Source: Microbacterium sp. RU33B (GTDB lineage: Bacteria > Actinomycetota > Actinomycetes > Actinomycetales > Microbacteriaceae). Taken from it: a DNA stretch of 64,000 nt. Numbering within the stretch: position 1 is the first letter of the stretch; every line of letters begins with the position of its first letter. This document shows, piece after piece, positions 1 through 64,000 of this stretch. Made by a program: the position numbers and the translations under genes. Under the pieces are notes generated by a model that did no database searches, was not told the origin of the DNA, and saw only the letters and a list, made by a program, of their open reading frames with translations. The stretch covers positions 1-64,000 of the forward strand of contig NZ_FTPO01000003.1 of NCBI RefSeq assembly GCF_900155915.1, read 5' to 3'.

Positions 1-111
1 CTCGGCATCTCCGTCACCTACCACGAGATCTCGTTCGCCGACCACGGCAGCGTCGCCTACCTCGCCCTCCCGGGCATGCTGCACTGGCTCGACCGGGTCG
101 CTCCCCGGTGA
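1..111 (+). CDS. C-terminal fragment of a possible alpha/beta-hydrolase (lipase-like)
   Basis: The frame is open from the first base of the window and stops at TGA 109-111, leaving 36 residues. The end reads ADHGSVAYLALPGMLHWLDR. A histidine followed by a hydrophobic stretch and a WL pair near the C-terminus is how many secreted lipases and esterases of the alpha/beta-hydrolase fold place their catalytic histidine. That similarity is the only reason for the call. The nucleophile and acid residues lie outside the window, so the family is a guess. The next gene starts 26 bp downstream from its own promoter. Confidence 0.35.
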   Translation, partial: LGISVTYHEISFADHGSVAYLALPGMLHWLDRVAPR

Positions 112-125
112 ACCGTCCCGATCGC

Positions 126-131
126 TAGCCT
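126..131 (+). promoter_or_regulatory. -10 box of a leaderless promoter for the antiporter
   Basis: TAGCCT sits exactly 6 nt upstream of the GTG at 138. This places the transcription start at or next to the start codon, so the mRNA would have no ribosome binding site. Confidence 0.6.
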
Positions 132-137
132 GAACCC

Positions 138-1337
138 GTGTCCGCCGCCCAAGCCACGATCTTCCTGATCCCGGTGCTCGCCGTGCTCGCGCCCCTGCTG
201 GCGCGCGGCGTCGGGGTGTTCGTGCGCGTTCCCGTGGTCGTGTTCGAGCTCATGCTCGGCATCCTCGTCGGCCCCGCCGTGCTCGGCTGGGCCGCTCCGT
301 CGGAGTTCGTCGAGCTGCTGTCGGAGTTCGGCCTGGCGATGCTGTTCTTCGTCGCGGGATCCGAGATCCAGCTCTCGGCTTTCCGCGGCCGCACCGGGCG
401 ACGCGCCGTCGGCGGCTGGTTCGTGAGCATCGCGCTCGGTATCGCCGTGGGGTGGCTCATCGCCCCCGGCGAAGCGGCGATCGTGATCGCCATCGCCCTG
501 AGCTCGACCGCGCTGGGGACCATCCTTCCCATGCTCCGCGACAACGGCGAACTGCGCACGCCGTTCGGCAAGGCCGTCGGTGCGATCGGCGCGGTGGGCG
601 AGTTCGCGCCCCTCGTCGCCATCTCGATCTTCCTCGGCGGCCGTGACCCGGGCATCGCCACGATCGTCCTGATCGCGTTCGTCCTGGTCGCCGCGCTCGC
701 GATCTGGTGGGCCTTCCGCGCTCCGCAGGGCGCCCTGCACCGCTTCGTCAACGCGACGCTGCACACCTCGGGCCAGTTCGCGATCCGCGTCGTGTTCCTC
801 GTGCTCGGCGCGCTCGTCGTGGTGAGCCTCCTGCTCGATCTCGACATGCTGCTGGGTGCCTTCACGGCCGGCATCGTGTGGCGCCTCGTCATGCGCGATG
901 CGGCCGCGGCCGATCGTGACGCGGTCGAGAGCAAGATCGAAGGCGTCGCGTTCGGGTTCCTCGTGCCGGTGTTCTTCATCTACACGGGCGTCACGTTCGA
1001 CCTCGAGGCTCTCCTCGCCGATCCGGAACTCCTGCTCCTTCTGCCCATCGGCCTCGCGGGGCTCCTGCTCGTGCGCGGACTGCCGTCGATGCTCGCCGCC
1101 CCGGCCGACTCCCGGCCCCGCGATCGCGCGGCCGTCGTGTTCTTCGGTGCGACGGGTCTGCCGATCATCGTCGCCGTGACGAACATCGGGGTGGACGAGA
1201 AGATCCTGTCCTCAGGGCTCGCAGCCGCCCTCGTGGGCATCGGCATGCTCTCGGTGCTGGTGTTCCCCGTGATCGGCACGACCCTTCGCGGCGACGCGGT
1301 CGGGGCGTCGCTCCCGGTCGCCGAAGAGCGCCTGTGA
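138..1337 (+). CDS. Cation/proton antiporter, Kef/CPA2 type
   Basis: A 399-residue integral membrane protein of the monovalent cation:proton antiporter-2 family, which exchanges Na+ or K+ for protons across the plasma membrane. It has about 11-12 hydrophobic segments. The N-terminal half carries a conserved-looking ELMLGILVGPAVLG helix and a later SSTALGTILPML segment typical of the Na_H_exchanger domain. No cytoplasmic TrkA-N (NAD-binding) domain follows, so this is a transporter-only form. The GTG start is chosen because a TAGCCT -10 box lies 6 nt upstream. The stop overlaps the next start (GTGA, 1334-1337), so the two genes are translationally coupled. The ion specificity cannot be read from the sequence. 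Confidence 0.85.
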   Translation: MSAAQATIFLIPVLAVLAPLLARGVGVFVRVPVVVFELMLGILVGPAVLGWAAPSEFVELLSEFGLAMLFFVAGSEIQLSAFRGRTGRRAVGGWFVSIALGIAVGWLIAPGEAAIVIAIALSSTALGTILPMLRDNGELRTPFGKAVGAIGAVGEFAPLVAISIFLGGRDPGIATIVLIAFVLVAALAIWWAFRAPQGALHRFVNATLHTSGQFAIRVVFLVLGALVVVSLLLDLDMLLGAFTAGIVWRLVMRDAAAADRDAVESKIEGVAFGFLVPVFFIYTGVTFDLEALLADPELLLLLPIGLAGLLLVRGLPSMLAAPADSRPRDRAAVVFFGATGLPIIVAVTNIGVDEKILSSGLAAALVGIGMLSVLVFPVIGTTLRGDAVGASLPVAEERL

Positions 1338-1822
1338 CGATCGAGGAGATCCTCCAGGCTGCGCGCGGACGCCTGGCCGGTGCGCCGCGCGAATCCCTCG
1401 GCGAGCTGGTCGTGCCCCGTCGGGTCCTCGGTTTCGCACGAGCCCCGCGTATCGTGCCGGCAGGCGACGCCTGGCACCTCGGTGTCCTGCTCCTCGACGA
1501 CGACGCCGTGCGCGCCACAGGCGACATCGTGCGTGCCCGGACCGAGGCGCCGCGCGGGTTCGCGGCGGAGTCGCAGCGGGCGCGGGCCGCGCTCGCCGGC
1601 GCCGCGGCCCGAGGAGGATTCCCGGAGGGCCGGGCGGTGCACGTCGGATGGACGACCATCGACATCGCCGCCGTGTCGGCGGGCGGGGCATCCGGTCCGC
1701 TCGCCCTCGTCGACGGCGTTCCGAGTGTGCGGTGGAGCGCGACGGGCGGCTATATGCCGCTGGAGCGATATCTCGACGACCGCATCGAGCTGCTGCGCCA
1801 TCCGCCCGCGGGAGCGTCCTAG
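1334..1822 (+). CDS. Hypothetical protein coupled to the antiporter
   Basis: A 162-residue soluble protein that I do not recognise. The GTG start overlaps the antiporter stop by 4 bp, which argues that it is real and co-translated. It has no signal peptide and no membrane segment. It is rich in Ala, Arg and Val and contains a WHLGVLLLDDDAVRATGDIVRA stretch followed by an Ala-rich helix. The C-terminal 50 residues contain GWTTIDIAAVSAGG and SATGGYMPLERYLDDRIELL. Codon use matches its neighbours. The coupling suggests a cytoplasmic accessory to the antiporter, but this is inference only. Confidence 0.7.
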   Translation: MTIEEILQAARGRLAGAPRESLGELVVPRRVLGFARAPRIVPAGDAWHLGVLLLDDDAVRATGDIVRARTEAPRGFAAESQRARAALAGAAARGGFPEGRAVHVGWTTIDIAAVSAGGASGPLALVDGVPSVRWSATGGYMPLERYLDDRIELLRHPPAGAS

Positions 1823-1872
1823 GCGACGGGCGGGTGTCTGTCAACCGGGATGCGGAGGCGCCCGGCGCTCAC

Positions 1873-1878
1873 TAGCGT
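1873..1878 (+). promoter_or_regulatory. -10 box of a leaderless promoter for the TspO-like gene
   Basis: TAGCGT lies 6 nt before the ATG at 1885, the same geometry as at many other genes in this window. Confidence 0.6.
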
Positions 1879-1884
1879 CGAATC

Positions 1885-2736
1885 ATGAACACGTCTGCCA
1901 ACTATCGTCGCAGTGCTCCCGGCGAGCCGTCTCGCACGCGCCCGGCTGATCTGGGCCGGCAGATCGGCGTGATCGCCGCGACGAGCTTCATGCTGATCGC
2001 CGCAGCCGTCGGAACGGGAGCCCTCGGCGGCACCTCCGTGCAGGACCTGCAGGACGGCGCGCTCGCCGAAGACGGCTCGTACCTGGCGCCGGCGGGACCC
2101 GCCTTCGGGATCTGGACCGCGATCTACGTCGGGCTCATCGCCTACACCGTGTGGCAGGCGCTTCCGGGCCAGCGCGCGAACGCGCGGCAGCGCCGGCTCG
2201 GCTGGTGGATCGCGCTGACCGCCGTGCTCAACGGGGTGTGGCTCGTCACCGCCCAGTTCCTCACGCTCCCCCTCACCGTGGTGGCCATCGTCGCCCTCCT
2301 CATCGTGCTCGGGCTGACGTTCCGCCTGACGCTGACGCACCCCGCCGACAGCCGCTGGAGCGCGTGGCTCATCGACGTGGTCACGGGGCTGCACCTGGGA
2401 TGGGTGTCGCTGGCCACCGTCGCGAACACGACGGCGTGGCTCACGGCCGAAGGGGTGCGCGTGCCGGCGCCCGGAGTCTGGGGCGTCATCGTGCTGGCCG
2501 TCGTCGCCGTCATCGGCATGGCGATCGGATACTTCAGCAACGGCCGGTTCGCGCCGGCGCTCGCGATCGCGTGGGGACTCGGGTGGCTGGCCTACGGCCG
2601 ACTGGCGGGCGAGCCGCAGAGCACGCCGATCGCGATCGCCGCGATCGTCGCCGCCGTCGCGGTGCTGATCGTGCCGGTGGTCATCCGGGGCCGAAAGCCT
2701 GCGCGAAAGCCCGAAGCATACGCACGGGTTCCGTGA
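1885..2736 (+). CDS. TspO/MBR-family (tryptophan-rich sensory) membrane protein
   Basis: A 283-residue membrane protein with about seven or eight hydrophobic segments. The opening segment IAATSFMLIAAAVGTGALGG is followed by GPAFGIWTAIYVGLIAYTVWQALP and LNGVWLVTAQF, the Trp-containing pattern of the TspO/MBR family. It is longer than classic five-helix TspO (about 160 residues) and has extra C-terminal helices, as in the large actinobacterial 'tryptophan-rich sensory protein' group. The ligand is unknown; porphyrins are the usual ligands in true TspO. The start follows a leaderless -10 box. The 3' end overlaps the convergent amidotransferase gene by 56 bp. Confidence 0.75.
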   Translation: MNTSANYRRSAPGEPSRTRPADLGRQIGVIAATSFMLIAAAVGTGALGGTSVQDLQDGALAEDGSYLAPAGPAFGIWTAIYVGLIAYTVWQALPGQRANARQRRLGWWIALTAVLNGVWLVTAQFLTLPLTVVAIVALLIVLGLTFRLTLTHPADSRWSAWLIDVVTGLHLGWVSLATVANTTAWLTAEGVRVPAPGVWGVIVLAVVAVIGMAIGYFSNGRFAPALAIAWGLGWLAYGRLAGEPQSTPIAIAAIVAAVAVLIVPVVIRGRKPARKPEAYARVP

Positions 2737-3421
2737 CGGATGCCGCGAGCACCCGGCCCGCGACGGCGTCGAAGTCGCTCGCCGGGAAGTAGCCGTCGTC
2801 GCGGTACACGGCCATGCGCTCCGTGAAGGCGCGCGTCGTCGGCTCGGGGTGGAACTGCGTCGCGTACAGGCGATCGCCGACCCGGTAGGCCTGCACGGGG
2901 CATCCGTCGTTCGTCGCGAGCAGCGTCGCCCCCGGCGGCACGGCACCCGACCCCTCCTTATGGGCCGTCAGCGCGGTGAAGCTGCGGGCGAGGCCGCCGA
3001 GGATCGGGTCGGCTCGTCCGTCCTCCGTCAGGTGCACCGTGACGGGCCCGGTGTCTTCGGGATGGCCGCGACTCACGTCGCCTCCGAGCATCCGCGACAC
3101 GACGCCGATGCCGTAGCACGTGAACAGAGCCGCAGTGCGCCGGGCGGCGGCCGCCTCGGCCAGGCCCAGGAGGTCCGCCTCGAGACGCCGCTGCACGTCG
3201 GTCTTGCTCGACTCGGGATCGGTCACGTTGAACGGGCTTCCGCCCACGACGAAGCCGCTGTAGCGGTCCGCGACGTCGGTCGGAGCCGTCTCGCGCACGA
3301 GATCGAGCGATGCCAGCTGATGCGGCTCGAGCCGCATGGCGGTGCGGAAGGACTCGTACTCGGCCTCGGCCGCACCCTTCTGAGGGCGGACGCACACATA
3401 GAGCAACGGCGCGCCGATCAT
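2681..3421 (-). CDS. Class I glutamine amidotransferase-like protein
   Basis: A 246-residue protein of the type 1 glutamine amidotransferase fold (GMP-synthase-like, stand-alone). The nucleophile elbow reads FTCYGIGVV with Cys102. The His-x-Glu pair is in QFHPEPT (His191, Glu193), so the Cys-His-Glu triad is complete. No synthetase domain is attached. Such stand-alone proteins release ammonia from glutamine or a gamma-glutamyl compound for an unknown partner. The ATG is preceded at 6 nt by TAGACT. The last 56 bp overlap the 3' end of the TspO-like gene on the other strand. The true substrate is not evident. Confidence 0.8.
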   Translation of the reverse strand: MIGAPLLYVCVRPQKGAAEAEYESFRTAMRLEPHQLASLDLVRETAPTDVADRYSGFVVGGSPFNVTDPESSKTDVQRRLEADLLGLAEAAAARRTAALFTCYGIGVVSRMLGGDVSRGHPEDTGPVTVHLTEDGRADPILGGLARSFTALTAHKEGSGAVPPGATLLATNDGCPVQAYRVGDRLYATQFHPEPTTRAFTERMAVYRDDGYFPASDFDAVAGRVLAASVTEPVRMLRAFAQAFGPG

Positions 3422-3427
3422 GAGAGG

Positions 3428-3433
3428 AGTCTA
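3428..3433 (-). promoter_or_regulatory. -10 box of a leaderless promoter for the amidotransferase
   Basis: Read on the minus strand, TAGACT is separated by 6 nt from the ATG at 3421. Confidence 0.6.
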
Positions 3434-3466
3434 GGCGGGTGCGCCGCGCGGGGCGAGAATGGGTCC

Positions 3467-3724
3467 GTGGACGTCATCCTCATCCCGGCAGACGCGCGTC
3501 TGGGGCGCGCCGTGTCCGCGCTCCGGGACGCCGCGGGCGTGTACGGGTGGGGTCTCGAGGCCGAGGAGCCGGTCGGGGGCGTCGCGCGCGTGCGCGTCGT
3601 GCCGGGAACGTGCACCCGGCGACCCGAAGCGCGGCGTGTGCTCGAGCGGGTGCGCTGCGGCGACCGGGCGGTCGTCGAGGGCGCCGAGATCGTCCGCGAG
3701 GGCGACGCGGCGACGCACGGGTAA
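3467..3724 (+). CDS. Small protein resembling the N-terminal domain of the nearby S8 peptidase
   Basis: An 85-residue protein starting at GTG 3467. The hexamer GAGAAT, a weak -10, lies 6 nt upstream, the geometry of leaderless genes in this region. By eye it aligns with residues about 59-167 of the subtilase encoded at 4949-6610. The small protein reads LRDAAGVYGWGLEAE where the subtilase reads LQDAASDFGWSVRLE. Both continue with an HRVRI/ARVRV strand and then a P-x-A-x-R-x-L-x-R-x-R helix. The subtilase has a longer loop between the strands. I infer a free-standing copy of the pro- or recognition domain, possibly an inhibitor, folding helper or adaptor of the protease. The alignment is visual, and the gene could be an artefact of high GC. 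Confidence 0.55.
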   Translation: MDVILIPADARLGRAVSALRDAAGVYGWGLEAEEPVGGVARVRVVPGTCTRRPEARRVLERVRCGDRAVVEGAEIVREGDAATHG

Positions 3725-3725
3725 C

Positions 3726-3757
3726 TTTTTTCCGACATCACGTATCAGCGGTGCGTC
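3726..3757 (+). promoter_or_regulatory. T-tract plus TCCG...GTATCAG motif upstream of the sigma gene
   Basis: A run of six T is followed by TCCGAC, then GTATCAGCGGTGC. Nearly the same arrangement (A-run, TCCGTC, GTATCAGGGATGC, one base longer inside) is found at 9121-9153, just after the last gene of the island. About 17 of 25 aligned positions agree. The placement at both island borders suggests a regulatory site, perhaps recognised by the island's own sigma factor. This is inference. Confidence 0.4.
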
Positions 3758-3775
3758 TTCCCCCCTCTGCAGGGT

Positions 3776-4435
3776 GTGGACAGAATGGTCGGCATGGGCG
3801 AAGTCGGACTTCCCCGGCCCCTTGACGAGAGCGACGACGGAGCAGCGGACTCCGATGCTCGTGATGTCACGCGCTGGGAACAGGCAGGCGATCTCTTCAC
3901 GCGCTGGGTCGACGGAGAGACGCGGGCCATGGACGACCTCGTCCGGCTCATGTCGCCCGTGCTGTGGCAGATCGTGCGGTCGTACGGCCTCGACAGCGCC
4001 CTCGCGGAGGACGTGGTTCAGACCACGTGGCTGACGCTCGTGCGTCGGCACGAATCGATCCACGAACCGCGGGCGATCTCGGGCTGGCTCACCGTCAGCG
4101 CGCGCCGCGAGGCCTGGCGCGTCTCGCGCCTGCATCGCCGCGCCGACGCCAAGGAGGCGATCGATCTCGAGCCGCACCTGCCGTCCGCCCCGTCGGCGGA
4201 GCACCTCGCTTCGCTCGACGACGAGGCGCGGCGGCTCTGGGATGCGGTGGGTCTCCTGCAGGAACGCTGCCAGCGGCTGCTGCGGGTCATCGCGTTCGAT
4301 GAGCGTCCCGACTACGCCCACATCGCACAAGAGCTCAAGATGCCGATCGGATCGATCGGCCCGACACGTCAGCGGTGCCTCGGAAAGCTCCGGGCGCTGC
4401 TGGAGGGAGAGGACCGAGGACATGAACGCCTCTGA
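3776..4435 (+). CDS. Sigma-70-like (ECF-type) RNA polymerase sigma factor
   Basis: A 219-residue sigma factor with region 2 at about residues 36-110 (WQIVRSYGLDSALAEDVVQTTWLTLV, the core-binding and -10-recognition helices) and region 4 at about 150-210 (HIAQELKMPIGSIGPTRQRC, helix-turn-helix for the -35). It has no region 1.1 or 3, as in ECF factors. GTG 3776 gives the longest form. ATG 3794 is an alternative, because CAGAAT lies 7 nt upstream of it. The next gene starts inside its 3' end (ATG 4422, 14-bp overlap). Its position in front of a subtilase and a CHAT protease suggests it controls this island. No ZAS-type anti-sigma gene is present. Confidence 0.85.
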   Translation: MDRMVGMGEVGLPRPLDESDDGAADSDARDVTRWEQAGDLFTRWVDGETRAMDDLVRLMSPVLWQIVRSYGLDSALAEDVVQTTWLTLVRRHESIHEPRAISGWLTVSARREAWRVSRLHRRADAKEAIDLEPHLPSAPSAEHLASLDDEARRLWDAVGLLQERCQRLLRVIAFDERPDYAHIAQELKMPIGSIGPTRQRCLGKLRALLEGEDRGHERL

Positions 4436-4892
4436 CGCATCCTCGGACGCGGCGCTGTTCGCCCGTATGCGAGCCGTCTGGCAGTCGGTGGACCCCGTGC
4501 CCACCGGGCTGGTCGATCGGATGGTCGCCGCCGTCGCGGTGGAGGATCTGACCCGGGAGTACGAGATGCTCACCCTCGTCGAAGCGGCAGGCCTCACGGC
4601 CGTCCGCAGCGAGACGGATGCCTCGACCCTGCAGTTCACCGACGGCACCACCACGGTCCTCCTCCACGTCACGATGGCGGAGGGCGGCGGACGCCGGATC
4701 GACGGATGGGTCGACGCCGATGCCCTCGCGGTCAAGCTCGCCCAGGGCGAGCGCGAGTGGTCGGCGGATGCCGGGGAGAGCGGCCGGTTCGCCTTCGACG
4801 ACGTCGCGGCCGGGATGTCGCGCGTGCGTCTGGTCGTGCGCGACGCCGGCGGCGAGATGCGCGAGTTCCAGACCCCGCAGTTCGAGGTCTGA
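4422..4892 (+). CDS. Cysteine-free beta-domain protein coupled to the sigma factor
   Basis: A 156-residue cytoplasmic protein starting inside the end of the sigma gene, so the two are translationally coupled. The N-terminal half is helical (about 1-60). The C-terminal half contains GRFAFDDVAAGMSRVRLVV, a strand-turn-strand pattern like the transthyretin/CarboxypepD_reg-type beta sandwich. Its place directly after a sigma gene is where an anti-sigma factor is normally found. However, it has no cysteine at all, so it cannot be a zinc-binding (HxxxCxxC) anti-sigma factor, and it has no membrane helix. It may regulate the sigma factor through the beta domain or act as a substrate or sensor of the downstream proteases. 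I do not assign a function. Confidence 0.75.
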   Translation: MNASDASSDAALFARMRAVWQSVDPVPTGLVDRMVAAVAVEDLTREYEMLTLVEAAGLTAVRSETDASTLQFTDGTTTVLLHVTMAEGGGRRIDGWVDADALAVKLAQGEREWSADAGESGRFAFDDVAAGMSRVRLVVRDAGGEMREFQTPQFEV

Positions 4893-4948
4893 TCCCACGA
4901 CAGGATGCGGGGCCCCCGGCATCCTGAATCACCACAGGAGAACACAGC

Positions 4949-6610
4949 ATGGCGATCGAGCCTCCCGACGACCGGTCCGCGACCTCACCCCCGCCCAGGC
5001 GCCAGCGCCCGTCGGACTGGCGCGAGCGCTTCGACGCCGCCCGGGAGAAGGGGGTCTCGCTCGATCCGAAGAGCGAGCACGTCGAAGGGGTCAGCGCGTA
5101 CCCCACGGCCTACGAGCCCCAGCAGCTCCTCGTCACCGATGCCACGCAGCTCCAGGCGACCGTCGGACTCCTCCAGGACGCCGCATCGGACTTCGGCTGG
5201 AGTGTGCGGCTGGAGAACCTCGACGGCACGCCGCTCGACGTCGACGAGGCCGTCGCCCGCGAGCGGCGCGCGGCCGACGCATACGACATCCCCACGATCC
5301 ATCGCGTACGGATCTACCGCGATCCGAAGCCGGGGAGGGACGATCAGCCCGTGCCGCCGATCGACGCCTGGCGGCTGCTGCAGCGCGCGCGGGCGCGCAC
5401 CGAGAACGACGCCGCGGGCCGCGCGCTGCTGATCGGCGTGGGCCTGGACCACGTGCTGTCGCTCGACCCCTACGGCGGCAAGACCAATCCCTACGGCGGC
5501 AAGACGAACCCGTACGGGGGGAAGACGAACCCGTACGGCGGGAAGACCAACGGCACCGAGAGCTACGGCGAGCCCGGCAGCGGCGGGCGCCAGGTCGTCG
5601 GCTTCGTCGGGCCTGATCCCGTGCGCACGCTTCCGCTGAGCGAGAAGGGCCGCCGTCCGGTCGTCGCCGTGCTCGACACGGGATGCGGCTCCCATCGGTG
5701 GCTGACAGGCGACATCGTGACCACCTACCCCGAGGTGGAGGCGAAGGTCATCGGGGTGGCGGACCGGACGACCGATCCGGAGGTGCTCGGCGACGTGTCC
5801 GGCCCGTTCGACGGCGCCCTCGACGATGCCGCGGGCCACGGCACCTTCATCGCGGGCATCGTGCGACAGGTGAGCCCCGAGGCCGACATCGTGTCGGTCA
5901 GAGTCGCCGACAGTCAGGGCACGCTCCTCGAGGGCGACTTCCTGCACGCGGTGCGCTCCCTCGTGAAGCTCATGTCGCTCCCGGTGGAGGACGGCGGGCG
6001 GCACATCGACGTGCTCAACCTCTCCCTCGGGTACTACCACGAGACTCCGCAGGACGACCTGTTCGACCTCACGCTCGTGCGCCTTCTGCTCGCCGCGCGC
6101 CGCCGCGGCTGCGCCGTCGTGTGCTCGGCGGGCAACGACTCCACCGACAGGCCGACGTTCCCCGCGGCGCTGTGGGGATGGGACGGCGCCGACTTCGTGG
6201 TGCCCGACCCGGATGACGTCGCGCCGCACGTGTCGGTCGGCGCGCTGAACCCCAACGGCACGATGGCGCTGTTCAGCAACCTCGGGGCCTGGGTCACGAC
6301 GTTCGCACCGGGGGCCGCGGTCGTCAGCACGTCGCCGGGGTTCAACGGGGGCGCGCAGCCCGGTGTGCGCGACGACCGCGACGGCATCCGGCGCGAGACG
6401 ATCGACCCCGAGGACTTCACGGGCGGCTTCGCGATCTGGAGCGGAACGTCGTTCGCCGCTCCGTACGTCGCGGGGCTCCTCGCGCGGGCGATCGCGGGCG
6501 ACCTCATGTCGGGGGCGATCGTCACCGCGGAGGATCGTGTCTCCGCGCTCCTCGAGGCCGAGGCCGTCGTGGTCCCGGTGCTGGCGAAAGCGGGTCCGCG
6601 GGCCGTGTGA
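4949..6610 (+). CDS. Cytoplasmic S8 subtilisin-like serine peptidase with PYGGKTN repeats
   Basis: A 553-residue S8-family peptidase. The catalytic residues are visible: Asp243 in VVAVLDTGCG, His297 in AAGHGTFIAGI, the oxyanion Asn396 in CSAGND, and Ser501 in WSGTSFAAPYVAG. Residues about 55-168 form a separate N-terminal domain that resembles the small protein at 3467-3724. Residues 174-201 are four perfect PYGGKTN heptapeptides, a flexible linker just before the catalytic domain. There is no signal peptide or membrane anchor, so the enzyme is probably intracellular, unlike most subtilases. The ATG follows an AGGAG ribosome binding site at 8 nt. It lies between the sigma/beta-domain pair and the CHAT protease and is probably co-transcribed with both. 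The linker is an obvious candidate cleavage site for activation (inference). Confidence 0.9.
   Translation: MAIEPPDDRSATSPPPRRQRPSDWRERFDAAREKGVSLDPKSEHVEGVSAYPTAYEPQQLLVTDATQLQATVGLLQDAASDFGWSVRLENLDGTPLDVDEAVARERRAADAYDIPTIHRVRIYRDPKPGRDDQPVPPIDAWRLLQRARARTENDAAGRALLIGVGLDHVLSLDPYGGKTNPYGGKTNPYGGKTNPYGGKTNGTESYGEPGSGGRQVVGFVGPDPVRTLPLSEKGRRPVVAVLDTGCGSHRWLTGDIVTTYPEVEAKVIGVADRTTDPEVLGDVSGPFDGALDDAAGHGTFIAGIVRQVSPEADIVSVRVADSQGTLLEGDFLHAVRSLVKLMSLPVEDGGRHIDVLNLSLGYYHETPQDDLFDLTLVRLLLAARRRGCAVVCSAGNDSTDRPTFPAALWGWDGADFVVPDPDDVAPHVSVGALNPNGTMALFSNLGAWVTTFAPGAAVVSTSPGFNGGAQPGVRDDRDGIRRETIDPEDFTGGFAIWSGTSFAAPYVAGLLARAIAGDLMSGAIVTAEDRVSALLEAEAVVVPVLAKAGPRAV
5468..5551 (+). repeat. Four tandem 21-bp repeats coding PYGGKTN
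   Basis: The copies are 5468-5488, 5489-5509, 5510-5530 and 5531-5551. The protein repeat is perfect, but codons for Pro, Gly and Asn vary between copies. This means the peptide, and not only the DNA, has been kept. Confidence 0.95.
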
Positions 6611-6643
6611 GCGGTCCCGGTGCGGACGGGCCAGGATGGGAGC

Positions 6644-9121
6644 GTGGCTCGCTCGCCGGATGCACTCCATCGGTCGGCGGTCGACCTCGTCAACGCAGGA
6701 CGTTTCGTCGAGGCCGAGCGCCTCCTCGCGCGCGCGGCCAGGTCGGCGGACACGGCAGACCTCCGAGCGCGCATCCAGGGCACGCTGGCTGTGGCTCTCG
6801 CGCATCACGGCGCGTTCGCGGAGGCGGTCGCCACGTGCGAGGCCGCCCTGGCGACCCCCGGCCTCGATCGGCCGACCCTCGCCCTCCTCACCGGGCAGCT
6901 CGGCACGATCATGGAGCGCGCCGGGCGCCTCGACGACGCCTACCGGTGGCTCGGTCGCGCGATCGATGAGGTCGACGACCCCGTCGCCCGCGCGAACCTG
7001 CTCGCCAACCGGGGCAACGTCGGCATGCAGCGGCGGCGCCTCGACGATGCCGCGCGCGACACCGCGGCCGCCGCGGAGATCTACGCGGCGCACGGTCGCA
7101 CGATCGACGAGGCGGAGATGCGCCACAACCTCGGCTACATCGACCTGCTCCGCGGCGATCTCGTCGCGGCGCTGCAGCAGATGCTGTCGGCGCGCAGCGT
7201 GCTCGGTCCGGTCTCGCCCGTCCATGCGGCGATCGGCGACGTCGACCGTGCCGAAGTGCTCCGCGACGCCGGGCTCCCTCGCGAGGCTGAAGCGCTCCTG
7301 GCCAAGGCGGCGGTGACGTTCGGCTCGACGCGGATGCCGCGCAGCCGCGCCGAGGCCGAGTTCAACCTCGCCCGCTCCCTCCTCGCCCACGATGCCCCGC
7401 AGGCCCGCCGCATCGCATCCTCGAGCGCGCGCCGCTTCGATGCTCTCGGCAACGCTCCCTGGGCAGCCCGCGCCCGCGCGCTCCGGCTCCGCGCGGAGCT
7501 GTCGCTCGACGGACTGACCCGCACGGGTGAGGTCGTTGCATCGTCGCGCCGCGTTCCGCCGCAGGTCGAGGTCGAGGTCGCGGCATCCGCTCTCGATCGG
7601 ATCGGCCTGCGCAGCGAGGCGGCCGCGCTGCGGATGACACGGCAGCTCTGGCGCCTGCGCCACGGGTCGACCGATCTCGACACCCCGGTGCGCGTCCCTC
7701 CCCGGGCGTCGCTCGATGTGCGGATGCTCGCCCATGAAGTGCGAGCGGCCCGCGCGGTCGCCCGCGGACGCGACGGCGAGGCGCGGCGTCACGCGGCGCG
7801 CGGACTCGGCGAGCTCGCGGAGTGGCAGAGCGAGTTCGGCAGCCTCGACCTCCAGACCTCGGTCGCGATGCACGGGAGCGGGCTCATCGTGTCGGGCCTG
7901 GACTCCGCGATCCGCACCGGCCGCCCCGACGTCGCGTTCGAGTGGTCCGAGCGCGCCCGTCACCTCAGTCAGCAGGTCGTGCCGCTGCGCCCGCCGCCCG
8001 ATCCGGGGCTCGCGGAGGACCTGGCCGAACTGCGGATGCTGCGCGCCGACGACCCTGCGGGCCTCGACTCGGCCCGCGCGGCCGAGCTGCGCGATCGCGC
8101 GCGGGAGCGGCAGTGGTCGGGAACCGGGTCGGCCGCCGTGCAGCAGCGGATCACGCTCGATGCGCTGCGCGCGGGGCTGGATGCCGAGACGGCTGTGATC
8201 TCCTTCGTGTTCTCCACCGCCGGACTCGCCGCCGTCGTCGCGACCCGGGACCGGGCGCGGTTCGTGCCGATCCACGGATGGGCGGACGTGCGCACGGCGC
8301 TTCCGGGTCTGCGCGCCGACCTCGACATGGCCGCCTCGATGCGCGCCGGGGGAGTGGCCGACGTGATCCGGCGCAGCCTCGACGGTCGCCTCGCTCAGCT
8401 GTCGCGCTCCCTCCTGCACGGGCCGCTCGCAGCGGCCGGCGATCACCGCCGCATCGTCGTGACGGTGCCCGGCATCCTCAACGGCATCCCGTGGGCGATG
8501 CTGCCCGCGATGCGCGGTCGCTCCTTCACACTCGCGGTGTCGGCGACCCGCTGGGCGGGCCTGCACGCGCAGACGCCGCCGCCGGTGCGGTCGGCGGGGT
8601 TCGTCGTCGGACCCCGCGTGCCGCGAGCCGACGAGGAGGTGACGGCGGCGTCGCACACGTGGGCGACCACCCGCACGCTGCGGGGGCCGGAGGCATCGGT
8701 CTCCGCCGTCACGGGCCTCGCGCACGAGGTCGACGTCCTCCACGTCTCCGCGCACGGACGCCACAGTGTCGACAACCCGCTCTTCTCGGGCATCGAGCTC
8801 GCCGACGGCACCCTGTACGGCTACGACATCGACCTCATCCCCGAGGTGCCCGAGACGGTCGTGCTGTCGGCCTGCGAGGTCGGGCGCTCGTCGGTGCGCT
8901 GGGGCGAGGAGGCGATCGGCATGACCCGCATCTGGCTGCACGCCGGCACCCGCTGCGTCATCGCCTCGCCGGTGATCGTCGCCGACGACGACGCGTGCGT
9001 GCTGCTGGGCGTGATGCACGAGGGTCTCGCGCGGGGCGAGGCGCCCGCCGATGCGCTGGCCGCGGCATCCGCGTCGACGGGGATCGTGGCTCCGTTCCAG
9101 GCGCACGGCGCAGGATTCTGA
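6644..9121 (+). CDS. TPR-CHAT protein (caspase-like cysteine peptidase)
   Basis: An 825-residue protein. Residues 1 to about 460 are helical, Ala/Leu/Arg-rich TPR-like repeats (for example ALAHHGAFAEAVATCEAAL and LLRGDLVAALQQML). The C-terminal third is a CHAT domain with the caspase-type dyad: His704 in LHVSAHGRHS and Cys744 in VVLSACEVGRS. There is no signal peptide. GTG 6644 is preferred over GTG 6620 because CAGGAT lies 6 nt upstream and a purine-rich stretch precedes it. The gene follows the S8 peptidase by 33 bp. CHAT proteases in bacteria are known partners in stress- and phage-triggered proteolysis, with the TPR part sensing the trigger. Applying that to this island is inference. A hairpin at 9275-9318 ends the unit. 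Confidence 0.9.
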   Translation: MARSPDALHRSAVDLVNAGRFVEAERLLARAARSADTADLRARIQGTLAVALAHHGAFAEAVATCEAALATPGLDRPTLALLTGQLGTIMERAGRLDDAYRWLGRAIDEVDDPVARANLLANRGNVGMQRRRLDDAARDTAAAAEIYAAHGRTIDEAEMRHNLGYIDLLRGDLVAALQQMLSARSVLGPVSPVHAAIGDVDRAEVLRDAGLPREAEALLAKAAVTFGSTRMPRSRAEAEFNLARSLLAHDAPQARRIASSSARRFDALGNAPWAARARALRLRAELSLDGLTRTGEVVASSRRVPPQVEVEVAASALDRIGLRSEAAALRMTRQLWRLRHGSTDLDTPVRVPPRASLDVRMLAHEVRAARAVARGRDGEARRHAARGLGELAEWQSEFGSLDLQTSVAMHGSGLIVSGLDSAIRTGRPDVAFEWSERARHLSQQVVPLRPPPDPGLAEDLAELRMLRADDPAGLDSARAAELRDRARERQWSGTGSAAVQQRITLDALRAGLDAETAVISFVFSTAGLAAVVATRDRARFVPIHGWADVRTALPGLRADLDMAASMRAGGVADVIRRSLDGRLAQLSRSLLHGPLAAAGDHRRIVVTVPGILNGIPWAMLPAMRGRSFTLAVSATRWAGLHAQTPPPVRSAGFVVGPRVPRADEEVTAASHTWATTRTLRGPEASVSAVTGLAHEVDVLHVSAHGRHSVDNPLFSGIELADGTLYGYDIDLIPEVPETVVLSACEVGRSSVRWGEEAIGMTRIWLHAGTRCVIASPVIVADDDACVLLGVMHEGLARGEAPADALAAASASTGIVAPFQAHGAGF

Positions 9122-9153
9122 AAAAAGTCCGTCGGCCGTGTATCAGGGATGCC
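9121..9153 (+). promoter_or_regulatory. Second copy of the TCCG...GTATCAG motif, after the CHAT gene
   Basis: It matches the motif upstream of the sigma gene (3726-3757) in TCCG, the spaced Cs and GTATCAG-G-TGC. It is followed 120 bp later by a terminator-like hairpin, so the 9155-9318 stretch may be a separate short transcript. Confidence 0.35.
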
Positions 9154-9274
9154 GGGGGTCGCTCTTGCTCCATGACGGCGTCGGAACGGAACGGATTGGG
9201 GATCCGGATCGCTTCTCGTCAGAGGCAGGACTCGGTGGAATCGTGGGGATTCCGAGGCCTGCAGACGTCGTCGC

Positions 9275-9318
9275 GCCGGAGGGCGCCCCTGTTCGGGTCA
9301 GGTGCGGCGCCCTCCGGC
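9275..9318. terminator. 13-bp perfect hairpin between convergent genes
   Basis: The arms 9275-9287 and 9306-9318 (GCCGGAGGGCGCC and its complement) are perfect, with an 18-nt loop. It lies between the CHAT gene and the convergent LysR-like gene and can serve both strands. There is no clear U-tract, as is common in actinobacteria. Confidence 0.65.
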
Positions 9319-9344
9319 CACGCCCGCGCGTGCGAGACGGTCGC

Positions 9345-10064
9345 TCAGCGCGAGGAGTTCGCCGTGCGCCCCCGCACGATGCCGACGAACGTGTCGACGA
9401 GCGCGTTCGCGGCATCGGCCCGCCACGCGATCGCGACCCTCGAGGCCGGGGCGTCGCGCAGCGGCCGCTGGTCGACGTCCTTGCGCTGATGAAGACGAGC
9501 GAGCGACATCGGGACGATGACGATGCCGACACCCGCCGCGACGGTGGCAATGGCCTCCTCCGTCGTCTCGGGCGGTGCGAAGCGCGGCGCCGTCGTGCCG
9601 GGAACGGCGAGACCGAGGACGTCGTCGGCGGGCGTGATCAGCACTTCGCCGGCCAGATCGTCGGCAGCGAGTTCGTCGGCCGCGGTGAGATGCGAGTCGA
9701 CCGGGACCACGACCACGGTCACTTCGTCGTACAGCGGGATCGTGTGCAGGCCGTCCGTGTCGAGCGGCAGTCGTACGAGGGCGACGTCGACCTCGTCGTC
9801 GTCGAACACCCGTCGTCCGTCTGCGACGGCGATCGGCACGACCTGGAGCGGGATGCGCGGCATCCGCTCCTGCCACGTGTCGATCCACTTGCCGGGGGTG
9901 GCGCCGGGGATGACGCCGACGCGGAGCGGACCAGGCGGCAGGGCCGGGGGAGCGACGACCGGCGGGGCCTGCTTCTTCGGACCTTTCGGCGTGCGCTGCG
10001 CCGTGCGCGCCGGCCTCTTCGGACCGCCCGTGCCCCGCGGGCTCTTCCCGCCGCTCTTCGCCAT
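9345..10064 (-). CDS. LysR-type substrate-binding domain protein lacking the HTH
   Basis: A 239-residue protein. Residues 1-45 are a Lys/Arg/Pro-rich tail (SGGKSPRGTGGPKRP and on). Residues about 46-230 match a LysR-type effector-binding fold: LRVGVIPGATPGKW, DVALVRLP, LYDEVTVVVVPVDSHL and AAGVGIVIVPMSLARL. No winged-helix DNA-binding domain precedes it, although the start is well fixed by TAGCCT 6 nt upstream of the ATG. It could sense a small molecule without binding DNA specifically, or the basic tail could bind DNA or RNA in a non-specific way. The family is known as stand-alone 'LysR substrate-binding domain' proteins in related actinobacteria. The ligand is unknown. Confidence 0.75.
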   Translation of the reverse strand: MAKSGGKSPRGTGGPKRPARTAQRTPKGPKKQAPPVVAPPALPPGPLRVGVIPGATPGKWIDTWQERMPRIPLQVVPIAVADGRRVFDDDEVDVALVRLPLDTDGLHTIPLYDEVTVVVVPVDSHLTAADELAADDLAGEVLITPADDVLGLAVPGTTAPRFAPPETTEEAIATVAAGVGIVIVPMSLARLHQRKDVDQRPLRDAPASRVAIAWRADAANALVDTFVGIVRGRTANSSR

Positions 10065-10070
10065 GCTCTC

Positions 10071-10076
10071 AGGCTA
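10071..10076 (-). promoter_or_regulatory. -10 box of a leaderless promoter for the LysR-like gene
   Basis: Minus-strand TAGCCT lies 6 nt before the ATG at 10064. It sits back to back with the DUF1304 promoter at 10087. Confidence 0.6.
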
Positions 10077-10086
10077 GCCGGGGCGA

Positions 10087-10092
10087 TAGTGT
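10087..10092 (+). promoter_or_regulatory. -10 box of a leaderless promoter for DUF1304
   Basis: TAGTGT lies 6 nt before the ATG at 10099. Confidence 0.6.
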
Positions 10093-10098
10093 TCGCTC

Positions 10099-10503
10099 AT
10101 GGCTGTCCTTCCGATCCTCGCGACGCTGTTCGGTGCGCTCGCCGCTGTGCTCCACGTCTACATCTTCGTCATGGAGAGCGTGCAGTGGACGCAGCCGCGC
10201 ATCTGGAAGCGCTTCGGCGTCGCCGATCAGGCGGCCGCCGACATCACCAAGCCCATGGCCTACAACCAAGGCTTCTACAACCTCTTCCTGGCCATCGGCG
10301 CGATCCTCGGGATCGTGCTGTTCTGGGCGGGCGATGCGGGCACCGTGGCGGATGTCGCGGGTCGCACCCTCGTGCTGTTCTCGCTCGGGTCGATGGTGGC
10401 CGCGGCTCTCGTGCTGACGACGTCGGGCGCCAAGTACCTGCGGCCCGCGCTGATCCAGGGCACGCTGCCGCTCATCGGGTTCGGGCTGTTCCTCTTCGCC
10501 TGA
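10099..10503 (+). CDS. DUF1304 family small membrane protein
   Basis: A 134-residue protein with four hydrophobic segments. The motif YNQGFYNLFLAIGAILG after the first helix is the DUF1304 signature, as is the early HVYIFVMESVQW stretch. The family has no established function; it is a small integral membrane protein. It is transcribed divergently from the LysR-like gene with only 34 bp between the starts, so the two may share regulation. The repeat element at 10557-10724 follows. Confidence 0.85.
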   Translation: MAVLPILATLFGALAAVLHVYIFVMESVQWTQPRIWKRFGVADQAAADITKPMAYNQGFYNLFLAIGAILGIVLFWAGDAGTVADVAGRTLVLFSLGSMVAAALVLTTSGAKYLRPALIQGTLPLIGFGLFLFA

Positions 10504-10556
10504 CCCCGGGCGTGGCGCCTCGGCGCCTCGGCGTGTCGCGGGCCTGAGCGACCGCG

Positions 10557-10586
10557 CGAATTCGCTGTTGAACTTCATGCTCACAC
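10557..10586 (+). repeat. Left arm of inverted-repeat element, copy 1
   Basis: A 30-bp arm containing TTGAACTTCATGCTCACAC. It pairs with 10695-10724 (24 of 30 positions) and matches the arms of the second element at 37381-37676. Confidence 0.8.
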
Positions 10587-10612
10587 AGCCCCTGCACGGT
10601 CAGGGCGTGGGA

Positions 10613-10700
10613 GCGCGACCTCCCCGTTGTGCGTGCGCGACCTCCGCGTTGTTTGAGCGCGACCTCCGCGTTGTGTGAGCGCGACCTCCGCGTTGTGTGA
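10613..10700 (+). repeat. Four tandem 22-bp repeats inside element 1
   Basis: The units start at 10613, 10635, 10657 and 10679, with consensus GCGCGACCTCCGCGTTGTGT plus GA. The last two are identical; the first is the most diverged. There are no spacers, so this is not CRISPR. It fills most of the space between the inverted arms. Confidence 0.9.
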
Positions 10701-10724
10701 GCGCGAAGTTCATCAGGGAAAACG
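10695..10724 (-). repeat. Right arm of inverted-repeat element, copy 1
   Basis: The reverse complement of this 30-bp stretch matches the left arm at 10557-10586 in 24 positions, including GAACTTC and CTCACAC. Its first 6 bp overlap the end of the last 22-bp repeat. Confidence 0.75.
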
Positions 10725-10784
10725 GAACATGAGAACGTCCGCGTCGCGAACTCGCGCAAGGGTCCCGAGGTCCAGCGGGCGAGG

Positions 10785-11360
10785 TCAGCCGCACGCGCCC
10801 CAGCGGCCGACACCCCACGTGTAGGCGTACTCCTCGACGCTCTCGAACAGGGCGAAGTGAGCGCCGTTGGGCTCGAACAGCACGGCCTCCGCGGCACCGG
10901 CGGCCACGAGCTCGTAGTTGACGAAGCGGCCGTCGTCCGTCCACAGGTACAGCAGCCACCGGTCGTACCGATCGCGTGGATCGACGTCGGGCACCGCCCA
11001 CACCGTTGATCCCTCCGGCAGCAGCGCGCGCAGCTCGTCGCGCGCCTGCACGGCCCAGCACTGCTCGTCGGGAGACAGCTCGGGGGTGTCGACGCCGATC
11101 AGCCGGATGCGGATCTCCTCCGCATCCGGCACGATCGCGTTCGGACCCTGCGCCCTCGCGCGGATCGTGTCGCCGTCCCACACCGACGCGACGGTGAGTG
11201 GCACTGCATCGGCGGGACGCGGCGGGATGTCGGATGCCGGGGGAGACTCCACACCGGGCGGGCCGCAGCAGGCCGTACCTAGTCCGGGCACGATCCACAG
11301 GACGAGGGCGACGATCACCGCGACGGCGGCCACCGCCGTCCAGAGCCCCCACCGCTTCAC
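10785..11360 (-). CDS. Thermonuclease (SNase-like) family protein
   Basis: A 191-residue protein with an N-terminal membrane segment (residues about 4-25, WGLWTAVAAVAVIVALVLWIV), so it is anchored or exported. It is followed by a staphylococcal-nuclease-like OB-fold domain. The markers are VWDGDTIRAR, IRLIGVDTPEL (catalytic Arg and Asp region), QARDELRALL and RDRYDRWLLYLW (second Arg). Two cysteines (ACCG) follow the membrane segment. The enzyme would degrade extracellular DNA or RNA in a calcium-dependent way. The GTG start is set by TAGGCT 6 nt upstream. Confidence 0.85.
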   Translation of the reverse strand: MKRWGLWTAVAAVAVIVALVLWIVPGLGTACCGPPGVESPPASDIPPRPADAVPLTVASVWDGDTIRARAQGPNAIVPDAEEIRIRLIGVDTPELSPDEQCWAVQARDELRALLPEGSTVWAVPDVDPRDRYDRWLLYLWTDDGRFVNYELVAAGAAEAVLFEPNGAHFALFESVEEYAYTWGVGRWGACG

Positions 11361-11366
11361 GCGTGA

Positions 11367-11372
11367 AGCCTA
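11367..11372 (-). promoter_or_regulatory. -10 box of a leaderless promoter for the nuclease
   Basis: Minus-strand TAGGCT lies 6 nt before the GTG at 11360. Confidence 0.55.
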
Positions 11373-11406
11373 GCCACGCGGACCGTGGGCCGCGGCCGGC
11401 TGTGGA

Positions 11407-11814
11407 TCAGGCGGCGAGGCGCAGTCCGCGGGGATCGGTCGCGACGGCCTCGCGCTCGCCGATCGTCTCGTCGTCGCCGATGAGGGCGCCCACCGCGACA
11501 CGCGCTTCGCGGCCGACCTGCGTGCGGACGCCGATCCTGGCGCGTGCGCCGATGGCCGCTCCGGCACCGATGTGCGCGTGCGCCTGGATCTCGGCCTCCG
11601 GGCCGATGACGGCATCCGACTCCACCCAGACCCCACGGCCGACGTGAGCACCGGCGGCGATCTGAACACCGGGTTCGACGTACGCCCCCGCTTCGACGAG
11701 TGCACTGGGGTGCACCTTGGCACCGTGCGCGACGAGACCGCGTCCGTTGACGTGCTTGCGATAGCGCAGCAGCTCGCCTCGGTCGTTCTCGATGTCGATG
11801 TAGTTCTTACCCAC
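11407..11814 (-). CDS. Hexapeptide-repeat (left-handed beta-helix) protein
   Basis: A 135-residue protein beginning GKNYIDIENDRGELLRYRKH and then built of hexapeptide turns (AKVHPSALVEAGAYVEPGVQIAAGAHVG and onward). This is the left-handed beta-helix of LbetaH transferases and carbonic-anhydrase-like proteins. No separate catalytic domain is present, so the enzymatic role is unclear; it may be a structural trimer or an acyltransferase fragment. The GTG start is chosen because GGAGG lies 7 nt upstream on the minus strand. It is a normally led gene, in contrast to its leaderless neighbours. Confidence 0.75.
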   Translation of the reverse strand: MGKNYIDIENDRGELLRYRKHVNGRGLVAHGAKVHPSALVEAGAYVEPGVQIAAGAHVGRGVWVESDAVIGPEAEIQAHAHIGAGAAIGARARIGVRTQVGREARVAVGALIGDDETIGEREAVATDPRGLRLAA

Positions 11815-11936
11815 TGGAGTCCTCCCGCGGCCGTTGTGAACCGAGAACAGAAACAACCACGATGCCGGTCGATTCATTCCCGTGCATGATCTGTTCGGAC
11901 CAACCGGCCCGTTCGGATTGCTCCACTCCGTCGTGG

Positions 11937-12710
11937 TCAGGACTGGCACACCGGGCACCAGAACACGATGCGCAGTTTCGTGGGGTCGGCGCCGAGTTCG
12001 GTCTTCTGCACGATCGCGCCGCAGCGCCTGCACGGTCGGCCTTCGCGGCCGTAGACCCAGGTACGGCGGCCGTCGCGGTCGTCGCCGGTGAAGGTGCGAT
12101 TGCGCCGTGTGCGGTTGGCCCGGATCATGCGGGATCCGAGGTCGACGATGCCCGCGGCATCCGCCTGCGTGGCGGGGGTGGTGGGCAGGATGCCGCGCAC
12201 GAACAGGATCTCGTTCACGTATTCGTTGCCGAACCCGGCGATGTTCCGCTGGTCCTGCAGGGCGACGTGCACGACCCGGGTGTCGGCGGAGAGCCGACGG
12301 GCGGCCTCGGCGGCATCCCACGCGTCGCCGAGCGGGTCGGGACCGAGGTGGCCCACGATGCTCTCCTCGTCGCGCGTGCGCACGAGGTCGACATCCGCGA
12401 TCTCGAAGCCGACCGTCTCCACCCCCGCTGCTCCGACGATGGCGCGCGCCTGGTACGCGGGAGCCCGCCAGCGCGCGCCGTCGCGGTAGACGTGCCAGCG
12501 TCCCTCCATCTTGAGGTGCGAGTGGAGCGTGAAGTCGCCGATGCGGTGCAGCAGGTGCTTGCCGCGGGCCACGACCTCGTGCACCGTCTCCCCGCGGAGA
12601 TCCGACGTCGCGAACTTCGGCACCCGCAGCTCGAACCGTGTGACCTGGAGGCCGTGCAGCGCTTCGTCGAGTCGCTGCGCCGCGCGGTGGACGGTGTCGC
12701 CCTCAGGCAC
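11937..12710 (-). CDS. nei2: Fpg/Nei family DNA glycosylase (endonuclease VIII-like)
   Basis: A 257-residue base-excision repair glycosylase. After removal of the initiator residue the N-terminus is PEGDTVHRAAQ, with the catalytic Pro2 and Glu3. A central helix-two-turn-helix region (NIAGFGNEYVNEILF) is present. The C-terminal zinc finger reads CRRCG...FWCPVC, with four cysteines. The pattern fits the actinobacterial Nei2 group, which removes oxidised pyrimidines. The GTG start at 12710 lies inside the end of lhr (8-bp overlap), so repair helicase and glycosylase are translationally coupled. Confidence 0.85.
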   Translation of the reverse strand: MPEGDTVHRAAQRLDEALHGLQVTRFELRVPKFATSDLRGETVHEVVARGKHLLHRIGDFTLHSHLKMEGRWHVYRDGARWRAPAYQARAIVGAAGVETVGFEIADVDLVRTRDEESIVGHLGPDPLGDAWDAAEAARRLSADTRVVHVALQDQRNIAGFGNEYVNEILFVRGILPTTPATQADAAGIVDLGSRMIRANRTRRNRTFTGDDRDGRRTWVYGREGRPCRRCGAIVQKTELGADPTKLRIVFWCPVCQS

Positions 12711-15700
12711 GCGCGGCGCTCCCCGCGGCGCGCAGCGCGTCACCCGCCGTCAGCTTGCGCAGAGTGAGTCCGCGCGGAGATTCCACGAAGCCGGCATCGC
12801 GCAGCAGTCGACCGATCCCGGTGCCGTGCACGAAGGCGCCGTTGACCTGCTCGATCGTCAGCGTCGCGAGGTGACGCGTGCGGGCGGTCTCGGCCAAGCT
12901 CTTCGTCGCGGCCGCGAGCTGGTCTTCGTCGCCCGTGAAGGCGAGCGCCGACTTGCCGCCCCGCTCGAGATAGAGCACGAGCTCGCCGTCGACGAGCACG
13001 ACGAGTCCACCGGCCTTGCGCCCCGGGCGATGCGTCACGCCTTCGATCCCCGGCCAGACGAGCGCCGCTCCGTAGGGGTTCGCGGGATCGGTCGCAGCGA
13101 GCGTGACCGCGCGCCGCGGCGGCGGATCGGTGAGGCCTCCGAACTCCCGCAGGCGATCGACCGTCGCCGATGCCGCGAACTGCGCGCCGCCGAGCTTCTC
13201 GACGACATACCCGCGGCGGCAGTGACCTGCCTCTTCGAATCCGGACAGCACGCGATACGCCTGGGCGAATCCGCCCGGCAGCCCTTCGGACTGCACCGAG
13301 CCGCGCGTCACGACGCCGTAGCGATCCAGCAGCAGGCTCGCCGCCGCGGTGGCGCGCAGTGTGGCATCGGGCTCGGGCGCGGGCAGGAGCGACCAGCGTC
13401 CGCCGATCGCGGGAGGCCGCGCGGCGATGGACGCCGCGACGGTCCGCACCGCCGCTCCCCGGTAGAGCCGGGCGCGGGGCGCCTTGCGCGCGGTGCGGTG
13501 CGCCTGCGACCCGCCCCCGAGCAGCGTGCGCACGGGAGTGAACGTGTCGTTCGTGACCCGGCCCGACCATGTGAGGTTCCACAGCGCCTCGATCACCGAC
13601 TGCTCGTTCTCCGCGCCGGTCAGCTGCTTCAGCTGCGCGGCGAAGTAGGCGCCGCCGGCGCCGAGCGTGTGGAGGAGCTGATGCTCGAGCGAGCCGGGGG
13701 CGATGTCGTCCTCGGGAAGAGCGAGCGTGAGCGGCGCGGCATCCGCGGGATGCAGGGCGATCCAGCCGTCGCGGCCGGGGAGCGATCCGTGCCCCGACCA
13801 CACGACCTCTCCCGTCGCGGTGAGCTCGTCGAGCATGGCGGGTGTGTAGTCCGACACGCGGCCGGGCAGCACGAGCGACTCCCAGGCGCTCGCGGGGATC
13901 GGCACCCCGGCGAGCTGCTCGATGACGGCGGCGACGCCGTCGATGCCCTCGAGCGGCCGCGCGAGGTGCTGCCACACGGGCAGGAAGCGTGCGAACGCCT
14001 GCTGCGGCACGGGCTCGACGCTGCCCCGGATCGCCGCGAGGCTGCGCATCCGCAGGCGCCTCAGCACTTCGGTGTCGCACCACTCGAGGTCGCCGCCGCT
14101 GCTGGTCGCCCCCGTCGACGGGCCGGCGGCCGCGTCGGGCAGGAAGTACCCGCTCGACACCCGGCCCTGCGACTCGAGGCGCTGCAGCGTGAGACGCGCG
14201 ACCGCGACCCCGACGCCGAGACGCTCGGCCACGGCATCCGCCGTGAACGGAGCGTGCGTGCGCGCGTAGCGGGCGACGAGGTCGCCCAGCGGGTCGGCGA
14301 CGGGCTCGAGGAAGGCCGTGGGGATCCCGACCGGAAGAGCGACGCCGAGCGCATCGCGGAGGCGTCCGGCGTCTTCGATCGCGGCCGTGCGGGCTGCGCC
14401 GGCGATCGTCACACGGATCGCGCGGCGCGCGTCGACGAGGGCGTCGAGGTGAGCGGATGCCTCGGGCGGACCGGCGTCGTCCTCGAGCCGCGCCTGCACC
14501 TCGTGGGCGTCGAGGGGCCCCAGCATCCGGAGCAGATCGGCGACCCCCTCGAGACCGCGTGCACGGCGGTCGGGCGCCAGGCGCTGCGATTCGCGCTCGA
14601 ACTGGGCGATGACGTCGGGGTCGAGCAGCTCGCGCATCTCGACCTTGCCGAGCAGTTCGCTCAGCAGCGCCGGGTCGACCGACAGCGCGGCCGCGCGGCG
14701 TTCCGCGAGCGGCGAGTCGCCTTCGTACATGAACGCGCCGACGTAGCCGAAGAGCAGGTCGCGGGCGAACGGCGACGGCTGGGAGGGCTCGGTCTCGACC
14801 AGGCGGATCTTGCGCTCCCCGATCGCGCGGGCGATGCGCAGGAGCGCCGGCACGTCGTAGACGTCCTGCAGCACCTCGCGCAGCGTCTCGAGGATGATCG
14901 GGAACGTCGGATATCGACGGGCGACTTCGAGCAGCTGAGCGGAGCGCTGACGCTGCTGCCAGAGCGGGCTGCGCTTGCCGGGGTTGAGGCGCGGCATGAG
15001 GAGGGCCCGCGCGGCGCACTCGCGGAAGCGCGACGCGAACAGAGCCGAACCGCCGACCTCGTCGGTGACGATCTGGTCGAGCTCGTCGGCATCGAACACG
15101 AAGAGCTCGGCGCCGGGCGGCTCCGCCGCGGCATCCGGAACCCGCGCGATGATGCCGTCGTCGCTCGCGACCGCCGACCCGTCGACCCCCAGACGCTCGC
15201 GGATGCGCGCATTGACGGCCAGCGCCCAGGGGGCGTGCACCTTCATGCCGTAGGGGGAATGCAGGATGATGCGCCAGTCGCCGACCTCGTCGCGCCCCCG
15301 CTCGACGGTGAGCGTCTTGTCGGTGGGGAGCGTCCCCGTCGCCTCGCGCTGCTCGGCGAGGTAGGAGAGGAGGTTGAGGCGCGCGAAGTCGTCGAGCCCA
15401 GCCTCGATCAGCCGGTCGTTCGCCTTCTCGGGAGTGGCCGTCGACACTTCGCGCGAGAACCGGCCGAGCGCCTCGCCGAGCTCGGCGGGCCGTCCGAGGC
15501 CGTCTCCGTGCCAGAACGGGACCTTCCCCGGCTGCCCGTAGGCCGGGAGCACGTTCACCCGGTCGTGGGTGATCTCGACGATCCGCCAGCTCGTCGTGCC
15601 GAGCGTGAAGACGTCGCCGACCCGCGACTCGTAGACCATCTCCTCGTCGAGCTCGCCCACCCGGGCGTTCTGCGATTCGCCGGCGATGAAGACGCCGAAC

Positions 15701-17508
15701 AGTCCGCGGTCGGGGATCGTGCCGCCGCTCGTCACCGCGATGCGCTGCGCCCCCGGGCGGCCGGTGAGAACGCCGAGGTCGCGATCCCACACCAAGCGGG
15801 GCCGCAGCTCGGCGAATTCGTCGGAGGGGAAGCGCCCGGCGAGCAGGTCGAGCGTCGCCTCGTACGCCGAGCGGGGGAGGGAGCGGAACGGCGCCGAGCG
15901 CTTCACCGTCTCGTACCAGCCCTCGACGTCGACCGGGGCGATCGCGCACGCGGCGACGGTCTGCTGCGCGAGGATGTCGAGCGGATTCTGAGGCACCGAG
16001 ATCGACTCGATCTGGCCGGCCAGCATCCGCTCGGTGACGATCGCGGTGTGCAGGACGTCGCTGCGGTGCTTCGGGAACAGCGCCGCGCGGCTGACCTCGC
16101 CGACCTGGTGCCCCGCGCGTCCGATGCGCTGGAGGCCGGAGGCTGCAGACGGCGGCGCCTCGACCTGGATGACGAGATCGACCGCCCCCATGTCGATGCC
16201 GAGCTCGAGGCTGGAGGTCGCCACGACGCAGCGCAGGGCGCCCGACTTGAGCTCCTCCTCCACGAGTGCGCGCTGCTCCTTCGAGACCGAGCCGTGGTGC
16301 GCTTTGGCGAGCACCGGATCGGCTCCGGCCGTCTGGCCGGCCTGGGCCATCATCGCGGCAGCCGGTCCGCTCGCGTCGGGGAGGTCGAGGCCGAGCCGTT
16401 CCGAGTAGATCTCGTTCAACCGGCCCGTGAGCCGCTCGGCGAGGCGTCGAGAATTGGAGAACACGATCGTCGAGCGGTGCTGCAGGATGCGGTCGACGAT
16501 CGCCTCTTCGACGTGCGGCCACAGCGAACCGGTCATCTCGGTCGACTCGGGTGCGCGCTCCTTCCCGGTCGCTGAGCCTGCCGAAGGGCCGCCGCCGTCG
16601 CCGAACCAGTCCTCGTCGATGACTTCGCCGACGATCACCTGCTCTCCGCCGGCGGTCGCTGCGGCGGCGGCCTCGGCGACCGAACCGGGCGGCGGCGGGG
16701 GATTGAGCATGTCGTCGACCGGCACGACGACCCGGAGATCGAATGCCTTCGTCGCCCGCGGGGCGACGATCTCGACCGGCTCCGCGCCGCCGAGGAAGCG
16801 CGCCACCTCGTCGATGGGGCGGACGGTCGCCGACAGACCGATGCGCTGGGCGTGCGCGACATCCGGATCATGCGACCGGCGCAGCGCGTCGAGCCGTTCG
16901 AGACTCACGGCGAGGTGCGCGCCGCGCTTGGTGGCGGCGACGGCGTGCACCTCGTCGATGATCACGGTGTGCACGTCTCGCAGCGTCTCGCCGGCCGCGC
17001 TCGTGAGCATGAGGTACAGCGACTCGGGCGTCGTGATCAGGATGTCGGGGGGAGCGCTGACGAGCTTGCGCCGATCGCTCGAGGTCGTGTCGCCCGAGCG
17101 CACGCCCACCGTCACCTCGGGGAAGGCGAGGCCGAGCCGCCGGGCCGACTGCCCGATGCCGACGAGAGGGGAGCGGAGGTTGCGCTCGACATCCACGCCC
17201 AGCGCCTTCAGCGGCGAGATGTAGAGGATGCGCGTGCCCGGCAGGGGAGCCGTCGGTGCGCGCCGGCGGCCTCGTGCCGGAGCCGGTTCGGAGGTCGGCG
17301 GGGCCTGCGCCTTGCCGCGGAACACCCGGTCGATCGCCCACAGGAACGCCGACAGGGTCTTGCCGGACCCCGTCGGGGCGACGACGAGGGCATGGCGGCC
17401 CTTGGAGATCGCGTCCCACGCGCCGGTCTGCGCCGTGGTCGGCGCGGCGAACGCGCCACGGAACCAGTCCTGGGTCGCAGGACTGAACCGCTCGAGCACG
17501 TCGCTCAT
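12703..17508 (-). CDS. lhr: Large ATP-dependent helicase Lhr
   Basis: A 1601-residue superfamily 2 helicase. The motifs run in order: Walker A APTGSGKTLSAFLWAIDRV near residue 41, the DEVH box in VIIDEVHAVAATKRGAH, the strand-separation motif GLSATVRP, and motif VI QRIGRAGHQVG. Two RecA-like domains are followed by a winged helix and a long C-terminal Lhr-CTD region. It unwinds RNA-DNA and DNA duplexes with 3'-5' polarity and is linked to DNA damage repair in actinobacteria. The length equals full-length Lhr. The ATG is preceded at 6 nt by GAGGAT, a weak leaderless -10. The downstream overlap with nei2 supports a repair operon. Confidence 0.95.
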   Translation of the reverse strand: MSDVLERFSPATQDWFRGAFAAPTTAQTGAWDAISKGRHALVVAPTGSGKTLSAFLWAIDRVFRGKAQAPPTSEPAPARGRRRAPTAPLPGTRILYISPLKALGVDVERNLRSPLVGIGQSARRLGLAFPEVTVGVRSGDTTSSDRRKLVSAPPDILITTPESLYLMLTSAAGETLRDVHTVIIDEVHAVAATKRGAHLAVSLERLDALRRSHDPDVAHAQRIGLSATVRPIDEVARFLGGAEPVEIVAPRATKAFDLRVVVPVDDMLNPPPPPGSVAEAAAAATAGGEQVIVGEVIDEDWFGDGGGPSAGSATGKERAPESTEMTGSLWPHVEEAIVDRILQHRSTIVFSNSRRLAERLTGRLNEIYSERLGLDLPDASGPAAAMMAQAGQTAGADPVLAKAHHGSVSKEQRALVEEELKSGALRCVVATSSLELGIDMGAVDLVIQVEAPPSAASGLQRIGRAGHQVGEVSRAALFPKHRSDVLHTAIVTERMLAGQIESISVPQNPLDILAQQTVAACAIAPVDVEGWYETVKRSAPFRSLPRSAYEATLDLLAGRFPSDEFAELRPRLVWDRDLGVLTGRPGAQRIAVTSGGTIPDRGLFGVFIAGESQNARVGELDEEMVYESRVGDVFTLGTTSWRIVEITHDRVNVLPAYGQPGKVPFWHGDGLGRPAELGEALGRFSREVSTATPEKANDRLIEAGLDDFARLNLLSYLAEQREATGTLPTDKTLTVERGRDEVGDWRIILHSPYGMKVHAPWALAVNARIRERLGVDGSAVASDDGIIARVPDAAAEPPGAELFVFDADELDQIVTDEVGGSALFASRFRECAARALLMPRLNPGKRSPLWQQRQRSAQLLEVARRYPTFPIILETLREVLQDVYDVPALLRIARAIGERKIRLVETEPSQPSPFARDLLFGYVGAFMYEGDSPLAERRAAALSVDPALLSELLGKVEMRELLDPDVIAQFERESQRLAPDRRARGLEGVADLLRMLGPLDAHEVQARLEDDAGPPEASAHLDALVDARRAIRVTIAGAARTAAIEDAGRLRDALGVALPVGIPTAFLEPVADPLGDLVARYARTHAPFTADAVAERLGVGVAVARLTLQRLESQGRVSSGYFLPDAAAGPSTGATSSGGDLEWCDTEVLRRLRMRSLAAIRGSVEPVPQQAFARFLPVWQHLARPLEGIDGVAAVIEQLAGVPIPASAWESLVLPGRVSDYTPAMLDELTATGEVVWSGHGSLPGRDGWIALHPADAAPLTLALPEDDIAPGSLEHQLLHTLGAGGAYFAAQLKQLTGAENEQSVIEALWNLTWSGRVTNDTFTPVRTLLGGGSQAHRTARKAPRARLYRGAAVRTVAASIAARPPAIGGRWSLLPAPEPDATLRATAAASLLLDRYGVVTRGSVQSEGLPGGFAQAYRVLSGFEEAGHCRRGYVVEKLGGAQFAASATVDRLREFGGLTDPPPRRAVTLAATDPANPYGAALVWPGIEGVTHRPGRKAGGLVVLVDGELVLYLERGGKSALAFTGDEDQLAAATKSLAETARTRHLATLTIEQVNGAFVHGTGIGRLLRDAGFVESPRGLTLRKLTAGDALRAAGSAARA

Positions 17509-17554
17509 CCCCCCATCCTCCCCCGAAGCACCGACATCGGGGCGGGCGGATGCG

Positions 17555-17737
17555 TCAGCGCTCGGGCGGGATCACGATCCACATGATGATGTAGGCCCAC
17601 AGCGGGAGCCCGGCGAACACCATCGCGACGATCGTCAGGATCCGCACGAGGGTCACGTCCCAGCCGAAGCGGTTCGCGATGGCCAGGCACACGCCCGCGA
17701 TCCATCTGCCCTGCTGAGGTCTGACGAGTCCGTTCAT
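17555..17737 (-). CDS. PspC domain membrane protein
   Basis: A 60-residue protein. It begins NGLVRPQQGRWIAGVCLAIANRFGWDVTLVRI, the PspC signature (an amphipathic start, then a helix), and ends in a transmembrane helix with the typical YIIMWIVIPPE tail. PspC proteins sense envelope stress or act as small membrane regulators. ATG 17737 is preferred to an upstream ATG because it starts right at the domain and GAGAGT sits 6 nt before it. Confidence 0.85.
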   Translation of the reverse strand: MNGLVRPQQGRWIAGVCLAIANRFGWDVTLVRILTIVAMVFAGLPLWAYIIMWIVIPPER

Positions 17738-17861
17738 GGCTCCACTCTCGCGCATGGCGCCCGTCGGCACACGGGGGATGGCCCCCGAACCGGGGGCGGG
17801 TCAGGCAGGGCGGTTTCCGCATCTCCTCCGACGGACGGATGCCTGTTCCGCCGCGACATCG

Positions 17862-17867
17862 TAGGTT
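17862..17867 (+). promoter_or_regulatory. -10 box of a leaderless promoter in front of a 17-codon upstream ORF
   Basis: TAGGTT is 6 nt from ATG 17874, the start of a short ORF, not from the acetyltransferase start at 17927. Confidence 0.55.
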
Positions 17868-17873
17868 CGAACC

Positions 17874-17927
17874 ATGACCGAACCGGCGAAGAAGCGACCG
17901 AGCCCCGACCGCGACGGGGGATCGTGA
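17874..17927 (+). CDS. 17-residue leaderless upstream ORF
   Basis: MTEPAKKRPSPDRDGGS, ending TGA at 17925-17927. The stop shares its A with the ATG of the acetyltransferase (TGATG). With the -10 box 6 nt upstream, this ATG would be the first codon of the transcript. A coupled leader peptide would feed ribosomes onto the acetyltransferase start. The peptide is basic and Pro-rich and may have no function of its own. Confidence 0.45.
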   Translation: MTEPAKKRPSPDRDGGS

Positions 17928-18637
17928 TGTACTCCCGCACCGTCACGGACCACTGGTTCGGCGGAGTCGCGCGGAGCGATCTGCCGGCCCCCGGCATCCT
18001 GCGCATCGCGGTCGACGCCGCGCTGCCGCCGAACCGGCGGCTCTCGGTCCTCGAGCCGATCGACACCGGCGGCGTGGTGCGGCTCACGCCGGGGATCGCT
18101 GCGGAGCTCGGCCTCGCAGCCGAGACTCACATCGGCGCTGACGAGTTCGCTGCCGTCGTGAACCGGGCGGGGATCGTGCTCAACGGCGCCGACCACGTGT
18201 TCTACTTCCCGCTCGCCGAGCACGCCGCCCTCACCGCGGCCCCGCCCTCCGACACCGTCCGCCGGCTGCGCCCCGACGACGCCGCCGCGTTCGCCGCGTT
18301 CGAGGAGGCGGCCCCCGACGACGACCTCGACGAGGCGTTCGTCGAGCTCGACCACTGGCTCGTCTACGGGGCCTTCGTCTCGGGCGAGCTCGTCGCCGCC
18401 GCGAGCATGTACCCGTGGACCCGAACGCGGCTCGCCGATCTCGGCGTGCTGACCCTCCCGGCGTTCCGCGGGAGGGGCCTCGCGCGCGAGACGGTGCGGG
18501 CGCTCAGCGCGGATGCGCTGCGGCAGGGGTACGAGCCGCAGTACCGGTGCCAGCTCGACAACCATGCGTCCGTGGCGCTCGCGGCGTCGGCGGGGCTCCA
18601 GCGCTTCGCCACGTGGGACGTGATCGCGCAGGACTAG
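17927..18637 (+). CDS. GNAT family N-acetyltransferase
   Basis: A 236-residue protein. The N-terminal half (MYSRTVTDHWFGGV to about residue 110) is a less conserved domain. Residues about 110-236 are a GNAT fold with VRRLRPDDAAAFAAFEEAA and the acetyl-CoA loop LTLPAFRGRGLARETVRAL (an R-G-x-G-x-A-type loop). The substrate is not identifiable. The start is ATG 17927 (GTG 17924 is also in frame), with GGGGG as a ribosome binding site. It overlaps the stop of the 17-codon ORF. It ends in a CTAG palindrome that also provides the stop of the convergent esterase. Confidence 0.8.
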   Translation: MYSRTVTDHWFGGVARSDLPAPGILRIAVDAALPPNRRLSVLEPIDTGGVVRLTPGIAAELGLAAETHIGADEFAAVVNRAGIVLNGADHVFYFPLAEHAALTAAPPSDTVRRLRPDDAAAFAAFEEAAPDDDLDEAFVELDHWLVYGAFVSGELVAAASMYPWTRTRLADLGVLTLPAFRGRGLARETVRALSADALRQGYEPQYRCQLDNHASVALAASAGLQRFATWDVIAQD

Positions 18638-19287
18638 GCAGCGTCTTCGAGGCGCTTCTCGAGGAACACCCGCACGTCGGCGAGCTCCTGCTCCGACACG
18701 CTGTGCGTGAGCCCGGGGTAGACGCGGCCGCTCAGATCGGTGTGCCGCGCCAGCCACTCGATCGTGTGCTCGACCAGCGCGACCGGGATGACGTCGTCGT
18801 GGGTGCCGCGACCCCAGTACACCGGGGGTGCGAGCTCGGCGAGCTCGGCGTCGCGGGGGAGCGCACCCGGAGCCGCATACCCCGACAGCGTGACCGCGAA
18901 CGCGAACGTCCCGGGGGAGAGTCTCATGGCCTGGACGGCGACGGCCGCGCCCTGGGAGAAGCCCAGGAGGCCGACGACGGGAGCGTCGATCGCGGCATCC
19001 ACCCACTCCAGCAGCCCGGATGCCGCAGCCGTGATGTGCGCGGGATCCCGCCCGTTCAGGTCGTCGATCGGATACCAGGAGAAGCCGGGCGAGGGCCACG
19101 GCGGAGCGAGGGGAGCGCGGGGAGCGGCGATCACGAACTCCGCGGGGAGATAGGGCACCAGCCCGAACAGGTCGCGCTCGTCGGCCCCGTAGCCGTGCAG
19201 CAGCACGAGCACGGGGCGGCCTGCGCGCTCCTCGGGCTCTGCCGACCAGAGCACGGACGCGGGATCGAGAGGGACGGATGCCGTCAT
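18634..19287 (-). CDS. Alpha/beta-hydrolase, phospholipase/carboxylesterase family
   Basis: A 217-residue esterase with the complete triad: Ser in LLGFSQGAAVA (GxSxG), Asp in YWGRGTHDDVIP and His in YPGLTHSVSEQE. The oxyanion strand reads VLVLLHGYGADERDL. This is the Abhydrolase_2 group (carboxylesterase or acyl-protein thioesterase-like) acting on short-chain esters in the cytoplasm. There is no signal peptide. The ATG is preceded at 6 nt by GAGGAT. It shares a 4-bp CTAG stop palindrome with the convergent acetyltransferase. Confidence 0.85.
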   Translation of the reverse strand: MTASVPLDPASVLWSAEPEERAGRPVLVLLHGYGADERDLFGLVPYLPAEFVIAAPRAPLAPPWPSPGFSWYPIDDLNGRDPAHITAAASGLLEWVDAAIDAPVVGLLGFSQGAAVAVQAMRLSPGTFAFAVTLSGYAAPGALPRDAELAELAPPVYWGRGTHDDVIPVALVEHTIEWLARHTDLSGRVYPGLTHSVSEQELADVRVFLEKRLEDAA

Positions 19288-19363
19288 CCCTCCATCCTCG
19301 CAGGGGCGTCCGACCCCGTCGACGATCCGGGCCTGCGGAGGAGTCGTGGGGTATACAGGAGAC

Positions 19364-20020
19364 ATGCCGGTGCGCACTCCAGACCCCGATCCCGACGAGA
19401 ACGGCGACGGCGCCGCGAACGACCCGCTGCGCGGGATCGCCGGTGCGTACGGCGCGTCCAGCTCCGGGGGGTCCTTCGGGTCGCCCGCGCCTGGCAGCGC
19501 CTCCAATCCCGGCTGGCTGACCGAGATCGAGCTCGCCGAGGCACGCCGTCGGCTGCCCATGCTCTACGTCGAGGCGGTCCCGGTGCGCACCGACGGCGTC
19601 GGCGCCGTGACGGAGGTGGGCATCCTGCTGCGCGCGACGCCGCTCGGCGAGATGGTCCGAACGATCGTGTCGGGCCGTGTCCGCTACGGCGAGCAGGTGC
19701 GCGATGCGCTCTTCCGTCATCTCGAGAACGACCTCGGGCCGATGGCCTTCCCGCTCCTGCCCCCTCAGCCGGTGCCGTTCACGGTGGCCGAGTACTTCCC
19801 GATGCCCGGCCTCGGCGCGTTCCACGACGACCGGCAGCACGCCGTCTCGCTCGCCTTCGTCGTGCCGGTCACCGGCACATGCGAGCCGCGTCAGGATGCA
19901 CTCGAGGTGACGTGGATGACGCCGCAGGAAGCGGCATCCGACGCCGTCGCCGCCGAGATGGAAGGCGGACGCGGCACCCTCGTGCGTCTCGCGCTCGCGA
20001 GCGTCGGCGCTCTGCGCTGA
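19364..20020 (+). CDS. DUF4916 (NUDIX-like) family protein
   Basis: A 218-residue protein. The first 50 residues are a low-complexity Asp/Gly/Ser-rich tail. The rest, from LTEIELAEARRRLPMLYVEAVPVR, is the DUF4916 domain, a NUDIX-related family found almost only in actinobacteria. The canonical NUDIX box G-x5-E-x7-REUXEE-x2-GU is not visible, so hydrolase activity is doubtful. TATACA lies 6 nt before ATG 19364, and AGGAG also precedes it, so it may be leaderless or led. Confidence 0.8.
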   Translation: MPVRTPDPDPDENGDGAANDPLRGIAGAYGASSSGGSFGSPAPGSASNPGWLTEIELAEARRRLPMLYVEAVPVRTDGVGAVTEVGILLRATPLGEMVRTIVSGRVRYGEQVRDALFRHLENDLGPMAFPLLPPQPVPFTVAEYFPMPGLGAFHDDRQHAVSLAFVVPVTGTCEPRQDALEVTWMTPQEAASDAVAAEMEGGRGTLVRLALASVGALR

Positions 20021-20081
20021 CACGGCTCCTCCCGGCCCGCACGGTGCTCCGTCACCGGCGGGGAGAACGGTCCGAAACGTG

Positions 20082-20110
20082 TTCACGCGCGACGGCGGAA
20101 AAGGTACTCT
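20082..20110 (+). promoter_or_regulatory. Sigma-70-type promoter for the DivIVA-like gene
   Basis: -35 TTCACG (20082-20087), 17-bp spacer, -10 TACTCT (20105-20110). It leaves a 5' leader of about 145 nt before ATG 20265, unlike the leaderless genes around it. No riboswitch was recognised in the leader. Confidence 0.6.
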
Positions 20111-20264
20111 CATACCAGAGGCGCCCCGTTGCGCCGCATCCCCCCGCCGGTAGCGCCGAAAGGCCGACGTCCACCCTGCTCCTCACCCGTGCCGCCCGAG
20201 GCGCGCGAGTCGCAGGTGTCGGCCCGACCGCTGTCGACCCCGCACACGAAGAAGCGAGAGTCTC

Positions 20265-21626
20265 ATGACCGATCAGCCTGTCCAGGCCTGGAACCCCGAT
20301 GCTGCGGAGGCGTCGCCGTTCGACGAGCTGATCAGCCGTGCGAGCGGCGCGTCGCCCGCGGCGCCCGCGGAGTTCGCGACGGCGTTCCGCGGCTACGACA
20401 AGGACGAGGTCGACGCGGCGATCTCCGGCCTCACCGCGCGCCTCCGGGCCGAGACCGACGAGGTCGCAGCGCAGGAGGAGCGACTGCGCCGGATCCGCGA
20501 ATCGGCCGAGGAGCGCGTGCGCGAGGCGCAGGAGCGGGCGGATGCCGCCGAGGCGCGCGCCGACGAGATCGCGGACGAGCTCGCCCAGCGCGGTCGCGAC
20601 GAGGTCGCCCGACTCGAGGGGGAGCTCGCTGCGGCGTCCGCCCGCGCGTCGGTGGCCGAGAACCAGGTGGCCGCCTTGACCGAGGAGCTGTCGGGCGCGT
20701 CGACGGAGACGGCCAACCGTCACCAGTTCGACGAGGTGCTGCGCGTCGCCGAGGAGCAGGGCAGCCTCATCATCAAGAACGCGACCGTGCAGGCGGACCG
20801 CCTGCTCGAAGCGGCGCGCGAAGAGATCCTCAACCGCCGCAAGGAGGCGCAGGCCGAGGCCGACAGCATCACCGCGCGGGCCCAGCACGACGCCCAGCAG
20901 GTGCGTCTGCGCATCGACACCGAGCTCACGGCCCACCAGTCGCAGCTCGAGCGCGAGTCCGCCCACGCGGCGGAGAAGGTGTCGCAGGCCGAGCAGGAGG
21001 CCGCGGCCATCCGCTCCGAGGCGGAGAAGGGCGCGGCGGCGCTGCGCTCGATGGTCGCACGCGAGACCTCGCTGGCGCGATCGGAAGCCGAGGAAGCCGT
21101 GCGCGAGCTCCGCGTGCGCGCCCTCGAGTTCGAGGAGTCGCTCACGCGCCGCCAGGACGACGCGCAGCAGGAGTTCCTCGTGCTGCACAACCAGGCCGTC
21201 GCGCACGCCGAGCGGATCACGCAGGACGCCAACGAGCAGGTCGCCTCTTCGCTGGACCATGCGCAGCGCGTCGCGGCGAAGGCGGACGACTTCGACCGCC
21301 TCATGCGGGCGCAGGCCGCGCAGCTCGAGGCGGACGCCCGCGTGCGGGCCGGCGAGACGCTGGAGCGCGCCCGGGCCAAGGCGGAGAAGATCATCGACAC
21401 CGTCACGCAGCACTCGCAGGCGGTGCTGCGCGACGCGGAGGACCGCACGCGTCAGCTGCGCTGGCAGCAGCACCAGCTGACGAGCTTCATGGCCGAGGTC
21501 ACGGAGCTCATCCGCCCCCAATCGCCCCTCGACTCCGGTTCCGACGAGCCGGAGCTGGCGGCCGACGATGCGGCCGGGCAGGCCGACGATGCGGCCGAGC
21601 AGGACGACGACGAGTCGGCGGCCTGA
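20265..21626 (+). CDS. DivIVA-like coiled-coil protein
   Basis: A 453-residue protein. Residues about 45-75 (PAEFATAFRGYDKDEVDAAI) resemble the N-terminal DivIVA motif that binds curved membrane. Most of the rest is a long coiled coil rich in Ala, Glu, Gln and Arg heptads. The C-terminal 40 residues are highly acidic (repeated D/E/A). It resembles the actinobacterial filament-forming proteins that organise polar growth (DivIVA/Wag31, FilP, Scy type). It is longer than Wag31 (about 260 residues), so I do not call it the main Wag31. It has its own sigma-70 promoter and a long leader. Confidence 0.75.
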   Translation: MTDQPVQAWNPDAAEASPFDELISRASGASPAAPAEFATAFRGYDKDEVDAAISGLTARLRAETDEVAAQEERLRRIRESAEERVREAQERADAAEARADEIADELAQRGRDEVARLEGELAAASARASVAENQVAALTEELSGASTETANRHQFDEVLRVAEEQGSLIIKNATVQADRLLEAAREEILNRRKEAQAEADSITARAQHDAQQVRLRIDTELTAHQSQLERESAHAAEKVSQAEQEAAAIRSEAEKGAAALRSMVARETSLARSEAEEAVRELRVRALEFEESLTRRQDDAQQEFLVLHNQAVAHAERITQDANEQVASSLDHAQRVAAKADDFDRLMRAQAAQLEADARVRAGETLERARAKAEKIIDTVTQHSQAVLRDAEDRTRQLRWQQHQLTSFMAEVTELIRPQSPLDSGSDEPELAADDAAGQADDAAEQDDDESAA

Positions 21627-21635
21627 TCTCCCGCG

Positions 21636-22703
21636 CTACCGCGTCGTGAGTCGCCCGAGCTCCGCGACGAACGCGTCGACGTCGTCGGGCGACGTGTCGA
21701 ACGAGCACATCCAGCGCACCTCGTTCTTGGCGGCGTCCCAGTCGTAGAAGTGGAAGCTCTCGCGCAGCGCGTCGGCCACGCCGTCGGGCACGGTCGCGAA
21801 CACGCCGTTGGACTGCGTCGGCTGGCTGAACGCCACGCCGCGGATCGCTCCGGCGGCGATGCCCTCCTCGACCTCGCGGCGCAGGCGCGCCGCCATCGCG
21901 TTGGAGTGCCGGGCGTTGCGCAGGTACAGGTCGCCCTCGAGCAGCGCGACGAGCTGCGCCGAGACGAACCGCATCTTCGACGACAGCTGCATGTTGAGCT
22001 TGCGGAGGTAGGTGAGGCCGGTCGACGCCTCGGGCGTGAGCACGACGATCGCCTCGGCCCCGATCGCGCCGTTCTTGGTGCCGCCGAAGCTGAGCACGTC
22101 GACCCCCGCGTCGCGCGTGAAGGCGCGCAGCGGCAGATCGAGCGCGGCCGCGGCGTTCGAGATGCGCGCGCCGTCGAGGTGAAGCCTCATGCCGAGCGGA
22201 TGGATGTGGTCGGCGATCGCGCGGATCTCGTCGGGCGTGTACAGGGTGCCCAGCTCCGTCGACTGCGTGATCGACACGACGAGCGGCTGTGCGCGGTGCT
22301 CGTCGCCCCAGCCCCAGGCCTCGCGGTCGATGAGCTCGGGGGTGAGCTTGCCGTCGGGGGATGGGACGTTCAGGATCTTGATGCCGGCGACGCGTTCGGG
22401 CGCACCGCCCTCGTCGACGTTGATGTGCGCGGTCGATGCCGCGATGACCGCCCCCCAACGGGGCAGCATCGACTGCAGGCCGACGACGTTGGCCCCCGTG
22501 CCGTTGAACACGGGGAAGGCCTCGATCCCGTCGCCGAAGTGGTGCGCGAACACCTCCTGGAGACGTGCGGTGTAGGCGTCCTCGCCGTACGCGATCTGGT
22601 GGCCCTCGTTGGCGGCGGCGATGGCCGCGAGCACCTCGGGGTGCACGCCGGAGTAGTTGTCGGAGGCGAAGCCGCGCACCGCGCGGTCGTGGATCGTGGT
22701 CAC
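21636..22703 (-). CDS. Low-specificity L-threonine aldolase-like PLP enzyme
   Basis: A 355-residue fold-type I PLP protein of the beta-eliminating lyase/threonine aldolase family. The lysine that binds PLP is in SFGGTKNGAIGAEAIV. The Asp that contacts the pyridine is in MRLHLDGARISNAAAAL, and the opening motif FASDNYSGVHPEVL is also present. It cleaves L-threonine or L-allo-threonine to glycine and acetaldehyde. GTG 22703 is chosen because the homology begins there; TAGGCT lies 8 nt upstream and overlaps the stop codon of the upstream SDR gene. It converges with the DivIVA-like gene with a 9-bp gap. Confidence 0.85.
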   Translation of the reverse strand: MTTIHDRAVRGFASDNYSGVHPEVLAAIAAANEGHQIAYGEDAYTARLQEVFAHHFGDGIEAFPVFNGTGANVVGLQSMLPRWGAVIAASTAHINVDEGGAPERVAGIKILNVPSPDGKLTPELIDREAWGWGDEHRAQPLVVSITQSTELGTLYTPDEIRAIADHIHPLGMRLHLDGARISNAAAALDLPLRAFTRDAGVDVLSFGGTKNGAIGAEAIVVLTPEASTGLTYLRKLNMQLSSKMRFVSAQLVALLEGDLYLRNARHSNAMAARLRREVEEGIAAGAIRGVAFSQPTQSNGVFATVPDGVADALRESFHFYDWDAAKNEVRWMCSFDTSPDDVDAFVAELGRLTTR

Positions 22704-22714
22704 GGTGTTCCAGC

Positions 22715-23413
22715 CTAGGGTTCGAGCGTGATGATGGCGTCGTTCACGGCGGCCGCCTCGGCATCCCACAGCCCCGTGAACGCGTCGGCGAGGGTCTGCT
22801 CGAGACCCTCGAGGGAGCGCACGCGGAAGACCACGGATGCCGCGGTCTGCGGCTGCGCGGCATCCCGAGCCGCTTTCGCGAAGCCCTGCGCGACCGCGCG
22901 CGCCCACGCTTCGCTCGCCGCTTTGACGGCGGCGTAGTTCGCGCCGCCCGCGAGCGGCCGGGCCACCGCCGTCGACGACACGATCGCGAGCCGGCCGGCG
23001 GCCGACGCGCGCAGATCGGCGTCGAACGCGCGGCTCAGGTGCCGCAGCGCCGTGAAGGACCGCTCGAGGAAGCGGAAGTCGTCGTCGCTCTGTGCGGCGA
23101 GGCCGCCGCCGCCGCGCCAGCCGCCCACGAGGTGCAGGATCCCGTCGATCGGCCCCGCCGAGTCGTGCACGAGGTCGACGAGCGCGGTCACCGCGTCGGC
23201 GTCGGCCAGATCGCTCTCCACCGTGAGGAGCGCACCGTCTCCGGGGGCTCCGGCCGCGGGGCGGAGGGATGCCGCGAGCGCGTTGAGCTTGAGCGGGTCG
23301 CGGCCCACGGCGACGACGCGCGCGCCGGCATCCCTCAGGGTCTGGGCGGCCGCGCGGCCCGCAGCGCTCGTCGCGCCCGCCAGCACGACGGTGCGTCCGG
23401 TCATGGTCGTCAT
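22715..23413 (-). CDS. Short-chain dehydrogenase/reductase (SDR)
   Basis: A 232-residue classical SDR. The Rossmann start reads TVVLAGATSAAGRAAAQTL (a variant of TGxxxGxG) and the catalytic pair is Y-x3-K in GGANYAAVKAA with an upstream Ser in IVSSTAV. Several ATGs lie close together. ATG 23413 is used because GGAAGG lies about 9 nt upstream; ATG 23422 and 23404 are possible. The loop LHLVGGWRGGGGLAAQ is Gly-rich. The substrate is unknown. The start is only 56 bp from the divergent MFS gene. Confidence 0.8.
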   Translation of the reverse strand: MTTMTGRTVVLAGATSAAGRAAAQTLRDAGARVVAVGRDPLKLNALAASLRPAAGAPGDGALLTVESDLADADAVTALVDLVHDSAGPIDGILHLVGGWRGGGGLAAQSDDDFRFLERSFTALRHLSRAFDADLRASAAGRLAIVSSTAVARPLAGGANYAAVKAASEAWARAVAQGFAKAARDAAQPQTAASVVFRVRSLEGLEQTLADAFTGLWDAEAAAVNDAIITLEP

Positions 23414-23457
23414 GCTCGACATCCTTCCATCGGGTTCCCTGTGTCGGGACTCGCCGC

Positions 23458-23463
23458 TACCCT
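23458..23463 (+). promoter_or_regulatory. -10 box of a leaderless promoter for the MFS transporter
   Basis: TACCCT lies 6 nt before ATG 23470. Confidence 0.6.
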
Positions 23464-23469
23464 CGCCAC

Positions 23470-24888
23470 ATGACCGAAGAGGCGGCTTCCGCGGGTCCGG
23501 CCGACCAGACGACGCTGGCGCCGCCGGGCGGCATGCGCATCTTCATCCAGGTGCTCGTCAACACCGCGGCGGCGAACATCACGACGAGCTTCCTCTGGTT
23601 CGCCCTCACGTTCTGGGCGTACCTCGAGACGCAGTCCGTCCTGGCGACCGGCGTCATCGGCGGCGCCTACATGCTCCTCATCGCGCTGTTCGGGATGCTG
23701 TTCGGCACGCTCGTCGACCGGCATCGCAAGCACCGGGTCATGGTGCTGTCCGGCTTCGTCACGCTCGCGGCGTTCCTCGTGGCGGGGGTGATGTGGGTCG
23801 CACTGGGTGAGCCTGCGCTCATCGACCTCGGCGCGGTGTGGTTCTGGGTGTTCTCGGCCATCATCCTGCTGGGAGCGGTGGTCGAGAACCTGCGCAGCAT
23901 CGCCCTGTCGACGACCGTCACGCTGCTCGTGCCGCAGGAGCGTCATGCGAACGCCAACGGCCTGGTCGGCACCGTGCAGGGCATGGCGTTCATGGTCACG
24001 AGCGTCTTCAGCGGTCTGGCGATCGGGTTCCTCGGCATGGGGTGGACGCTGCTGATCGCCCTCGTGCTCACCGTGGCGGCACTGGTGCACCTGCTCTTCA
24101 TCCGCATCCCCGAGGGCGCGCCCGCGGCCGTCGACGCGGCGCCCCTCATCGACTTCCGCGGCAGCATCCGTGCCGTGGTCGCCGTGTCGGGTCTGTTCGC
24201 GCTCATCATCTTCTCGACCCTCAACAACCTCATCGGCGGCGTGTACATGGCGCTGATGGATCCGTACGGCCTCACGCTCTTCCCCGTCGAGTGGTGGGGG
24301 GTCGTGCTCGGCGTCACGGCGACCGGCTTCATCATCGGCGGAGCGCTGATCGCCAAGTTCGGTCTCGGGCGCAATCCGATCCGCACGATGCTGCTCTTCG
24401 TCATCGTCATGGGGCTCCTCGGGAGCCTCTTCACGATCCGCGAATGGTGGTGGCTGTACGCCCTCGGCATCTGGCTGTACATGTGCCTCATCCCGGTGAT
24501 CGAGGCCTCCGAGCAGACCGTCATCCAGCGAGTCGTGCCCTTTGCCACACAGGGACGCGTGTTCGGATTCGCGCAGGCCTTCGAGGCCGCCGCGGCTCCG
24601 GTCACGGCGTTCCTCATCGCCCCGATCGCGCAGTTCTGGATCATCCCGTACATGAACTCGGATGCCGGGCAGCAGGACTGGGCGTGGCTCCTGGGCGAGG
24701 GCGAGGCGCGCGGGATCGCCCTGGTGTTCCTCGTGTCGGGGCTGGTCATGGTCGTGCTCGCGATCCTCGCGTTCTTCACCCGCTCGTACCGCGTGCTGTC
24801 GGCCGAGTACGCGGGCAACGAGGAATCGGTGCCCGCGGACCCGGCCGCGGCCGCTGCGGAGTCAGGCGTCGCGACCCGTGATGCCTGA
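23470..24888 (+). CDS. MFS transporter
   Basis: A 472-residue major facilitator with 12 predicted membrane helices. The inter-helix motif GMLFGTLVDRHRKHRVMVLSG (between helices 2 and 3, the DRxGRR equivalent) is clear. The second half contains ASEQTVIQRVVPFATQGRVFGFAQAFE, usual in drug or multidrug efflux members. The substrate cannot be read. The start is leaderless (TACCCT). Its last 27 bp overlap the convergent DUF6421 gene. Confidence 0.85.
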   Translation: MTEEAASAGPADQTTLAPPGGMRIFIQVLVNTAAANITTSFLWFALTFWAYLETQSVLATGVIGGAYMLLIALFGMLFGTLVDRHRKHRVMVLSGFVTLAAFLVAGVMWVALGEPALIDLGAVWFWVFSAIILLGAVVENLRSIALSTTVTLLVPQERHANANGLVGTVQGMAFMVTSVFSGLAIGFLGMGWTLLIALVLTVAALVHLLFIRIPEGAPAAVDAAPLIDFRGSIRAVVAVSGLFALIIFSTLNNLIGGVYMALMDPYGLTLFPVEWWGVVLGVTATGFIIGGALIAKFGLGRNPIRTMLLFVIVMGLLGSLFTIREWWWLYALGIWLYMCLIPVIEASEQTVIQRVVPFATQGRVFGFAQAFEAAAAPVTAFLIAPIAQFWIIPYMNSDAGQQDWAWLLGEGEARGIALVFLVSGLVMVVLAILAFFTRSYRVLSAEYAGNEESVPADPAAAAAESGVATRDA

Positions 24889-26271
24889 GGTCGAGGCGAT
24901 GACGTCGCGCATCTTCTTCTCGAGCGCTTCGAAGAACATCGAGAGGGGGAACTCGTCGTCCAGCACCATGTCGGTGTAGCCCTTCGGCGCACCGGCGAGC
25001 ACGTCGAGCGGCAGGCCTCGATCCCACGCGGAGGCCGGGTTGGGCGTCAGCGTCTGGCGCACGAGGTCGTAGGCGGCGAGCCAGTGCGCCGTCTTGGGGC
25101 GGTCGATCGACTTCCAGTACAGCTCGTCGATCGAGTCCGCGAGCGCGACGACCGCCGCGGGCACCTCGTCCCAGTCGAACGCGAGGGCGGTGTCGGTCCA
25201 GTGCAGGACGCCGCGCTGGTGCAGCCACGCGAACAGCAGCTGTCCGCCGAGGCCGTCGTAGTTGCGCACCCGGCTGCCCGTGATGGCGAAGCGGAAGATG
25301 CGGTCGAAGATGACGGCGTACTGCACGAGCTTCGCGTGCTCGAGCATCTCCGCCTCGGCGTCGGTGAGCCACTCCTCACGCGCGCGGAGGCGCTCCTCGA
25401 TCGCGACGCACTCGCGGAAGGCGGTGAGGTCGCAGCGCAGCTCCTCGAGCGAGTAGAGGAAGAACGGCATCCGCTGCTTGATCATGAAGGGATCGAAGGG
25501 CAGGTCCCCGCGCATGTGCGTGCGATCGTGGATGATGTCCCACATCACGAACGTCTTCTCGGTGAGCTCCTGGTCGTCGAGCATCGCGGCCGCCTCGGCC
25601 GGGAGCTCGAGCTTCGTGATCTCCGACGCCGCGCGGACGACCCGGCGATAGCGGGCCGCCTCGCGATCCTGGAAGATCGCGCCCCACGTGAACGTCGGGA
25701 TCTCCCGCATGGCGACGGTCTCGGGGAACAGCACCGCCGAGTTCGTGTCGTAGCCGGGCGTGAAGTCGAGGAACCGCAGCGACACGAACAGCTTGTTCGT
25801 GTACTCCGTCTCGAGCTGCGCGATGAACTCCGGCCAGATCACCTCGACGAGGACGGCCTCGACGCGGCGATCGGTCGAGCCGTTCTGCGTGTACATCGGG
25901 AACACGACGAGGTGGCGGATGCCGTCGACCCGGTGCTGCTGCGGCTGGAAGGCCATCAGCGACTCGAGGAAGTCGGGCACGCCGAACCCGCCGTCGGCCC
26001 AGCGCTCGAAGTCGTGCATGCTCGCGGCAAGGTAGTCGGAGTCGTGCGGGAAGAGCGGCGCCAGTGCGCGCATCGACTCGATGATCGCCTGCACGTGCGC
26101 TCGGGCGTCGGCGTGGTCTTCGACGCTCGGGATCGATCCGTCCTTCACCTGCATCTGCTGAAGACCCGTCGCGGCGTCCTTCAGCGCGAGCCAGGCGGCG
26201 GAGTCCTCGACGACCTCGGGCTCTCCGACGACGGACGCGACGGCACCGGTGGTGGCGTGGGTCAGGGACAT
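24862..26271 (-). CDS. DUF6421 family protein
   Basis: A 469-residue soluble protein of an actinobacterial family with no known function. Notable stretches are FVMWDIIHDRTHMRGDLPFDPFMIKQRMPFF, with a conserved-looking HDRTH that could bind a metal, and AFAITGSRVRNYDGLGGQLLFAWLHQRG (approximate wording from FRFAITGSRVRNYDG). There is no signal peptide. The ATG follows a good GGAGGT ribosome binding site. It is divergent from an Lrp/AsnC regulator with only 72 bp between the starts, so it is probably the target of that regulator. Confidence 0.8.
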   Translation of the reverse strand: MSLTHATTGAVASVVGEPEVVEDSAAWLALKDAATGLQQMQVKDGSIPSVEDHADARAHVQAIIESMRALAPLFPHDSDYLAASMHDFERWADGGFGVPDFLESLMAFQPQQHRVDGIRHLVVFPMYTQNGSTDRRVEAVLVEVIWPEFIAQLETEYTNKLFVSLRFLDFTPGYDTNSAVLFPETVAMREIPTFTWGAIFQDREAARYRRVVRAASEITKLELPAEAAAMLDDQELTEKTFVMWDIIHDRTHMRGDLPFDPFMIKQRMPFFLYSLEELRCDLTAFRECVAIEERLRAREEWLTDAEAEMLEHAKLVQYAVIFDRIFRFAITGSRVRNYDGLGGQLLFAWLHQRGVLHWTDTALAFDWDEVPAAVVALADSIDELYWKSIDRPKTAHWLAAYDLVRQTLTPNPASAWDRGLPLDVLAGAPKGYTDMVLDDEFPLSMFFEALEKKMRDVIASTSGITGRDA

Positions 26272-26292
26272 GGGAACCTCCGATCTTCGACA

Positions 26293-26343
26293 GGCAGGAA
26301 TATTTCCGGCGAATGCGGTTGCCTGCAGGTATTATTCCATGCC
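26293..26343. promoter_or_regulatory. Divergent promoter/operator between DUF6421 and Lrp
   Basis: GGAATATTTCC (26297-26307, GGAA/TTCC around an AT core) and the perfect palindrome CCTGCAGG (26322-26329) are followed by a -10 TATTAT (26330-26335) 8 nt before the Lrp ATG. The AT-rich inverted half-sites look like Lrp/AsnC binding sites. Confidence 0.5.
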
Positions 26344-26793
26344 ATGGAGGACTCTGTCGACGAAGCGATCATCCGTGAAGTCGCGAAGGACGCGCGGGCG
26401 ACCCTGTCGCACATCTCCGAAGCCGTCGGGCTCTCCGTGTCCGCGGTGCAGGCCCGGCTCCGCCGCCTCGAGACGCGCGGGGTGATCGCGGGCTACCGTG
26501 CGATCCTCGACCCCGAGGCGATGGGCAAGTCGCTCTCCGCCTTCATCGAGATCACGCCCCTCGATCCGGCACAGCCCGACAACGCCCCCGAGCTCCTCGA
26601 GCACCTCGACGCGATCGAGGCGTGCCACTCGATCGCCGGCGACGCCGCCTACATGCTCTTCGTCCGGGTCGCCGCTCCTCGCGACCTCGAGGCGCTCGTC
26701 CGCGACATCCGGCTCGCGGCATCCGTCAACACCCGCACGACCGTCGTGCTGCAGACGTACTACGAGAACCGCCCGCTCCTGCCGGACGCGTAA
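26344..26793 (+). CDS. Lrp/AsnC family transcriptional regulator
   Basis: A 149-residue regulator with an N-terminal helix-turn-helix (ARATLSHISEAVGLSVSAVQARLRRLETRGVIAGY) and a C-terminal RAM/ligand-binding domain (CHSIAGDAAYMLFVRV). Such proteins bind amino acids and control amino-acid or nitrogen metabolism and often themselves. ATG 26344 follows a TATTAT -10. It is divergent to the DUF6421 gene and converges on the pyrimidine operon with a 21-bp gap, so it may control either. The ligand is unknown. Confidence 0.9.
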   Translation: MEDSVDEAIIREVAKDARATLSHISEAVGLSVSAVQARLRRLETRGVIAGYRAILDPEAMGKSLSAFIEITPLDPAQPDNAPELLEHLDAIEACHSIAGDAAYMLFVRVAAPRDLEALVRDIRLAASVNTRTTVVLQTYYENRPLLPDA

Positions 26794-26814
26794 GACCGGG
26801 CGGACCGACGCGGG

Positions 26815-28140
26815 TCAGGCGATCGCGGCGAGCGCCTCGTCGTACGCCGTCATCGCCTGGCCGACCTCGTCGGCCGTCACGACGCACGGCGGCACGACGT
26901 GGATGCGGTTGTCGGCGACGAACGGAAGCACGCCGCGGTCGAGGAGCTCCTTCTTGACTGCGGCGATGCGGGGCGCGGGGAGCGGTTCGCGGGTCTCGCG
27001 GTCGACGACGAGCTCCATCGCCCAGAACACGCCTTCGCCCCGCACCTCCCCGATGAGGTCGTGCTTCTCGGCCAGCGCCTCCAGGCCAGGACCGATCTCC
27101 TCCGCGCCGATCGTGCGCGCGTTGTCGACGATCCCCTCGGACTCCATCGCGTCCAGTGCGCCGACGATCGATGCGGCGGCGAGCGGGTGCCCGCTGTAGG
27201 TGAGCCCGCCCGGGAAGACCCGGTCGTCGAACGTCGCGGCGATGTCGTCGGAGATGACGACGCCGCCCACCGGCACGTAGCCGGAGTTGACGCCCTTGGC
27301 GAAGGTGATGAGGTCGGGCCGCACGTCGTAGCCGTCGAAGGCGAACCACCGGCCGGTGCGGCCGAAGCCCGCCATGACCTCGTCGAGGATCAGGAGAATG
27401 CCGAACTCGTCGGCCAGCGCGCGCACGCCGGCGAGGTAGCCGGGGGGCGGCACGAGGATCCCGGCGGTTCCCGGGATCGACTCGATCAGGATCGCGGCGA
27501 TCGAGGCGGGCCCTTCGGCCTGGATGACCCGGCGGAGGTGGTGCAGCGCGCGCTCGGACTCCTGCTCGGGCGTCGTCGCCCAGAACTCGCTGCGGTAGAG
27601 GTAGGGGCCGAAGAAGTGCACGTGTCCCCGTGCGAACTCGTTCGGGATGCGACGCCAGTCGCCCGTCGCGACGATCGCGGCGCCGGTGTTGCCGTGGTAC
27701 GAGCGGTAGGTGCTCAGCACCTTGTCGCGACCGGTGTGCAGGCGCGCCATCCGGATCGCGTTCTCGATCGCATCCGCCCCGCCGTTGGTGAAGAAGACCT
27801 TCGAAAGACCCTCGGGCGCACGCGCGATGATGCGCTTCGCCGCTTCGCCGCGCGTGAGGTTGGCCGTCGCGGGACCGATCGTGGCGAGCAGGTCGGCCTG
27901 CTCCTTGATGGCCGCGACGACGGCGGGATGCTGATGCCCGATGTTGACGTTGACGAGCTGGCTCGAGAAGTCGAGGTAGCGGCGACCGCTGTGGTCCCAC
28001 ACGGTCGAGCCCGAGCCGCCGGCGATGACGACGGGGTTCAGCGTCGCCTGCGCCGACCACGAGTGGAACACGTGGCGGTCCAGCTCCCGGGTGAGGTCGT
28101 CGAGTTCGCTGCCGGTGGTGGTGTCGGTCATGATGCTCAT
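26815..28140 (-). CDS. Class III aminotransferase (omega/beta-alanine type)
   Basis: A 441-residue PLP enzyme. The PLP lysine is in DLITFAKGVNSGYVPVG, the Asp in LLILDEVMAGFGRTGRW and the phosphate-binding YHGNTGAA motif is earlier. It is the last gene of the eight-gene minus-strand operon that also codes dihydropyrimidinase and beta-ureidopropionase. The context therefore points to transamination of beta-alanine or beta-aminoisobutyrate, the end products of reductive pyrimidine breakdown (inference). ATG 28140 gives a few extra residues; ATG 28131 is possible. It lies 58 bp after the binding-protein gene. Confidence 0.85.
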   Translation of the reverse strand: MSIMTDTTTGSELDDLTRELDRHVFHSWSAQATLNPVVIAGGSGSTVWDHSGRRYLDFSSQLVNVNIGHQHPAVVAAIKEQADLLATIGPATANLTRGEAAKRIIARAPEGLSKVFFTNGGADAIENAIRMARLHTGRDKVLSTYRSYHGNTGAAIVATGDWRRIPNEFARGHVHFFGPYLYRSEFWATTPEQESERALHHLRRVIQAEGPASIAAILIESIPGTAGILVPPPGYLAGVRALADEFGILLILDEVMAGFGRTGRWFAFDGYDVRPDLITFAKGVNSGYVPVGGVVISDDIAATFDDRVFPGGLTYSGHPLAAASIVGALDAMESEGIVDNARTIGAEEIGPGLEALAEKHDLIGEVRGEGVFWAMELVVDRETREPLPAPRIAAVKKELLDRGVLPFVADNRIHVVPPCVVTADEVGQAMTAYDEALAAIA

Positions 28141-28198
28141 TCTGGTCGTGACCCGGCCGCTCCGCGAGTGCGGAGCGGCCGGGATGGTGCGTACGGTG

Positions 28199-29377
28199 CT
28201 ACTGGCCGCCCTCGGTGAGGACGACGTCGATCGGGGTGTACTCCCCGGCGACGTCGACACCCTCGTCCTTCAGCGCGGCGAGCGCCTTCTCGATGTACTC
28301 GTTCGAGAACGCGGTCTCGGCGGGCTCTTCCGTGATCAGGTTGAGGCCGTCCTGGTTGACGGCGGCGAGCGCGCCCGCGACCGTCTGATCCCATGCCGCC
28401 TGGTCGATGAGACCGAACTCGGCACCGGTCCAGATGAGCTTGTTGACCTCGTTCATCTGCCACAGCTGGTGGACGGGGCCGACGGGGAAGGCCGCTTCGG
28501 CGTTCGAAGCGATGTCGTAGACGATCTCGGCCGCCTCTTCGGGGTTGTCGCGCGCGAACAGCCAGCCCTTCGTGATGGCCTTGAGGAAGCGCACCGCGGC
28601 GTCGGCGTACGCCGGGTCGTCGGCGAGGCGCTGCGTGTCGGCCCAGACGGCGTCCTGCAGCATCGCGCCCTCGGTGTCCTCGTACGAGACGACGTCGAAG
28701 TCCTCCGGCTGGTACAGCTCGCCGGTGTCGGGGTTGACGACTTCGAGGATCTGCGCCCATTCGTTGTAGGTCATGGCCTGCGCGGCATCCACGTCCCGAT
28801 CGAGCAGGGCGTTCATGCTGAAGTCCTGCGTCGTGATCGACACCGACGAGGCGTCGACGTCGTCCGCGGCCATCGCCGCGAAGATCTCCCACTCGTTGCC
28901 GAAGCCCCACGACCCGATCTTCTTGCCCTCGAAGTCGCCGACGCCCGTGATGCCGCTGTCCTTCCACGACACCTGCAGAGTGCCCGAGGTCTGGTAGACC
29001 TGGGCGATGTCGGTGAGCTCCACTCCGGATGCCTCGAGCGTGCCGAGCACTTTCGGCACCCAGGCGATCGCGAAGTCGGCGTCGCCCGCGACGAGGGCGT
29101 CCTGGGGCACGATGTCGCCGCCGGAGGGGACGATCGTGACCTCGTCGAAGCCCTCCTCCTCGAAGTAGCCCTTCTCCTGCGCCAGGTAATAGCCCGCGAA
29201 CTGCGCCTGCGGCAGCCACTGCAGCTGCAGCGTGATCGAGGTGAGCGGCTCGAAGTCGCCCTCGGCCGCGCCGCCCGATTCCTCGGGCGACGACGAGCCG
29301 GAGCACGCCGCGAGGGCGAGGGAAGCGACCACGACAGTGGATGCGGCGAGGAGTCCTCGCCTGATGCTGTGTCTCAT
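28199..29377 (-). CDS. ABC transporter substrate-binding lipoprotein, NMT1/THI5-like
   Basis: A 392-residue lipoprotein with a lipobox ending LAAC (Cys25) and an NMT1/SsuA-type periplasmic-fold domain (LTSITLQLQWLPQAQFAGYYLAQEKGYF). Members bind pyrimidine precursors, taurine or alkanesulfonates. The operon context of dihydropyrimidinase and nitrilase suggests a pyrimidine or related heterocycle as ligand (inference). GAAAGG lies just upstream of the ATG. It is followed on the same strand by the aminotransferase. Confidence 0.85.
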   Translation of the reverse strand: MRHSIRRGLLAASTVVVASLALAACSGSSSPEESGGAAEGDFEPLTSITLQLQWLPQAQFAGYYLAQEKGYFEEEGFDEVTIVPSGGDIVPQDALVAGDADFAIAWVPKVLGTLEASGVELTDIAQVYQTSGTLQVSWKDSGITGVGDFEGKKIGSWGFGNEWEIFAAMAADDVDASSVSITTQDFSMNALLDRDVDAAQAMTYNEWAQILEVVNPDTGELYQPEDFDVVSYEDTEGAMLQDAVWADTQRLADDPAYADAAVRFLKAITKGWLFARDNPEEAAEIVYDIASNAEAAFPVGPVHQLWQMNEVNKLIWTGAEFGLIDQAAWDQTVAGALAAVNQDGLNLITEEPAETAFSNEYIEKALAALKDEGVDVAGEYTPIDVVLTEGGQ

Positions 29378-29462
29378 GCTGTTCCTTTCGGGTGGTGCCC
29401 TTCGACGAGCTCAGGGACCGGTGGGTGGATCAGGACTGGAGGGGGGGCAGGGCTGGAGGGGG

Positions 29463-30263
29463 TCAGGAGCCGGCCGGTCTCCTCGTGGCGAGCCGCTCCA
29501 GGAGCGATGTCGCCAGGAAGAAGGCGAGACCGATGAGGATGCCTCCGAACACGTACGCCCAGGCGAGCGAGGCCCGGCCGGATTTCGCGTACGTCGCGAT
29601 GGCGGTGCCGACCCCGTCGGCGGGGCCGCCGAAGTACTCGGCGACGAGGGCGGAGATGACAGCGAGGGATGCCGCGATCCGCAGGCCCGTCATCAGGTAC
29701 GGCAGCGCCGTGGGGAGGGTCAGCGCGCGGAACGTCTGGGCGCCCGTGGCCGCGGACGCACGGAAGACGTCGCGATGCACGGCCCGCGTCTGCCGCAGGC
29801 CCCGCAGCACGTTGACGAACACCGGGATGAAGGCGGCGATGGCCGCGACCGCCTGGCGGCCGAACTGGCTCGAGGCGCCGAACATCGTGTTGAGGATGGG
29901 GGTGACGGCGACGATCGGGACCACCGCGATCGCGGCGATGAGGGGCGCCAGCATCCCGTCGATCGACCGGACCGAGGCCGCGAGCCCCGCGAGCGCCACG
30001 GCCGCCAGCGATCCGACCACGAGTCCGAGGAGCGCGTTGAGCGCCGTGATGCCCATGTCCTCCGCGATGATGTCCCACCGCAGGACGAACTCCTCCGCGA
30101 TCGCGACCGGGCTCGGCAGCATCCGGGGCGCGGTGCCCAGCACGTCGACCCACACGATCCACAGCACGAACCCGATCACACCGACTGCGACGGGCGCGGC
30201 GATCCTCAGCCAGGCAGGCGGGGCGCCCATGGCCGGCCCCTCAGCGGGTCGAAGGGCGGTCAT
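29463..30263 (-). CDS. ABC transporter permease, SsuC/ThiX type
   Basis: A 266-residue BPD_transp_1 permease with about six helices. The coupling EAA loop is visible as AATGAQTFRALTLPTALPYLMTGLRIAASLAV. The start ATG 30263 overlaps the ATPase stop as ATGA. It is the second permease of the NMT1-type importer and would form a heterodimer with the permease at 31045-31956. Confidence 0.85.
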   Translation of the reverse strand: MTALRPAEGPAMGAPPAWLRIAAPVAVGVIGFVLWIVWVDVLGTAPRMLPSPVAIAEEFVLRWDIIAEDMGITALNALLGLVVGSLAAVALAGLAASVRSIDGMLAPLIAAIAVVPIVAVTPILNTMFGASSQFGRQAVAAIAAFIPVFVNVLRGLRQTRAVHRDVFRASAATGAQTFRALTLPTALPYLMTGLRIAASLAVISALVAEYFGGPADGVGTAIATYAKSGRASLAWAYVFGGILIGLAFFLATSLLERLATRRPAGS

Positions 30264-31048
30264 CGCTCGTTCGCCCTCTCGACGGGCGTGCCGTGCAGCG
30301 CTTCGCGCACCGCGGTCACGCGCTCGAAGTACGCGGGCGATTCGCGCAGGGTCTCGTCGCGCACGGCTCCGAGCCCGGTGGTCAGGATGTCGGTGATGCG
30401 GCCCGGCCGCGGGCTCATCACCACGACCCGGTCGGAGAGGAAGACCGCCTCCGGGATCGAGTGCGTCACGAAGACGACGGCGGCGCCCGTCTCGACGGCG
30501 ATGCGGGTGAGCTCACCCTGGAGGTACTCGCGGGTCATCTCATCGAGGGCCCCGAACGGCTCGTCCATGAGGAGCAGCTTCGGTCGCGACGCCAGCGCCC
30601 GGGCGATCGCGACGCGCTGCTGCATTCCGCCGGAGAGCTGGTCGGGGTAGCGGCCGGCGAAATCGGTGAGCCCGACGAGCTGGATGAGCTCGGCCACCCG
30701 CGCCTCGCGCTCGGGCTTCGGCATCCGGTGCAGTTCGAGGGGGAGCGCGATGTTCGCCGCGACGGATCGCCAGGGAAGCAGCCCTGCCTGCTGGAACGCG
30801 ATGCCGTAGTCCTGGTCGATGCGCGCGGTGCGCGCGGGCTTGCCGAAGATCTCGAGCGTGCCGGTGGTCGCGGGGTCGAGGTCGGCGATGAGGCGCAGCA
30901 GCGTCGACTTGCCGCAGCCCGACGGGCCGATGAGCGATACGAACTCGCCGGCCGCCACCTCGAGGTCGACGTCGGTGAGCGCCGTCACGTCGCCCTTGCC
31001 CGTCGGGAAGACCTTGCCGACACCGGATGCCTTGACTGCGGCGGTCAT
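30260..31048 (-). CDS. ABC transporter ATP-binding protein, SsuB type
   Basis: A 262-residue ATPase. Walker A is GPSGCGKSTLLRL, the signature [15 protein letters not shown] and Walker B LLLMDEPFGALDEMTREY. It has the pattern of nitrate/sulfonate/taurine-type importers. It overlaps both neighbours by ATGA (31045-31048 and 30260-30263), so the transporter genes are translationally coupled. AGGAGAGG precedes the ATG. Confidence 0.9.
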   Translation of the reverse strand: MTAAVKASGVGKVFPTGKGDVTALTDVDLEVAAGEFVSLIGPSGCGKSTLLRLIADLDPATTGTLEIFGKPARTARIDQDYGIAFQQAGLLPWRSVAANIALPLELHRMPKPEREARVAELIQLVGLTDFAGRYPDQLSGGMQQRVAIARALASRPKLLLMDEPFGALDEMTREYLQGELTRIAVETGAAVVFVTHSIPEAVFLSDRVVVMSPRPGRITDILTTGLGAVRDETLRESPAYFERVTAVREALHGTPVERANER

Positions 31049-31956
31049 GCGGTCGCCTCTCCTCTTCGGTAGTTCTTGAACCAGATGCCCAGCAGTGCGA
31101 CCGACCCGGCGGCGACCAGCCCGAGCGCGATCGATCCGAACATCGGGCCCCACGGGGCGGCGGGGTCGCTCGAGGCCTGGCCGGCGAGCTGGATGAGCAT
31201 GCGACCGATGCCTCCGCGCATCCCGATCGACACCTCGGCCACGACGGCGCCGACGACGGCGTTCGCGGCGGCGAGGCGGAGGGCGGGGATGAGGTGGGGA
31301 ACGGCGGCCGGGAAGCGCAGCCGGAACAGCGTCGCCCAGTAGCCGGCGGCGTACGTGCGCATGAGGTCGAGGTGCAGGGCGTCGGGGGCGCCGAGTCCGC
31401 GCAGCATTCCGACGGCGACGGGGAAGAACGCGAGGTAGGAGGCGATGACGGCGACCGACAGCCACTGCGGCCAGGGGAAGGCATCCCGATCGATCTGATT
31501 GCCGATGGCGTTCACGACCGGCGCGAACGCGATGAGCGGCACGATCTGGCTCACGACGATCCAGGGCAGCAGCCCCCACTCCACGACGCGCCACCGCTGC
31601 ATCACGACGCCGAGCACGACCCCGACGACGACGCCGATGATCCAGCCGACGGCGGCGATGCCGAGGGTCACGAGGGCGGCGGCCGCCACCGTCACCCACA
31701 GCGGCGGCGTGCTCCCGCCGCTGGTGGGCTCGAACAGCCGTGCCACCATGTCCCACACGTGCGGCATCGCGCGATCGTGGGTGCGCGGCAGGATCATGAC
31801 GCCCGACCCCGCTTCGCCGGCCGCGCCGCCGATCACGAATCCCTCCGCCGGCCCGAGGAGCTTGTACAGCTCCCACACCGCGATCACGGCGAGGACGCCC
31901 ACGGCGCCCCACGCCGCGGCCACCCATCCCCGGCTCGAGGTGCGGGAGTCCGTCAT
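31045..31956 (-). CDS. ABC transporter permease of the pyrimidine operon
   Basis: A 303-residue permease with about seven helices and the EAA loop LRTYAAGYWATLFRLRFPAAVPHLIPALRLAAANAVVGA. It has a longer N-terminus than its partner, with a hydrophobic start (WVAAAWGAVGVLAVIAVWELY). ATG 31956 overlaps the stop of the LLM oxidoreductase (ATGA). Confidence 0.85.
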   Translation of the reverse strand: MTDSRTSSRGWVAAAWGAVGVLAVIAVWELYKLLGPAEGFVIGGAAGEAGSGVMILPRTHDRAMPHVWDMVARLFEPTSGGSTPPLWVTVAAAALVTLGIAAVGWIIGVVVGVVLGVVMQRWRVVEWGLLPWIVVSQIVPLIAFAPVVNAIGNQIDRDAFPWPQWLSVAVIASYLAFFPVAVGMLRGLGAPDALHLDLMRTYAAGYWATLFRLRFPAAVPHLIPALRLAAANAVVGAVVAEVSIGMRGGIGRMLIQLAGQASSDPAAPWGPMFGSIALGLVAAGSVALLGIWFKNYRRGEATA

Positions 31957-32969
31957 CGCTTGGCCGTGATGTGCGTCGCGAGGGCCGGGATGACGGTCTC
32001 GCCGTAGACGCGGAGCGTCTCCTCCTTGTTGTCGTGCTGGAGGTAGCCCGCGAACTGCGTCACGCCGATGTCCTTCAGCTGCTTCAGCTTCTCGATGTGG
32101 TGCCCGGCAGACCCGAGGATGCAGAAACGGTCGATGATCTCGTCGGGCACGAAGTCGACGTGGTCGTTGCCCGACTTGCCGTGCGAGTTGTAGTCGTACC
32201 CCTGGCGGCCGGCGATGTAGTCGGTCAGGGCGTCGGGCACGGCTCCGTGGTGACCGTACTTCGTGACGATGTCGGCGACGTGGTTGCCCACCATGCCGCC
32301 GAACCAGCGGCACTGGTCGCGCATGTGCTCCCAATCGGCGCCGATGTACATCGGCGCCGCGACGCAGAACGCCAGCGACTCGGGGTCGCGGCCGACGGCG
32401 GCCGCGGCCTCCTTGACCGTCGTGATCATCCACGCGGCGATGTCGAGGTCCGCGAGCTGCAGGATGAACCCGTCGCCCACTTCGCCGGCGAGCTTGAGCG
32501 CCAGCGGACCGTAGGCCGCGACCCACACGTCCAGGCTCGAGCCCCGGCTCCACGGGAACTGCAGCGTCGCGCCGTTGTACTCGACCGCACGCGAGTTGCC
32601 GAGCTCGCGGATGACGTGGATCGACTCGCGCAGCTCCTTCATCGTCACCGGCGACCCGTTCGTGACGCGCACGGCCGAGTCGCCCCGTCCGATGCCGCAG
32701 ATCGTGCGGTTGCCGTACATCTCATTGAGCGTGGCGAAGACGGATGCCGTGACCGTCCAGTCCCGGGTGGCGGGATTGGTCACGAACGGGCCGACGATCA
32801 CCCGGTTGGTCTGGGCGAGGATCGCGGAGTGGATGACGTACGGCTCCTCCCACAGGAGGTGGGAGTCGAAGGTCCACACGTGGCTGAAGCCGTGGGCCTC
32901 GGCCAGCTGCGCGAGCTGCACGACGCGCGCCGCGGGCGGGTTGGTCTGGAGGACGACGCCGAAGTCCAT
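31953..32969 (-). CDS. LLM class flavin/F420-dependent oxidoreductase
   Basis: A 338-residue TIM-barrel oxidoreductase of the luciferase-like monooxygenase class. It begins MDFGVVLQTNPPAARVVQLAQ and contains GNRTICGIGRGDSAVR and VWVAAYGPLALKLAGEVGDGFIL. It most resembles the F420-dependent group that is often found beside dihydropyrimidinase (family I know as TIGR03842; assignment from memory). It sits between dihydropyrimidinase and the importer. No dihydropyrimidine dehydrogenase subunit is seen in the window, so it is a candidate for the missing uracil/thymine reduction or an oxidative side step (inference). Confidence 0.8.
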   Translation of the reverse strand: MDFGVVLQTNPPAARVVQLAQLAEAHGFSHVWTFDSHLLWEEPYVIHSAILAQTNRVIVGPFVTNPATRDWTVTASVFATLNEMYGNRTICGIGRGDSAVRVTNGSPVTMKELRESIHVIRELGNSRAVEYNGATLQFPWSRGSSLDVWVAAYGPLALKLAGEVGDGFILQLADLDIAAWMITTVKEAAAAVGRDPESLAFCVAAPMYIGADWEHMRDQCRWFGGMVGNHVADIVTKYGHHGAVPDALTDYIAGRQGYDYNSHGKSGNDHVDFVPDEIIDRFCILGSAGHHIEKLKQLKDIGVTQFAGYLQHDNKEETLRVYGETVIPALATHITAKR

Positions 32970-32972
32970 CGC

Positions 32973-34409
<1,437 letters not shown>

Positions 34410-34425
34410 GATGCGCTCCCTTCCG

Positions 34426-35274
34426 TCACGGCTTCGCGATCTGCGTGTAGGAGTCGGGGCGACGATCGCGGTAGAACTGCCAGTCGTCGCGCATCTGCTG
34501 CACCATGTCCATGTCGAGGTCGCGCACGAGGATCTCCTCGTGCTCGCCGCTGCCGCGTTCGCCGACGAAGTTCCCGCGCGGGTCGATCACCTGGCTCGTT
34601 CCGTAGAAGTCCACGGCGAGGTCGCCGTACTCGTTGTCCTCGCGCCCGACGCGGTTCGGCTGGAGCACGAAGTAGCCGTTGGCGACCGCCGCGGCGGGGC
34701 CCTCGACCTCCCACAGCCGGTTGGACAGGCCGGGCTTGGTCGCGTTGGGGTTGAACACCATGTGCGCGCCGGCAAGGCCGAGCTCGCGCCATCCTTCGGG
34801 GAAGTGCCGGTCGTAGCAGATGTACATGCCGACCTTGCCGACCGCGGTGTCGAAGACGGGGTAGCCGAGGTTGCCCGGACGGAAGTAGAACTTCTCCCAG
34901 AACCGGTCGAGATGCGGCAGGTGGTGCTTGCGGTACGAGCCAAGGATCGAGCCGTCGGCGTCGACGAGCACCGACGTGTTGTAGTAGACCCCGGTCTGCG
35001 CCTCTTCGTAGATGGGCAGCACCATGACGGTGCCGAGCTCCTTCGCGAGAGCCGCGAAGCGCTGCACGATCGGCCCGTCGGCGGGCTCCGCGTAGCGGTA
35101 GTACTTCTTGTCCTGGGTGATGCCGAAGTACGGACCGTAGAACAGCTCCTGGAAGCACACGACCTGCGCTCCGTCGGCGGCCGCCGTGCGGGCGAAGCCC
35201 TCGTGCTTGTCGAGCATCGACTCCTTGTCGCCCGTCCACGTCGTCTGGGTGATGGCTGCGCGTACCGTCGTCAT
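34426..35274 (-). CDS. Nitrilase-superfamily amidohydrolase, beta-ureidopropionase-like
   Basis: A 282-residue carbon-nitrogen hydrolase with the triad Glu in VCFQELFYGPYF, Lys in SYRKHHLPHL and Cys in MYICYDRHFPEGW. The FGITQDKKYYRYAEPADGP and NPNATKPGLSNRLWEVE stretches fit N-carbamoyl-beta-alanine (or N-carbamoylputrescine) amidohydrolases. As first gene of the operon, next to dihydropyrimidinase, it most likely splits N-carbamoyl-beta-alanine. ATG 35274 follows GGAGGA at a good distance. The promoter should lie in 35275-35446. Confidence 0.85.
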   Translation of the reverse strand: MTTVRAAITQTTWTGDKESMLDKHEGFARTAAADGAQVVCFQELFYGPYFGITQDKKYYRYAEPADGPIVQRFAALAKELGTVMVLPIYEEAQTGVYYNTSVLVDADGSILGSYRKHHLPHLDRFWEKFYFRPGNLGYPVFDTAVGKVGMYICYDRHFPEGWRELGLAGAHMVFNPNATKPGLSNRLWEVEGPAAAVANGYFVLQPNRVGREDNEYGDLAVDFYGTSQVIDPRGNFVGERGSGEHEEILVRDLDMDMVQQMRDDWQFYRDRRPDSYTQIAKP

Positions 35275-35446
35275 CGTGTTCTCCTCCGTCGTCTTGATCA
35301 TGTCGATCCGACGTTTCCCGTCGGTTTCGGCCTGTGTCGCGACAGTAAAGCCCGAGGGTGCATCGCCGCAATGGTGGGACCGGCAGACCATTGGATGCCG
35401 GGAGGGGATACATCTGACGGCGGATGCCGCCGCATCCGTTCTCGCC

Positions 35447-35452
35447 TAACGT
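35447..35452 (+). promoter_or_regulatory. -10 box of a leaderless promoter for the histidine kinase
   Basis: TAACGT lies 6 nt before GTG 35459. Confidence 0.6.
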
Positions 35453-35458
35453 GAAGAC

Positions 35459-36670
35459 GTGTTCCGCCGCCTGAAGCCCTACCAGCTGGTCGTCGATCTC
35501 GTTCTCGCCGCGGTGTTCGTGGCGTGCGTGGCGTTCCTCGAGCTGGAGAGCGGGCGCTCGGTGGCCCTCAACGCGCTCTCGACGGTGCTCGTCGTGGTCC
35601 TGTTCGCGGTGGCTGTGGCGCTCCGCCGCCTCTCGCCCGGGCTCGCCCTCGCCGTCGCGTGGGCGGGGGCGATCACCCAGATGTCGTTCGGGCGTCCTCC
35701 ATCGCTCACCGACACGGCCATCTTCGCGGTGCTCTACACCACGGCGGCCTACGGATCGCGGCTCGTGTTCTGGCTCGGCTTCTCGTCGGCGATCGTGGGG
35801 GCAGGGGTCATCACGGTCTACCTGTTCGCCGTGCCCGTCCTCGGCAGCGGAGAGCCCTGGAGCGCGATCACCGCCGCGGCGGCCGTGCTGATCGCCGCCA
35901 CCTTCGCACTGCTGCTGGCGTGGACGGTCGGCGCGCTGGTGCGCACCGCGCTGCGTGCCCGCGAGAACCGGGAGGGCCAGCAGCGCGCGGAGGCCAGCGC
36001 CGTCGTCGAGCAGGAGCGCGTGCGCATCGCCCGCGACATGCACGACGTCGTGGCGCACTCACTCGCCGTCGTGATCGCTCAGGCCGACGGGGCGCGGTAT
36101 GCGGCGGCATCCGACCCCGGGGTCGCGACGCAGGCGCTCGGCACGATCTCCACCACCGCGCGCGCCGCGCTCGCCGACGTGCGGCTGCTGCTCGGGCAGC
36201 TGAGGCATTCGCAGCTCGACGGGCCGCAGCCGACTCTCGCCGATCTCGAGCAGCTCTACGCGCAGGTGCGCGCCGCCGGTGTCGATCTGCGCGTCGACGT
36301 CGACCCGGCGCCGCCGGGCACCCCGCCCGCCGCGGTGCAGCTCGCGGTCTACCGCGTGCTCCAGGAGGCTCTCACGAACGCGCTGCGCCACGGCGATCCG
36401 GGTCCGGTCGATCTCCGGCTGTCGTGGCTCACGGATCGGGTCGACCTCGTCGTGCGCAATCCGCTCGCTCGGAGCGATCGGGCACCGTCGAGCGGTCACG
36501 GACTGATCGGCATGCGCGAGCGCGCGCAGCTCGCCGGCGGACGGCTGGAGGCGGCGCCGCAGGACGGACAGTTCGTCGTGCGCGCGAGCATCCCGGTCCT
36601 TCGACAGGCTCAGGAGCCGGATGCGGGTGCGGGTCAGGAGCCGGCCGGGATGCAGGGGCAGGCGTCATGA
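35459..36670 (+). CDS. Sensor histidine kinase, HisKA_3 (NarX/DesK-like)
   Basis: A 403-residue membrane kinase. The N-terminal half has about five membrane helices and no long extracellular domain, so it probably senses a signal in the membrane. The phosphoacceptor is His195 in ERVRIARDMHDVVAHSLAVV. The HATPase domain follows, with YRVLQEALTNALRHG and GHGLIGMRERAQLAGG. The stop overlaps the start of the response regulator (ATGA). It is divergent from the pyrimidine operon, 184 bp between the starts, so it may control that operon, but nothing in the sequence proves this. Confidence 0.9.
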   Translation: MFRRLKPYQLVVDLVLAAVFVACVAFLELESGRSVALNALSTVLVVVLFAVAVALRRLSPGLALAVAWAGAITQMSFGRPPSLTDTAIFAVLYTTAAYGSRLVFWLGFSSAIVGAGVITVYLFAVPVLGSGEPWSAITAAAAVLIAATFALLLAWTVGALVRTALRARENREGQQRAEASAVVEQERVRIARDMHDVVAHSLAVVIAQADGARYAAASDPGVATQALGTISTTARAALADVRLLLGQLRHSQLDGPQPTLADLEQLYAQVRAAGVDLRVDVDPAPPGTPPAAVQLAVYRVLQEALTNALRHGDPGPVDLRLSWLTDRVDLVVRNPLARSDRAPSSGHGLIGMRERAQLAGGRLEAAPQDGQFVVRASIPVLRQAQEPDAGAGQEPAGMQGQAS

Positions 36671-37305
36671 TCCGCGTAGTGCTCGTCGACGATCAGGCGC
36701 TGTTCCGCGCCGGCATCCGCATGCTCGTGGATTCGCAGCCCGACCTCGAGGTCGTGGGCGAGGCGTCCGACGGCCGCGAGGGCGTCGCCGTCGTGCGCGC
36801 CGCGCAGCCCGACGTCGTGCTGATGGACATCCGGATGCCGGTGCTCGACGGTCTCGCGGCGACGGCCGAGCTGCTGCAGGATCCCGCGCCGCCGCGCATC
36901 GTCATGCTCACGACGTTCGACCTCGATGAGGCGGCCGCGCGGGCCATCCGCCAGGGTGCGAGCGGATTCCTGCTCAAGGACGCCGACCCGGAGTTCCTCC
37001 TCGCGGCGATCCGCACGGTGCACGCCGGTTCGGCCGTGATCGCGGCATCCGCCACCCGCGACCTGTTCGCGCATTTCTCCGCCCCCGCGGCGGTGGCCGT
37101 GCCGCCCTCGTACCTCGCGCTCACCGAGCGCGAGCGGGAGATCTTTGCGCTCGCCGCCCGCGGTCTCTCCAACGCCGAGATCGCCGCGGGGGAGTTCCTC
37201 TCGGAGGCGACCGTGAAGACGCACATCAGCCGCATCCTCACCAAGCTCGGGCTCCGCGACCGCGTGCAGCTCGTCGTCTTCGCGTTCGAGCACGGTCTGA
37301 CCTGA
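36667..37305 (+). CDS. Response regulator, NarL/LuxR family
   Basis: A 212-residue regulator. The receiver domain has the acidic pocket in VVLVDDQ, the phospho-Asp54 in VVLMDIRMPVLDG and Lys in GFLLKDADPEF. The output is a LuxR-type helix-turn-helix (LTEREREIFALAARGLSNAEIAAGEFLSEATVKTHISRIL). It is co-translated with the kinase through ATGA overlap. No recognisable binding site was seen nearby. Confidence 0.92.
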   Translation: MIRVVLVDDQALFRAGIRMLVDSQPDLEVVGEASDGREGVAVVRAAQPDVVLMDIRMPVLDGLAATAELLQDPAPPRIVMLTTFDLDEAAARAIRQGASGFLLKDADPEFLLAAIRTVHAGSAVIAASATRDLFAHFSAPAAVAVPPSYLALTEREREIFALAARGLSNAEIAAGEFLSEATVKTHISRILTKLGLRDRVQLVVFAFEHGLT

Positions 37306-37380
37306 CCTCCGGCTCGACGACGTCGAGGAGTCCCGGATGACGATGCCGCCGGGAGCGCTTCCCGGGGCTTTCGAGCATCC

Positions 37381-37410
37381 CGAAATCGCTGATGAACTTC
37401 ATGTTCACAC
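37381..37410 (+). repeat. Left arm of inverted-repeat element, copy 2
   Basis: A 30-bp arm containing GATGAACTTCATGTTCACAC. It pairs with 37647-37676 with 2 mismatches and is related to the arms at 10557-10724. Confidence 0.9.
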
Positions 37411-37646
37411 GCCGGTGAGGTGTGGCGCGGCGTCGGTGGGACGAGGCGTGAGAGCACTCTCCTCGACGCCGAGGTGGCAGGTTTCGTCCGGTGAGGTCGG
37501 GTCAGGAGACACGACCTGCCACATCGGCGATCGGGCTCGAGTCGAGGGGGCCCGTGCTGCCGCATGCCGTCGACCGAGGCGAGACGACCTGCCACCTGGA
37601 GCACCCGAACCCGCCGGCCCACGTCCCCCGGGCACCACACATCCCT

Positions 37647-37676
37647 GTGTGAACGTGAAGTTCATCAGCGAATTCG
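37647..37676 (-). repeat. Right arm of inverted-repeat element, copy 2
   Basis: It begins GTGTGAACGTGAAGTTCATC. Its reverse complement equals the left arm at 28 of 30 positions. The arms enclose 236 bp of different internal sequence from that in copy 1. Confidence 0.9.
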
Positions 37677-37734
37677 AGAGCGTCGAAAGCTCGAGCACGC
37701 GCGTCGCGCGCGCAGGATCATCCTCGAGATGTAC

Positions 37735-37774
37735 GCGGATGCCCCTCCCGGCCGACGCGGGGAGGGGCATCCGC
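37735..37774. other. 15-bp perfect hairpin just upstream of a -10 box
   Basis: The arms 37735-37749 and 37760-37774 (GCGGATGCCCCTCCC and its complement) enclose 10 nt. The right arm ends 4 bp before the TAGCGT box of the ABC exporter and covers the -35 position. It may be an operator, or a terminator for the upstream region. Confidence 0.55.
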
Positions 37775-37778
37775 TCCA

Positions 37779-37784
37779 TAGCGT
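37779..37784 (+). promoter_or_regulatory. -10 box of a leaderless promoter for the MacB-like ABC exporter
   Basis: TAGCGT lies 6 nt before ATG 37791. Confidence 0.6.
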
Positions 37785-37790
37785 CGAAGC

Positions 37791-38567
37791 ATGCAACTCA
37801 CATCGACCGAACTGGGCCTCGCCGCCCGCGTCCACCAGCTGACGAAGACCTACGGGGCGGGTGCCGGCGAGGTGCGCGCGCTCGACGAAGTGACCGTCGG
37901 CATCCGCCGCGGGGAGTTCACCGCGATCATGGGTCCCTCGGGGTCGGGCAAGTCCACGCTCATGCACATCATGGCCGGGCTCGACGCGCCCACCCGCGGA
38001 CGCGCGTGGATCGGCGACACCGAGATCACCGGGCTGTCCGATCTCGAGCTCACGGTGCTGCGCCGCCGGCGCGTGGGCTTCGTGTTCCAGTCGTTCAACC
38101 TCGTGCCGACCCTCGACGCGGCGAGCAACATCCTGCTCCCGTTCGATCTCGACGGGCGTCGTCCGTCGGCCCTCGAGAAGGCGCGCATCGACCGTCTGGT
38201 CGAGACGCTCGGGCTCACGGAGCGTCTGCACCACCGTCCGCACGAGCTGTCGGGCGGACAGCAGCAGCGGGTCGCGATCGCCCGGGCGCTGGCGACCGCG
38301 CCCGACCTCGTCTTCGCCGACGAGCCCACCGGAAACCTCGACTCCCGCTCCGGGCGCGAAGTGCTCGCGCTGCTGCAGGCCGCGTCGCGCGACCACGGCC
38401 AGTCCATCGCGATGGTGACGCACGACCCGGTCGCGGCGTCGCACGCCGACCGTGTGCTGTTCCTCGGCGACGGCCGCGTCGTCGCCGACAAGCCGCGCCA
38501 GACGGCCGAGGAGCTCTCCGCGTTCATGCTGGCGACCGAGCTGGGCGCCGCCGGGGTGTCGGCATGA
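37791..38567 (+). CDS. ABC transporter ATP-binding protein, MacB/LolD type
   Basis: A 258-residue ATPase. Walker A is MGPSGSGKSTLMHIMAGLD, the signature [16 protein letters not shown] and Walker B LVFADEPTGNLDSRSG. The DEPTGNLD form and the FVFQSFNLVPTL Q-loop are typical of the LolD/MacB group, which powers FtsX-type mechanotransmission and efflux. Its stop overlaps the permease start (ATGA). Confidence 0.92.
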   Translation: MQLTSTELGLAARVHQLTKTYGAGAGEVRALDEVTVGIRRGEFTAIMGPSGSGKSTLMHIMAGLDAPTRGRAWIGDTEITGLSDLELTVLRRRRVGFVFQSFNLVPTLDAASNILLPFDLDGRRPSALEKARIDRLVETLGLTERLHHRPHELSGGQQQRVAIARALATAPDLVFADEPTGNLDSRSGREVLALLQAASRDHGQSIAMVTHDPVAASHADRVLFLGDGRVVADKPRQTAEELSAFMLATELGAAGVSA

Positions 38568-40018
38568 CCGCGATCGCCGAGCAGGTCCGGATGCCTCGCG
38601 CCTCCATCTCCGCACGCCTGGCGTGGCTCCGCGAACGCGGCATGGGCGCCTCGATCCTGGTGGCGGCGATCTCGAGCGGCTTCGGCGTGCTGCTGATCGC
38701 GGTCACGGGCTACATCGGCGCCTGGCTGCGCGCCGACCCCTACATCGGCGGCGGCGACACCGTGGCGGCCGTCGTCGGCATCCTCACGGTCCTGCTCGCC
38801 GGCGTCGCCGTGTACGTCGCCGCCATCGTCACCGCCAACACGTTCGCCACGATCGTCGCCGGGCGCACGCGCCGCATCGCGCTGATGCGCCTCATCGGCG
38901 CGTCGGCGCGTTCGCAGCGCACCGAGATCGCCGGTCAGGGCCTGATCGTCGGCGCCCTCGGCGCGTTCACGGGGCTCGTGCTCGGCACGCTCGCGGCCGC
39001 CGCGCTCGCCGAATGGGTCGCTCCGGCGCTCGGGATGACCGTCGAGCACAGCGTCGTGGAACCCGCGCTCGTACTTCCCGCGGCGATCGTCGTGCTCACG
39101 ACCTGGGCGGCCGCCTGGATCGGCTCCCGCCGAGTGCTGGCAGTGACGCCCCTGGAGGCGCTCGGCGGATCGGTCGAACGATCGCGCGACGAGGTCGCCC
39201 GCCCGGCGCGCCGGGTCGTGGCGATCTCGCTCTTCGTGGTCGGGGCGGCCCTGCTCGCCCTCGGCATCCTCGCCGGCCTCGTGAGCCCCGCCGGCATCAT
39301 CGTCGCGTTCTGCGGAGGCCTGTTCTCCTTCACCGGCCTCGCGCTCGGAGCCACGCTCGTGATGCCGCCGCTCCTGCGCCTGACCGGTCGGCTGTTCGGC
39401 CGATCCGCGACCTCCCGGCTCGCGGCCGAGAACGCGCTGCGCTATCCCGAGCGCTCGTCGCGGATGGCGATCGGCGTCGTGATGGGAGTCACCCTGGTCA
39501 CGATGTTCGCCGTCGCCTCCGAGTCGGTGAAGCTCGTCATCGCGTCGTCGTCGGGGGGAGAGCTGCCCGCCGAGATGGCGACGCTCCTCGACTCGTTCGC
39601 GGCGGTCATGATGGCGCTCGTCGGCGTCTCCGCGGTGATCGCCGCGGTCGGCCTGGTGAACCTGCTGACGATCGGCGTTGTCCAGCGCCGCCGTGAGCTC
39701 GGGCTGCTGCGTGCACTCGGGCTCACCTCGAGGCAGGTGCGCCGGGTCGTGCTGCTCGAAGCGGCGCACGTCACGATCACCGCCGTCGTGTTCGGCCTCG
39801 TGCTCGGGATCGCGTACGGATGGGCGGCCGCGCAGTCGCTGCTCGGATCGGTCCCGATCCCGCCGCTGTGGATGTCGCCCACGTTCGTGCTCCCCGGCAT
39901 CCCGTGGCTCGCCGTCGGGGTCATCGTCATCGCGACGGCGACACTGACGCTCGTGGCAGCGGTCGTGCCGACGCGGCTCGCCACCCGGGTCGCGCCGGTG
40001 GAGGCCCTGGCCGAGTGA
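38564..40018 (+). CDS. FtsX-like ABC permease
   Basis: A 484-residue permease with two FtsX modules. Membrane helices lie at about 25-50, then three in 65-180, and after a loop five more to the C-terminus. The second module reads LVNLLTIGVVQRRRELGLLRALGLTSRQVRRVVLLEA, the FtsX coupling motif. It pairs with the ATPase encoded just before, with ATGA overlap. Together they would export peptides, lipids or antibiotics, or respond to cell-wall stress. It ends 3 bp before the convergent SRPBCC-like gene. Confidence 0.88.
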   Translation: MTAIAEQVRMPRASISARLAWLRERGMGASILVAAISSGFGVLLIAVTGYIGAWLRADPYIGGGDTVAAVVGILTVLLAGVAVYVAAIVTANTFATIVAGRTRRIALMRLIGASARSQRTEIAGQGLIVGALGAFTGLVLGTLAAAALAEWVAPALGMTVEHSVVEPALVLPAAIVVLTTWAAAWIGSRRVLAVTPLEALGGSVERSRDEVARPARRVVAISLFVVGAALLALGILAGLVSPAGIIVAFCGGLFSFTGLALGATLVMPPLLRLTGRLFGRSATSRLAAENALRYPERSSRMAIGVVMGVTLVTMFAVASESVKLVIASSSGGELPAEMATLLDSFAAVMMALVGVSAVIAAVGLVNLLTIGVVQRRRELGLLRALGLTSRQVRRVVLLEAAHVTITAVVFGLVLGIAYGWAAAQSLLGSVPIPPLWMSPTFVLPGIPWLAVGVIVIATATLTLVAAVVPTRLATRVAPVEALAE

Positions 40019-40021
40019 GAG

Positions 40022-40552
40022 CTACGATCCTGAGTCGGTCGGCCCGGAGTCGGGGCCGACCGGCTCGGGGTCGTGCGCCCAGGTGGGGGCGAGCGCCCGG
40101 ATGCGCGCCCCGCGCCACTGCCACGTCGCCCACAGCAGAGGCCACATCGCAGCGGCGGTGGGGCCGCCGATCACGAGCCGGTCGCGCCAGAGGGTCCTGG
40201 TCGGGTCGCCGGGAGCCGGGGAGACCGCCATCTGGTGGTCCCACACGTCGAGGCTCGCGAGCGGGCCGGTGAGCGGGATGCCGCTGTCGCGGAAGATCCG
40301 CACCGGTCCCCGCGCATCGTGCGTGTGCGTCTCGCTCACGTGGATGAGCTGGCGGCCGATCCCGATCCCGCCGACCGAGAGCTGCACGGGCATGTCCGTC
40401 CCCGGGGTCAGAGCGGGCGGCATGCCCTCGCTCCCGAGCGGCGCCATCTCCACGAGCGGACCGTAGAGCTCGGCGACGGCCCGAGGGGAGTGCAGGGCGC
40501 GCCACGCGGCATCCGCGTCGCAATCGATGACGAGCTTCAGCAGGATCCGCAT
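40022..40552 (-). CDS. Hypothetical SRPBCC-like protein
   Basis: A 176-residue protein. It opens MRILLKLVIDCDADAAWRALHSPRAVAELYGPLVEM, which has the strand-helix start of SRPBCC (polyketide cyclase/START-like) domains with a ligand cavity. A WPLLWATWQWRGARIRAL helix lies near the C-terminus, the place of the long SRPBCC helix. There is no signal peptide. GAGACT lies 6 nt before the ATG. Ligand and role are unknown. Confidence 0.65.
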   Translation of the reverse strand: MRILLKLVIDCDADAAWRALHSPRAVAELYGPLVEMAPLGSEGMPPALTPGTDMPVQLSVGGIGIGRQLIHVSETHTHDARGPVRIFRDSGIPLTGPLASLDVWDHQMAVSPAPGDPTRTLWRDRLVIGGPTAAAMWPLLWATWQWRGARIRALAPTWAHDPEPVGPDSGPTDSGS

Positions 40553-40574
40553 CGTCCCAGTCTCGCACCGACTC

Positions 40575-40580
40575 TAGGCT
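40575..40580 (+). promoter_or_regulatory. -10 box of a leaderless promoter for the ComB-like gene
   Basis: TAGGCT lies 6 nt before ATG 40587, back to back with the promoter of the SRPBCC-like gene. Confidence 0.6.
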
Positions 40581-40586
40581 GGTCGG

Positions 40587-41213
40587 ATGCCCTCGCCGTT
40601 CGATCAGTCCGCGTATCAGGTCCGGCTGGACTGGGGTGTCGACGGACTCGTCCGACTCGCGCCGGCCGACATCGTCGTGGTCGTCGACGTGCTGCGGTTC
40701 TCGTCCACGGTGACGGCCGCGCTCGACCGGGGGCAGACGACGGCGCTGGATGCCGCGGCGCACGCGGTCTCGATCAACGGCGCCGCCGTCGCCGAGGCGG
40801 CCGCGGAGTCGCCCCTCGTGCTGCTCGGCTGCCTTCGCAACGCGTCCGCGGTCGCCGCGGCGGTGCTCGCCGTGCAGCAGCAGCGCGGCACGCGCACCAG
40901 TGTCTCCGTGATCGCGGGCGGGGAGAGGGATGCCGCGGGCGCCCTGCGCTTCGCCGTCGAAGACCACCTGGGCGCCGGCGCGGTCATCGCCGCGCTGGGC
41001 GACCTCGGCATCGACCACGGCTCGCCGGATGCCGCCGTCGCCGGCGAGGGCTTCCGCGCCCTGCGCGGCGCCGTGAAGCACCTGCTGTCGGCGAGCGGGT
41101 CGGGCCGCGAGCTGGCGGAGCGGGGTCTGGCCGCCGACGTCGCGGCCGCCGCGGCACTGGATGCGTCGACGGCCGTGCCCGTCCTGCGCGACGGCGTGTT
41201 CGTCGCGTTCTGA
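40587..41213 (+). CDS. 2-phosphosulfolactate phosphatase (ComB) family protein
   Basis: A 208-residue protein with ComB-family landmarks: ADIVVVVDVLRFSSTVTAAL near the N-terminus, then VIAGGERDAAGALRFAVEDHLGAGAVIAAL. In methanogens ComB makes sulfolactate for coenzyme M. In actinobacteria without coenzyme M the family must have another phosphatase role. It stands alone, with no other coenzyme M genes nearby. It converges on the SprT-like gene with a 22-bp gap. Confidence 0.75.
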   Translation: MPSPFDQSAYQVRLDWGVDGLVRLAPADIVVVVDVLRFSSTVTAALDRGQTTALDAAAHAVSINGAAVAEAAAESPLVLLGCLRNASAVAAAVLAVQQQRGTRTSVSVIAGGERDAAGALRFAVEDHLGAGAVIAALGDLGIDHGSPDAAVAGEGFRALRGAVKHLLSASGSGRELAERGLAADVAAAAALDASTAVPVLRDGVFVAF

Positions 41214-41235
41214 GACTTGGGCCGGCCGGCGCCGG

Positions 41236-41724
41236 TCAGCGCGGGGTCGTGGCCGCGAGCCGGGTCGCCGCGGTGATCTCGCGCCGCACCCAGCGGAACT
41301 GGAACCGATCGTCGTAGCGCGGAGCGCAGCGCACGCACGACGTCGGCCGCGTCGGACGCCGGTGGCGGTAGGCCGTGTGACCCGCCGGGCAGTGGCCGAT
41401 CCAGGGCGCGAGCTCGGTGGCGGTCTCGCCGTGGTGGGTCACGCCGCCGGTGTAGCCGATCTCCCGCGCGATGCTCTTCCAGCGCGGGCCGTGCGCGGCA
41501 TCCGGACCGGCCAGCGCGTGCGCCACTTCGTGCAGCAGCGTCTGGTGGTTGTCGTCGTCGTCGTAGCGCGCGGCCAGGTAGCGCGACACCGAGATGCGCT
41601 TCGCCGTGAAGTCGCACAGGCCCGCGCGTCTCTTGGCGTTGTCGAACGCGAACGTCCACGACTCGTCGAGGTGCAATCGGATGAGCGCCTCCGCCCATCC
41701 GCGCACGCGGTTCAACTCCGACAT
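41236..41724 (-). CDS. SprT-like zinc metalloprotein
   Basis: A 162-residue protein with the metal-binding HEVAH motif in TLLHEVAHALAGPDAAHGPRW (two His plus a further His) and a C-terminal zinc-ribbon-like part (CPAGH...CVRC). This is the SprT-like domain, related to the Spartan proteases that remove DNA-protein crosslinks. In bacteria the function is little studied. TAGCTT lies 6 nt before ATG 41724. Confidence 0.82.
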   Translation of the reverse strand: MSELNRVRGWAEALIRLHLDESWTFAFDNAKRRAGLCDFTAKRISVSRYLAARYDDDDNHQTLLHEVAHALAGPDAAHGPRWKSIAREIGYTGGVTHHGETATELAPWIGHCPAGHTAYRHRRPTRPTSCVRCAPRYDDRFQFRWVRREITAATRLAATTPR

Positions 41725-41730
41725 GCGAGA

Positions 41731-41736
41731 AAGCTA
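41731..41736 (-). promoter_or_regulatory. -10 box of a leaderless promoter for the SprT-like gene
   Basis: Minus-strand TAGCTT lies 6 nt before ATG 41724. Confidence 0.55.
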
Positions 41737-41753
41737 GCCGACCCCGCCGACAC

Positions 41754-42278
41754 TCAGCTGGCGACGGCCCGCGAGCGGCGCCGGTCGGCCGCATCGACGG
41801 CGAGCAGCGTCGATTCGAGCTGTTCGTCCGGCGCACCCGACTCCTGACGGAGGAACAGCGCGCGCTTGAAGTCGCGACGGGCCTCCTCGAACTCCTCGGC
41901 GTCGTAGTGCACCTTGCCGCGGTGCTGGTACGCGAAGGCCGCGATGCCCGACCAGCTCTGTCCTTCGGCCTCTTCGGCGCACGTCGTGAGCTCCTGCAGG
42001 GCGGCGGCGTACGCGCCGAGGAACTGCTGCACCGACGCATGCAGGGTCCGGGCGCGCAGCAGGTCTTTGCGCGTGCCGGCCATGCGGGCGACGCGCACCG
42101 ACTGCTCCGAGATCACGAGCGCGTCCTCCGGGCGTCCGAGCACCTTGAGGAGCCAGACCCGCTCGAGCAGGGCCGGAAGGCTCCGCTGCTCGCCGATCTC
42201 GCGGAGTCTCTCCGAGCACTCGTGCACATCGACGATCTCGCGCAGCGTATCCGGGTCGTATCCCTTGATGTAGCTCAC
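41754..42278 (-). CDS. TPR-like hypothetical protein
   Basis: A 174-residue helical protein with TPR-like pairs (LRARTLHASVQQFLGAYAAALQELTTCAEEA and AFAYQHRGKVHYDAEEFEEARRDFKRALFLRQ). It probably mediates protein contacts. GTG 42278 is preceded by AAGGAG. It lies 85 bp downstream of the spermidine-synthase-like gene on the same strand and could be in its transcript. I do not recognise a specific function. Confidence 0.7.
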   Translation of the reverse strand: MSYIKGYDPDTLREIVDVHECSERLREIGEQRSLPALLERVWLLKVLGRPEDALVISEQSVRVARMAGTRKDLLRARTLHASVQQFLGAYAAALQELTTCAEEAEGQSWSGIAAFAYQHRGKVHYDAEEFEEARRDFKRALFLRQESGAPDEQLESTLLAVDAADRRRSRAVAS

Positions 42279-42363
42279 CTGGACTCCTTCCGCGCGACCG
42301 GTTCGCCGTTCCAGTGTCCCCCGGTCACCGTCCAGGCGCCCGAGGGCACGCCGGGGTCGCCGG

Positions 42364-43230
42364 TCACCGTTCGAAGAGCGTCGCCGAGGGCTTGGGCGAG
42401 TCGGTCGCGTCGGCGTCGGTCGCGGGCCGGGCGCCCCGGGCGAAGTCCTCCAGCTCGGATCCCTGTGCGACCTTGGCGGGGTGCGGCCCTGCCGCCATCA
42501 GCCGGGGGAGCCACTCGGTCGGAAGCGGCGAACGGGAGGCGGCGATGACGATGTTGCCGAACCGCCGTCCCTTCAGCATCTGCACCTCGGCGAGGATCGC
42601 GACGTGGCCGAGGACGCTCTGCACCGTCGCGACCTGGCGGCGGGCGAAGGCGAGCCCCGCGCCGTCGGCGACGTTGACCAGCAGCACGCCCTCCGGTGCG
42701 AGGAAGCGCGCCGCTGTCGTGTAGAACTCGATCGTCGTCAGGTGGGCCGGGGTCTGCGCGCCCGCGAAGACGTCCGAGACGAGGAGATCGACATTGCCGA
42801 CGAGCCCGTCGGGAAGGCGCCCGAGTCCCTCCCGCGCGTCGCCGATCCGGGTGCGGATCGAGGCTCCGCGGGGGAGGGGGAGATGCTCCCGCACGAGGTC
42901 GACGAGCGCTTGCTCGAGCTCGATCACCTGCTGTCGAGAGCCCGGTCGCCTCGCCTCGATGTAACGCGGGATCGTGAGGGCGCCGGCACCCAGGTGCACC
43001 GCGGTGAGGGGCTGCCTCGGCATCCGGAGCTGGTCGATGACCGCGCCCATGCGCCCGATGTACTCGAAGTGCAGGTGCGTCGGATCGTCGAGGTCGACGT
43101 GCGATTGCGGAGTGCCGTCGACGTCGAGCTCGTACCCGGTGGTGAAGCCCGAGGGGACGATGCGGGCGATCGTGCCGTCCGAGAGCCGGGTCTGCGGATA
43201 CGCGCTGGGTTCGTGCCGGGCCCTCGCCAT
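42364..43230 (-). CDS. Spermidine-synthase-like methyltransferase-fold protein
   Basis: A 288-residue protein of the polyamine synthase fold. The nucleotide-binding strand reads AVHLGAGALTIPRYIEARRPGSRQQVIELEQALVDL and the Asp-rich loop LLVSDVFAGAQTPAHLTTIEFY. These correspond to the decarboxylated-SAM-binding and D-V-F-x-G motifs of spermidine synthases. It lacks an N-terminal membrane part, so it is the short soluble type, whose real substrate is often unknown. TAGCGT lies 6 nt before ATG 43230. The C-terminal 25 residues are low complexity. Confidence 0.8.
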   Translation of the reverse strand: MARARHEPSAYPQTRLSDGTIARIVPSGFTTGYELDVDGTPQSHVDLDDPTHLHFEYIGRMGAVIDQLRMPRQPLTAVHLGAGALTIPRYIEARRPGSRQQVIELEQALVDLVREHLPLPRGASIRTRIGDAREGLGRLPDGLVGNVDLLVSDVFAGAQTPAHLTTIEFYTTAARFLAPEGVLLVNVADGAGLAFARRQVATVQSVLGHVAILAEVQMLKGRRFGNIVIAASRSPLPTEWLPRLMAAGPHPAKVAQGSELEDFARGARPATDADATDSPKPSATLFER

Positions 43231-43236
43231 GCGTCA

Positions 43237-43242
43237 ACGCTA
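43237..43242 (-). promoter_or_regulatory. -10 box of a leaderless promoter for the spermidine-synthase-like gene
   Basis: Minus-strand TAGCGT lies 6 nt before ATG 43230. Confidence 0.6.
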
Positions 43243-43452
43243 TCCCGATGCGCCGGGTGCGCAGATTGCGAGGCTGGATGCCGAGGAGGTGAGCAATCCG
43301 GCGGCTCCGACGCATCCGACGTCATCGAAACACGATCGAGACAAACGCGTAACCGACGCTCAGCGTTCACACAGGTAGCGTCGACCCATCATCCCTACGC
43401 GGGGACGGATGCTGTCATGCCTCCGCCCTGCTCCATCCGGAAGGTGCACAGC

Positions 43453-45114
43453 ATGCTCCACAGAACCAGGAAGCGCGTCCTCGCCGGCGTCGCGGCCGTC
43501 GCCATCGGCGCGCTCGCACTCACGGCCTGCACGAGCCAGCGCGAAGACGGCGGCGACTCGGGCGAAGGCGCGGGCGACGTCGACACGACCTTCGTGTTCG
43601 GATCCTCCGGCGACCCGGCCAGCTTCGACCCCGCGTTCGCGAGCGACGGCGAGACGTTCCGCGTCGCGCGCCAGATGTTCGAGGGGCTCGTCGGTACGGC
43701 TCCGGGCACGGCCGACCCCGCCCCGCTCCTCGCCAAGAGCTGGGAGCAGCCGGACGACACCACCTACGTCTTCACCCTCGAGGAAGGCGTCAAGTTCCAC
43801 GACGGCACCGACTTCAATGCCGAAGCGGTCTGCTTCAACTTCGACCGTCAGAACGCCTTCACGGGTGTCGCGGCGTCGCAGAGCATGGCGTACTACTGGG
43901 GCGTCATCATGCGCGGCTTCGGCGCCGACTCGATCTACGACAGCTGCACCGCCGACAGCGACTACCAGGCGACGATCACGCTGAAGCAGCCCTTCGCCGG
44001 CTTCATCCCGTCGCTGTCGCTGCCCTCCTTCTCCATCCAGAGCCCCGCGGCCCTCGAGGAGTTCAAGGCCGACGAGGTCGGGGGCACCGACGAAGCGCCC
44101 ATCCAGAGCGAGTACGGCCAGGGTCACCCGACCGGCACCGGACCCTTCGTGTTCGAGTCGTCCGCCCCGGGCGAGCAGGTCATCCTGAAGGCCAACCCCG
44201 ACTACTGGGGTGAGCAGGGCGTCGTCGAGGAGATCATCTTCAAGGTGATCGGCGACACCACCGCTCGTCGTCAGGCGCTCGAGTCGGGAAGCATCGACGG
44301 TTACGACCTCGTCGCCCCCGCCGACCTCGCCTCGCTCGAGGACTCGGGCTACACGCTGATCAACCGTGCGCCGTTCAACGTGCTCTACCTCGCGATGAAC
44401 CAGGCCGCTCCCGGTCTGAGCGACGTCAAGGTGCGTCAGGCCATCGCGCAGGCGATCGACAAGGACGCCCTCATCACGCAGATCCTGCCCGAGGGCACCG
44501 AGGCGGCGACGCAGTTCATGCCGCCGTCGGTCATCGGCTGGAACGACAGCGTCACCGAGTACGCGTACGACCCCGACGCGGCCAAGGCCCTCCTCGCGGA
44601 GGCCGGCTACACCGAGGCGAACCCGCTCACGATCACGTTCAACTACCCGGTGAACATCTCGCGGCCCTACATGCCCAACCCGGAGCAGATCTTCACGAAC
44701 CTCTCGAGCCAGCTCGAAGCGGTCGGGATCGTGCTCAACCCGGTCACGAACGAGTGGGTGGAGTACCTCGACCTCATCCAGGGCGGGTCGGACCACGGCA
44801 TCCACCTCCTCGGCTGGACGGGCGACTACAACGACCCCGACAACTTCGTGGGGACGTTCTTCGGTGCAGCCTCCAACGAGTGGGGCTTCGACAACGCGGA
44901 GCTCTTCTCGGCCCTGACCGAGGCCCGCGGCCTCGCGACGGAGGAGGAGCAGAGCACGGCGTACAAGGCGATCAACGAGCAGATCATGCAGTTCCTGCCC
45001 GGCGTCCCGCTCGCCCACCCGGTTCCCACGCTCGCGTTCGACGCGCGGGTGACGAGCTACCCGGCCAGCCCCGTGCAGGACGAGGTCTACAACCTGGTCG
45101 AGCTGAGCGAGTAA
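43453..45114 (+). CDS. Peptide ABC transporter substrate-binding lipoprotein (SBP family 5)
   Basis: A 553-residue extracytoplasmic solute receptor. The signal peptide (LAGVAAVAIGALALTAC) ends in a lipobox with Cys26. The domain is SBP_bac_5: FVFGSSGDPASFDPAFASDGETFRVARQMFEGLVG, then TTYVFTLEEGVKFHDG and PTGTGPFVFE. Such proteins bind di- and oligopeptides or nickel. ATG 43453 is preferred over ATG 43417 because GGAAGG lies 8-9 nt upstream. A -10-like TAGCGT is at 43376-43381. A nested hairpin follows the gene. Confidence 0.88.
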   Translation: MLHRTRKRVLAGVAAVAIGALALTACTSQREDGGDSGEGAGDVDTTFVFGSSGDPASFDPAFASDGETFRVARQMFEGLVGTAPGTADPAPLLAKSWEQPDDTTYVFTLEEGVKFHDGTDFNAEAVCFNFDRQNAFTGVAASQSMAYYWGVIMRGFGADSIYDSCTADSDYQATITLKQPFAGFIPSLSLPSFSIQSPAALEEFKADEVGGTDEAPIQSEYGQGHPTGTGPFVFESSAPGEQVILKANPDYWGEQGVVEEIIFKVIGDTTARRQALESGSIDGYDLVAPADLASLEDSGYTLINRAPFNVLYLAMNQAAPGLSDVKVRQAIAQAIDKDALITQILPEGTEAATQFMPPSVIGWNDSVTEYAYDPDAAKALLAEAGYTEANPLTITFNYPVNISRPYMPNPEQIFTNLSSQLEAVGIVLNPVTNEWVEYLDLIQGGSDHGIHLLGWTGDYNDPDNFVGTFFGAASNEWGFDNAELFSALTEARGLATEEEQSTAYKAINEQIMQFLPGVPLAHPVPTLAFDARVTSYPASPVQDEVYNLVELSE

Positions 45115-45125
45115 GCCAGGCCGAC

Positions 45126-45176
45126 GCGGATGCCGCGGCCCGACGCCTCACCGAGGCGCAGGGTCGCGGCATCCGC
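45126..45176 (+). other. Nested hairpin between binding-protein and permease genes
   Basis: The outer 12-bp perfect arms are 45126-45137 and 45165-45176 (GCGGATGCCGCG and its complement). The inner 6-bp arms are 45144-45149 and 45153-45158. Such structures after a binding-protein gene stabilise its message or reduce read-through into the permeases. Confidence 0.6.
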
Positions 45177-45216
45177 ACCCCGTCCCCGACGTCCCTGATC
45201 CCACGGAGCCCCACAC

Positions 45217-46221
45217 GTGCTGCGCACCATAGGCAGAAGACTGCTGCTGCTCATCCCGACCCTGTTCGGGCTGACCCTCCTGCTGTTCTTCTGGGTGCGT
45301 GCGCTGCCCGGCGGGCCCGCCGTCGCGCTGCTGGGCGAGCGCGCGACGCCGGAGCGCATCGCCGAGATCAACGAGCTCTACGGGTTCAACGAACCTCTCA
45401 TCGCCCAGTACGTCACCTGGATGGGACGCCTCCTCTCGGGTGACTTCGGCAACTCGATCCAGACGCAGCGCCCGGTGCTGGAGGAGTTCACGCGTCGCTT
45501 CCCGGCGACGTTCGAGCTGTCGGTCTTCGCGATCGTGCTGGCCATCGGCATCGGCATCCCGCTCGGCTACTGGGCCGCTCGCCGGCACGGCAAGGCATCC
45601 GATCACATCGCCGTCGGAGCCTCCCTCATCGGCATCACGATCCCGGTGTTCTTCCTCGCGTTCATCCTCAAGTGGGTCTTCGCGGTGCAGCTGCGCTGGC
45701 TGCCGTCGGACGGGCGGCAGAATCCGCGGATAGACGCGACGCACTATACGAATCTCTACGTCCTCGACGGCATCATCACGGGGGAGTGGGATGCCGCGTG
45801 GGACGCGTTCCTCCACCTGATCCTTCCGGGCGTCGCCCTGGCCACCATCCCCCTCGCGATCATCGTGCGCATCACCCGGGCCTCCGTGCTCGAGGTGCAG
45901 AACGCCGACTACGTGCGCACCGGCATGGCCAAAGGCGTTTCCCGGGGCACGATCCGCGGGCGTTTCGTGCTGCGCAACGCGCTCCTCCCCGTCGTGACGA
46001 CGGTGGGCCTCCAGGTCGGCCTCATCCTCTCCGGCGCCGTCCTCACCGAGACCGTGTTCGCCTATCCCGGCATCGGGTCGTTCCTCGCGCGGGCCATCTT
46101 CACGCGCGACTTCCCCGTCATCCAGGCGTTCGTGCTGTTCATCGCGCTGCTCTACGCGCTCGTGAACCTCGCGGTCGACGTCTCCTACAGCTTCATCGAC
46201 CCGAGAGTGAGGGTCCAGTGA
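45217..46221 (+). CDS. Peptide ABC transporter permease, DppB type
   Basis: A 334-residue permease with the typical N-terminal signal-anchor (RRLLLLIPTLFGLTLLLFFWVRALPGGP) and six helices. The EAA loop reads AKGVSRGTIRGRFVLRNALLPVVTTVGLQVG. This is the DppB/OppB group. The GTG start is preceded by a GGAG at 9 nt. Its stop overlaps the next start (GTGA). Confidence 0.9.
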   Translation: MLRTIGRRLLLLIPTLFGLTLLLFFWVRALPGGPAVALLGERATPERIAEINELYGFNEPLIAQYVTWMGRLLSGDFGNSIQTQRPVLEEFTRRFPATFELSVFAIVLAIGIGIPLGYWAARRHGKASDHIAVGASLIGITIPVFFLAFILKWVFAVQLRWLPSDGRQNPRIDATHYTNLYVLDGIITGEWDAAWDAFLHLILPGVALATIPLAIIVRITRASVLEVQNADYVRTGMAKGVSRGTIRGRFVLRNALLPVVTTVGLQVGLILSGAVLTETVFAYPGIGSFLARAIFTRDFPVIQAFVLFIALLYALVNLAVDVSYSFIDPRVRVQ

Positions 46222-47180
46222 GTTCCAGCATCCTGCCTCCCGCCCCCAGCGGCGGACCCGTCGACGACAACGCGATCGTCGACCACCAGCTGCTCGAGGC
46301 GAAGTCCGGCGCCGGCGGGTTCTGGCGCGACGTGCTGCGCCGCCTCCGCCGCAACCCCAGCGCGTGGGTCGGCGCCATCATCATCGGGCTCTTCCTGCTC
46401 GTCGCCGCGCTGGCGCCGGTGCTGGCGCCGTACGGCCCGCTCGAGCTCCCGGGCCAGAAGTACATCACGCCCACCGACATCCCCGGTCCGGGCGAGATCC
46501 CCGGCTTCCCGCTGGGCCTCGACCGCTTCGGCGGCGACCTGCTCTCCAAGCTCATCTGGGGCGCGCAGGCGTCGCTCACGATCGGCGTCGTCTCCACCGC
46601 GCTCGGACTGCTCGGCGGCATGATCCTCGGGCTGCTCGCCGCGACGTTCGGCGGGTGGGTCGACACGCTCATCATGCGCATCGTCGACATCCTGCTGTCG
46701 ATCCCCTCGCTGCTGCTGGCGGTGTCGATCGCCGCGATCCTCGGCCAGAGCCAATGGTCGGTCATGATCGCCATCGGTGTCGCGCAGGTGCCGATCTTCG
46801 CGCGCCTGCTGCGCGCATCGATGCTGCAGCAGCGCTCGGCCGACTACGTGCTCTCCGCTCAGACCCTGGGGCTCGGTCGCGGCAAGATCACGATGTCGCA
46901 CGTGCTGCCCAATGCCGTCGGGCCCGTCATCGTGCAGGGCACGCTGTCGCTCGCGACGGCGGTCATCGAGGCCGCGGCGCTGTCGTACCTGGGCCTGGGC
47001 GGCACGCTGCCGCAGACGGCCGAGTGGGGCCGGATGCTCACCTACGCGCAGCTCGAGCTGGCGGTCAACCCGTGGCTCGCGTTCCTCCCCGGCCTGTGCA
47101 TCACGATCACGGCGCTCGGCTTCACGCTCCTCGGCGAGGCGCTGCGGGAGGCGATGGACCCCCGGACCCGCGGGCGCTGA
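46218..47180 (+). CDS. Peptide ABC transporter permease, DppC type
   Basis: A 320-residue permease with an extended cytoplasmic N-terminus (SSSILPPAPSGGPVDDNAIVDHQL), then six helices (first WVGAIIIGLFLLVAALAPVLAPYGP). The loop GLGRGKITMSHVLPNAVGPVIVQGTLSLATAV and the LSYLGLGGTLPQTAEWGRML ending are characteristic of DppC/OppC. It starts at GTG 46218, overlapping the DppB-like stop, with GAGGG upstream. It converges on the double ATPase gene. Confidence 0.9.
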   Translation: MSSSILPPAPSGGPVDDNAIVDHQLLEAKSGAGGFWRDVLRRLRRNPSAWVGAIIIGLFLLVAALAPVLAPYGPLELPGQKYITPTDIPGPGEIPGFPLGLDRFGGDLLSKLIWGAQASLTIGVVSTALGLLGGMILGLLAATFGGWVDTLIMRIVDILLSIPSLLLAVSIAAILGQSQWSVMIAIGVAQVPIFARLLRASMLQQRSADYVLSAQTLGLGRGKITMSHVLPNAVGPVIVQGTLSLATAVIEAAALSYLGLGGTLPQTAEWGRMLTYAQLELAVNPWLAFLPGLCITITALGFTLLGEALREAMDPRTRGR

Positions 47181-47289
47181 CCCTCGACCGGCCCGCTGCT
47201 GCAGCCTGCCTCGGCGGGTCGCCTGCGGAGAGCGGACGGGAAGGCCGGCATGTTCGCGTCGCCGAGAACAGGCAGTTCGCCCGCGACAG

Positions 47290-47329
47290 GGCGATCTGGG
47301 TGAAACCAGCCTGTGCCGGGCAGATCGCC
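47290..47329. terminator. Possible bidirectional terminator hairpin
   Basis: GGCGATCTG (47290-47298) and CAGATCGCC (47321-47329) form a 9-bp stem with a 22-nt loop in the 193-bp space between convergent transporter genes. There is no U-tract. Confidence 0.35.
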
Positions 47330-47373
47330 TGCCGTGGGGGTGAACGGATGCCCCGGCGCAGGGTGAGCTGCGG

Positions 47374-49095
47374 TCAGACGGCGATGTCGAGCTCGTTGCC
47401 GGGGATCGAGGCGAGCAGCCGACGCGTGTACGGGTCGCGCGGGTTCGTGAAGATCTCCTCGCTCGAGGCCGCCTCGACGAGCTCGCCGTTCTTCATGACG
47501 CACACCCAGTCCGAGATGAGGCGCACGACGGCCAGGTCGTGCGAGATGAAGAGGTAGCTGAGCCCGTACTCGCGCTGCAGGTCGCCGAGCAGCCGCAGGA
47601 TCTGGTCCTGCACGAGCACGTCGAGGGCCGACACGGGCTCGTCGCACACGATGAGCTCGGGCGAGAGGGCGAGGGCGCGGGCGATCGCGACGCGCTGGCG
47701 CTGCCCTCCGGAGAGCTCCGACGGATAGCGGTTCGCCATCGCCTGCGGGAGGGCGACGTCGTCGAGCAGCTGCCGGACGCGCTTCTCCCGATCCTTCGTC
47801 GAGCCCCGCTTGTAGAAGTCGAGCGGCTCCTGGATGATCCGCCCGATCGTGAACATGGGGTTCAGCGAGGAGTACGGGTCCTGGAAGATCGGCTGCACCT
47901 TCTGGCGGAAGTCGCTCAGCTGGCGGCCCTTGAGCTTCGCGACATCCTGCCCCTCGAAGCGCATGGCCCCGCTCGTGGGGTCGATCACCTTGAGCAGCAT
48001 GCGCGCCGTGGTCGTCTTGCCCGATCCCGATTCGCCGACGATCGCGACCGTCTCCCCGCGCGGCACGACGAACGAGACGTCCTTCACGGCGACGAAGGGC
48101 TCCTTCTGCCCGCGGATCGGGAAGACCTTCGTGAGCCCTTCGACCTCGACGATGTTGTCGGGGGCGGATGCCGGGGAGGGGGCTGATGCCGGGGCCGGGG
48201 CGCCTTCGGTCGCCCGATCGCTCACCACGACCGAGGCGTGGGGGTCGGGTCGGCGGAACGCCTCGGGCCGCAGCCGCACGGCGGTGACCGACGGCGCGGC
48301 GCGCACCAGCGCCTGCGTGTACGGCTGCTGCGGGTCTTCGAGGATCTGCAGCGCGGGCCCCTGCTCGACGATGCGTCCGCGGTGCATCACCACGACCCGC
48401 TGCGCACGCTCGGCCGCCAGGCCCAGGTCGTGGGTGATGAGCATGAGCGCGGTGCCGAGCTCGCCCGTCATGCGCTCGAGCTGATCGAGGATCGTCTTCT
48501 GCACCGTGACGTCGAGCGCGCTCGTGGGCTCGTCGGCGATGAGGAGCTTCGGATTGCAGGCCAGGCCCATCGCGATGAGCGCGCGCTGACGCATGCCGCC
48601 GGAGAACTCGTGCGGGTACTGCTTCGCGCGCTTCTCGGCATCGGGGAGGCCGGCGGCGGCGAGGGTCTCGATGACCTTGCGATCGACGTCCTTCTTGGTG
48701 GCGAGACCGTGCGCGAGCAGCGCTTCGGCCACCTGGGTGCCGATCTTCGCGACCGGGTTCAGGTTCGACATCGGGTCCTGGGGCACGAGGCCGATCGAGC
48801 GTCCCCGGATGCCGCGCATGACGCGCTCCGATGCGCCCACCAGCTCTTCGCCCTCGAGCAGGATGCTGCCGCTGACGACCTTGCCGTTGCCGGGGAGGAG
48901 CCCGATGACCGCCATGGCGGTGGTCGACTTGCCCGAGCCCGACTCGCCGACGATCGCGAGGGTCTCGCCCTGCGCGAGGTCGATGTCGACGCCCTCCACG
49001 GCGTGGACGGCGCCGTCCATCGTGTGGAAGTCGACGGCGACGTCGCGCACCTGGAGCAGAGGCGACGTCGTGGAGCGGCGTTCGGCAGAGGGCAT
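47374..49095 (-). CDS. Peptide ABC transporter double ATPase (DppD-DppF fusion)
   Basis: A 573-residue fusion of two ATP-binding proteins. Domain 1 (about 12-260) has [28 protein letters not shown] and [12 protein letters not shown]. Domain 2 (about 315-560) has [29 protein letters not shown] and [12 protein letters not shown]. The linker (about 285-315) is Ala/Pro/Ser-rich. It probably powers the permeases encoded on the opposite strand (45217-47180), although it is convergent to them. CAGGAT lies 6 nt before the ATG, indicating its own leaderless promoter. Fused DppDF proteins are frequent in actinobacteria. Confidence 0.9.
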
Positions 49096-49177
49096 GCGAC
49101 CATCCTGCCCCGCGCGGGCCCGCCCCGCACCCGCCCGGCGCAGCCTTTACCGAGCCGAAACACTCCGCGGGCGGCGA

Positions 49178-49183
49178 TACCGT
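49178..49183 (+). promoter_or_regulatory. -10 box of a leaderless promoter for pxpA
   Basis: TACCGT lies 6 nt before ATG 49190. Confidence 0.6.
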
Positions 49184-49189
49184 GGGGGC

Positions 49190-49945
49190 ATGCGCGCGAT
49201 CGACCTGAACGCCGACCTCGGCGAGACCGTGGGCGGCGTGCCCACGGCCGACGACGAGGCGATGTTCGCTGTCGTCTCGAGCGCCTCGATCGCGTGCGGC
49301 GGGCATGCCGGCGACGTGGAGTCGATGCGGGATGCCGCGTCGCGCTCCGCCCGCTTCGGCGTCGCCGTCGGCGCGCATCCCTCGTACGCGGATGCCGCGA
49401 ACTTCGGCCGCGTGCGGCTCGATCCCGATCCGGCGGAGCTGCGGGCGGAGGTGGCGCGGCAGCTGGCGGCCCTGGTGTCGGCGGGAGCCGACGTGCGCTA
49501 CGTCAAGCCGCACGGAGCGCTGTACCACGCGGTGCGCGAGAGCAGGGAGCAGGCGGGCGCCGTCGCGGCGGCCGTCGCCGACCTGGCCGAGCGGCTCGGT
49601 CGCACGCTCCCCGTGCTCGGCCTCGACGGCGAGATCGAACGCGCCGCCGCCCGCGCCGGCCTCCCGTTCGCCCGCGAGGCGTTCCTCGACCGCGGCTACC
49701 TCCCGGGAGGAGGGCTCGTGCCGCGTTCGGCCGACGGCGCGGTGCTGAGCGATCCGCAGCTCGTGGCCGAACGCGCCCTCCGGCTGGCGCGCGAGGGCAC
49801 CGTGACCGCCGTCGACGGCTCGGTCGTCGAGGCCCGGGCCGTGTCGCTCTGCCTCCACGGCGATTCCCCGGCCGCCGTCGCGATGGCCCGCGCCGTCCGC
49901 GCCGCGCTCGACGACGGCGGGATCGACGTGCGGGCGCCGTGGTGA
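49190..49945 (+). CDS. pxpA: 5-oxoprolinase subunit PxpA (LamB/YcsF family)
   Basis: A 251-residue protein. It opens with DLNADLGETVGG and continues with SIACGGHAGDVESMRDAA, VGAHPSYAD and VKPHGALYHAV, the LamB_YcsF signature. With PxpB and PxpC it hydrolyses 5-oxoproline (pyroglutamate) to glutamate using ATP. Here PxpB and PxpC are one fused protein encoded immediately downstream with a GTGA overlap (49942-49945), so all subunits come from two coupled genes. Confidence 0.9.
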   Translation: MRAIDLNADLGETVGGVPTADDEAMFAVVSSASIACGGHAGDVESMRDAASRSARFGVAVGAHPSYADAANFGRVRLDPDPAELRAEVARQLAALVSAGADVRYVKPHGALYHAVRESREQAGAVAAAVADLAERLGRTLPVLGLDGEIERAAARAGLPFAREAFLDRGYLPGGGLVPRSADGAVLSDPQLVAERALRLAREGTVTAVDGSVVEARAVSLCLHGDSPAAVAMARAVRAALDDGGIDVRAPW

Positions 49946-51549
49946 CGATCCTCCCGATGGGCGAGCGGGCCGTGCTCGTCGAGGTCGACTCCCTCGAGGA
50001 GGTGCTTGCGCTGCACGCGCGGCTCGAGGCATCCCGACCCGAAGGGGTCGTCGACCTCGTCCCGGCCGCGCGGACCGTGCTCGTGCGGGTCGATCCGCGT
50101 GTGCTCGCGCTCGCCGCGGCCCGCTCGTGGATCGAGCGGGCGCCGGATGCCGCGGCATCCGTCCCCGCCCCGCCCCGCGTCGTCGAGCTCGATGCGACCT
50201 ACGACGGAGCGGATCTCGGCGAGACCGCGGCGCTCCTCGGCCTCTCGACCGACGACCTCGCGCGGCGGCACTCCGAGGCGGAGTGGACCGTGGCCTTCAC
50301 GGGCTTCGCACCCGGGTTCGGCTACCTCGTGAGCGAGGACTGGCCGTTCGACGTCCCGCGGCTCGAGACGCCCCGCACCCGCGTCCCGGCCGGGGCGGTC
50401 GGCCTCGCGGCGGGCTTCACCGGCGCGTACCCGCGCGAGACCCCGGGCGGGTGGCGACTCATCGCGACGACGGATGCCGTGCTGTTCGATCCGGATGCCG
50501 CATCCCCCGCCCTCCTCGCACCCGGTACGCACGTGCGGTTCCGCCCGGTCGCCGCCCGCGCCGACGTCTCACAACCTCGGAGATCCGCGCTTCCTCGGAT
50601 CGATTCGTCGCAGGGCATCCTCCGAAGCGCAGATCTCCGGAGAAATGAGAGGGCGACGGTCGCCGGCGGACATGACACCCAGCCCGCCCTCCGCGTCACC
50701 GAGCCTGGCCTCCTCGCCACGGTGCAGGACCTCGGCCGGCCGGGAGCGGCGTCGCTGGGCGTCGCATCGTCGGGCGCCCTCGACCGGGCGTCGCTGCGCA
50801 CCGCGAACCGACTCGTCGGCAATGCGGAGACCGCCGCCGGGATCGAGGTCACGATGGGCGGTCTGCGTGTCGTCGCGCTGCGCGACGGCTGGTTCGCGGT
50901 CGCGGGGGCGTGGGGGCGGATGCTGCTCGACGGCCGCGACGTCGACCCCTACGAGGCCCACGCGTGGCCGGCGGGCACGGAGCTGCGCCTCGACTGGTTC
51001 GACCACGGAGCGCGGGCGTATCTCGCGGTGCGCGGCGGCATCGCAGGCCCCGCCGTGCTCGGCTCCCGCGCGACCGACGTGCTCGCCGGGCTCGGCCCCG
51101 CCCGGCTCCGCGCCGGCGACGACCTGGCCGTCGGGGTGGCCGAGGCCCCGATCCCGGCCGCCGGCATCGCACCGTGGGGGGCGCCGCACGACGACGAGCT
51201 CGAGATCGAGCTCGGCCCGGGTCCGCGGGCGGAGTGGTTCACGGCATCCGCTCGGGAGGCGCTCTTCGACGCGATCTGGACCGTGACGAACGACGCCGAC
51301 CGCGTGGGGATGCGACTGGACGGACCCGTGCTCGAGCGCCGGCGGACGGGCGAGCTGCCGAGCGAGGGCATGGTGCCCGGAGCCCTCCAGGTGCCGCCGA
51401 GCGGACGGCCGGTCGTGCTGCTCGCCGACGGTCCGGTCACCGGCGGCTACCCGGTGATCGCCGCGGCGACGGATGCCTCGCTCGACCTCCTCGCCCAGGC
51501 CCGGCCGGGCACGAGGCTGCGCTTCCGGCACGCCCGCCCGGCGCACTGA
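49942..51549 (+). CDS. Fused 5-oxoprolinase subunits PxpB-PxpC
   Basis: A 535-residue fusion. Residues 1 to about 210 are PxpB/KipI-like (MGERAVLVEVDSLEEV, FTGFAPGFGYL). Residues about 245-535 are PxpC/KipA-like (PGLLATVQDLGRPG, ASSGALDRASLRTANRLVGN, AVRGGIAGPAVLGSRATD). A linker of about 30 residues separates the domains. Its DNA (50578-50639) contains a near-perfect 16-bp inverted repeat. Fusion of B and C is known in other bacteria and in the biotin-dependent urea amidolyase relatives. The neighbouring peptide importer suggests a role in pyroglutamyl peptide recycling (inference). Confidence 0.9.
   Translation: MTILPMGERAVLVEVDSLEEVLALHARLEASRPEGVVDLVPAARTVLVRVDPRVLALAAARSWIERAPDAAASVPAPPRVVELDATYDGADLGETAALLGLSTDDLARRHSEAEWTVAFTGFAPGFGYLVSEDWPFDVPRLETPRTRVPAGAVGLAAGFTGAYPRETPGGWRLIATTDAVLFDPDAASPALLAPGTHVRFRPVAARADVSQPRRSALPRIDSSQGILRSADLRRNERATVAGGHDTQPALRVTEPGLLATVQDLGRPGAASLGVASSGALDRASLRTANRLVGNAETAAGIEVTMGGLRVVALRDGWFAVAGAWGRMLLDGRDVDPYEAHAWPAGTELRLDWFDHGARAYLAVRGGIAGPAVLGSRATDVLAGLGPARLRAGDDLAVGVAEAPIPAAGIAPWGAPHDDELEIELGPGPRAEWFTASAREALFDAIWTVTNDADRVGMRLDGPVLERRRTGELPSEGMVPGALQVPPSGRPVVLLADGPVTGGYPVIAAATDASLDLLAQARPGTRLRFRHARPAH
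50578..50639. repeat. Inverted repeat in the PxpB-PxpC linker
   Basis: The arms 50578-50593 and 50624-50639 (CGGAGATCCGCGCTTC and its complement with one mismatch) enclose 30 nt. The repeat is translated in frame, between the two domains. Confidence 0.75.
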
Positions 51550-51624
51550 ACGTCTCGCAGGGCCCGGAAACACGCCGATCCCTCGCGTTATACCGCAGCT
51601 TCCGAAACTCGTCAAGATTCCGGC

Positions 51625-51653
51625 TTGCCATGTCGCAACATCGGAACTATAGT
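51625..51653 (+). promoter_or_regulatory. Sigma-70 promoter of rpoBC
   Basis: -35 TTGCCA (51625-51630), 17-bp spacer, -10 TATAGT (51648-51653), the closest consensus match seen in the window. It leaves a leader of about 155 nt before the TTG start. A GCCC-TTTC-GGGC stem lies just before the ribosome binding site. Confidence 0.75.
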
Positions 51654-51815
51654 GGGTAGTTGCGCTCTTGGATTCCCCCTGCCCTCATATGGTGGTCGGC
51701 TGTGCCTGCGCTCCCCTTCCTTGAAACGTGGGGGTTGACGCGCGGGTTTCGGGGATGAGAGCACATCACCTGACGACAAGGACAGTGCCCTTTCGGGCCC
51801 ACGGAGGTAATCCCC

Positions 51816-54800
51816 TTGGCTGCTGCGCGCAACGCATCCAACCCCACCACCCTCAAGAACGGACGCGGAGCTTCCCGCCTCTCGTTCGCCAAGATCTCCG
51901 ACACGCTGACGGTCCCCGACCTTCTCGCGCTGCAGACCGAGTCATTCGATTGGCTCGTCGGCAACGAAGCGTGGAAGGAGCGTGTCGACGCCGCCAAGGC
52001 GGAAGGCCGCACCGACGTTCCCGAGATCAGCGGACTCGAGGAGATCTTCGAGGAGATCTCGCCGATCGAAGATCTCAGCGAGACGATGCAGCTGAGCTTC
52101 ACCAACCCGTACCTCGAGCCGGAGAAGTACTCCATCGACGAGTGCAAGGAGCGCGGCAAGACGTACGCCGCGCCGCTGTACGTCGAGGCCGAGTTCATGA
52201 ACCACCAGACCGGTGAGATCAAGACCCAGACGGTCTTCATGGGCGACTTCCCGCTCCAGACCGACAAGGGCACGTTCATCATCAACGGCACCGAGCGTGT
52301 CGTCGTGTCGCAGCTCGTGCGTTCGCCCGGCGTCTACTTCGACAAGACCCCCGACAAGACGTCCGACAAGGACATCGTCTCGGCGCGCGTCATCCCCAGC
52401 CGCGGTGCGTGGCTCGAGTTCGAGATCGACAAGCGCGACCAGGTCGGCGTGCGCATCGACCGCAAGCGCAAGCAGTCCGTCACGGTCTTCCTCAAGGCGC
52501 TCGGTCTGACCTCGGAGGACATCCTCAACGAGTTCGCCGGCTTCGACTCGATCGAGGAGACGCTCTCCAAGGACGCCATCCTCACGAAGGAAGACGCGCT
52601 CCGCGACATCTACCGCAAGCTCCGTCCGGGCGAGCAGGTCGCCGCCGAGGCCGCCCGCGCGCTCCTGGACAACTTCTACTTCAACCCGAAGCGCTACGAC
52701 CTGGCGAAGGTGGGTCGCTACAAGATCAACCAGAAGCTCGGTCTCGCCGGCCCGCTGAGCGACTCGGTGCTGACCGTCGACGACATCGTCGCGACGATCA
52801 AGTACCTCGTGCGCCTGCACCGCGGTGACACGACGTTCGACGGCATCCGCGGCGGACAGCCCGCCGAGATCCGTCTCGACGTCGACGACATCGACAACTT
52901 CGGCAACCGCCGCATCCGCGCCGTCGGCGAGCTCATCCAGAACCAGGTCCGCACGGGTCTGTCCCGCATGGAGCGCGTCGTCCGCGAGCGCATGACCACT
53001 CAGGACATCGAGGCGATCACGCCCCAGACGCTCATCAACGTGCGTCCGGTCGTCGCCGCGATCAAGGAGTTCTTCGGAACGTCGCAGCTGTCGCAGTTCA
53101 TGGATCAGAACAACCCGCTCGCGGGTCTGACCCACAAGCGTCGCCTGTCGGCGCTCGGCCCCGGTGGTCTGTCGCGTGAGCGCGCCGGCGTCGAGGTCCG
53201 TGACGTCCACCCGTCGCACTACGGCCGCATGTGCCCCATCGAGACCCCGGAAGGCCCGAACATCGGCCTGATCGGCTCGCTCGCGTCGTTCGCGCGCATC
53301 AACGCGTTCGGCTTCATCGAGACGCCGTACCGCAAGGTCGTCGACGGCAAGGTCAGCGACCAGATCGACTACCTCACGGCATCCGAGGAGAGCGACTTCA
53401 TCGTCGCCCAGGCCGGTGTCGAGCTGAAGGCCGACGGCAGCTTCGCGCAGGAGCGCGTGCTCGCCCGTCGCGGTCAGGGTGGCGAGGTCGACCTGTTCCA
53501 CGCCGACGAGATCGGCTACATGGATGTCTCGCCGCGCCAGATGGTCTCGGTCGCGACGTCGCTCATCCCGTTCCTCGAGCACGACGACGCGAACCGCGCC
53601 CTCATGGGTGCCAACATGCAGCGTCAGGCCGTTCCGCTCCTGCGTTCGGAGTCGCCGGTCGTCGGCACGGGCATGGAGGGCTTCGCGGCCATCGACGCCG
53701 GTGACGTCGTCACGGCCGACAAGCCCGGCGTCGTCGTCGAGGTCTCGGCAGACGTCGTCACGGTGCAGCTCGACGAGGGCGGCACCCAGGACTACTTCCT
53801 GCGCAAGTTCGACCGCTCCAACCAGGGCACGTCGTACAACCAGCGCGTCGTGGTCTCGGCCGGCGAGCGCGTCGAGAAGGGCGAGGTCATCGCGGATGGT
53901 CCGGCGACGGAGAACGGCGAGCTCGCGCTCGGCAAGAACCTCCTCGTCGCGTTCATGACGTGGGAGGGCCACAACTTCGAGGACGCGATCATCCTCAGCC
54001 AGGACCTCGTGAAGGACGACACCCTCTCCTCGATCCACATCGAGGAGTACGAGGTGGACGCCCGCGACACGAAGCTCGGCAAGGAGGAGATCACCCGTGA
54101 CCTCCCCAACGTGAGCCCCGACCTGCTGAAGGACCTCGACGAGCGCGGCATCATCCGCATCGGCGCCGAGGTCCGCCCCGGCGACATCCTCGTCGGCAAG
54201 GTCACGCCCAAGGGCGAGACCGAGCTGTCGGCCGAGGAGCGCCTGCTCCGCGCGATCTTCAACGAGAAGAGCCGCGAGGTCCGCGACACGTCGCTGAAGG
54301 TGCCCCACGGCGAGCAGGGCACGATCATCGCGGTCAAGGAGTTCAACGCCGAGGACGGCGACGACGAGCTCGGCTCGGGCGTCAACCGCCGCGTCGTGGT
54401 CTACATCGCCCAGAAGCGCAAGATCACCGAGGGCGACAAGCTCGCGGGTCGCCACGGCAACAAGGGCGTCATCGCGAAGATCCTCCCCGTCGAGGACATG
54501 CCCTTCCTCGCGGACGGCACGCCGGTCCAGGTCATCCTGAACCCGCTCGGCATCCCGGGTCGAATGAACTTCGGCCAGGTGCTCGAGCTGCACCTCGGAT
54601 GGATCGCGAAGCAGGGCTGGAACGTCGAAGGCACGCCGGAGTGGGCCGTGAGCCTGCCCGACGAGGCCCGTCAGGCGCCCGCCGGCACGAAGGTCGCGAC
54701 CCCGGTGTTCGACGGCGCGTTCGAGGCGGAGATCGCGGGTCTGCTCGACTCGACGACGCCCACCCGCGACGGCGACCGCCTGATCGACTCCACGGGCAAG

Positions 54801-55313
54801 ACGCTGCTGTTCGACGGCCGCTCCGGCGAGCCGTTCCCGGCACCGATCTCGGTCGGCTACATGTACATCCTGAAGCTGCACCACCTCGTCGACGACAAGA
54901 TCCACGCGCGTTCGACGGGCCCCTACTCGATGATCACGCAGCAGCCCCTGGGCGGTAAGGCCCAGTTCGGCGGCCAGCGGTTCGGCGAGATGGAGGTGTG
55001 GGCCCTCGAGGCCTACGGTGCCGCGTACGCGCTGCAGGAGCTCCTCACGATCAAGTCCGACGACATCCTCGGCCGCGTCAAGGTCTACGAGGCGATCGTC
55101 AAGGGCGAGAACATCCAGGAGCCCGGCATCCCGGAATCGTTCAAGGTCCTCATGAAGGAGATGCAGTCGCTCTGCCTGAACGTCGAGGTCCTCTCGGCGG
55201 ACGGCACGGCGGTCAACCTCCGCGACACCGACGACGACGCGTTCCGCGCGGCGGAAGAGCTCGGCATCAACATCTCCAGCCGCTTCGAGTCCTCGTCCAT
55301 CGACGAGATCTGA
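51816..55313 (+). CDS. rpoB: RNA polymerase beta subunit
   Basis: A 1165-residue beta subunit, full length for actinobacteria. It starts at TTG 51816 (MAAARN), preceded by GGAGG at 8 nt. The rifampicin region reads [26 protein letters not shown], with Asp430, His440 and Ser445 (E. coli Asp516, His526, Ser531) all wild type, so sensitivity to rifampicin is expected at this target. [18 protein letters not shown] follows. The catalytic-core lysines and the C-terminal [21 protein letters not shown] are intact. It is followed by rpoC after 43 bp. Confidence 0.98.
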
Positions 55314-55356
55314 CCCGGCACCCGGCAACGAACAGAATTCCGACACAGGAGAACCA

Positions 55357-59241
<3,885 letters not shown>

Positions 59242-59253
59242 TCGACCGCTAGA

Positions 59254-59287
59254 CACGAAGGGCCCCGGTTCGCCGGGGCCCTTCGTG
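59254..59287 (+). terminator. rpoBC terminator
   Basis: A 15-bp perfect stem (59254-59268 with 59273-59287, CACGAAGGGCCCCGG) closed by a TTCG tetraloop, 12 bp after the rpoC stop. It lacks a long T-run, but the stem is very strong. Confidence 0.9.
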
Positions 59288-59362
59288 CATTCCGGGGCGT
59301 GCTGCGCGCCGGTCGGCGGTGCGGGCCGCACCCGCCGTACCGTTGAGGGGAGAGGGGGAGGC

Positions 59363-59995
59363 GTGGCACGGATTCCTGGGCGCAGCGCCTGGCTGGCATG
59401 GCCGGCGGGGCTGCTCTGCGCTGCCGTCGTGGTGGCGCTCGTGTGGCTGTCGATCCCGATCGTGCCCGCGACCCTGACGTGGGCGGGGGAGATGCTGCGC
59501 ACAGCGACGTCGGGCCCGCAGGCCGCTCCCACGACGGGGGCGCGCGCATCCGCTCTGGAGACCGCGGAGTCGGACGCCGACCTCGACTGCCGCCGCTTCT
59601 ACCCGGCGGATCTGTGGACCGAGCTCACGTGGAGCCCGCGCGCCCTGCTGCAGCAGGACTTCTCCCCGTCGGCGACGAGCGTCACGACGCTGACCGAGGC
59701 GCTCGCCCCGGTGGTGCGGGTGAGCTGCCGGTGGACCTTCGCCGACGGAGCGACCGCGGCGTCGACGCTCGCGAAGGTGTCTCCGGATGCCGCGCCCGTC
59801 GCCGAGGCGACGCTGCAGGCCGCCGGCTTCGCGTGCGCGACATCCGGCACCGTGCTCTCGTGCACGCGCACGGAGGCGGGGACCTTGGAGGAGCACGCCT
59901 TCTCGGGCGATCTGTGGCTCTCCAGCGTCACCGCGGGGGCCGTGCCGGAGCAGTACGGCGCGCGGCTCGCGGCCGGGCTGTGGAACGCGGGCTGA
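59363..59995 (+). CDS. Membrane-anchored hypothetical protein
   Basis: A 210-residue protein with one N-terminal membrane segment (WLAWPAGLLCAAVVVALVWLSIPIV) and an extracellular part. Four cysteines (DLDC, VSCRW, FACATSG, LSCTR) in the outer part could form two disulfides. GTG 59363 follows GGGGGAGG. The extracellular portion has no domain I recognise. It converges on the following lipoprotein gene with a 15-bp gap. Confidence 0.65.
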   Translation: MARIPGRSAWLAWPAGLLCAAVVVALVWLSIPIVPATLTWAGEMLRTATSGPQAAPTTGARASALETAESDADLDCRRFYPADLWTELTWSPRALLQQDFSPSATSVTTLTEALAPVVRVSCRWTFADGATAASTLAKVSPDAAPVAEATLQAAGFACATSGTVLSCTRTEAGTLEEHAFSGDLWLSSVTAGAVPEQYGARLAAGLWNAG

Positions 59996-60010
59996 CCGCC
60001 TCGACCGGTC

Positions 60011-60628
60011 TCAGGCGAAGACGCTGTCGACGATGCTCGCCGTGTAGCCGCTGGGCGAGAGGTTCGAGTACGTCGAGTCGATGAGGATCCCGTCGCGCCA
60101 GTAGAGCGTGCGCCCGTCGGTGACGGGGTACGTCGGGTTCGGCCAGGTCTTCTCGCACCGGGTGCCCGCGTCGGGCTGGTAGCAGGTGAACGCCTGCTCG
60201 GCGGCGAGCTTGTTGAGAAGATCGAGCGCGGGCCCCCGGTTCATCCGGGAGATCACGGTCGTCAGTCCGGTGGTGTCGGCTCCGGGCTGGGCCCAGATGC
60301 ACTTCAGGCTGCCGTCGGCCTGGACGCCGGTCGACCCCCACGCGGGGTCGTTGAGGGGGACGCCCTCGAGCTGGGTCAGCACGGCCTCGGACAGGATCGC
60401 GCGGCAGTCGGTCGGCAGGGCGATCTCGCCGGTGGCCGTCGCCGACGGGCTGGGCGTCGCGGAGGGCGTGCCGGTCGCGGTCGGCCCGGGGCTCGCCGTC
60501 GCCGATCCGGGCGTGGAGCTGCCGGATGCCGAGGGCGTCGGCGCGTCGGGAGCGCAGGCCGTGAGCGCTGCGACCAGGAGCAGGGCGGTCCCGATGGTCG
60601 GGAGCAGAAGGCGTCGACGGCGGGTCAT
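60011..60628 (-). CDS. Putative lipoprotein of unknown function
   Basis: A 205-residue lipoprotein. The signal peptide has an Arg-rich start (RRRRLLL) and a lipobox LTAC with Cys25. Residues about 26-70 are a Ser/Pro/Thr/Ala-rich stalk. The remaining domain has two further cysteine pairs (TDCRAILS, LKCIWAQ, FTCYQP, TRCEKTW). TATCGT lies 6 nt before ATG 60628. The domain is not one I recognise. Confidence 0.7.
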   Translation of the reverse strand: MTRRRRLLLPTIGTALLLVAALTACAPDAPTPSASGSSTPGSATASPGPTATGTPSATPSPSATATGEIALPTDCRAILSEAVLTQLEGVPLNDPAWGSTGVQADGSLKCIWAQPGADTTGLTTVISRMNRGPALDLLNKLAAEQAFTCYQPDAGTRCEKTWPNPTYPVTDGRTLYWRDGILIDSTYSNLSPSGYTASIVDSVFA

Positions 60629-60634
60629 GCCGCC

Positions 60635-60640
60635 ACGATA
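60635..60640 (-). promoter_or_regulatory. -10 box of a leaderless promoter for the lipoprotein
   Basis: Minus-strand TATCGT lies 6 nt before ATG 60628. Confidence 0.55.
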
Positions 60641-60700
60641 CCTGCGGACGGACTGGGAAACACCGCGGCGAGGCTCCCGGCCGCGGGGGACGGCGCGGGA

Positions 60701-60730
60701 TAGCCTCGCCCTGCGGAGAAACGACTCCGC
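60701..60730 (+). promoter_or_regulatory. -10 box and short leader hairpin of the acidic membrane protein
   Basis: TAGCCT (60701-60706) is followed in the leader by a 6-bp hairpin GCGGAG/CTCCGC (60713-60718, 60725-60730), then GAGGAG before ATG 60747. No convincing -35 was found. Confidence 0.4.
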
Positions 60731-60746
60731 GTGAGGAGCGCAACCG

Positions 60747-61661
60747 ATGAGTGACCCGAAGTCGTCCCTGGGCGAGCCCATCGAGGAGCCCACGCACACA
60801 GACCACGGCGCCCTGAGCGTCGAAGACACCCTCGCCGAGGCCGAGGCTGCGCGTCGCGGTGACGCCGCCGAGGCATCCGACCTCGATCCGGCCATCTACG
60901 GCCACGTCGACGACACGTCCGATGACGTCGTGGTCGAGCGCGAGGTCGTCGAGCCCGTCGTGGTGGAGGAGGAGACCGTCGTGGTCGAGCCCGCCGCCGC
61001 CGCGCCGGCCGCAGACCAGGCCGAGACCGTCGTCGTCGCCCCGAGCGAGCCCGCGGTGGCCGCTCCCGTCGTCGCACCCGCCGCGGTCGCGGCGCAGCCC
61101 ATCTTCGTGCAGGCGCCCGAGGCCCCGCGCCCCAAGGGCAACCGCGCGGCCGCCGGCGCGATCGGCGTCCTGGCCGCCCTCGGCTTCGGCGTACTCTACC
61201 TCGCCGCGTGGCTCGGCTTCGGCGCCATCACGGGCGACGTCACGGCCGCGAACATCGGCGAGCAGGCACTGCAGGCCGTCGGAACGTGGGCGCTGTGGGT
61301 TCCCGTCGTCGTGTTCTTCGTCGCGTTCTGGCTGCTCGGCGCGATCATCAACCGCGGTCGCTGGGGTGCCTGGGTCATCTTCGGTCTCCTGGTGGGTGTC
61401 GCCTCGTACGGCGGACACATCCTGGGCCAGCTGTTCCAGGCGCCGTTCTGGCTGCTCACCGCGAGCGAGGGCGCTGCGCTCGTGGAGTCGTCGCTGCTCG
61501 CTCCGCTCGCGATCGCCGCGTTCGTCATCGGCCGCGAGCTCACGATCTGGTTCGGCGCGTGGGTCGCCTCGCGCGGCAAGCGCGTGACGGAGCTCAACGT
61601 CGAAGCGCAGCGCGAGTACGAGCGCACGCTCGAAGCGGGCCCGCAGCTCGTTCGCGCGTAA
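60747..61661 (+). CDS. Membrane protein with acidic Val/Glu/Ala-rich N-terminus
   Basis: A 304-residue protein. The first 130 residues are a low-complexity, Glu/Val/Ala/Pro-rich cytoplasmic tail (VVVEREVVEPVVVEEE and on). The rest has about five membrane helices (AAAGAIGVLAALGFGVLYLAAWLGF, WALWVPVVVFFVAFWLLGAII, WGAWVIFGLLVGVASYGG, LLTASEGAALVESSLLAPLAIAAFVIG). The C-terminal tail is charged. I do not recognise the family. The next membrane protein starts 5 bp later, so the two form an operon. Confidence 0.75.
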   Translation: MSDPKSSLGEPIEEPTHTDHGALSVEDTLAEAEAARRGDAAEASDLDPAIYGHVDDTSDDVVVEREVVEPVVVEEETVVVEPAAAAPAADQAETVVVAPSEPAVAAPVVAPAAVAAQPIFVQAPEAPRPKGNRAAAGAIGVLAALGFGVLYLAAWLGFGAITGDVTAANIGEQALQAVGTWALWVPVVVFFVAFWLLGAIINRGRWGAWVIFGLLVGVASYGGHILGQLFQAPFWLLTASEGAALVESSLLAPLAIAAFVIGRELTIWFGAWVASRGKRVTELNVEAQREYERTLEAGPQLVRA

Positions 61662-61665
61662 GCCC

Positions 61666-62142
61666 ATGACCGGGCCGACGCGGCCGGACGGGGTGCGCCC
61701 CGTCGTCGCGCTGGCCCTGGCCACGGTTTCGTTCGTCGCCCTCCTCATCGCCGGGCTCGGGATGCTGAGCCTCGCCCTCGATCAGGACGTCATCGCGGTG
61801 CGCGGGCTCGGGCAGGTGCCCGGCATCCTCGGCACGGCGCTCGCGGTGGCAGCGTTCGCCGCCGCGCTGTGGGCGGCGATCCGGCGCCGTCCGACGTATC
61901 TCGGCGCGCTCGGGTGCGCCGTGGCCGCGTTCCTCGCCTACGTCGCGGGTGTCTGGCTCGGAGCGGCGTTCTCCGGAGCCGATCTGGGTGCGGCGGCGGC
62001 CGCCGCGGGCGGGGTCGCGGCGAGCGGGTTCGGCGTCGTCGTCGCGGCAGCGGGTCTCGTGGCGGGCTGGGGCGGTGTCGCCCTCGTGCGCACCCGCAGC
62101 GACCGACCGCGGTGGCCGTGGGAGGATCCCTTCGACGAGTGA
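61666..62142 (+). CDS. Small membrane protein in operon with the acidic-tail protein
   Basis: A 158-residue protein with about four hydrophobic segments (VVALALATVSFVALLIAGLGML, ILGTALAVAAFAAALWAAI, LGALGCAVAAFLAYVAGVWLGAAF, and an Ala-rich AAGLVAGWGGVALV). It ends in the charged tail RPRWPWEDPFDE. It follows the previous gene by 4 bp and is probably its partner. The function is unknown. Confidence 0.7.
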   Translation: MTGPTRPDGVRPVVALALATVSFVALLIAGLGMLSLALDQDVIAVRGLGQVPGILGTALAVAAFAAALWAAIRRRPTYLGALGCAVAAFLAYVAGVWLGAAFSGADLGAAAAAAGGVAASGFGVVVAAAGLVAGWGGVALVRTRSDRPRWPWEDPFDE

Positions 62143-62213
62143 CGCCGCGCCGCGGCATCCGGTGCGCCCCCGCCTCCCGCCCTCCGCGGCGTCACGGCAG
62201 TACGGTTGTGACC

Positions 62214-62870
62214 GTGGAGCGCTCGCTCGAGACGCAGGTCAGCCAGGCGGTGGACGCCTGGCTCAAGTGGCTTCCGCGCTGGGAGCCGTCGACCCACCGC
62301 GGCCGCGTCGCTCCCTGCCGGCGGTGCTTCGGCTCGCCCGTGCTGTCCGCCGCCGGTCTGGGTTCGGATGTGCCGCACGGCGTGCAGCACGGCCTCTCGA
62401 CGCGGGTGAAGGCGATCGTCGACCATGCGGTCGCCGAGTACACCGCCGTCAACCTCCCCATGCTCCAGACCGAGCTCGACCAGCAGGCCGCCCGCAACCG
62501 GGCGCGTTCGTACCGGCCGACGGAGGGCCTCGAGCCGGAGTTCGAAGGACTCCCGCTCGACCCCGACCCGGTTCCGGGTTCGCCGTTCCTGTTCACGATC
62601 TCCGGCCTCGCGAAGGAGGCCGATGCCGGCATCCCGGATCTGCCGCCCCTCACGGACGAGGCCAAGGCCGCGCTCCGCCAGGAAGTCGGGCTCGCCGACG
62701 ACTACGCCAACATGGTCGGCCGCGAAGTCTGCGCGATCCTGCTGCACCACCGGCTGCGCATCCAGGAGGCCGTCGCGGAGTACGTCGAGCCGCAGATCGA
62801 GGCGATGCTCGAAGAGCTCACCAGGTCGCTGGACTCGCCGTTCGACCCGGGCGAGCATCCACCGCTCTGA
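62214..62870 (+). CDS. Conserved hypothetical protein upstream of a protein kinase
   Basis: A 218-residue soluble protein. It begins VERSLETQVSQAVDAWLKWLPRWEPSTHRGRVAPCRRC, with a Cys-x2-Cys that might bind metal. It ends in a helical part (VCAILLHHRLRIQEAVAEYVEPQIEAMLEELTRS). GTG 62214 is preferred; TACGGT lies 7 nt upstream, and GTG 62208 is in frame. It lies 131 bp before a Ser/Thr kinase on the same strand. I know of no assigned function; a kinase-related role is only suggested by the position. Confidence 0.7.
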   Translation: MERSLETQVSQAVDAWLKWLPRWEPSTHRGRVAPCRRCFGSPVLSAAGLGSDVPHGVQHGLSTRVKAIVDHAVAEYTAVNLPMLQTELDQQAARNRARSYRPTEGLEPEFEGLPLDPDPVPGSPFLFTISGLAKEADAGIPDLPPLTDEAKAALRQEVGLADDYANMVGREVCAILLHHRLRIQEAVAEYVEPQIEAMLEELTRSLDSPFDPGEHPPL

Positions 62871-63001
62871 CACGGGTTATCCCCAGATCCCCCACAGGGT
62901 ATTCCAGCCGTCTTTGTTAGCATGGCCGGGCTGGATTCGCGCATCTCTGCGCGCTCCGCCGTGGGGTGCGGCGGAGGTCACTTTTCTCTGGGGAGGCAGC
63001 C

Positions 63002-64000
63002 GTGGCCGCACGCCTGCCGTCTGCGCCCCCGATCCTGCCCGGGCTCGGCTACATCCGACCGCTCGGCTCCGGCGGATTCGCCGACGTCTTCCTCTACGAG
63101 CAGGACATGCCCCGGCGCAACGTCGCCGTCAAGGTGCTCCCGGCGGATGTGCGCGACGCCGACATGCGGCGGATGTTCAACGCCGAGGCCGACGTGCTCG
63201 CCCATCTGTCGGCGCACCCGTCGATCGTCACGGTCTACCAGGCCGGGATCTCGGCCGACGGCCGCCCGTACATCGTGATGGAGTTCTGCCCGGGCTCGCT
63301 ATCGCAGCGCTATCGGATCGAGCGGCTCCCCGTCGACGACGTGATCTCCATCGGGGTCCGCATGGCGAACGCCCTCGAGTCGGCCCACCGCGCCGGGCTC
63401 GTGCACCGCGACGTCAAGCCCAGCAACATCCTCGTGACCACCTTCGGAGCCCCCGTGCTCGCCGACTTCGGCATCTCGTCCTCGCTCACGAAGGAGACCG
63501 CCGACGAGATGCTCGCGATGTCGATCCCGTGGTCGGCGCCCGAAGTGGTCGCCGAGCAGACGGCGGGCACGATCGAGAGCGAGGTGTGGAGCCTCGGTGC
63601 GACGATCTACTCGCTCCTCGCCGGGCACAGCCCGTTCGAACGACGCGAGCGGGGACAGAACACCAAGGAGCAGCTGCGTCGCCGCATCGCGCGGGCGACG
63701 TACACCCGGATCCCTCGTACCGACGTGCCCGAATCGCTGCAGGATGTGCTGGCCCGCTCGATGAACCGCGATCCGCGCCAGCGGTACTCCTCCGCCCGCG
63801 AATTCGCCGAGGCGCTGCGCGCGGTGCAGACCGAGCTGGGGATCTCCCCGACACCGCTCGAGGTGCCGACCGAGGAATGGGCGGGCGCGTCGGACTCGGT
63901 CGACTTCTCCGATGCGGCTCTCCGCGGCGCCCCGCGCAGCCGCATCGAGCGGGAGGAGCGGCGCAAGACCCGACCGGGCGTCGGCGTCGCGTCCCTCGCG
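63002..64000 (+). CDS. Serine/threonine protein kinase, partial
   Basis: A Hanks-type kinase cut by the window end (333 codons seen). The glycine loop reads PLGSGGFADVFLYEQ, the lysine is in NVAVKVL, the catalytic loop HRDVKPSN starts at His135, and the activation DFG is in LADFGISSSL. The domain ends near residue 280 and a charged linker (RIEREERRKTRPG) follows. The next part would be a membrane helix and an extracellular sensor in PknB-type kinases. GTG 63002 follows GGGGAGG. A -10-like TAGCAT lies at 62918-62923. A role in cell-wall or division control is known for such kinases; here it is inferred. Confidence 0.92.
   Translation, partial: MAARLPSAPPILPGLGYIRPLGSGGFADVFLYEQDMPRRNVAVKVLPADVRDADMRRMFNAEADVLAHLSAHPSIVTVYQAGISADGRPYIVMEFCPGSLSQRYRIERLPVDDVISIGVRMANALESAHRAGLVHRDVKPSNILVTTFGAPVLADFGISSSLTKETADEMLAMSIPWSAPEVVAEQTAGTIESEVWSLGATIYSLLAGHSPFERRERGQNTKEQLRRRIARATYTRIPRTDVPESLQDVLARSMNRDPRQRYSSAREFAEALRAVQTELGISPTPLEVPTEEWAGASDSVDFSDAALRGAPRSRIEREERRKTRPGVGVASLA

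Follow-up and report, generated by a model that had tools for sequence, protein, structure and literature searches.

The closest working analogue of the locus described here is, by analogy, the CRISPR type III-E Csx29/Csx30/CASP-sigma module. In the sections of PMC10028731 on which we draw, the TPR-CHAT protease Csx29 cuts Csx30, the inhibitor of the ECF factor CASP-sigma. As far as these sections describe it, that module resembles our island in combining a TPR-CHAT protease, an ECF-like sigma factor and a sigma-side partner in one locus, and in having a sigma motif within its own locus. Unlike the CASP module, the island adds a subtilase with a repeat array, its partner has 156 aa versus 565 for Csx30 (same sections of PMC10028731), and it stands in a genome in which we found no Cas1 at E≤0.001. 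RRNPP and arbitrium systems, in the portion of PMC9232636 considered here, likewise join a TPR domain to short covarying peptide motifs with few residues setting specificity, and in AimR one TPR residue can set peptide specificity. There the effector is a DNA-binding domain, whereas in the island it is a CHAT protease. Unlike in RRNPP systems, the island motif is repeated in tandem inside a protease; no secreted propeptide gene is evident (by eye) beside the TPR gene within the island, and the motif is internal to the subtilase.

Pro-subtilisins and intracellular subtilisins share with the island S8 protein a propeptide-like domain and an S8 catalytic domain; unlike pro-subtilisins, the island protein carries a tandem lock-and-key array at the processing junction. 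Yeast alpha-factor-type pheromone precursors also hold identical short copies within one protein that differ between species, although the island array is fused to a protease and apparently cytosolic. We found no paper on this operon or array in the open-access literature (PMC; subscription journals were outside the scope). TPR-CHAT/sigma switches are of a known kind; new here are the array of identical copies in a subtilase, the coupling of its aromatic residue to TPR residue 206, and the promoter motif.

Results

Layout and conservation of the locus

We analysed a stretch of 64,000 nucleotides of Microbacterium sp. RU33B (the window; contig NZ_FTPO01000003.1, positions 1 to 64,000), whose relevant features are collected in Table 1. 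The first-pass annotation had described a five-gene island, read in one direction with tiny gaps and closed by a hairpin. All five open reading frames are on the plus strand with small gaps, but gene 1 lies outside the conserved unit. The hairpin is present but has no T-run, and it probably terminates a putative RNA structure distinct from the operon, which has its own promoter motif at 9140. Among the five frames, Pfam identified Sigma70_r2, Peptidase_S8 and CHAT with a weak TPR, in agreement with the proposed sigma-70-like factor; gene 1 had no Pfam family, and the partner gave nothing above the Pfam cut-off. Other readings of the proteins also held: the partner sequence has no cysteine, no signal peptide is evident in either protease (by eye), and both proteases are catalytically complete. 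Residues D243, H297, N396 and S501 of the S8 domain were invariant in 22 of 22 aligned sequences, and the CHAT peptidase domain (PF12770), found above its cut-off, has a His/Cys dyad, His712 and Cys752 (P0005 numbering; 704 and 744 in alignment A2), that was invariant in 20 of 20.

Table 1. Positions of features of the locus within the window
Feature	Position	Strand	Remarks
Gene 1 (85 aa)	3467..3724	+	Copy of the subtilase pro-domain standing alone; this genome only
Promoter motif GTATCAG-N16-CTCTG	3742..3769	+	5' of the operon; motif common to relatives' loci
ECF-like sigma factor	3776 (GTG) or 3785 (ATG)..4435	+	PF04542 E 2.7e-8; TIGR02937 E 3.8e-16
Sigma partner, 156 aa	4422..4892	+	Overlaps the sigma gene
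Subtilase (S8) zymogen (supported reading), 553 aa	4949..6610	+	PF00082 E 7.3e-23
Subtilase pro-domain, residues 53-171, propeptide-like fold	5105..5461	+	Best-predicted part of the model
Tandem array PYGGKTN x4	5468..5551	+	Between pro-domain and catalytic domain
TPR-CHAT caspase-like protease	6620 (or 6644)..9121	+	PF12770 E 5e-25
Gly206 codon, TPR region of the CHAT protein	7235..7237	+	Covaries with the array's aromatic residue
Second promoter motif GTATCAG-N15-CTCTT	9140..9166	+	3' of CHAT
Putative structured RNA	9174..9272	+	Two or three hairpins inside a closing helix; fold z -2.77
Terminator-like hairpin without T-run	9276..9318	+	9276-9287 pairs with 9307-9318

The sigma, partner, S8 and CHAT genes occurred together in 38 of the 39 loci examined; the 39th (L025) ends at a contig end before CHAT. 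Hence, the expectation that the four main genes would be neighbours in related genomes was borne out, and the scattered homologues that would have spoken against it were not found. Their order was sigma-partner-S8-CHAT in 30 of the 39 loci, S8-sigma-partner-CHAT in six and sigma-partner-CHAT-S8 in two. A CHAT relative was present in 61 of 119 Microbacterium genomes, in one of them only as a short fragment (G646, E 6.7e-5), and the CHAT protein in 6 of 150 family genomes, this genome included. Searching the phylum with the S8 pro-domain gave at least 6 of 396 genomes, a lower bound because at most nine candidates were scored per genome. The island occupies a fixed chromosomal site in many species, with an amidotransferase on one side and a LysR-type gene on the other. 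Among the best 29 other LysR-gene loci, from 116 genomes with a LysR match, the LysR gene was adjoined by CHAT or S8 in 22, and in seven the amidotransferase lay directly beside it, forming an empty site.

An array of identical peptide copies at the subtilase processing junction

The structural model of the S8 protein had a mean pLDDT of 65.3, with a well-predicted N-domain (residues 53-171). We compared it with known structures by VIA-align 2. From residue 50/57 on, it aligned with PCSK9 (Z 20.9, rmsd 4.2, 293 aligned) and with unprocessed pro-subtilisins (3whi; Z 19.1, rmsd 4.1, 285 aligned), and the N-domain is therefore predicted to occupy the propeptide position. The nearest PDB sequences were CylA and intracellular subtilases. 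The Asp/His/Ser triad and the modelled N-terminal propeptide fold before the catalytic domain support the view that the subtilase is a zymogen, in which a propeptide-like domain would be joined to the catalytic domain via the tandem array.

The array lies directly 3' of the pro-domain, exactly at the pro/mature junction, and consists here of four PYGGKTN copies, each with a different DNA sequence. An array preceded the catalytic domain in 57 of 57 loci scanned, with three to nine identical copies of a unit of 5-7 residues. Eighteen loci had been found with peptide patterns that included two array pieces, while 29 genus loci (of the 61 bearing CHAT) were found via the CHAT protein alone, and all of the latter had arrays. 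After three loci were dropped as DNA-identical to another, 54 distinct arrays held 244 perfect copies of 36 different units, with a period of 6 in 47 arrays, 7 in four and 5 in three. The units differ between species; their usual pattern is N-P-[F/Y]-x-x-[T/S], and divergent units include GYASGV, GYGDGV, HPFWVG, HPFWGG and HPYDEG.

Between copies (54 arrays, 264 units, of which 19 are imperfect edge copies included in the counts), pS was 0.473 versus a pN of 0.042. Thus, although their DNA diverged long ago, the copies have been kept alike as protein. This synonymous divergence speaks against copies that are identical through a recent duplication of DNA, with the exception of L119, in which three copies are DNA-identical. 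We also considered that array units might be common to other proteins and rejected this: PYGGKT occurs nowhere else in this genome outside the array, and four-residue pieces of the units were absent from the sigma, partner and CHAT proteins of 24 loci.

Covariation of the array with the TPR region of the CHAT protein

With other regions held constant, the distance between array units tracked the distance between TPR regions (partial r 0.45, 17 genomes). The partial r was 0.42 in 21 genomes and 0.31 in 26 further genomes, and none of 1000 permutations was as high in either set. The CHAT domain gave nothing comparable to the TPR signal, and the S8 catalytic domain reached a partial r of 0.37 with the 26 further genomes and of -0.04 with the 21. 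The mean per-column covariation signal in the TPR region was small (0.010), with one column standing out, residue 206 of P0005, which follows the aromatic residue of the unit (MI 0.88; next best column outside the array, 0.57). Among 47 genomes, Gly206 accompanied 18 of 19 Tyr units and a non-Gly residue (Cys, Ser, Ala or Asn) all 26 Phe units; a single Val unit occurred with Ile206 and a single His unit with Asn206. The rule was concordant in 44 of the 45 Tyr/Phe genomes, the sole exception being L130, whose array mixes one NPFTKT with five NPYTKT.

To place these states on a tree, we used S8 catalytic and CHAT-side columns only, without the TPR region and the array. Each trait changes at least 10 times on this tree. 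Of six independent well-supported pairs, five agreed and none disagreed, the sixth being unchanged (sign test, p 0.0625). Among 10,364 simulated traits that change 7-13 times, the highest concordance was 37 of 45, short of the observed 44, a comparison uncorrected for the choice of column 206 as the best of many. The divergent S8-first group breaks the rule in L031, L032 and L084, which have Ala with GY units; S8-first L085 and L086 have Ser and Pro with HPF units, as the rule expects. For unit positions 4 and 5, the top columns were in the TPR region (N249 and N126), barely ahead of S8 and other columns, and unit position 6 had no covarying column. The covariation of residue 206 with the unit's aromatic residue suggests that the TPR domain probably binds the array; in the sigma-first type, direct contact between this domain and the aromatic residue is very probable. 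Searching PDB sequences with the CHAT profile matched TPR proteins; Csx29 was not among them.

Sigma factor, partner and promoter motif

The sigma factor matches TIGR02937 (sigma70-ECF) over residues 51-207. Regions 2 and 4, together with a putative promoter motif with a spacing of 15 or 16, point to an ECF sigma factor. The partner adjoins it in all three gene orders. Its AlphaFold2 model (pLDDT 84.4) comprises two N-terminal helices and a nine-strand beta sandwich, with no fold match in the PDB at E≤0.001; by sequence, too, PDB chains gave no match at E<0.07. Pfam, other profiles, and PDB sequence and fold searches detected no relation to any known anti-sigma factor. From the gene overlap and the constant adjacency, we infer that the partner is an anti-sigma factor.

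The promoter motif has the general form GTATCAG-N15/16-[G]CTC(C/T). It was found before operons of all three gene orders and 5' of the first gene in 17 of 24 loci, S8-first L031 and L032 included. On the strand of the operon it recurred 3' of CHAT, in 13 of the 22 loci whose CHAT gene is complete and in 23 of the 29 genus loci; when S8 comes after CHAT, as in L153 and L154, this second site stands before S8. The strict motif had 41 sites in the 150 family genomes; the six genomes with CHAT account for 15 of them and 22 of the remaining 144 genomes for 26, and a reversed control motif had four sites in the six CHAT-bearing genomes versus the 15 strict ones. Eight strict sites in these six genomes were unlinked to the island versus 1.08 expected from the 144 others (p 1.8e-5). 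With looser spacing, five genomes had 13 motif sites versus seven for the reversed control, which is thus also common, so that counts alone are weak.

All eight unlinked sites lie 32-99 nt 5' of a plausible start codon. In L039 the gene behind the site encodes an S8 subtilase with vWA, in L045 a calpain-like C2 protease and in L051 a decarboxylase frame whose N-part resembles a membrane protein. The proteins of L037 and L038 are membrane-like and related to each other; like those of L042 and L049, they have no Pfam family. The protein of L044 is SDR-like (by eye). In L023, a vWA protein follows the motif site 3' of CHAT. The sigma factor very likely transcribes the operon, a small number of unlinked genes and, in many species, the putative structured RNA that follows the operon.

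A putative structured RNA behind CHAT

The RNA of the window folded with a z-score of -2.77, and 4 of 200 shuffles folded equally well; z-scores across 15 sequences ranged from -0.08 to -3.57. In relatives the closing helix covaries, positions 5-8 showing three to five pair types (18 sequences, with ends chosen with complementarity in view). Across 33 loci, 5' strands paired better with their own 3' strands than foreign ones did (18.2 versus 13.6, p 6e-7), and the own strand was the best of all in nine. For the window RNA, 1 of 32 foreign 5' strands pairs as well as its own, and in 5 of the 33 loci (L128, L136, L144, L019 and L021) most foreign 5' strands pair better.

A covariance model built from nine sequences (R1) found three further loci at E≤0.001 among 50 sources, namely L083, L120 and L126, the last of which is near L124. 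R1 does not recover the window's own RNA and found nothing elsewhere in this genome at E<0.7. Rfam gave no family, its sole match having E 0.67 on the opposite strand. A small protein behind the second promoter was set aside in favour of an RNA because start codons are not conserved. A structured RNA is likely in a subgroup of loci, and in the window it is putative.

Genomic surroundings and the question of defence

A place of the island beside defence genes, about which the first-pass annotation had asked, was not supported by the near flanks. Pfam identified the near flanks (frames at ~0.1-3.4 kb and 9.3-19.6 kb scanned) as a Na/H exchanger, TspO, the amidotransferase, the LysR-type domain protein, DUF1304, SNase, Fpg/Nei and an Lhr helicase, which look like housekeeping genes. 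PADLOC matched the Lhr helicase to DpdJ (6.5e-169) and SNase to C3a212 (2.6e-19), and we read both as shared-domain hits because of the Pfam match to Lhr. On the island itself, PADLOC found no full catalogued system and only generic matches (S8 to 'subtilase', 2.4e-11, and IetS, 1e-5; CHAT to BovA, 0.008). No plasmid relatives were found at E≤1e-30. Phage carriage was considered and rejected, since the sole match in the phage collection, MT838002, is apparently a piece of bacterial chromosome: it carries S8-sigma-partner-CHAT followed by a cysteine-synthase-like frame. This entry (MT838002.1; L152, 1-7478) is deposited as 'Bacteriophage sp.' from human faeces, and the last frame was recognised by eye.

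Discussion

The reading we favour, at roughly even chances, is a two-protease switch with its own transcription factor, in which the TPR domain of the CHAT protein would recognise the array motif and residue 206 would read its aromatic residue. Of the earlier proposal, this reading retains a pair of regulated intracellular proteases under dedicated transcription control, which fits well with the conserved neighbours, the ECF-like promoter motif and the covariation between subtilase and CHAT protein; gene 1 and the defence setting drop out of it. The mechanism is borrowed from the cutting of the CASP-sigma inhibitor Csx30 by Csx29, and we infer the trigger and the order of cleavage. The partner would keep the sigma factor inactive. 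A signal from within the cell would activate one of the proteases, CHAT most probably, which would dock on the array, cut there or adjacent to it, and free the subtilase from its propeptide. The active protease or proteases would then destroy the partner, and the freed sigma factor would amplify the response and induce further proteases. If this is true, the island would be a CRISPR-independent bacterial caspase-like cascade, possibly related to the CRISPR-linked TPR-CHAT/sigma modules, in which one protease recognises a dormant second one via a repeated tag, the tag and one TPR residue evolving like lock and key. Its specificity code, Tyr going with Gly and Phe with Ser/Cys, would be simple and testable, and the island would offer an example of tandem copies held identical by protein-level selection and not by DNA exchange, and a direct way to test the targets of cellular CHAT proteases.

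The same array could instead be a multi-copy peptide precursor. The self-processing subtilase would free identical peptides of 5-7 residues, which would bind the TPR domain and switch on CHAT, much as an RRNPP pheromone acts on its receptor but inside one cell, a reading we consider unlikely. The identical copies within a protein, the differences between species, the TPR covariation and the unit length all fit it, as does the binding of short peptides in the TPR groove of RRNPP receptors (in the portion of PMC9232636 considered). However, no secretion signal is evident, there is no separate propeptide gene, the array stays within the protease and not in a small precursor, and a covalent docking site accounts for the same data. 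That the whole island is an intracellular peptide-signal circuit, in which one zymogen cleavage would send many identical messages to the next protease and, via the sigma factor, to transcription, appears doubtful to us, if a little less so; species-specific units would then prevent cross-talk between related circuits.

An anti-phage or suicide system, whose cascade would kill or arrest infected cells, we also hold to be improbable. Patchy presence (61 of 119 Microbacterium and 6 of 150 family genomes), the existence of empty sites, and the action of other TPR-CHAT proteins in CRISPR immunity, as described in the cited sections of PMC10028731, speak for it. The fixed chromosomal site in many species, the housekeeping neighbours, and the lack of both plasmid relatives (at E≤1e-30) and genuine phage carriage, the only phage-collection match being apparently bacterial chromosome, speak against it, and they leave the phage-defence role carried over from other CHAT families unsupported. 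Much less probable still is a proteostasis or envelope-stress operon with the array as a mere flexible spacer. An ECF-like sigma factor, protease targets elsewhere and housekeeping surroundings would suit such an operon, yet the copies of a mere spacer would not stay identical while differing at 47% of synonymous sites, and a spacer would not change in step with a residue of a different protein.

Gene 1 and further sequences at the motif and the site

We considered gene 1 as a beta-domain member of a conserved operon and rejected this. It matches the subtilase pro-domain: profile A3, which contains the window's own S8, gave 23.0 bits in two colinear blocks (E 3.5e-9 for a single sequence), versus at most 11.7 bits among 2000 shuffles, and BLASTP against the S8 protein of its own genome gave E 0.002. 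No standalone relative was found in the 149 other family genomes or in the other loci examined for it, and gene 1 is thus not a conserved island member. Free propeptides can inhibit their subtilase in trans. Gene 1 could be such an in-trans inhibitor, or a remnant.

Several frames behind the GTATCAG motif resemble each other. L037 (3648-4175), L038 (3780-4268) and L051 (1-1464, minus strand) have a common 'RYLPxE.AGTA' stretch, and in L051 this membrane-like part is in one frame with an ornithine/DAP-type decarboxylase. Divergent ORFs of ~60 aa behind the motif in L011 (~4183, minus strand) and L012 (~9438, plus strand) share 'HPPLP.E.PGGLPELI', and ORFs at the motif in L013 and L023 begin with a similar 'LP.E.PD' stretch. 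In L086, a gene that points away from the S8-first operon and lies behind the motif (8376 onward, plus strand) encodes a 493-aa protein that resembles, by eye, a trypsin-type protease and has C-terminal 'PVTRDP' repeats. The Na/H exchanger gene of the window (138-1334, plus strand) lies 2 kb from the island and has no strict promoter motif before it; nhaA is the top motif match outside the CASP locus in the sections of PMC10028731 cited here.

The LysR-type protein of the window (9345-10064, minus strand) has a substrate-binding domain, and Pfam found no HTH in it. A second CHAT-domain protein is encoded in the same genome, distant from the island (G000:C4:1337105-1337482; L002, L014; E 9e-11). 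In L009, a 4-kb insertion on the opposite strand (3233-7310) parts S8 from CHAT, and its frames resemble, by eye, a phosphonate-type transporter, a phosphatase-like protein and a TetR-like protein.
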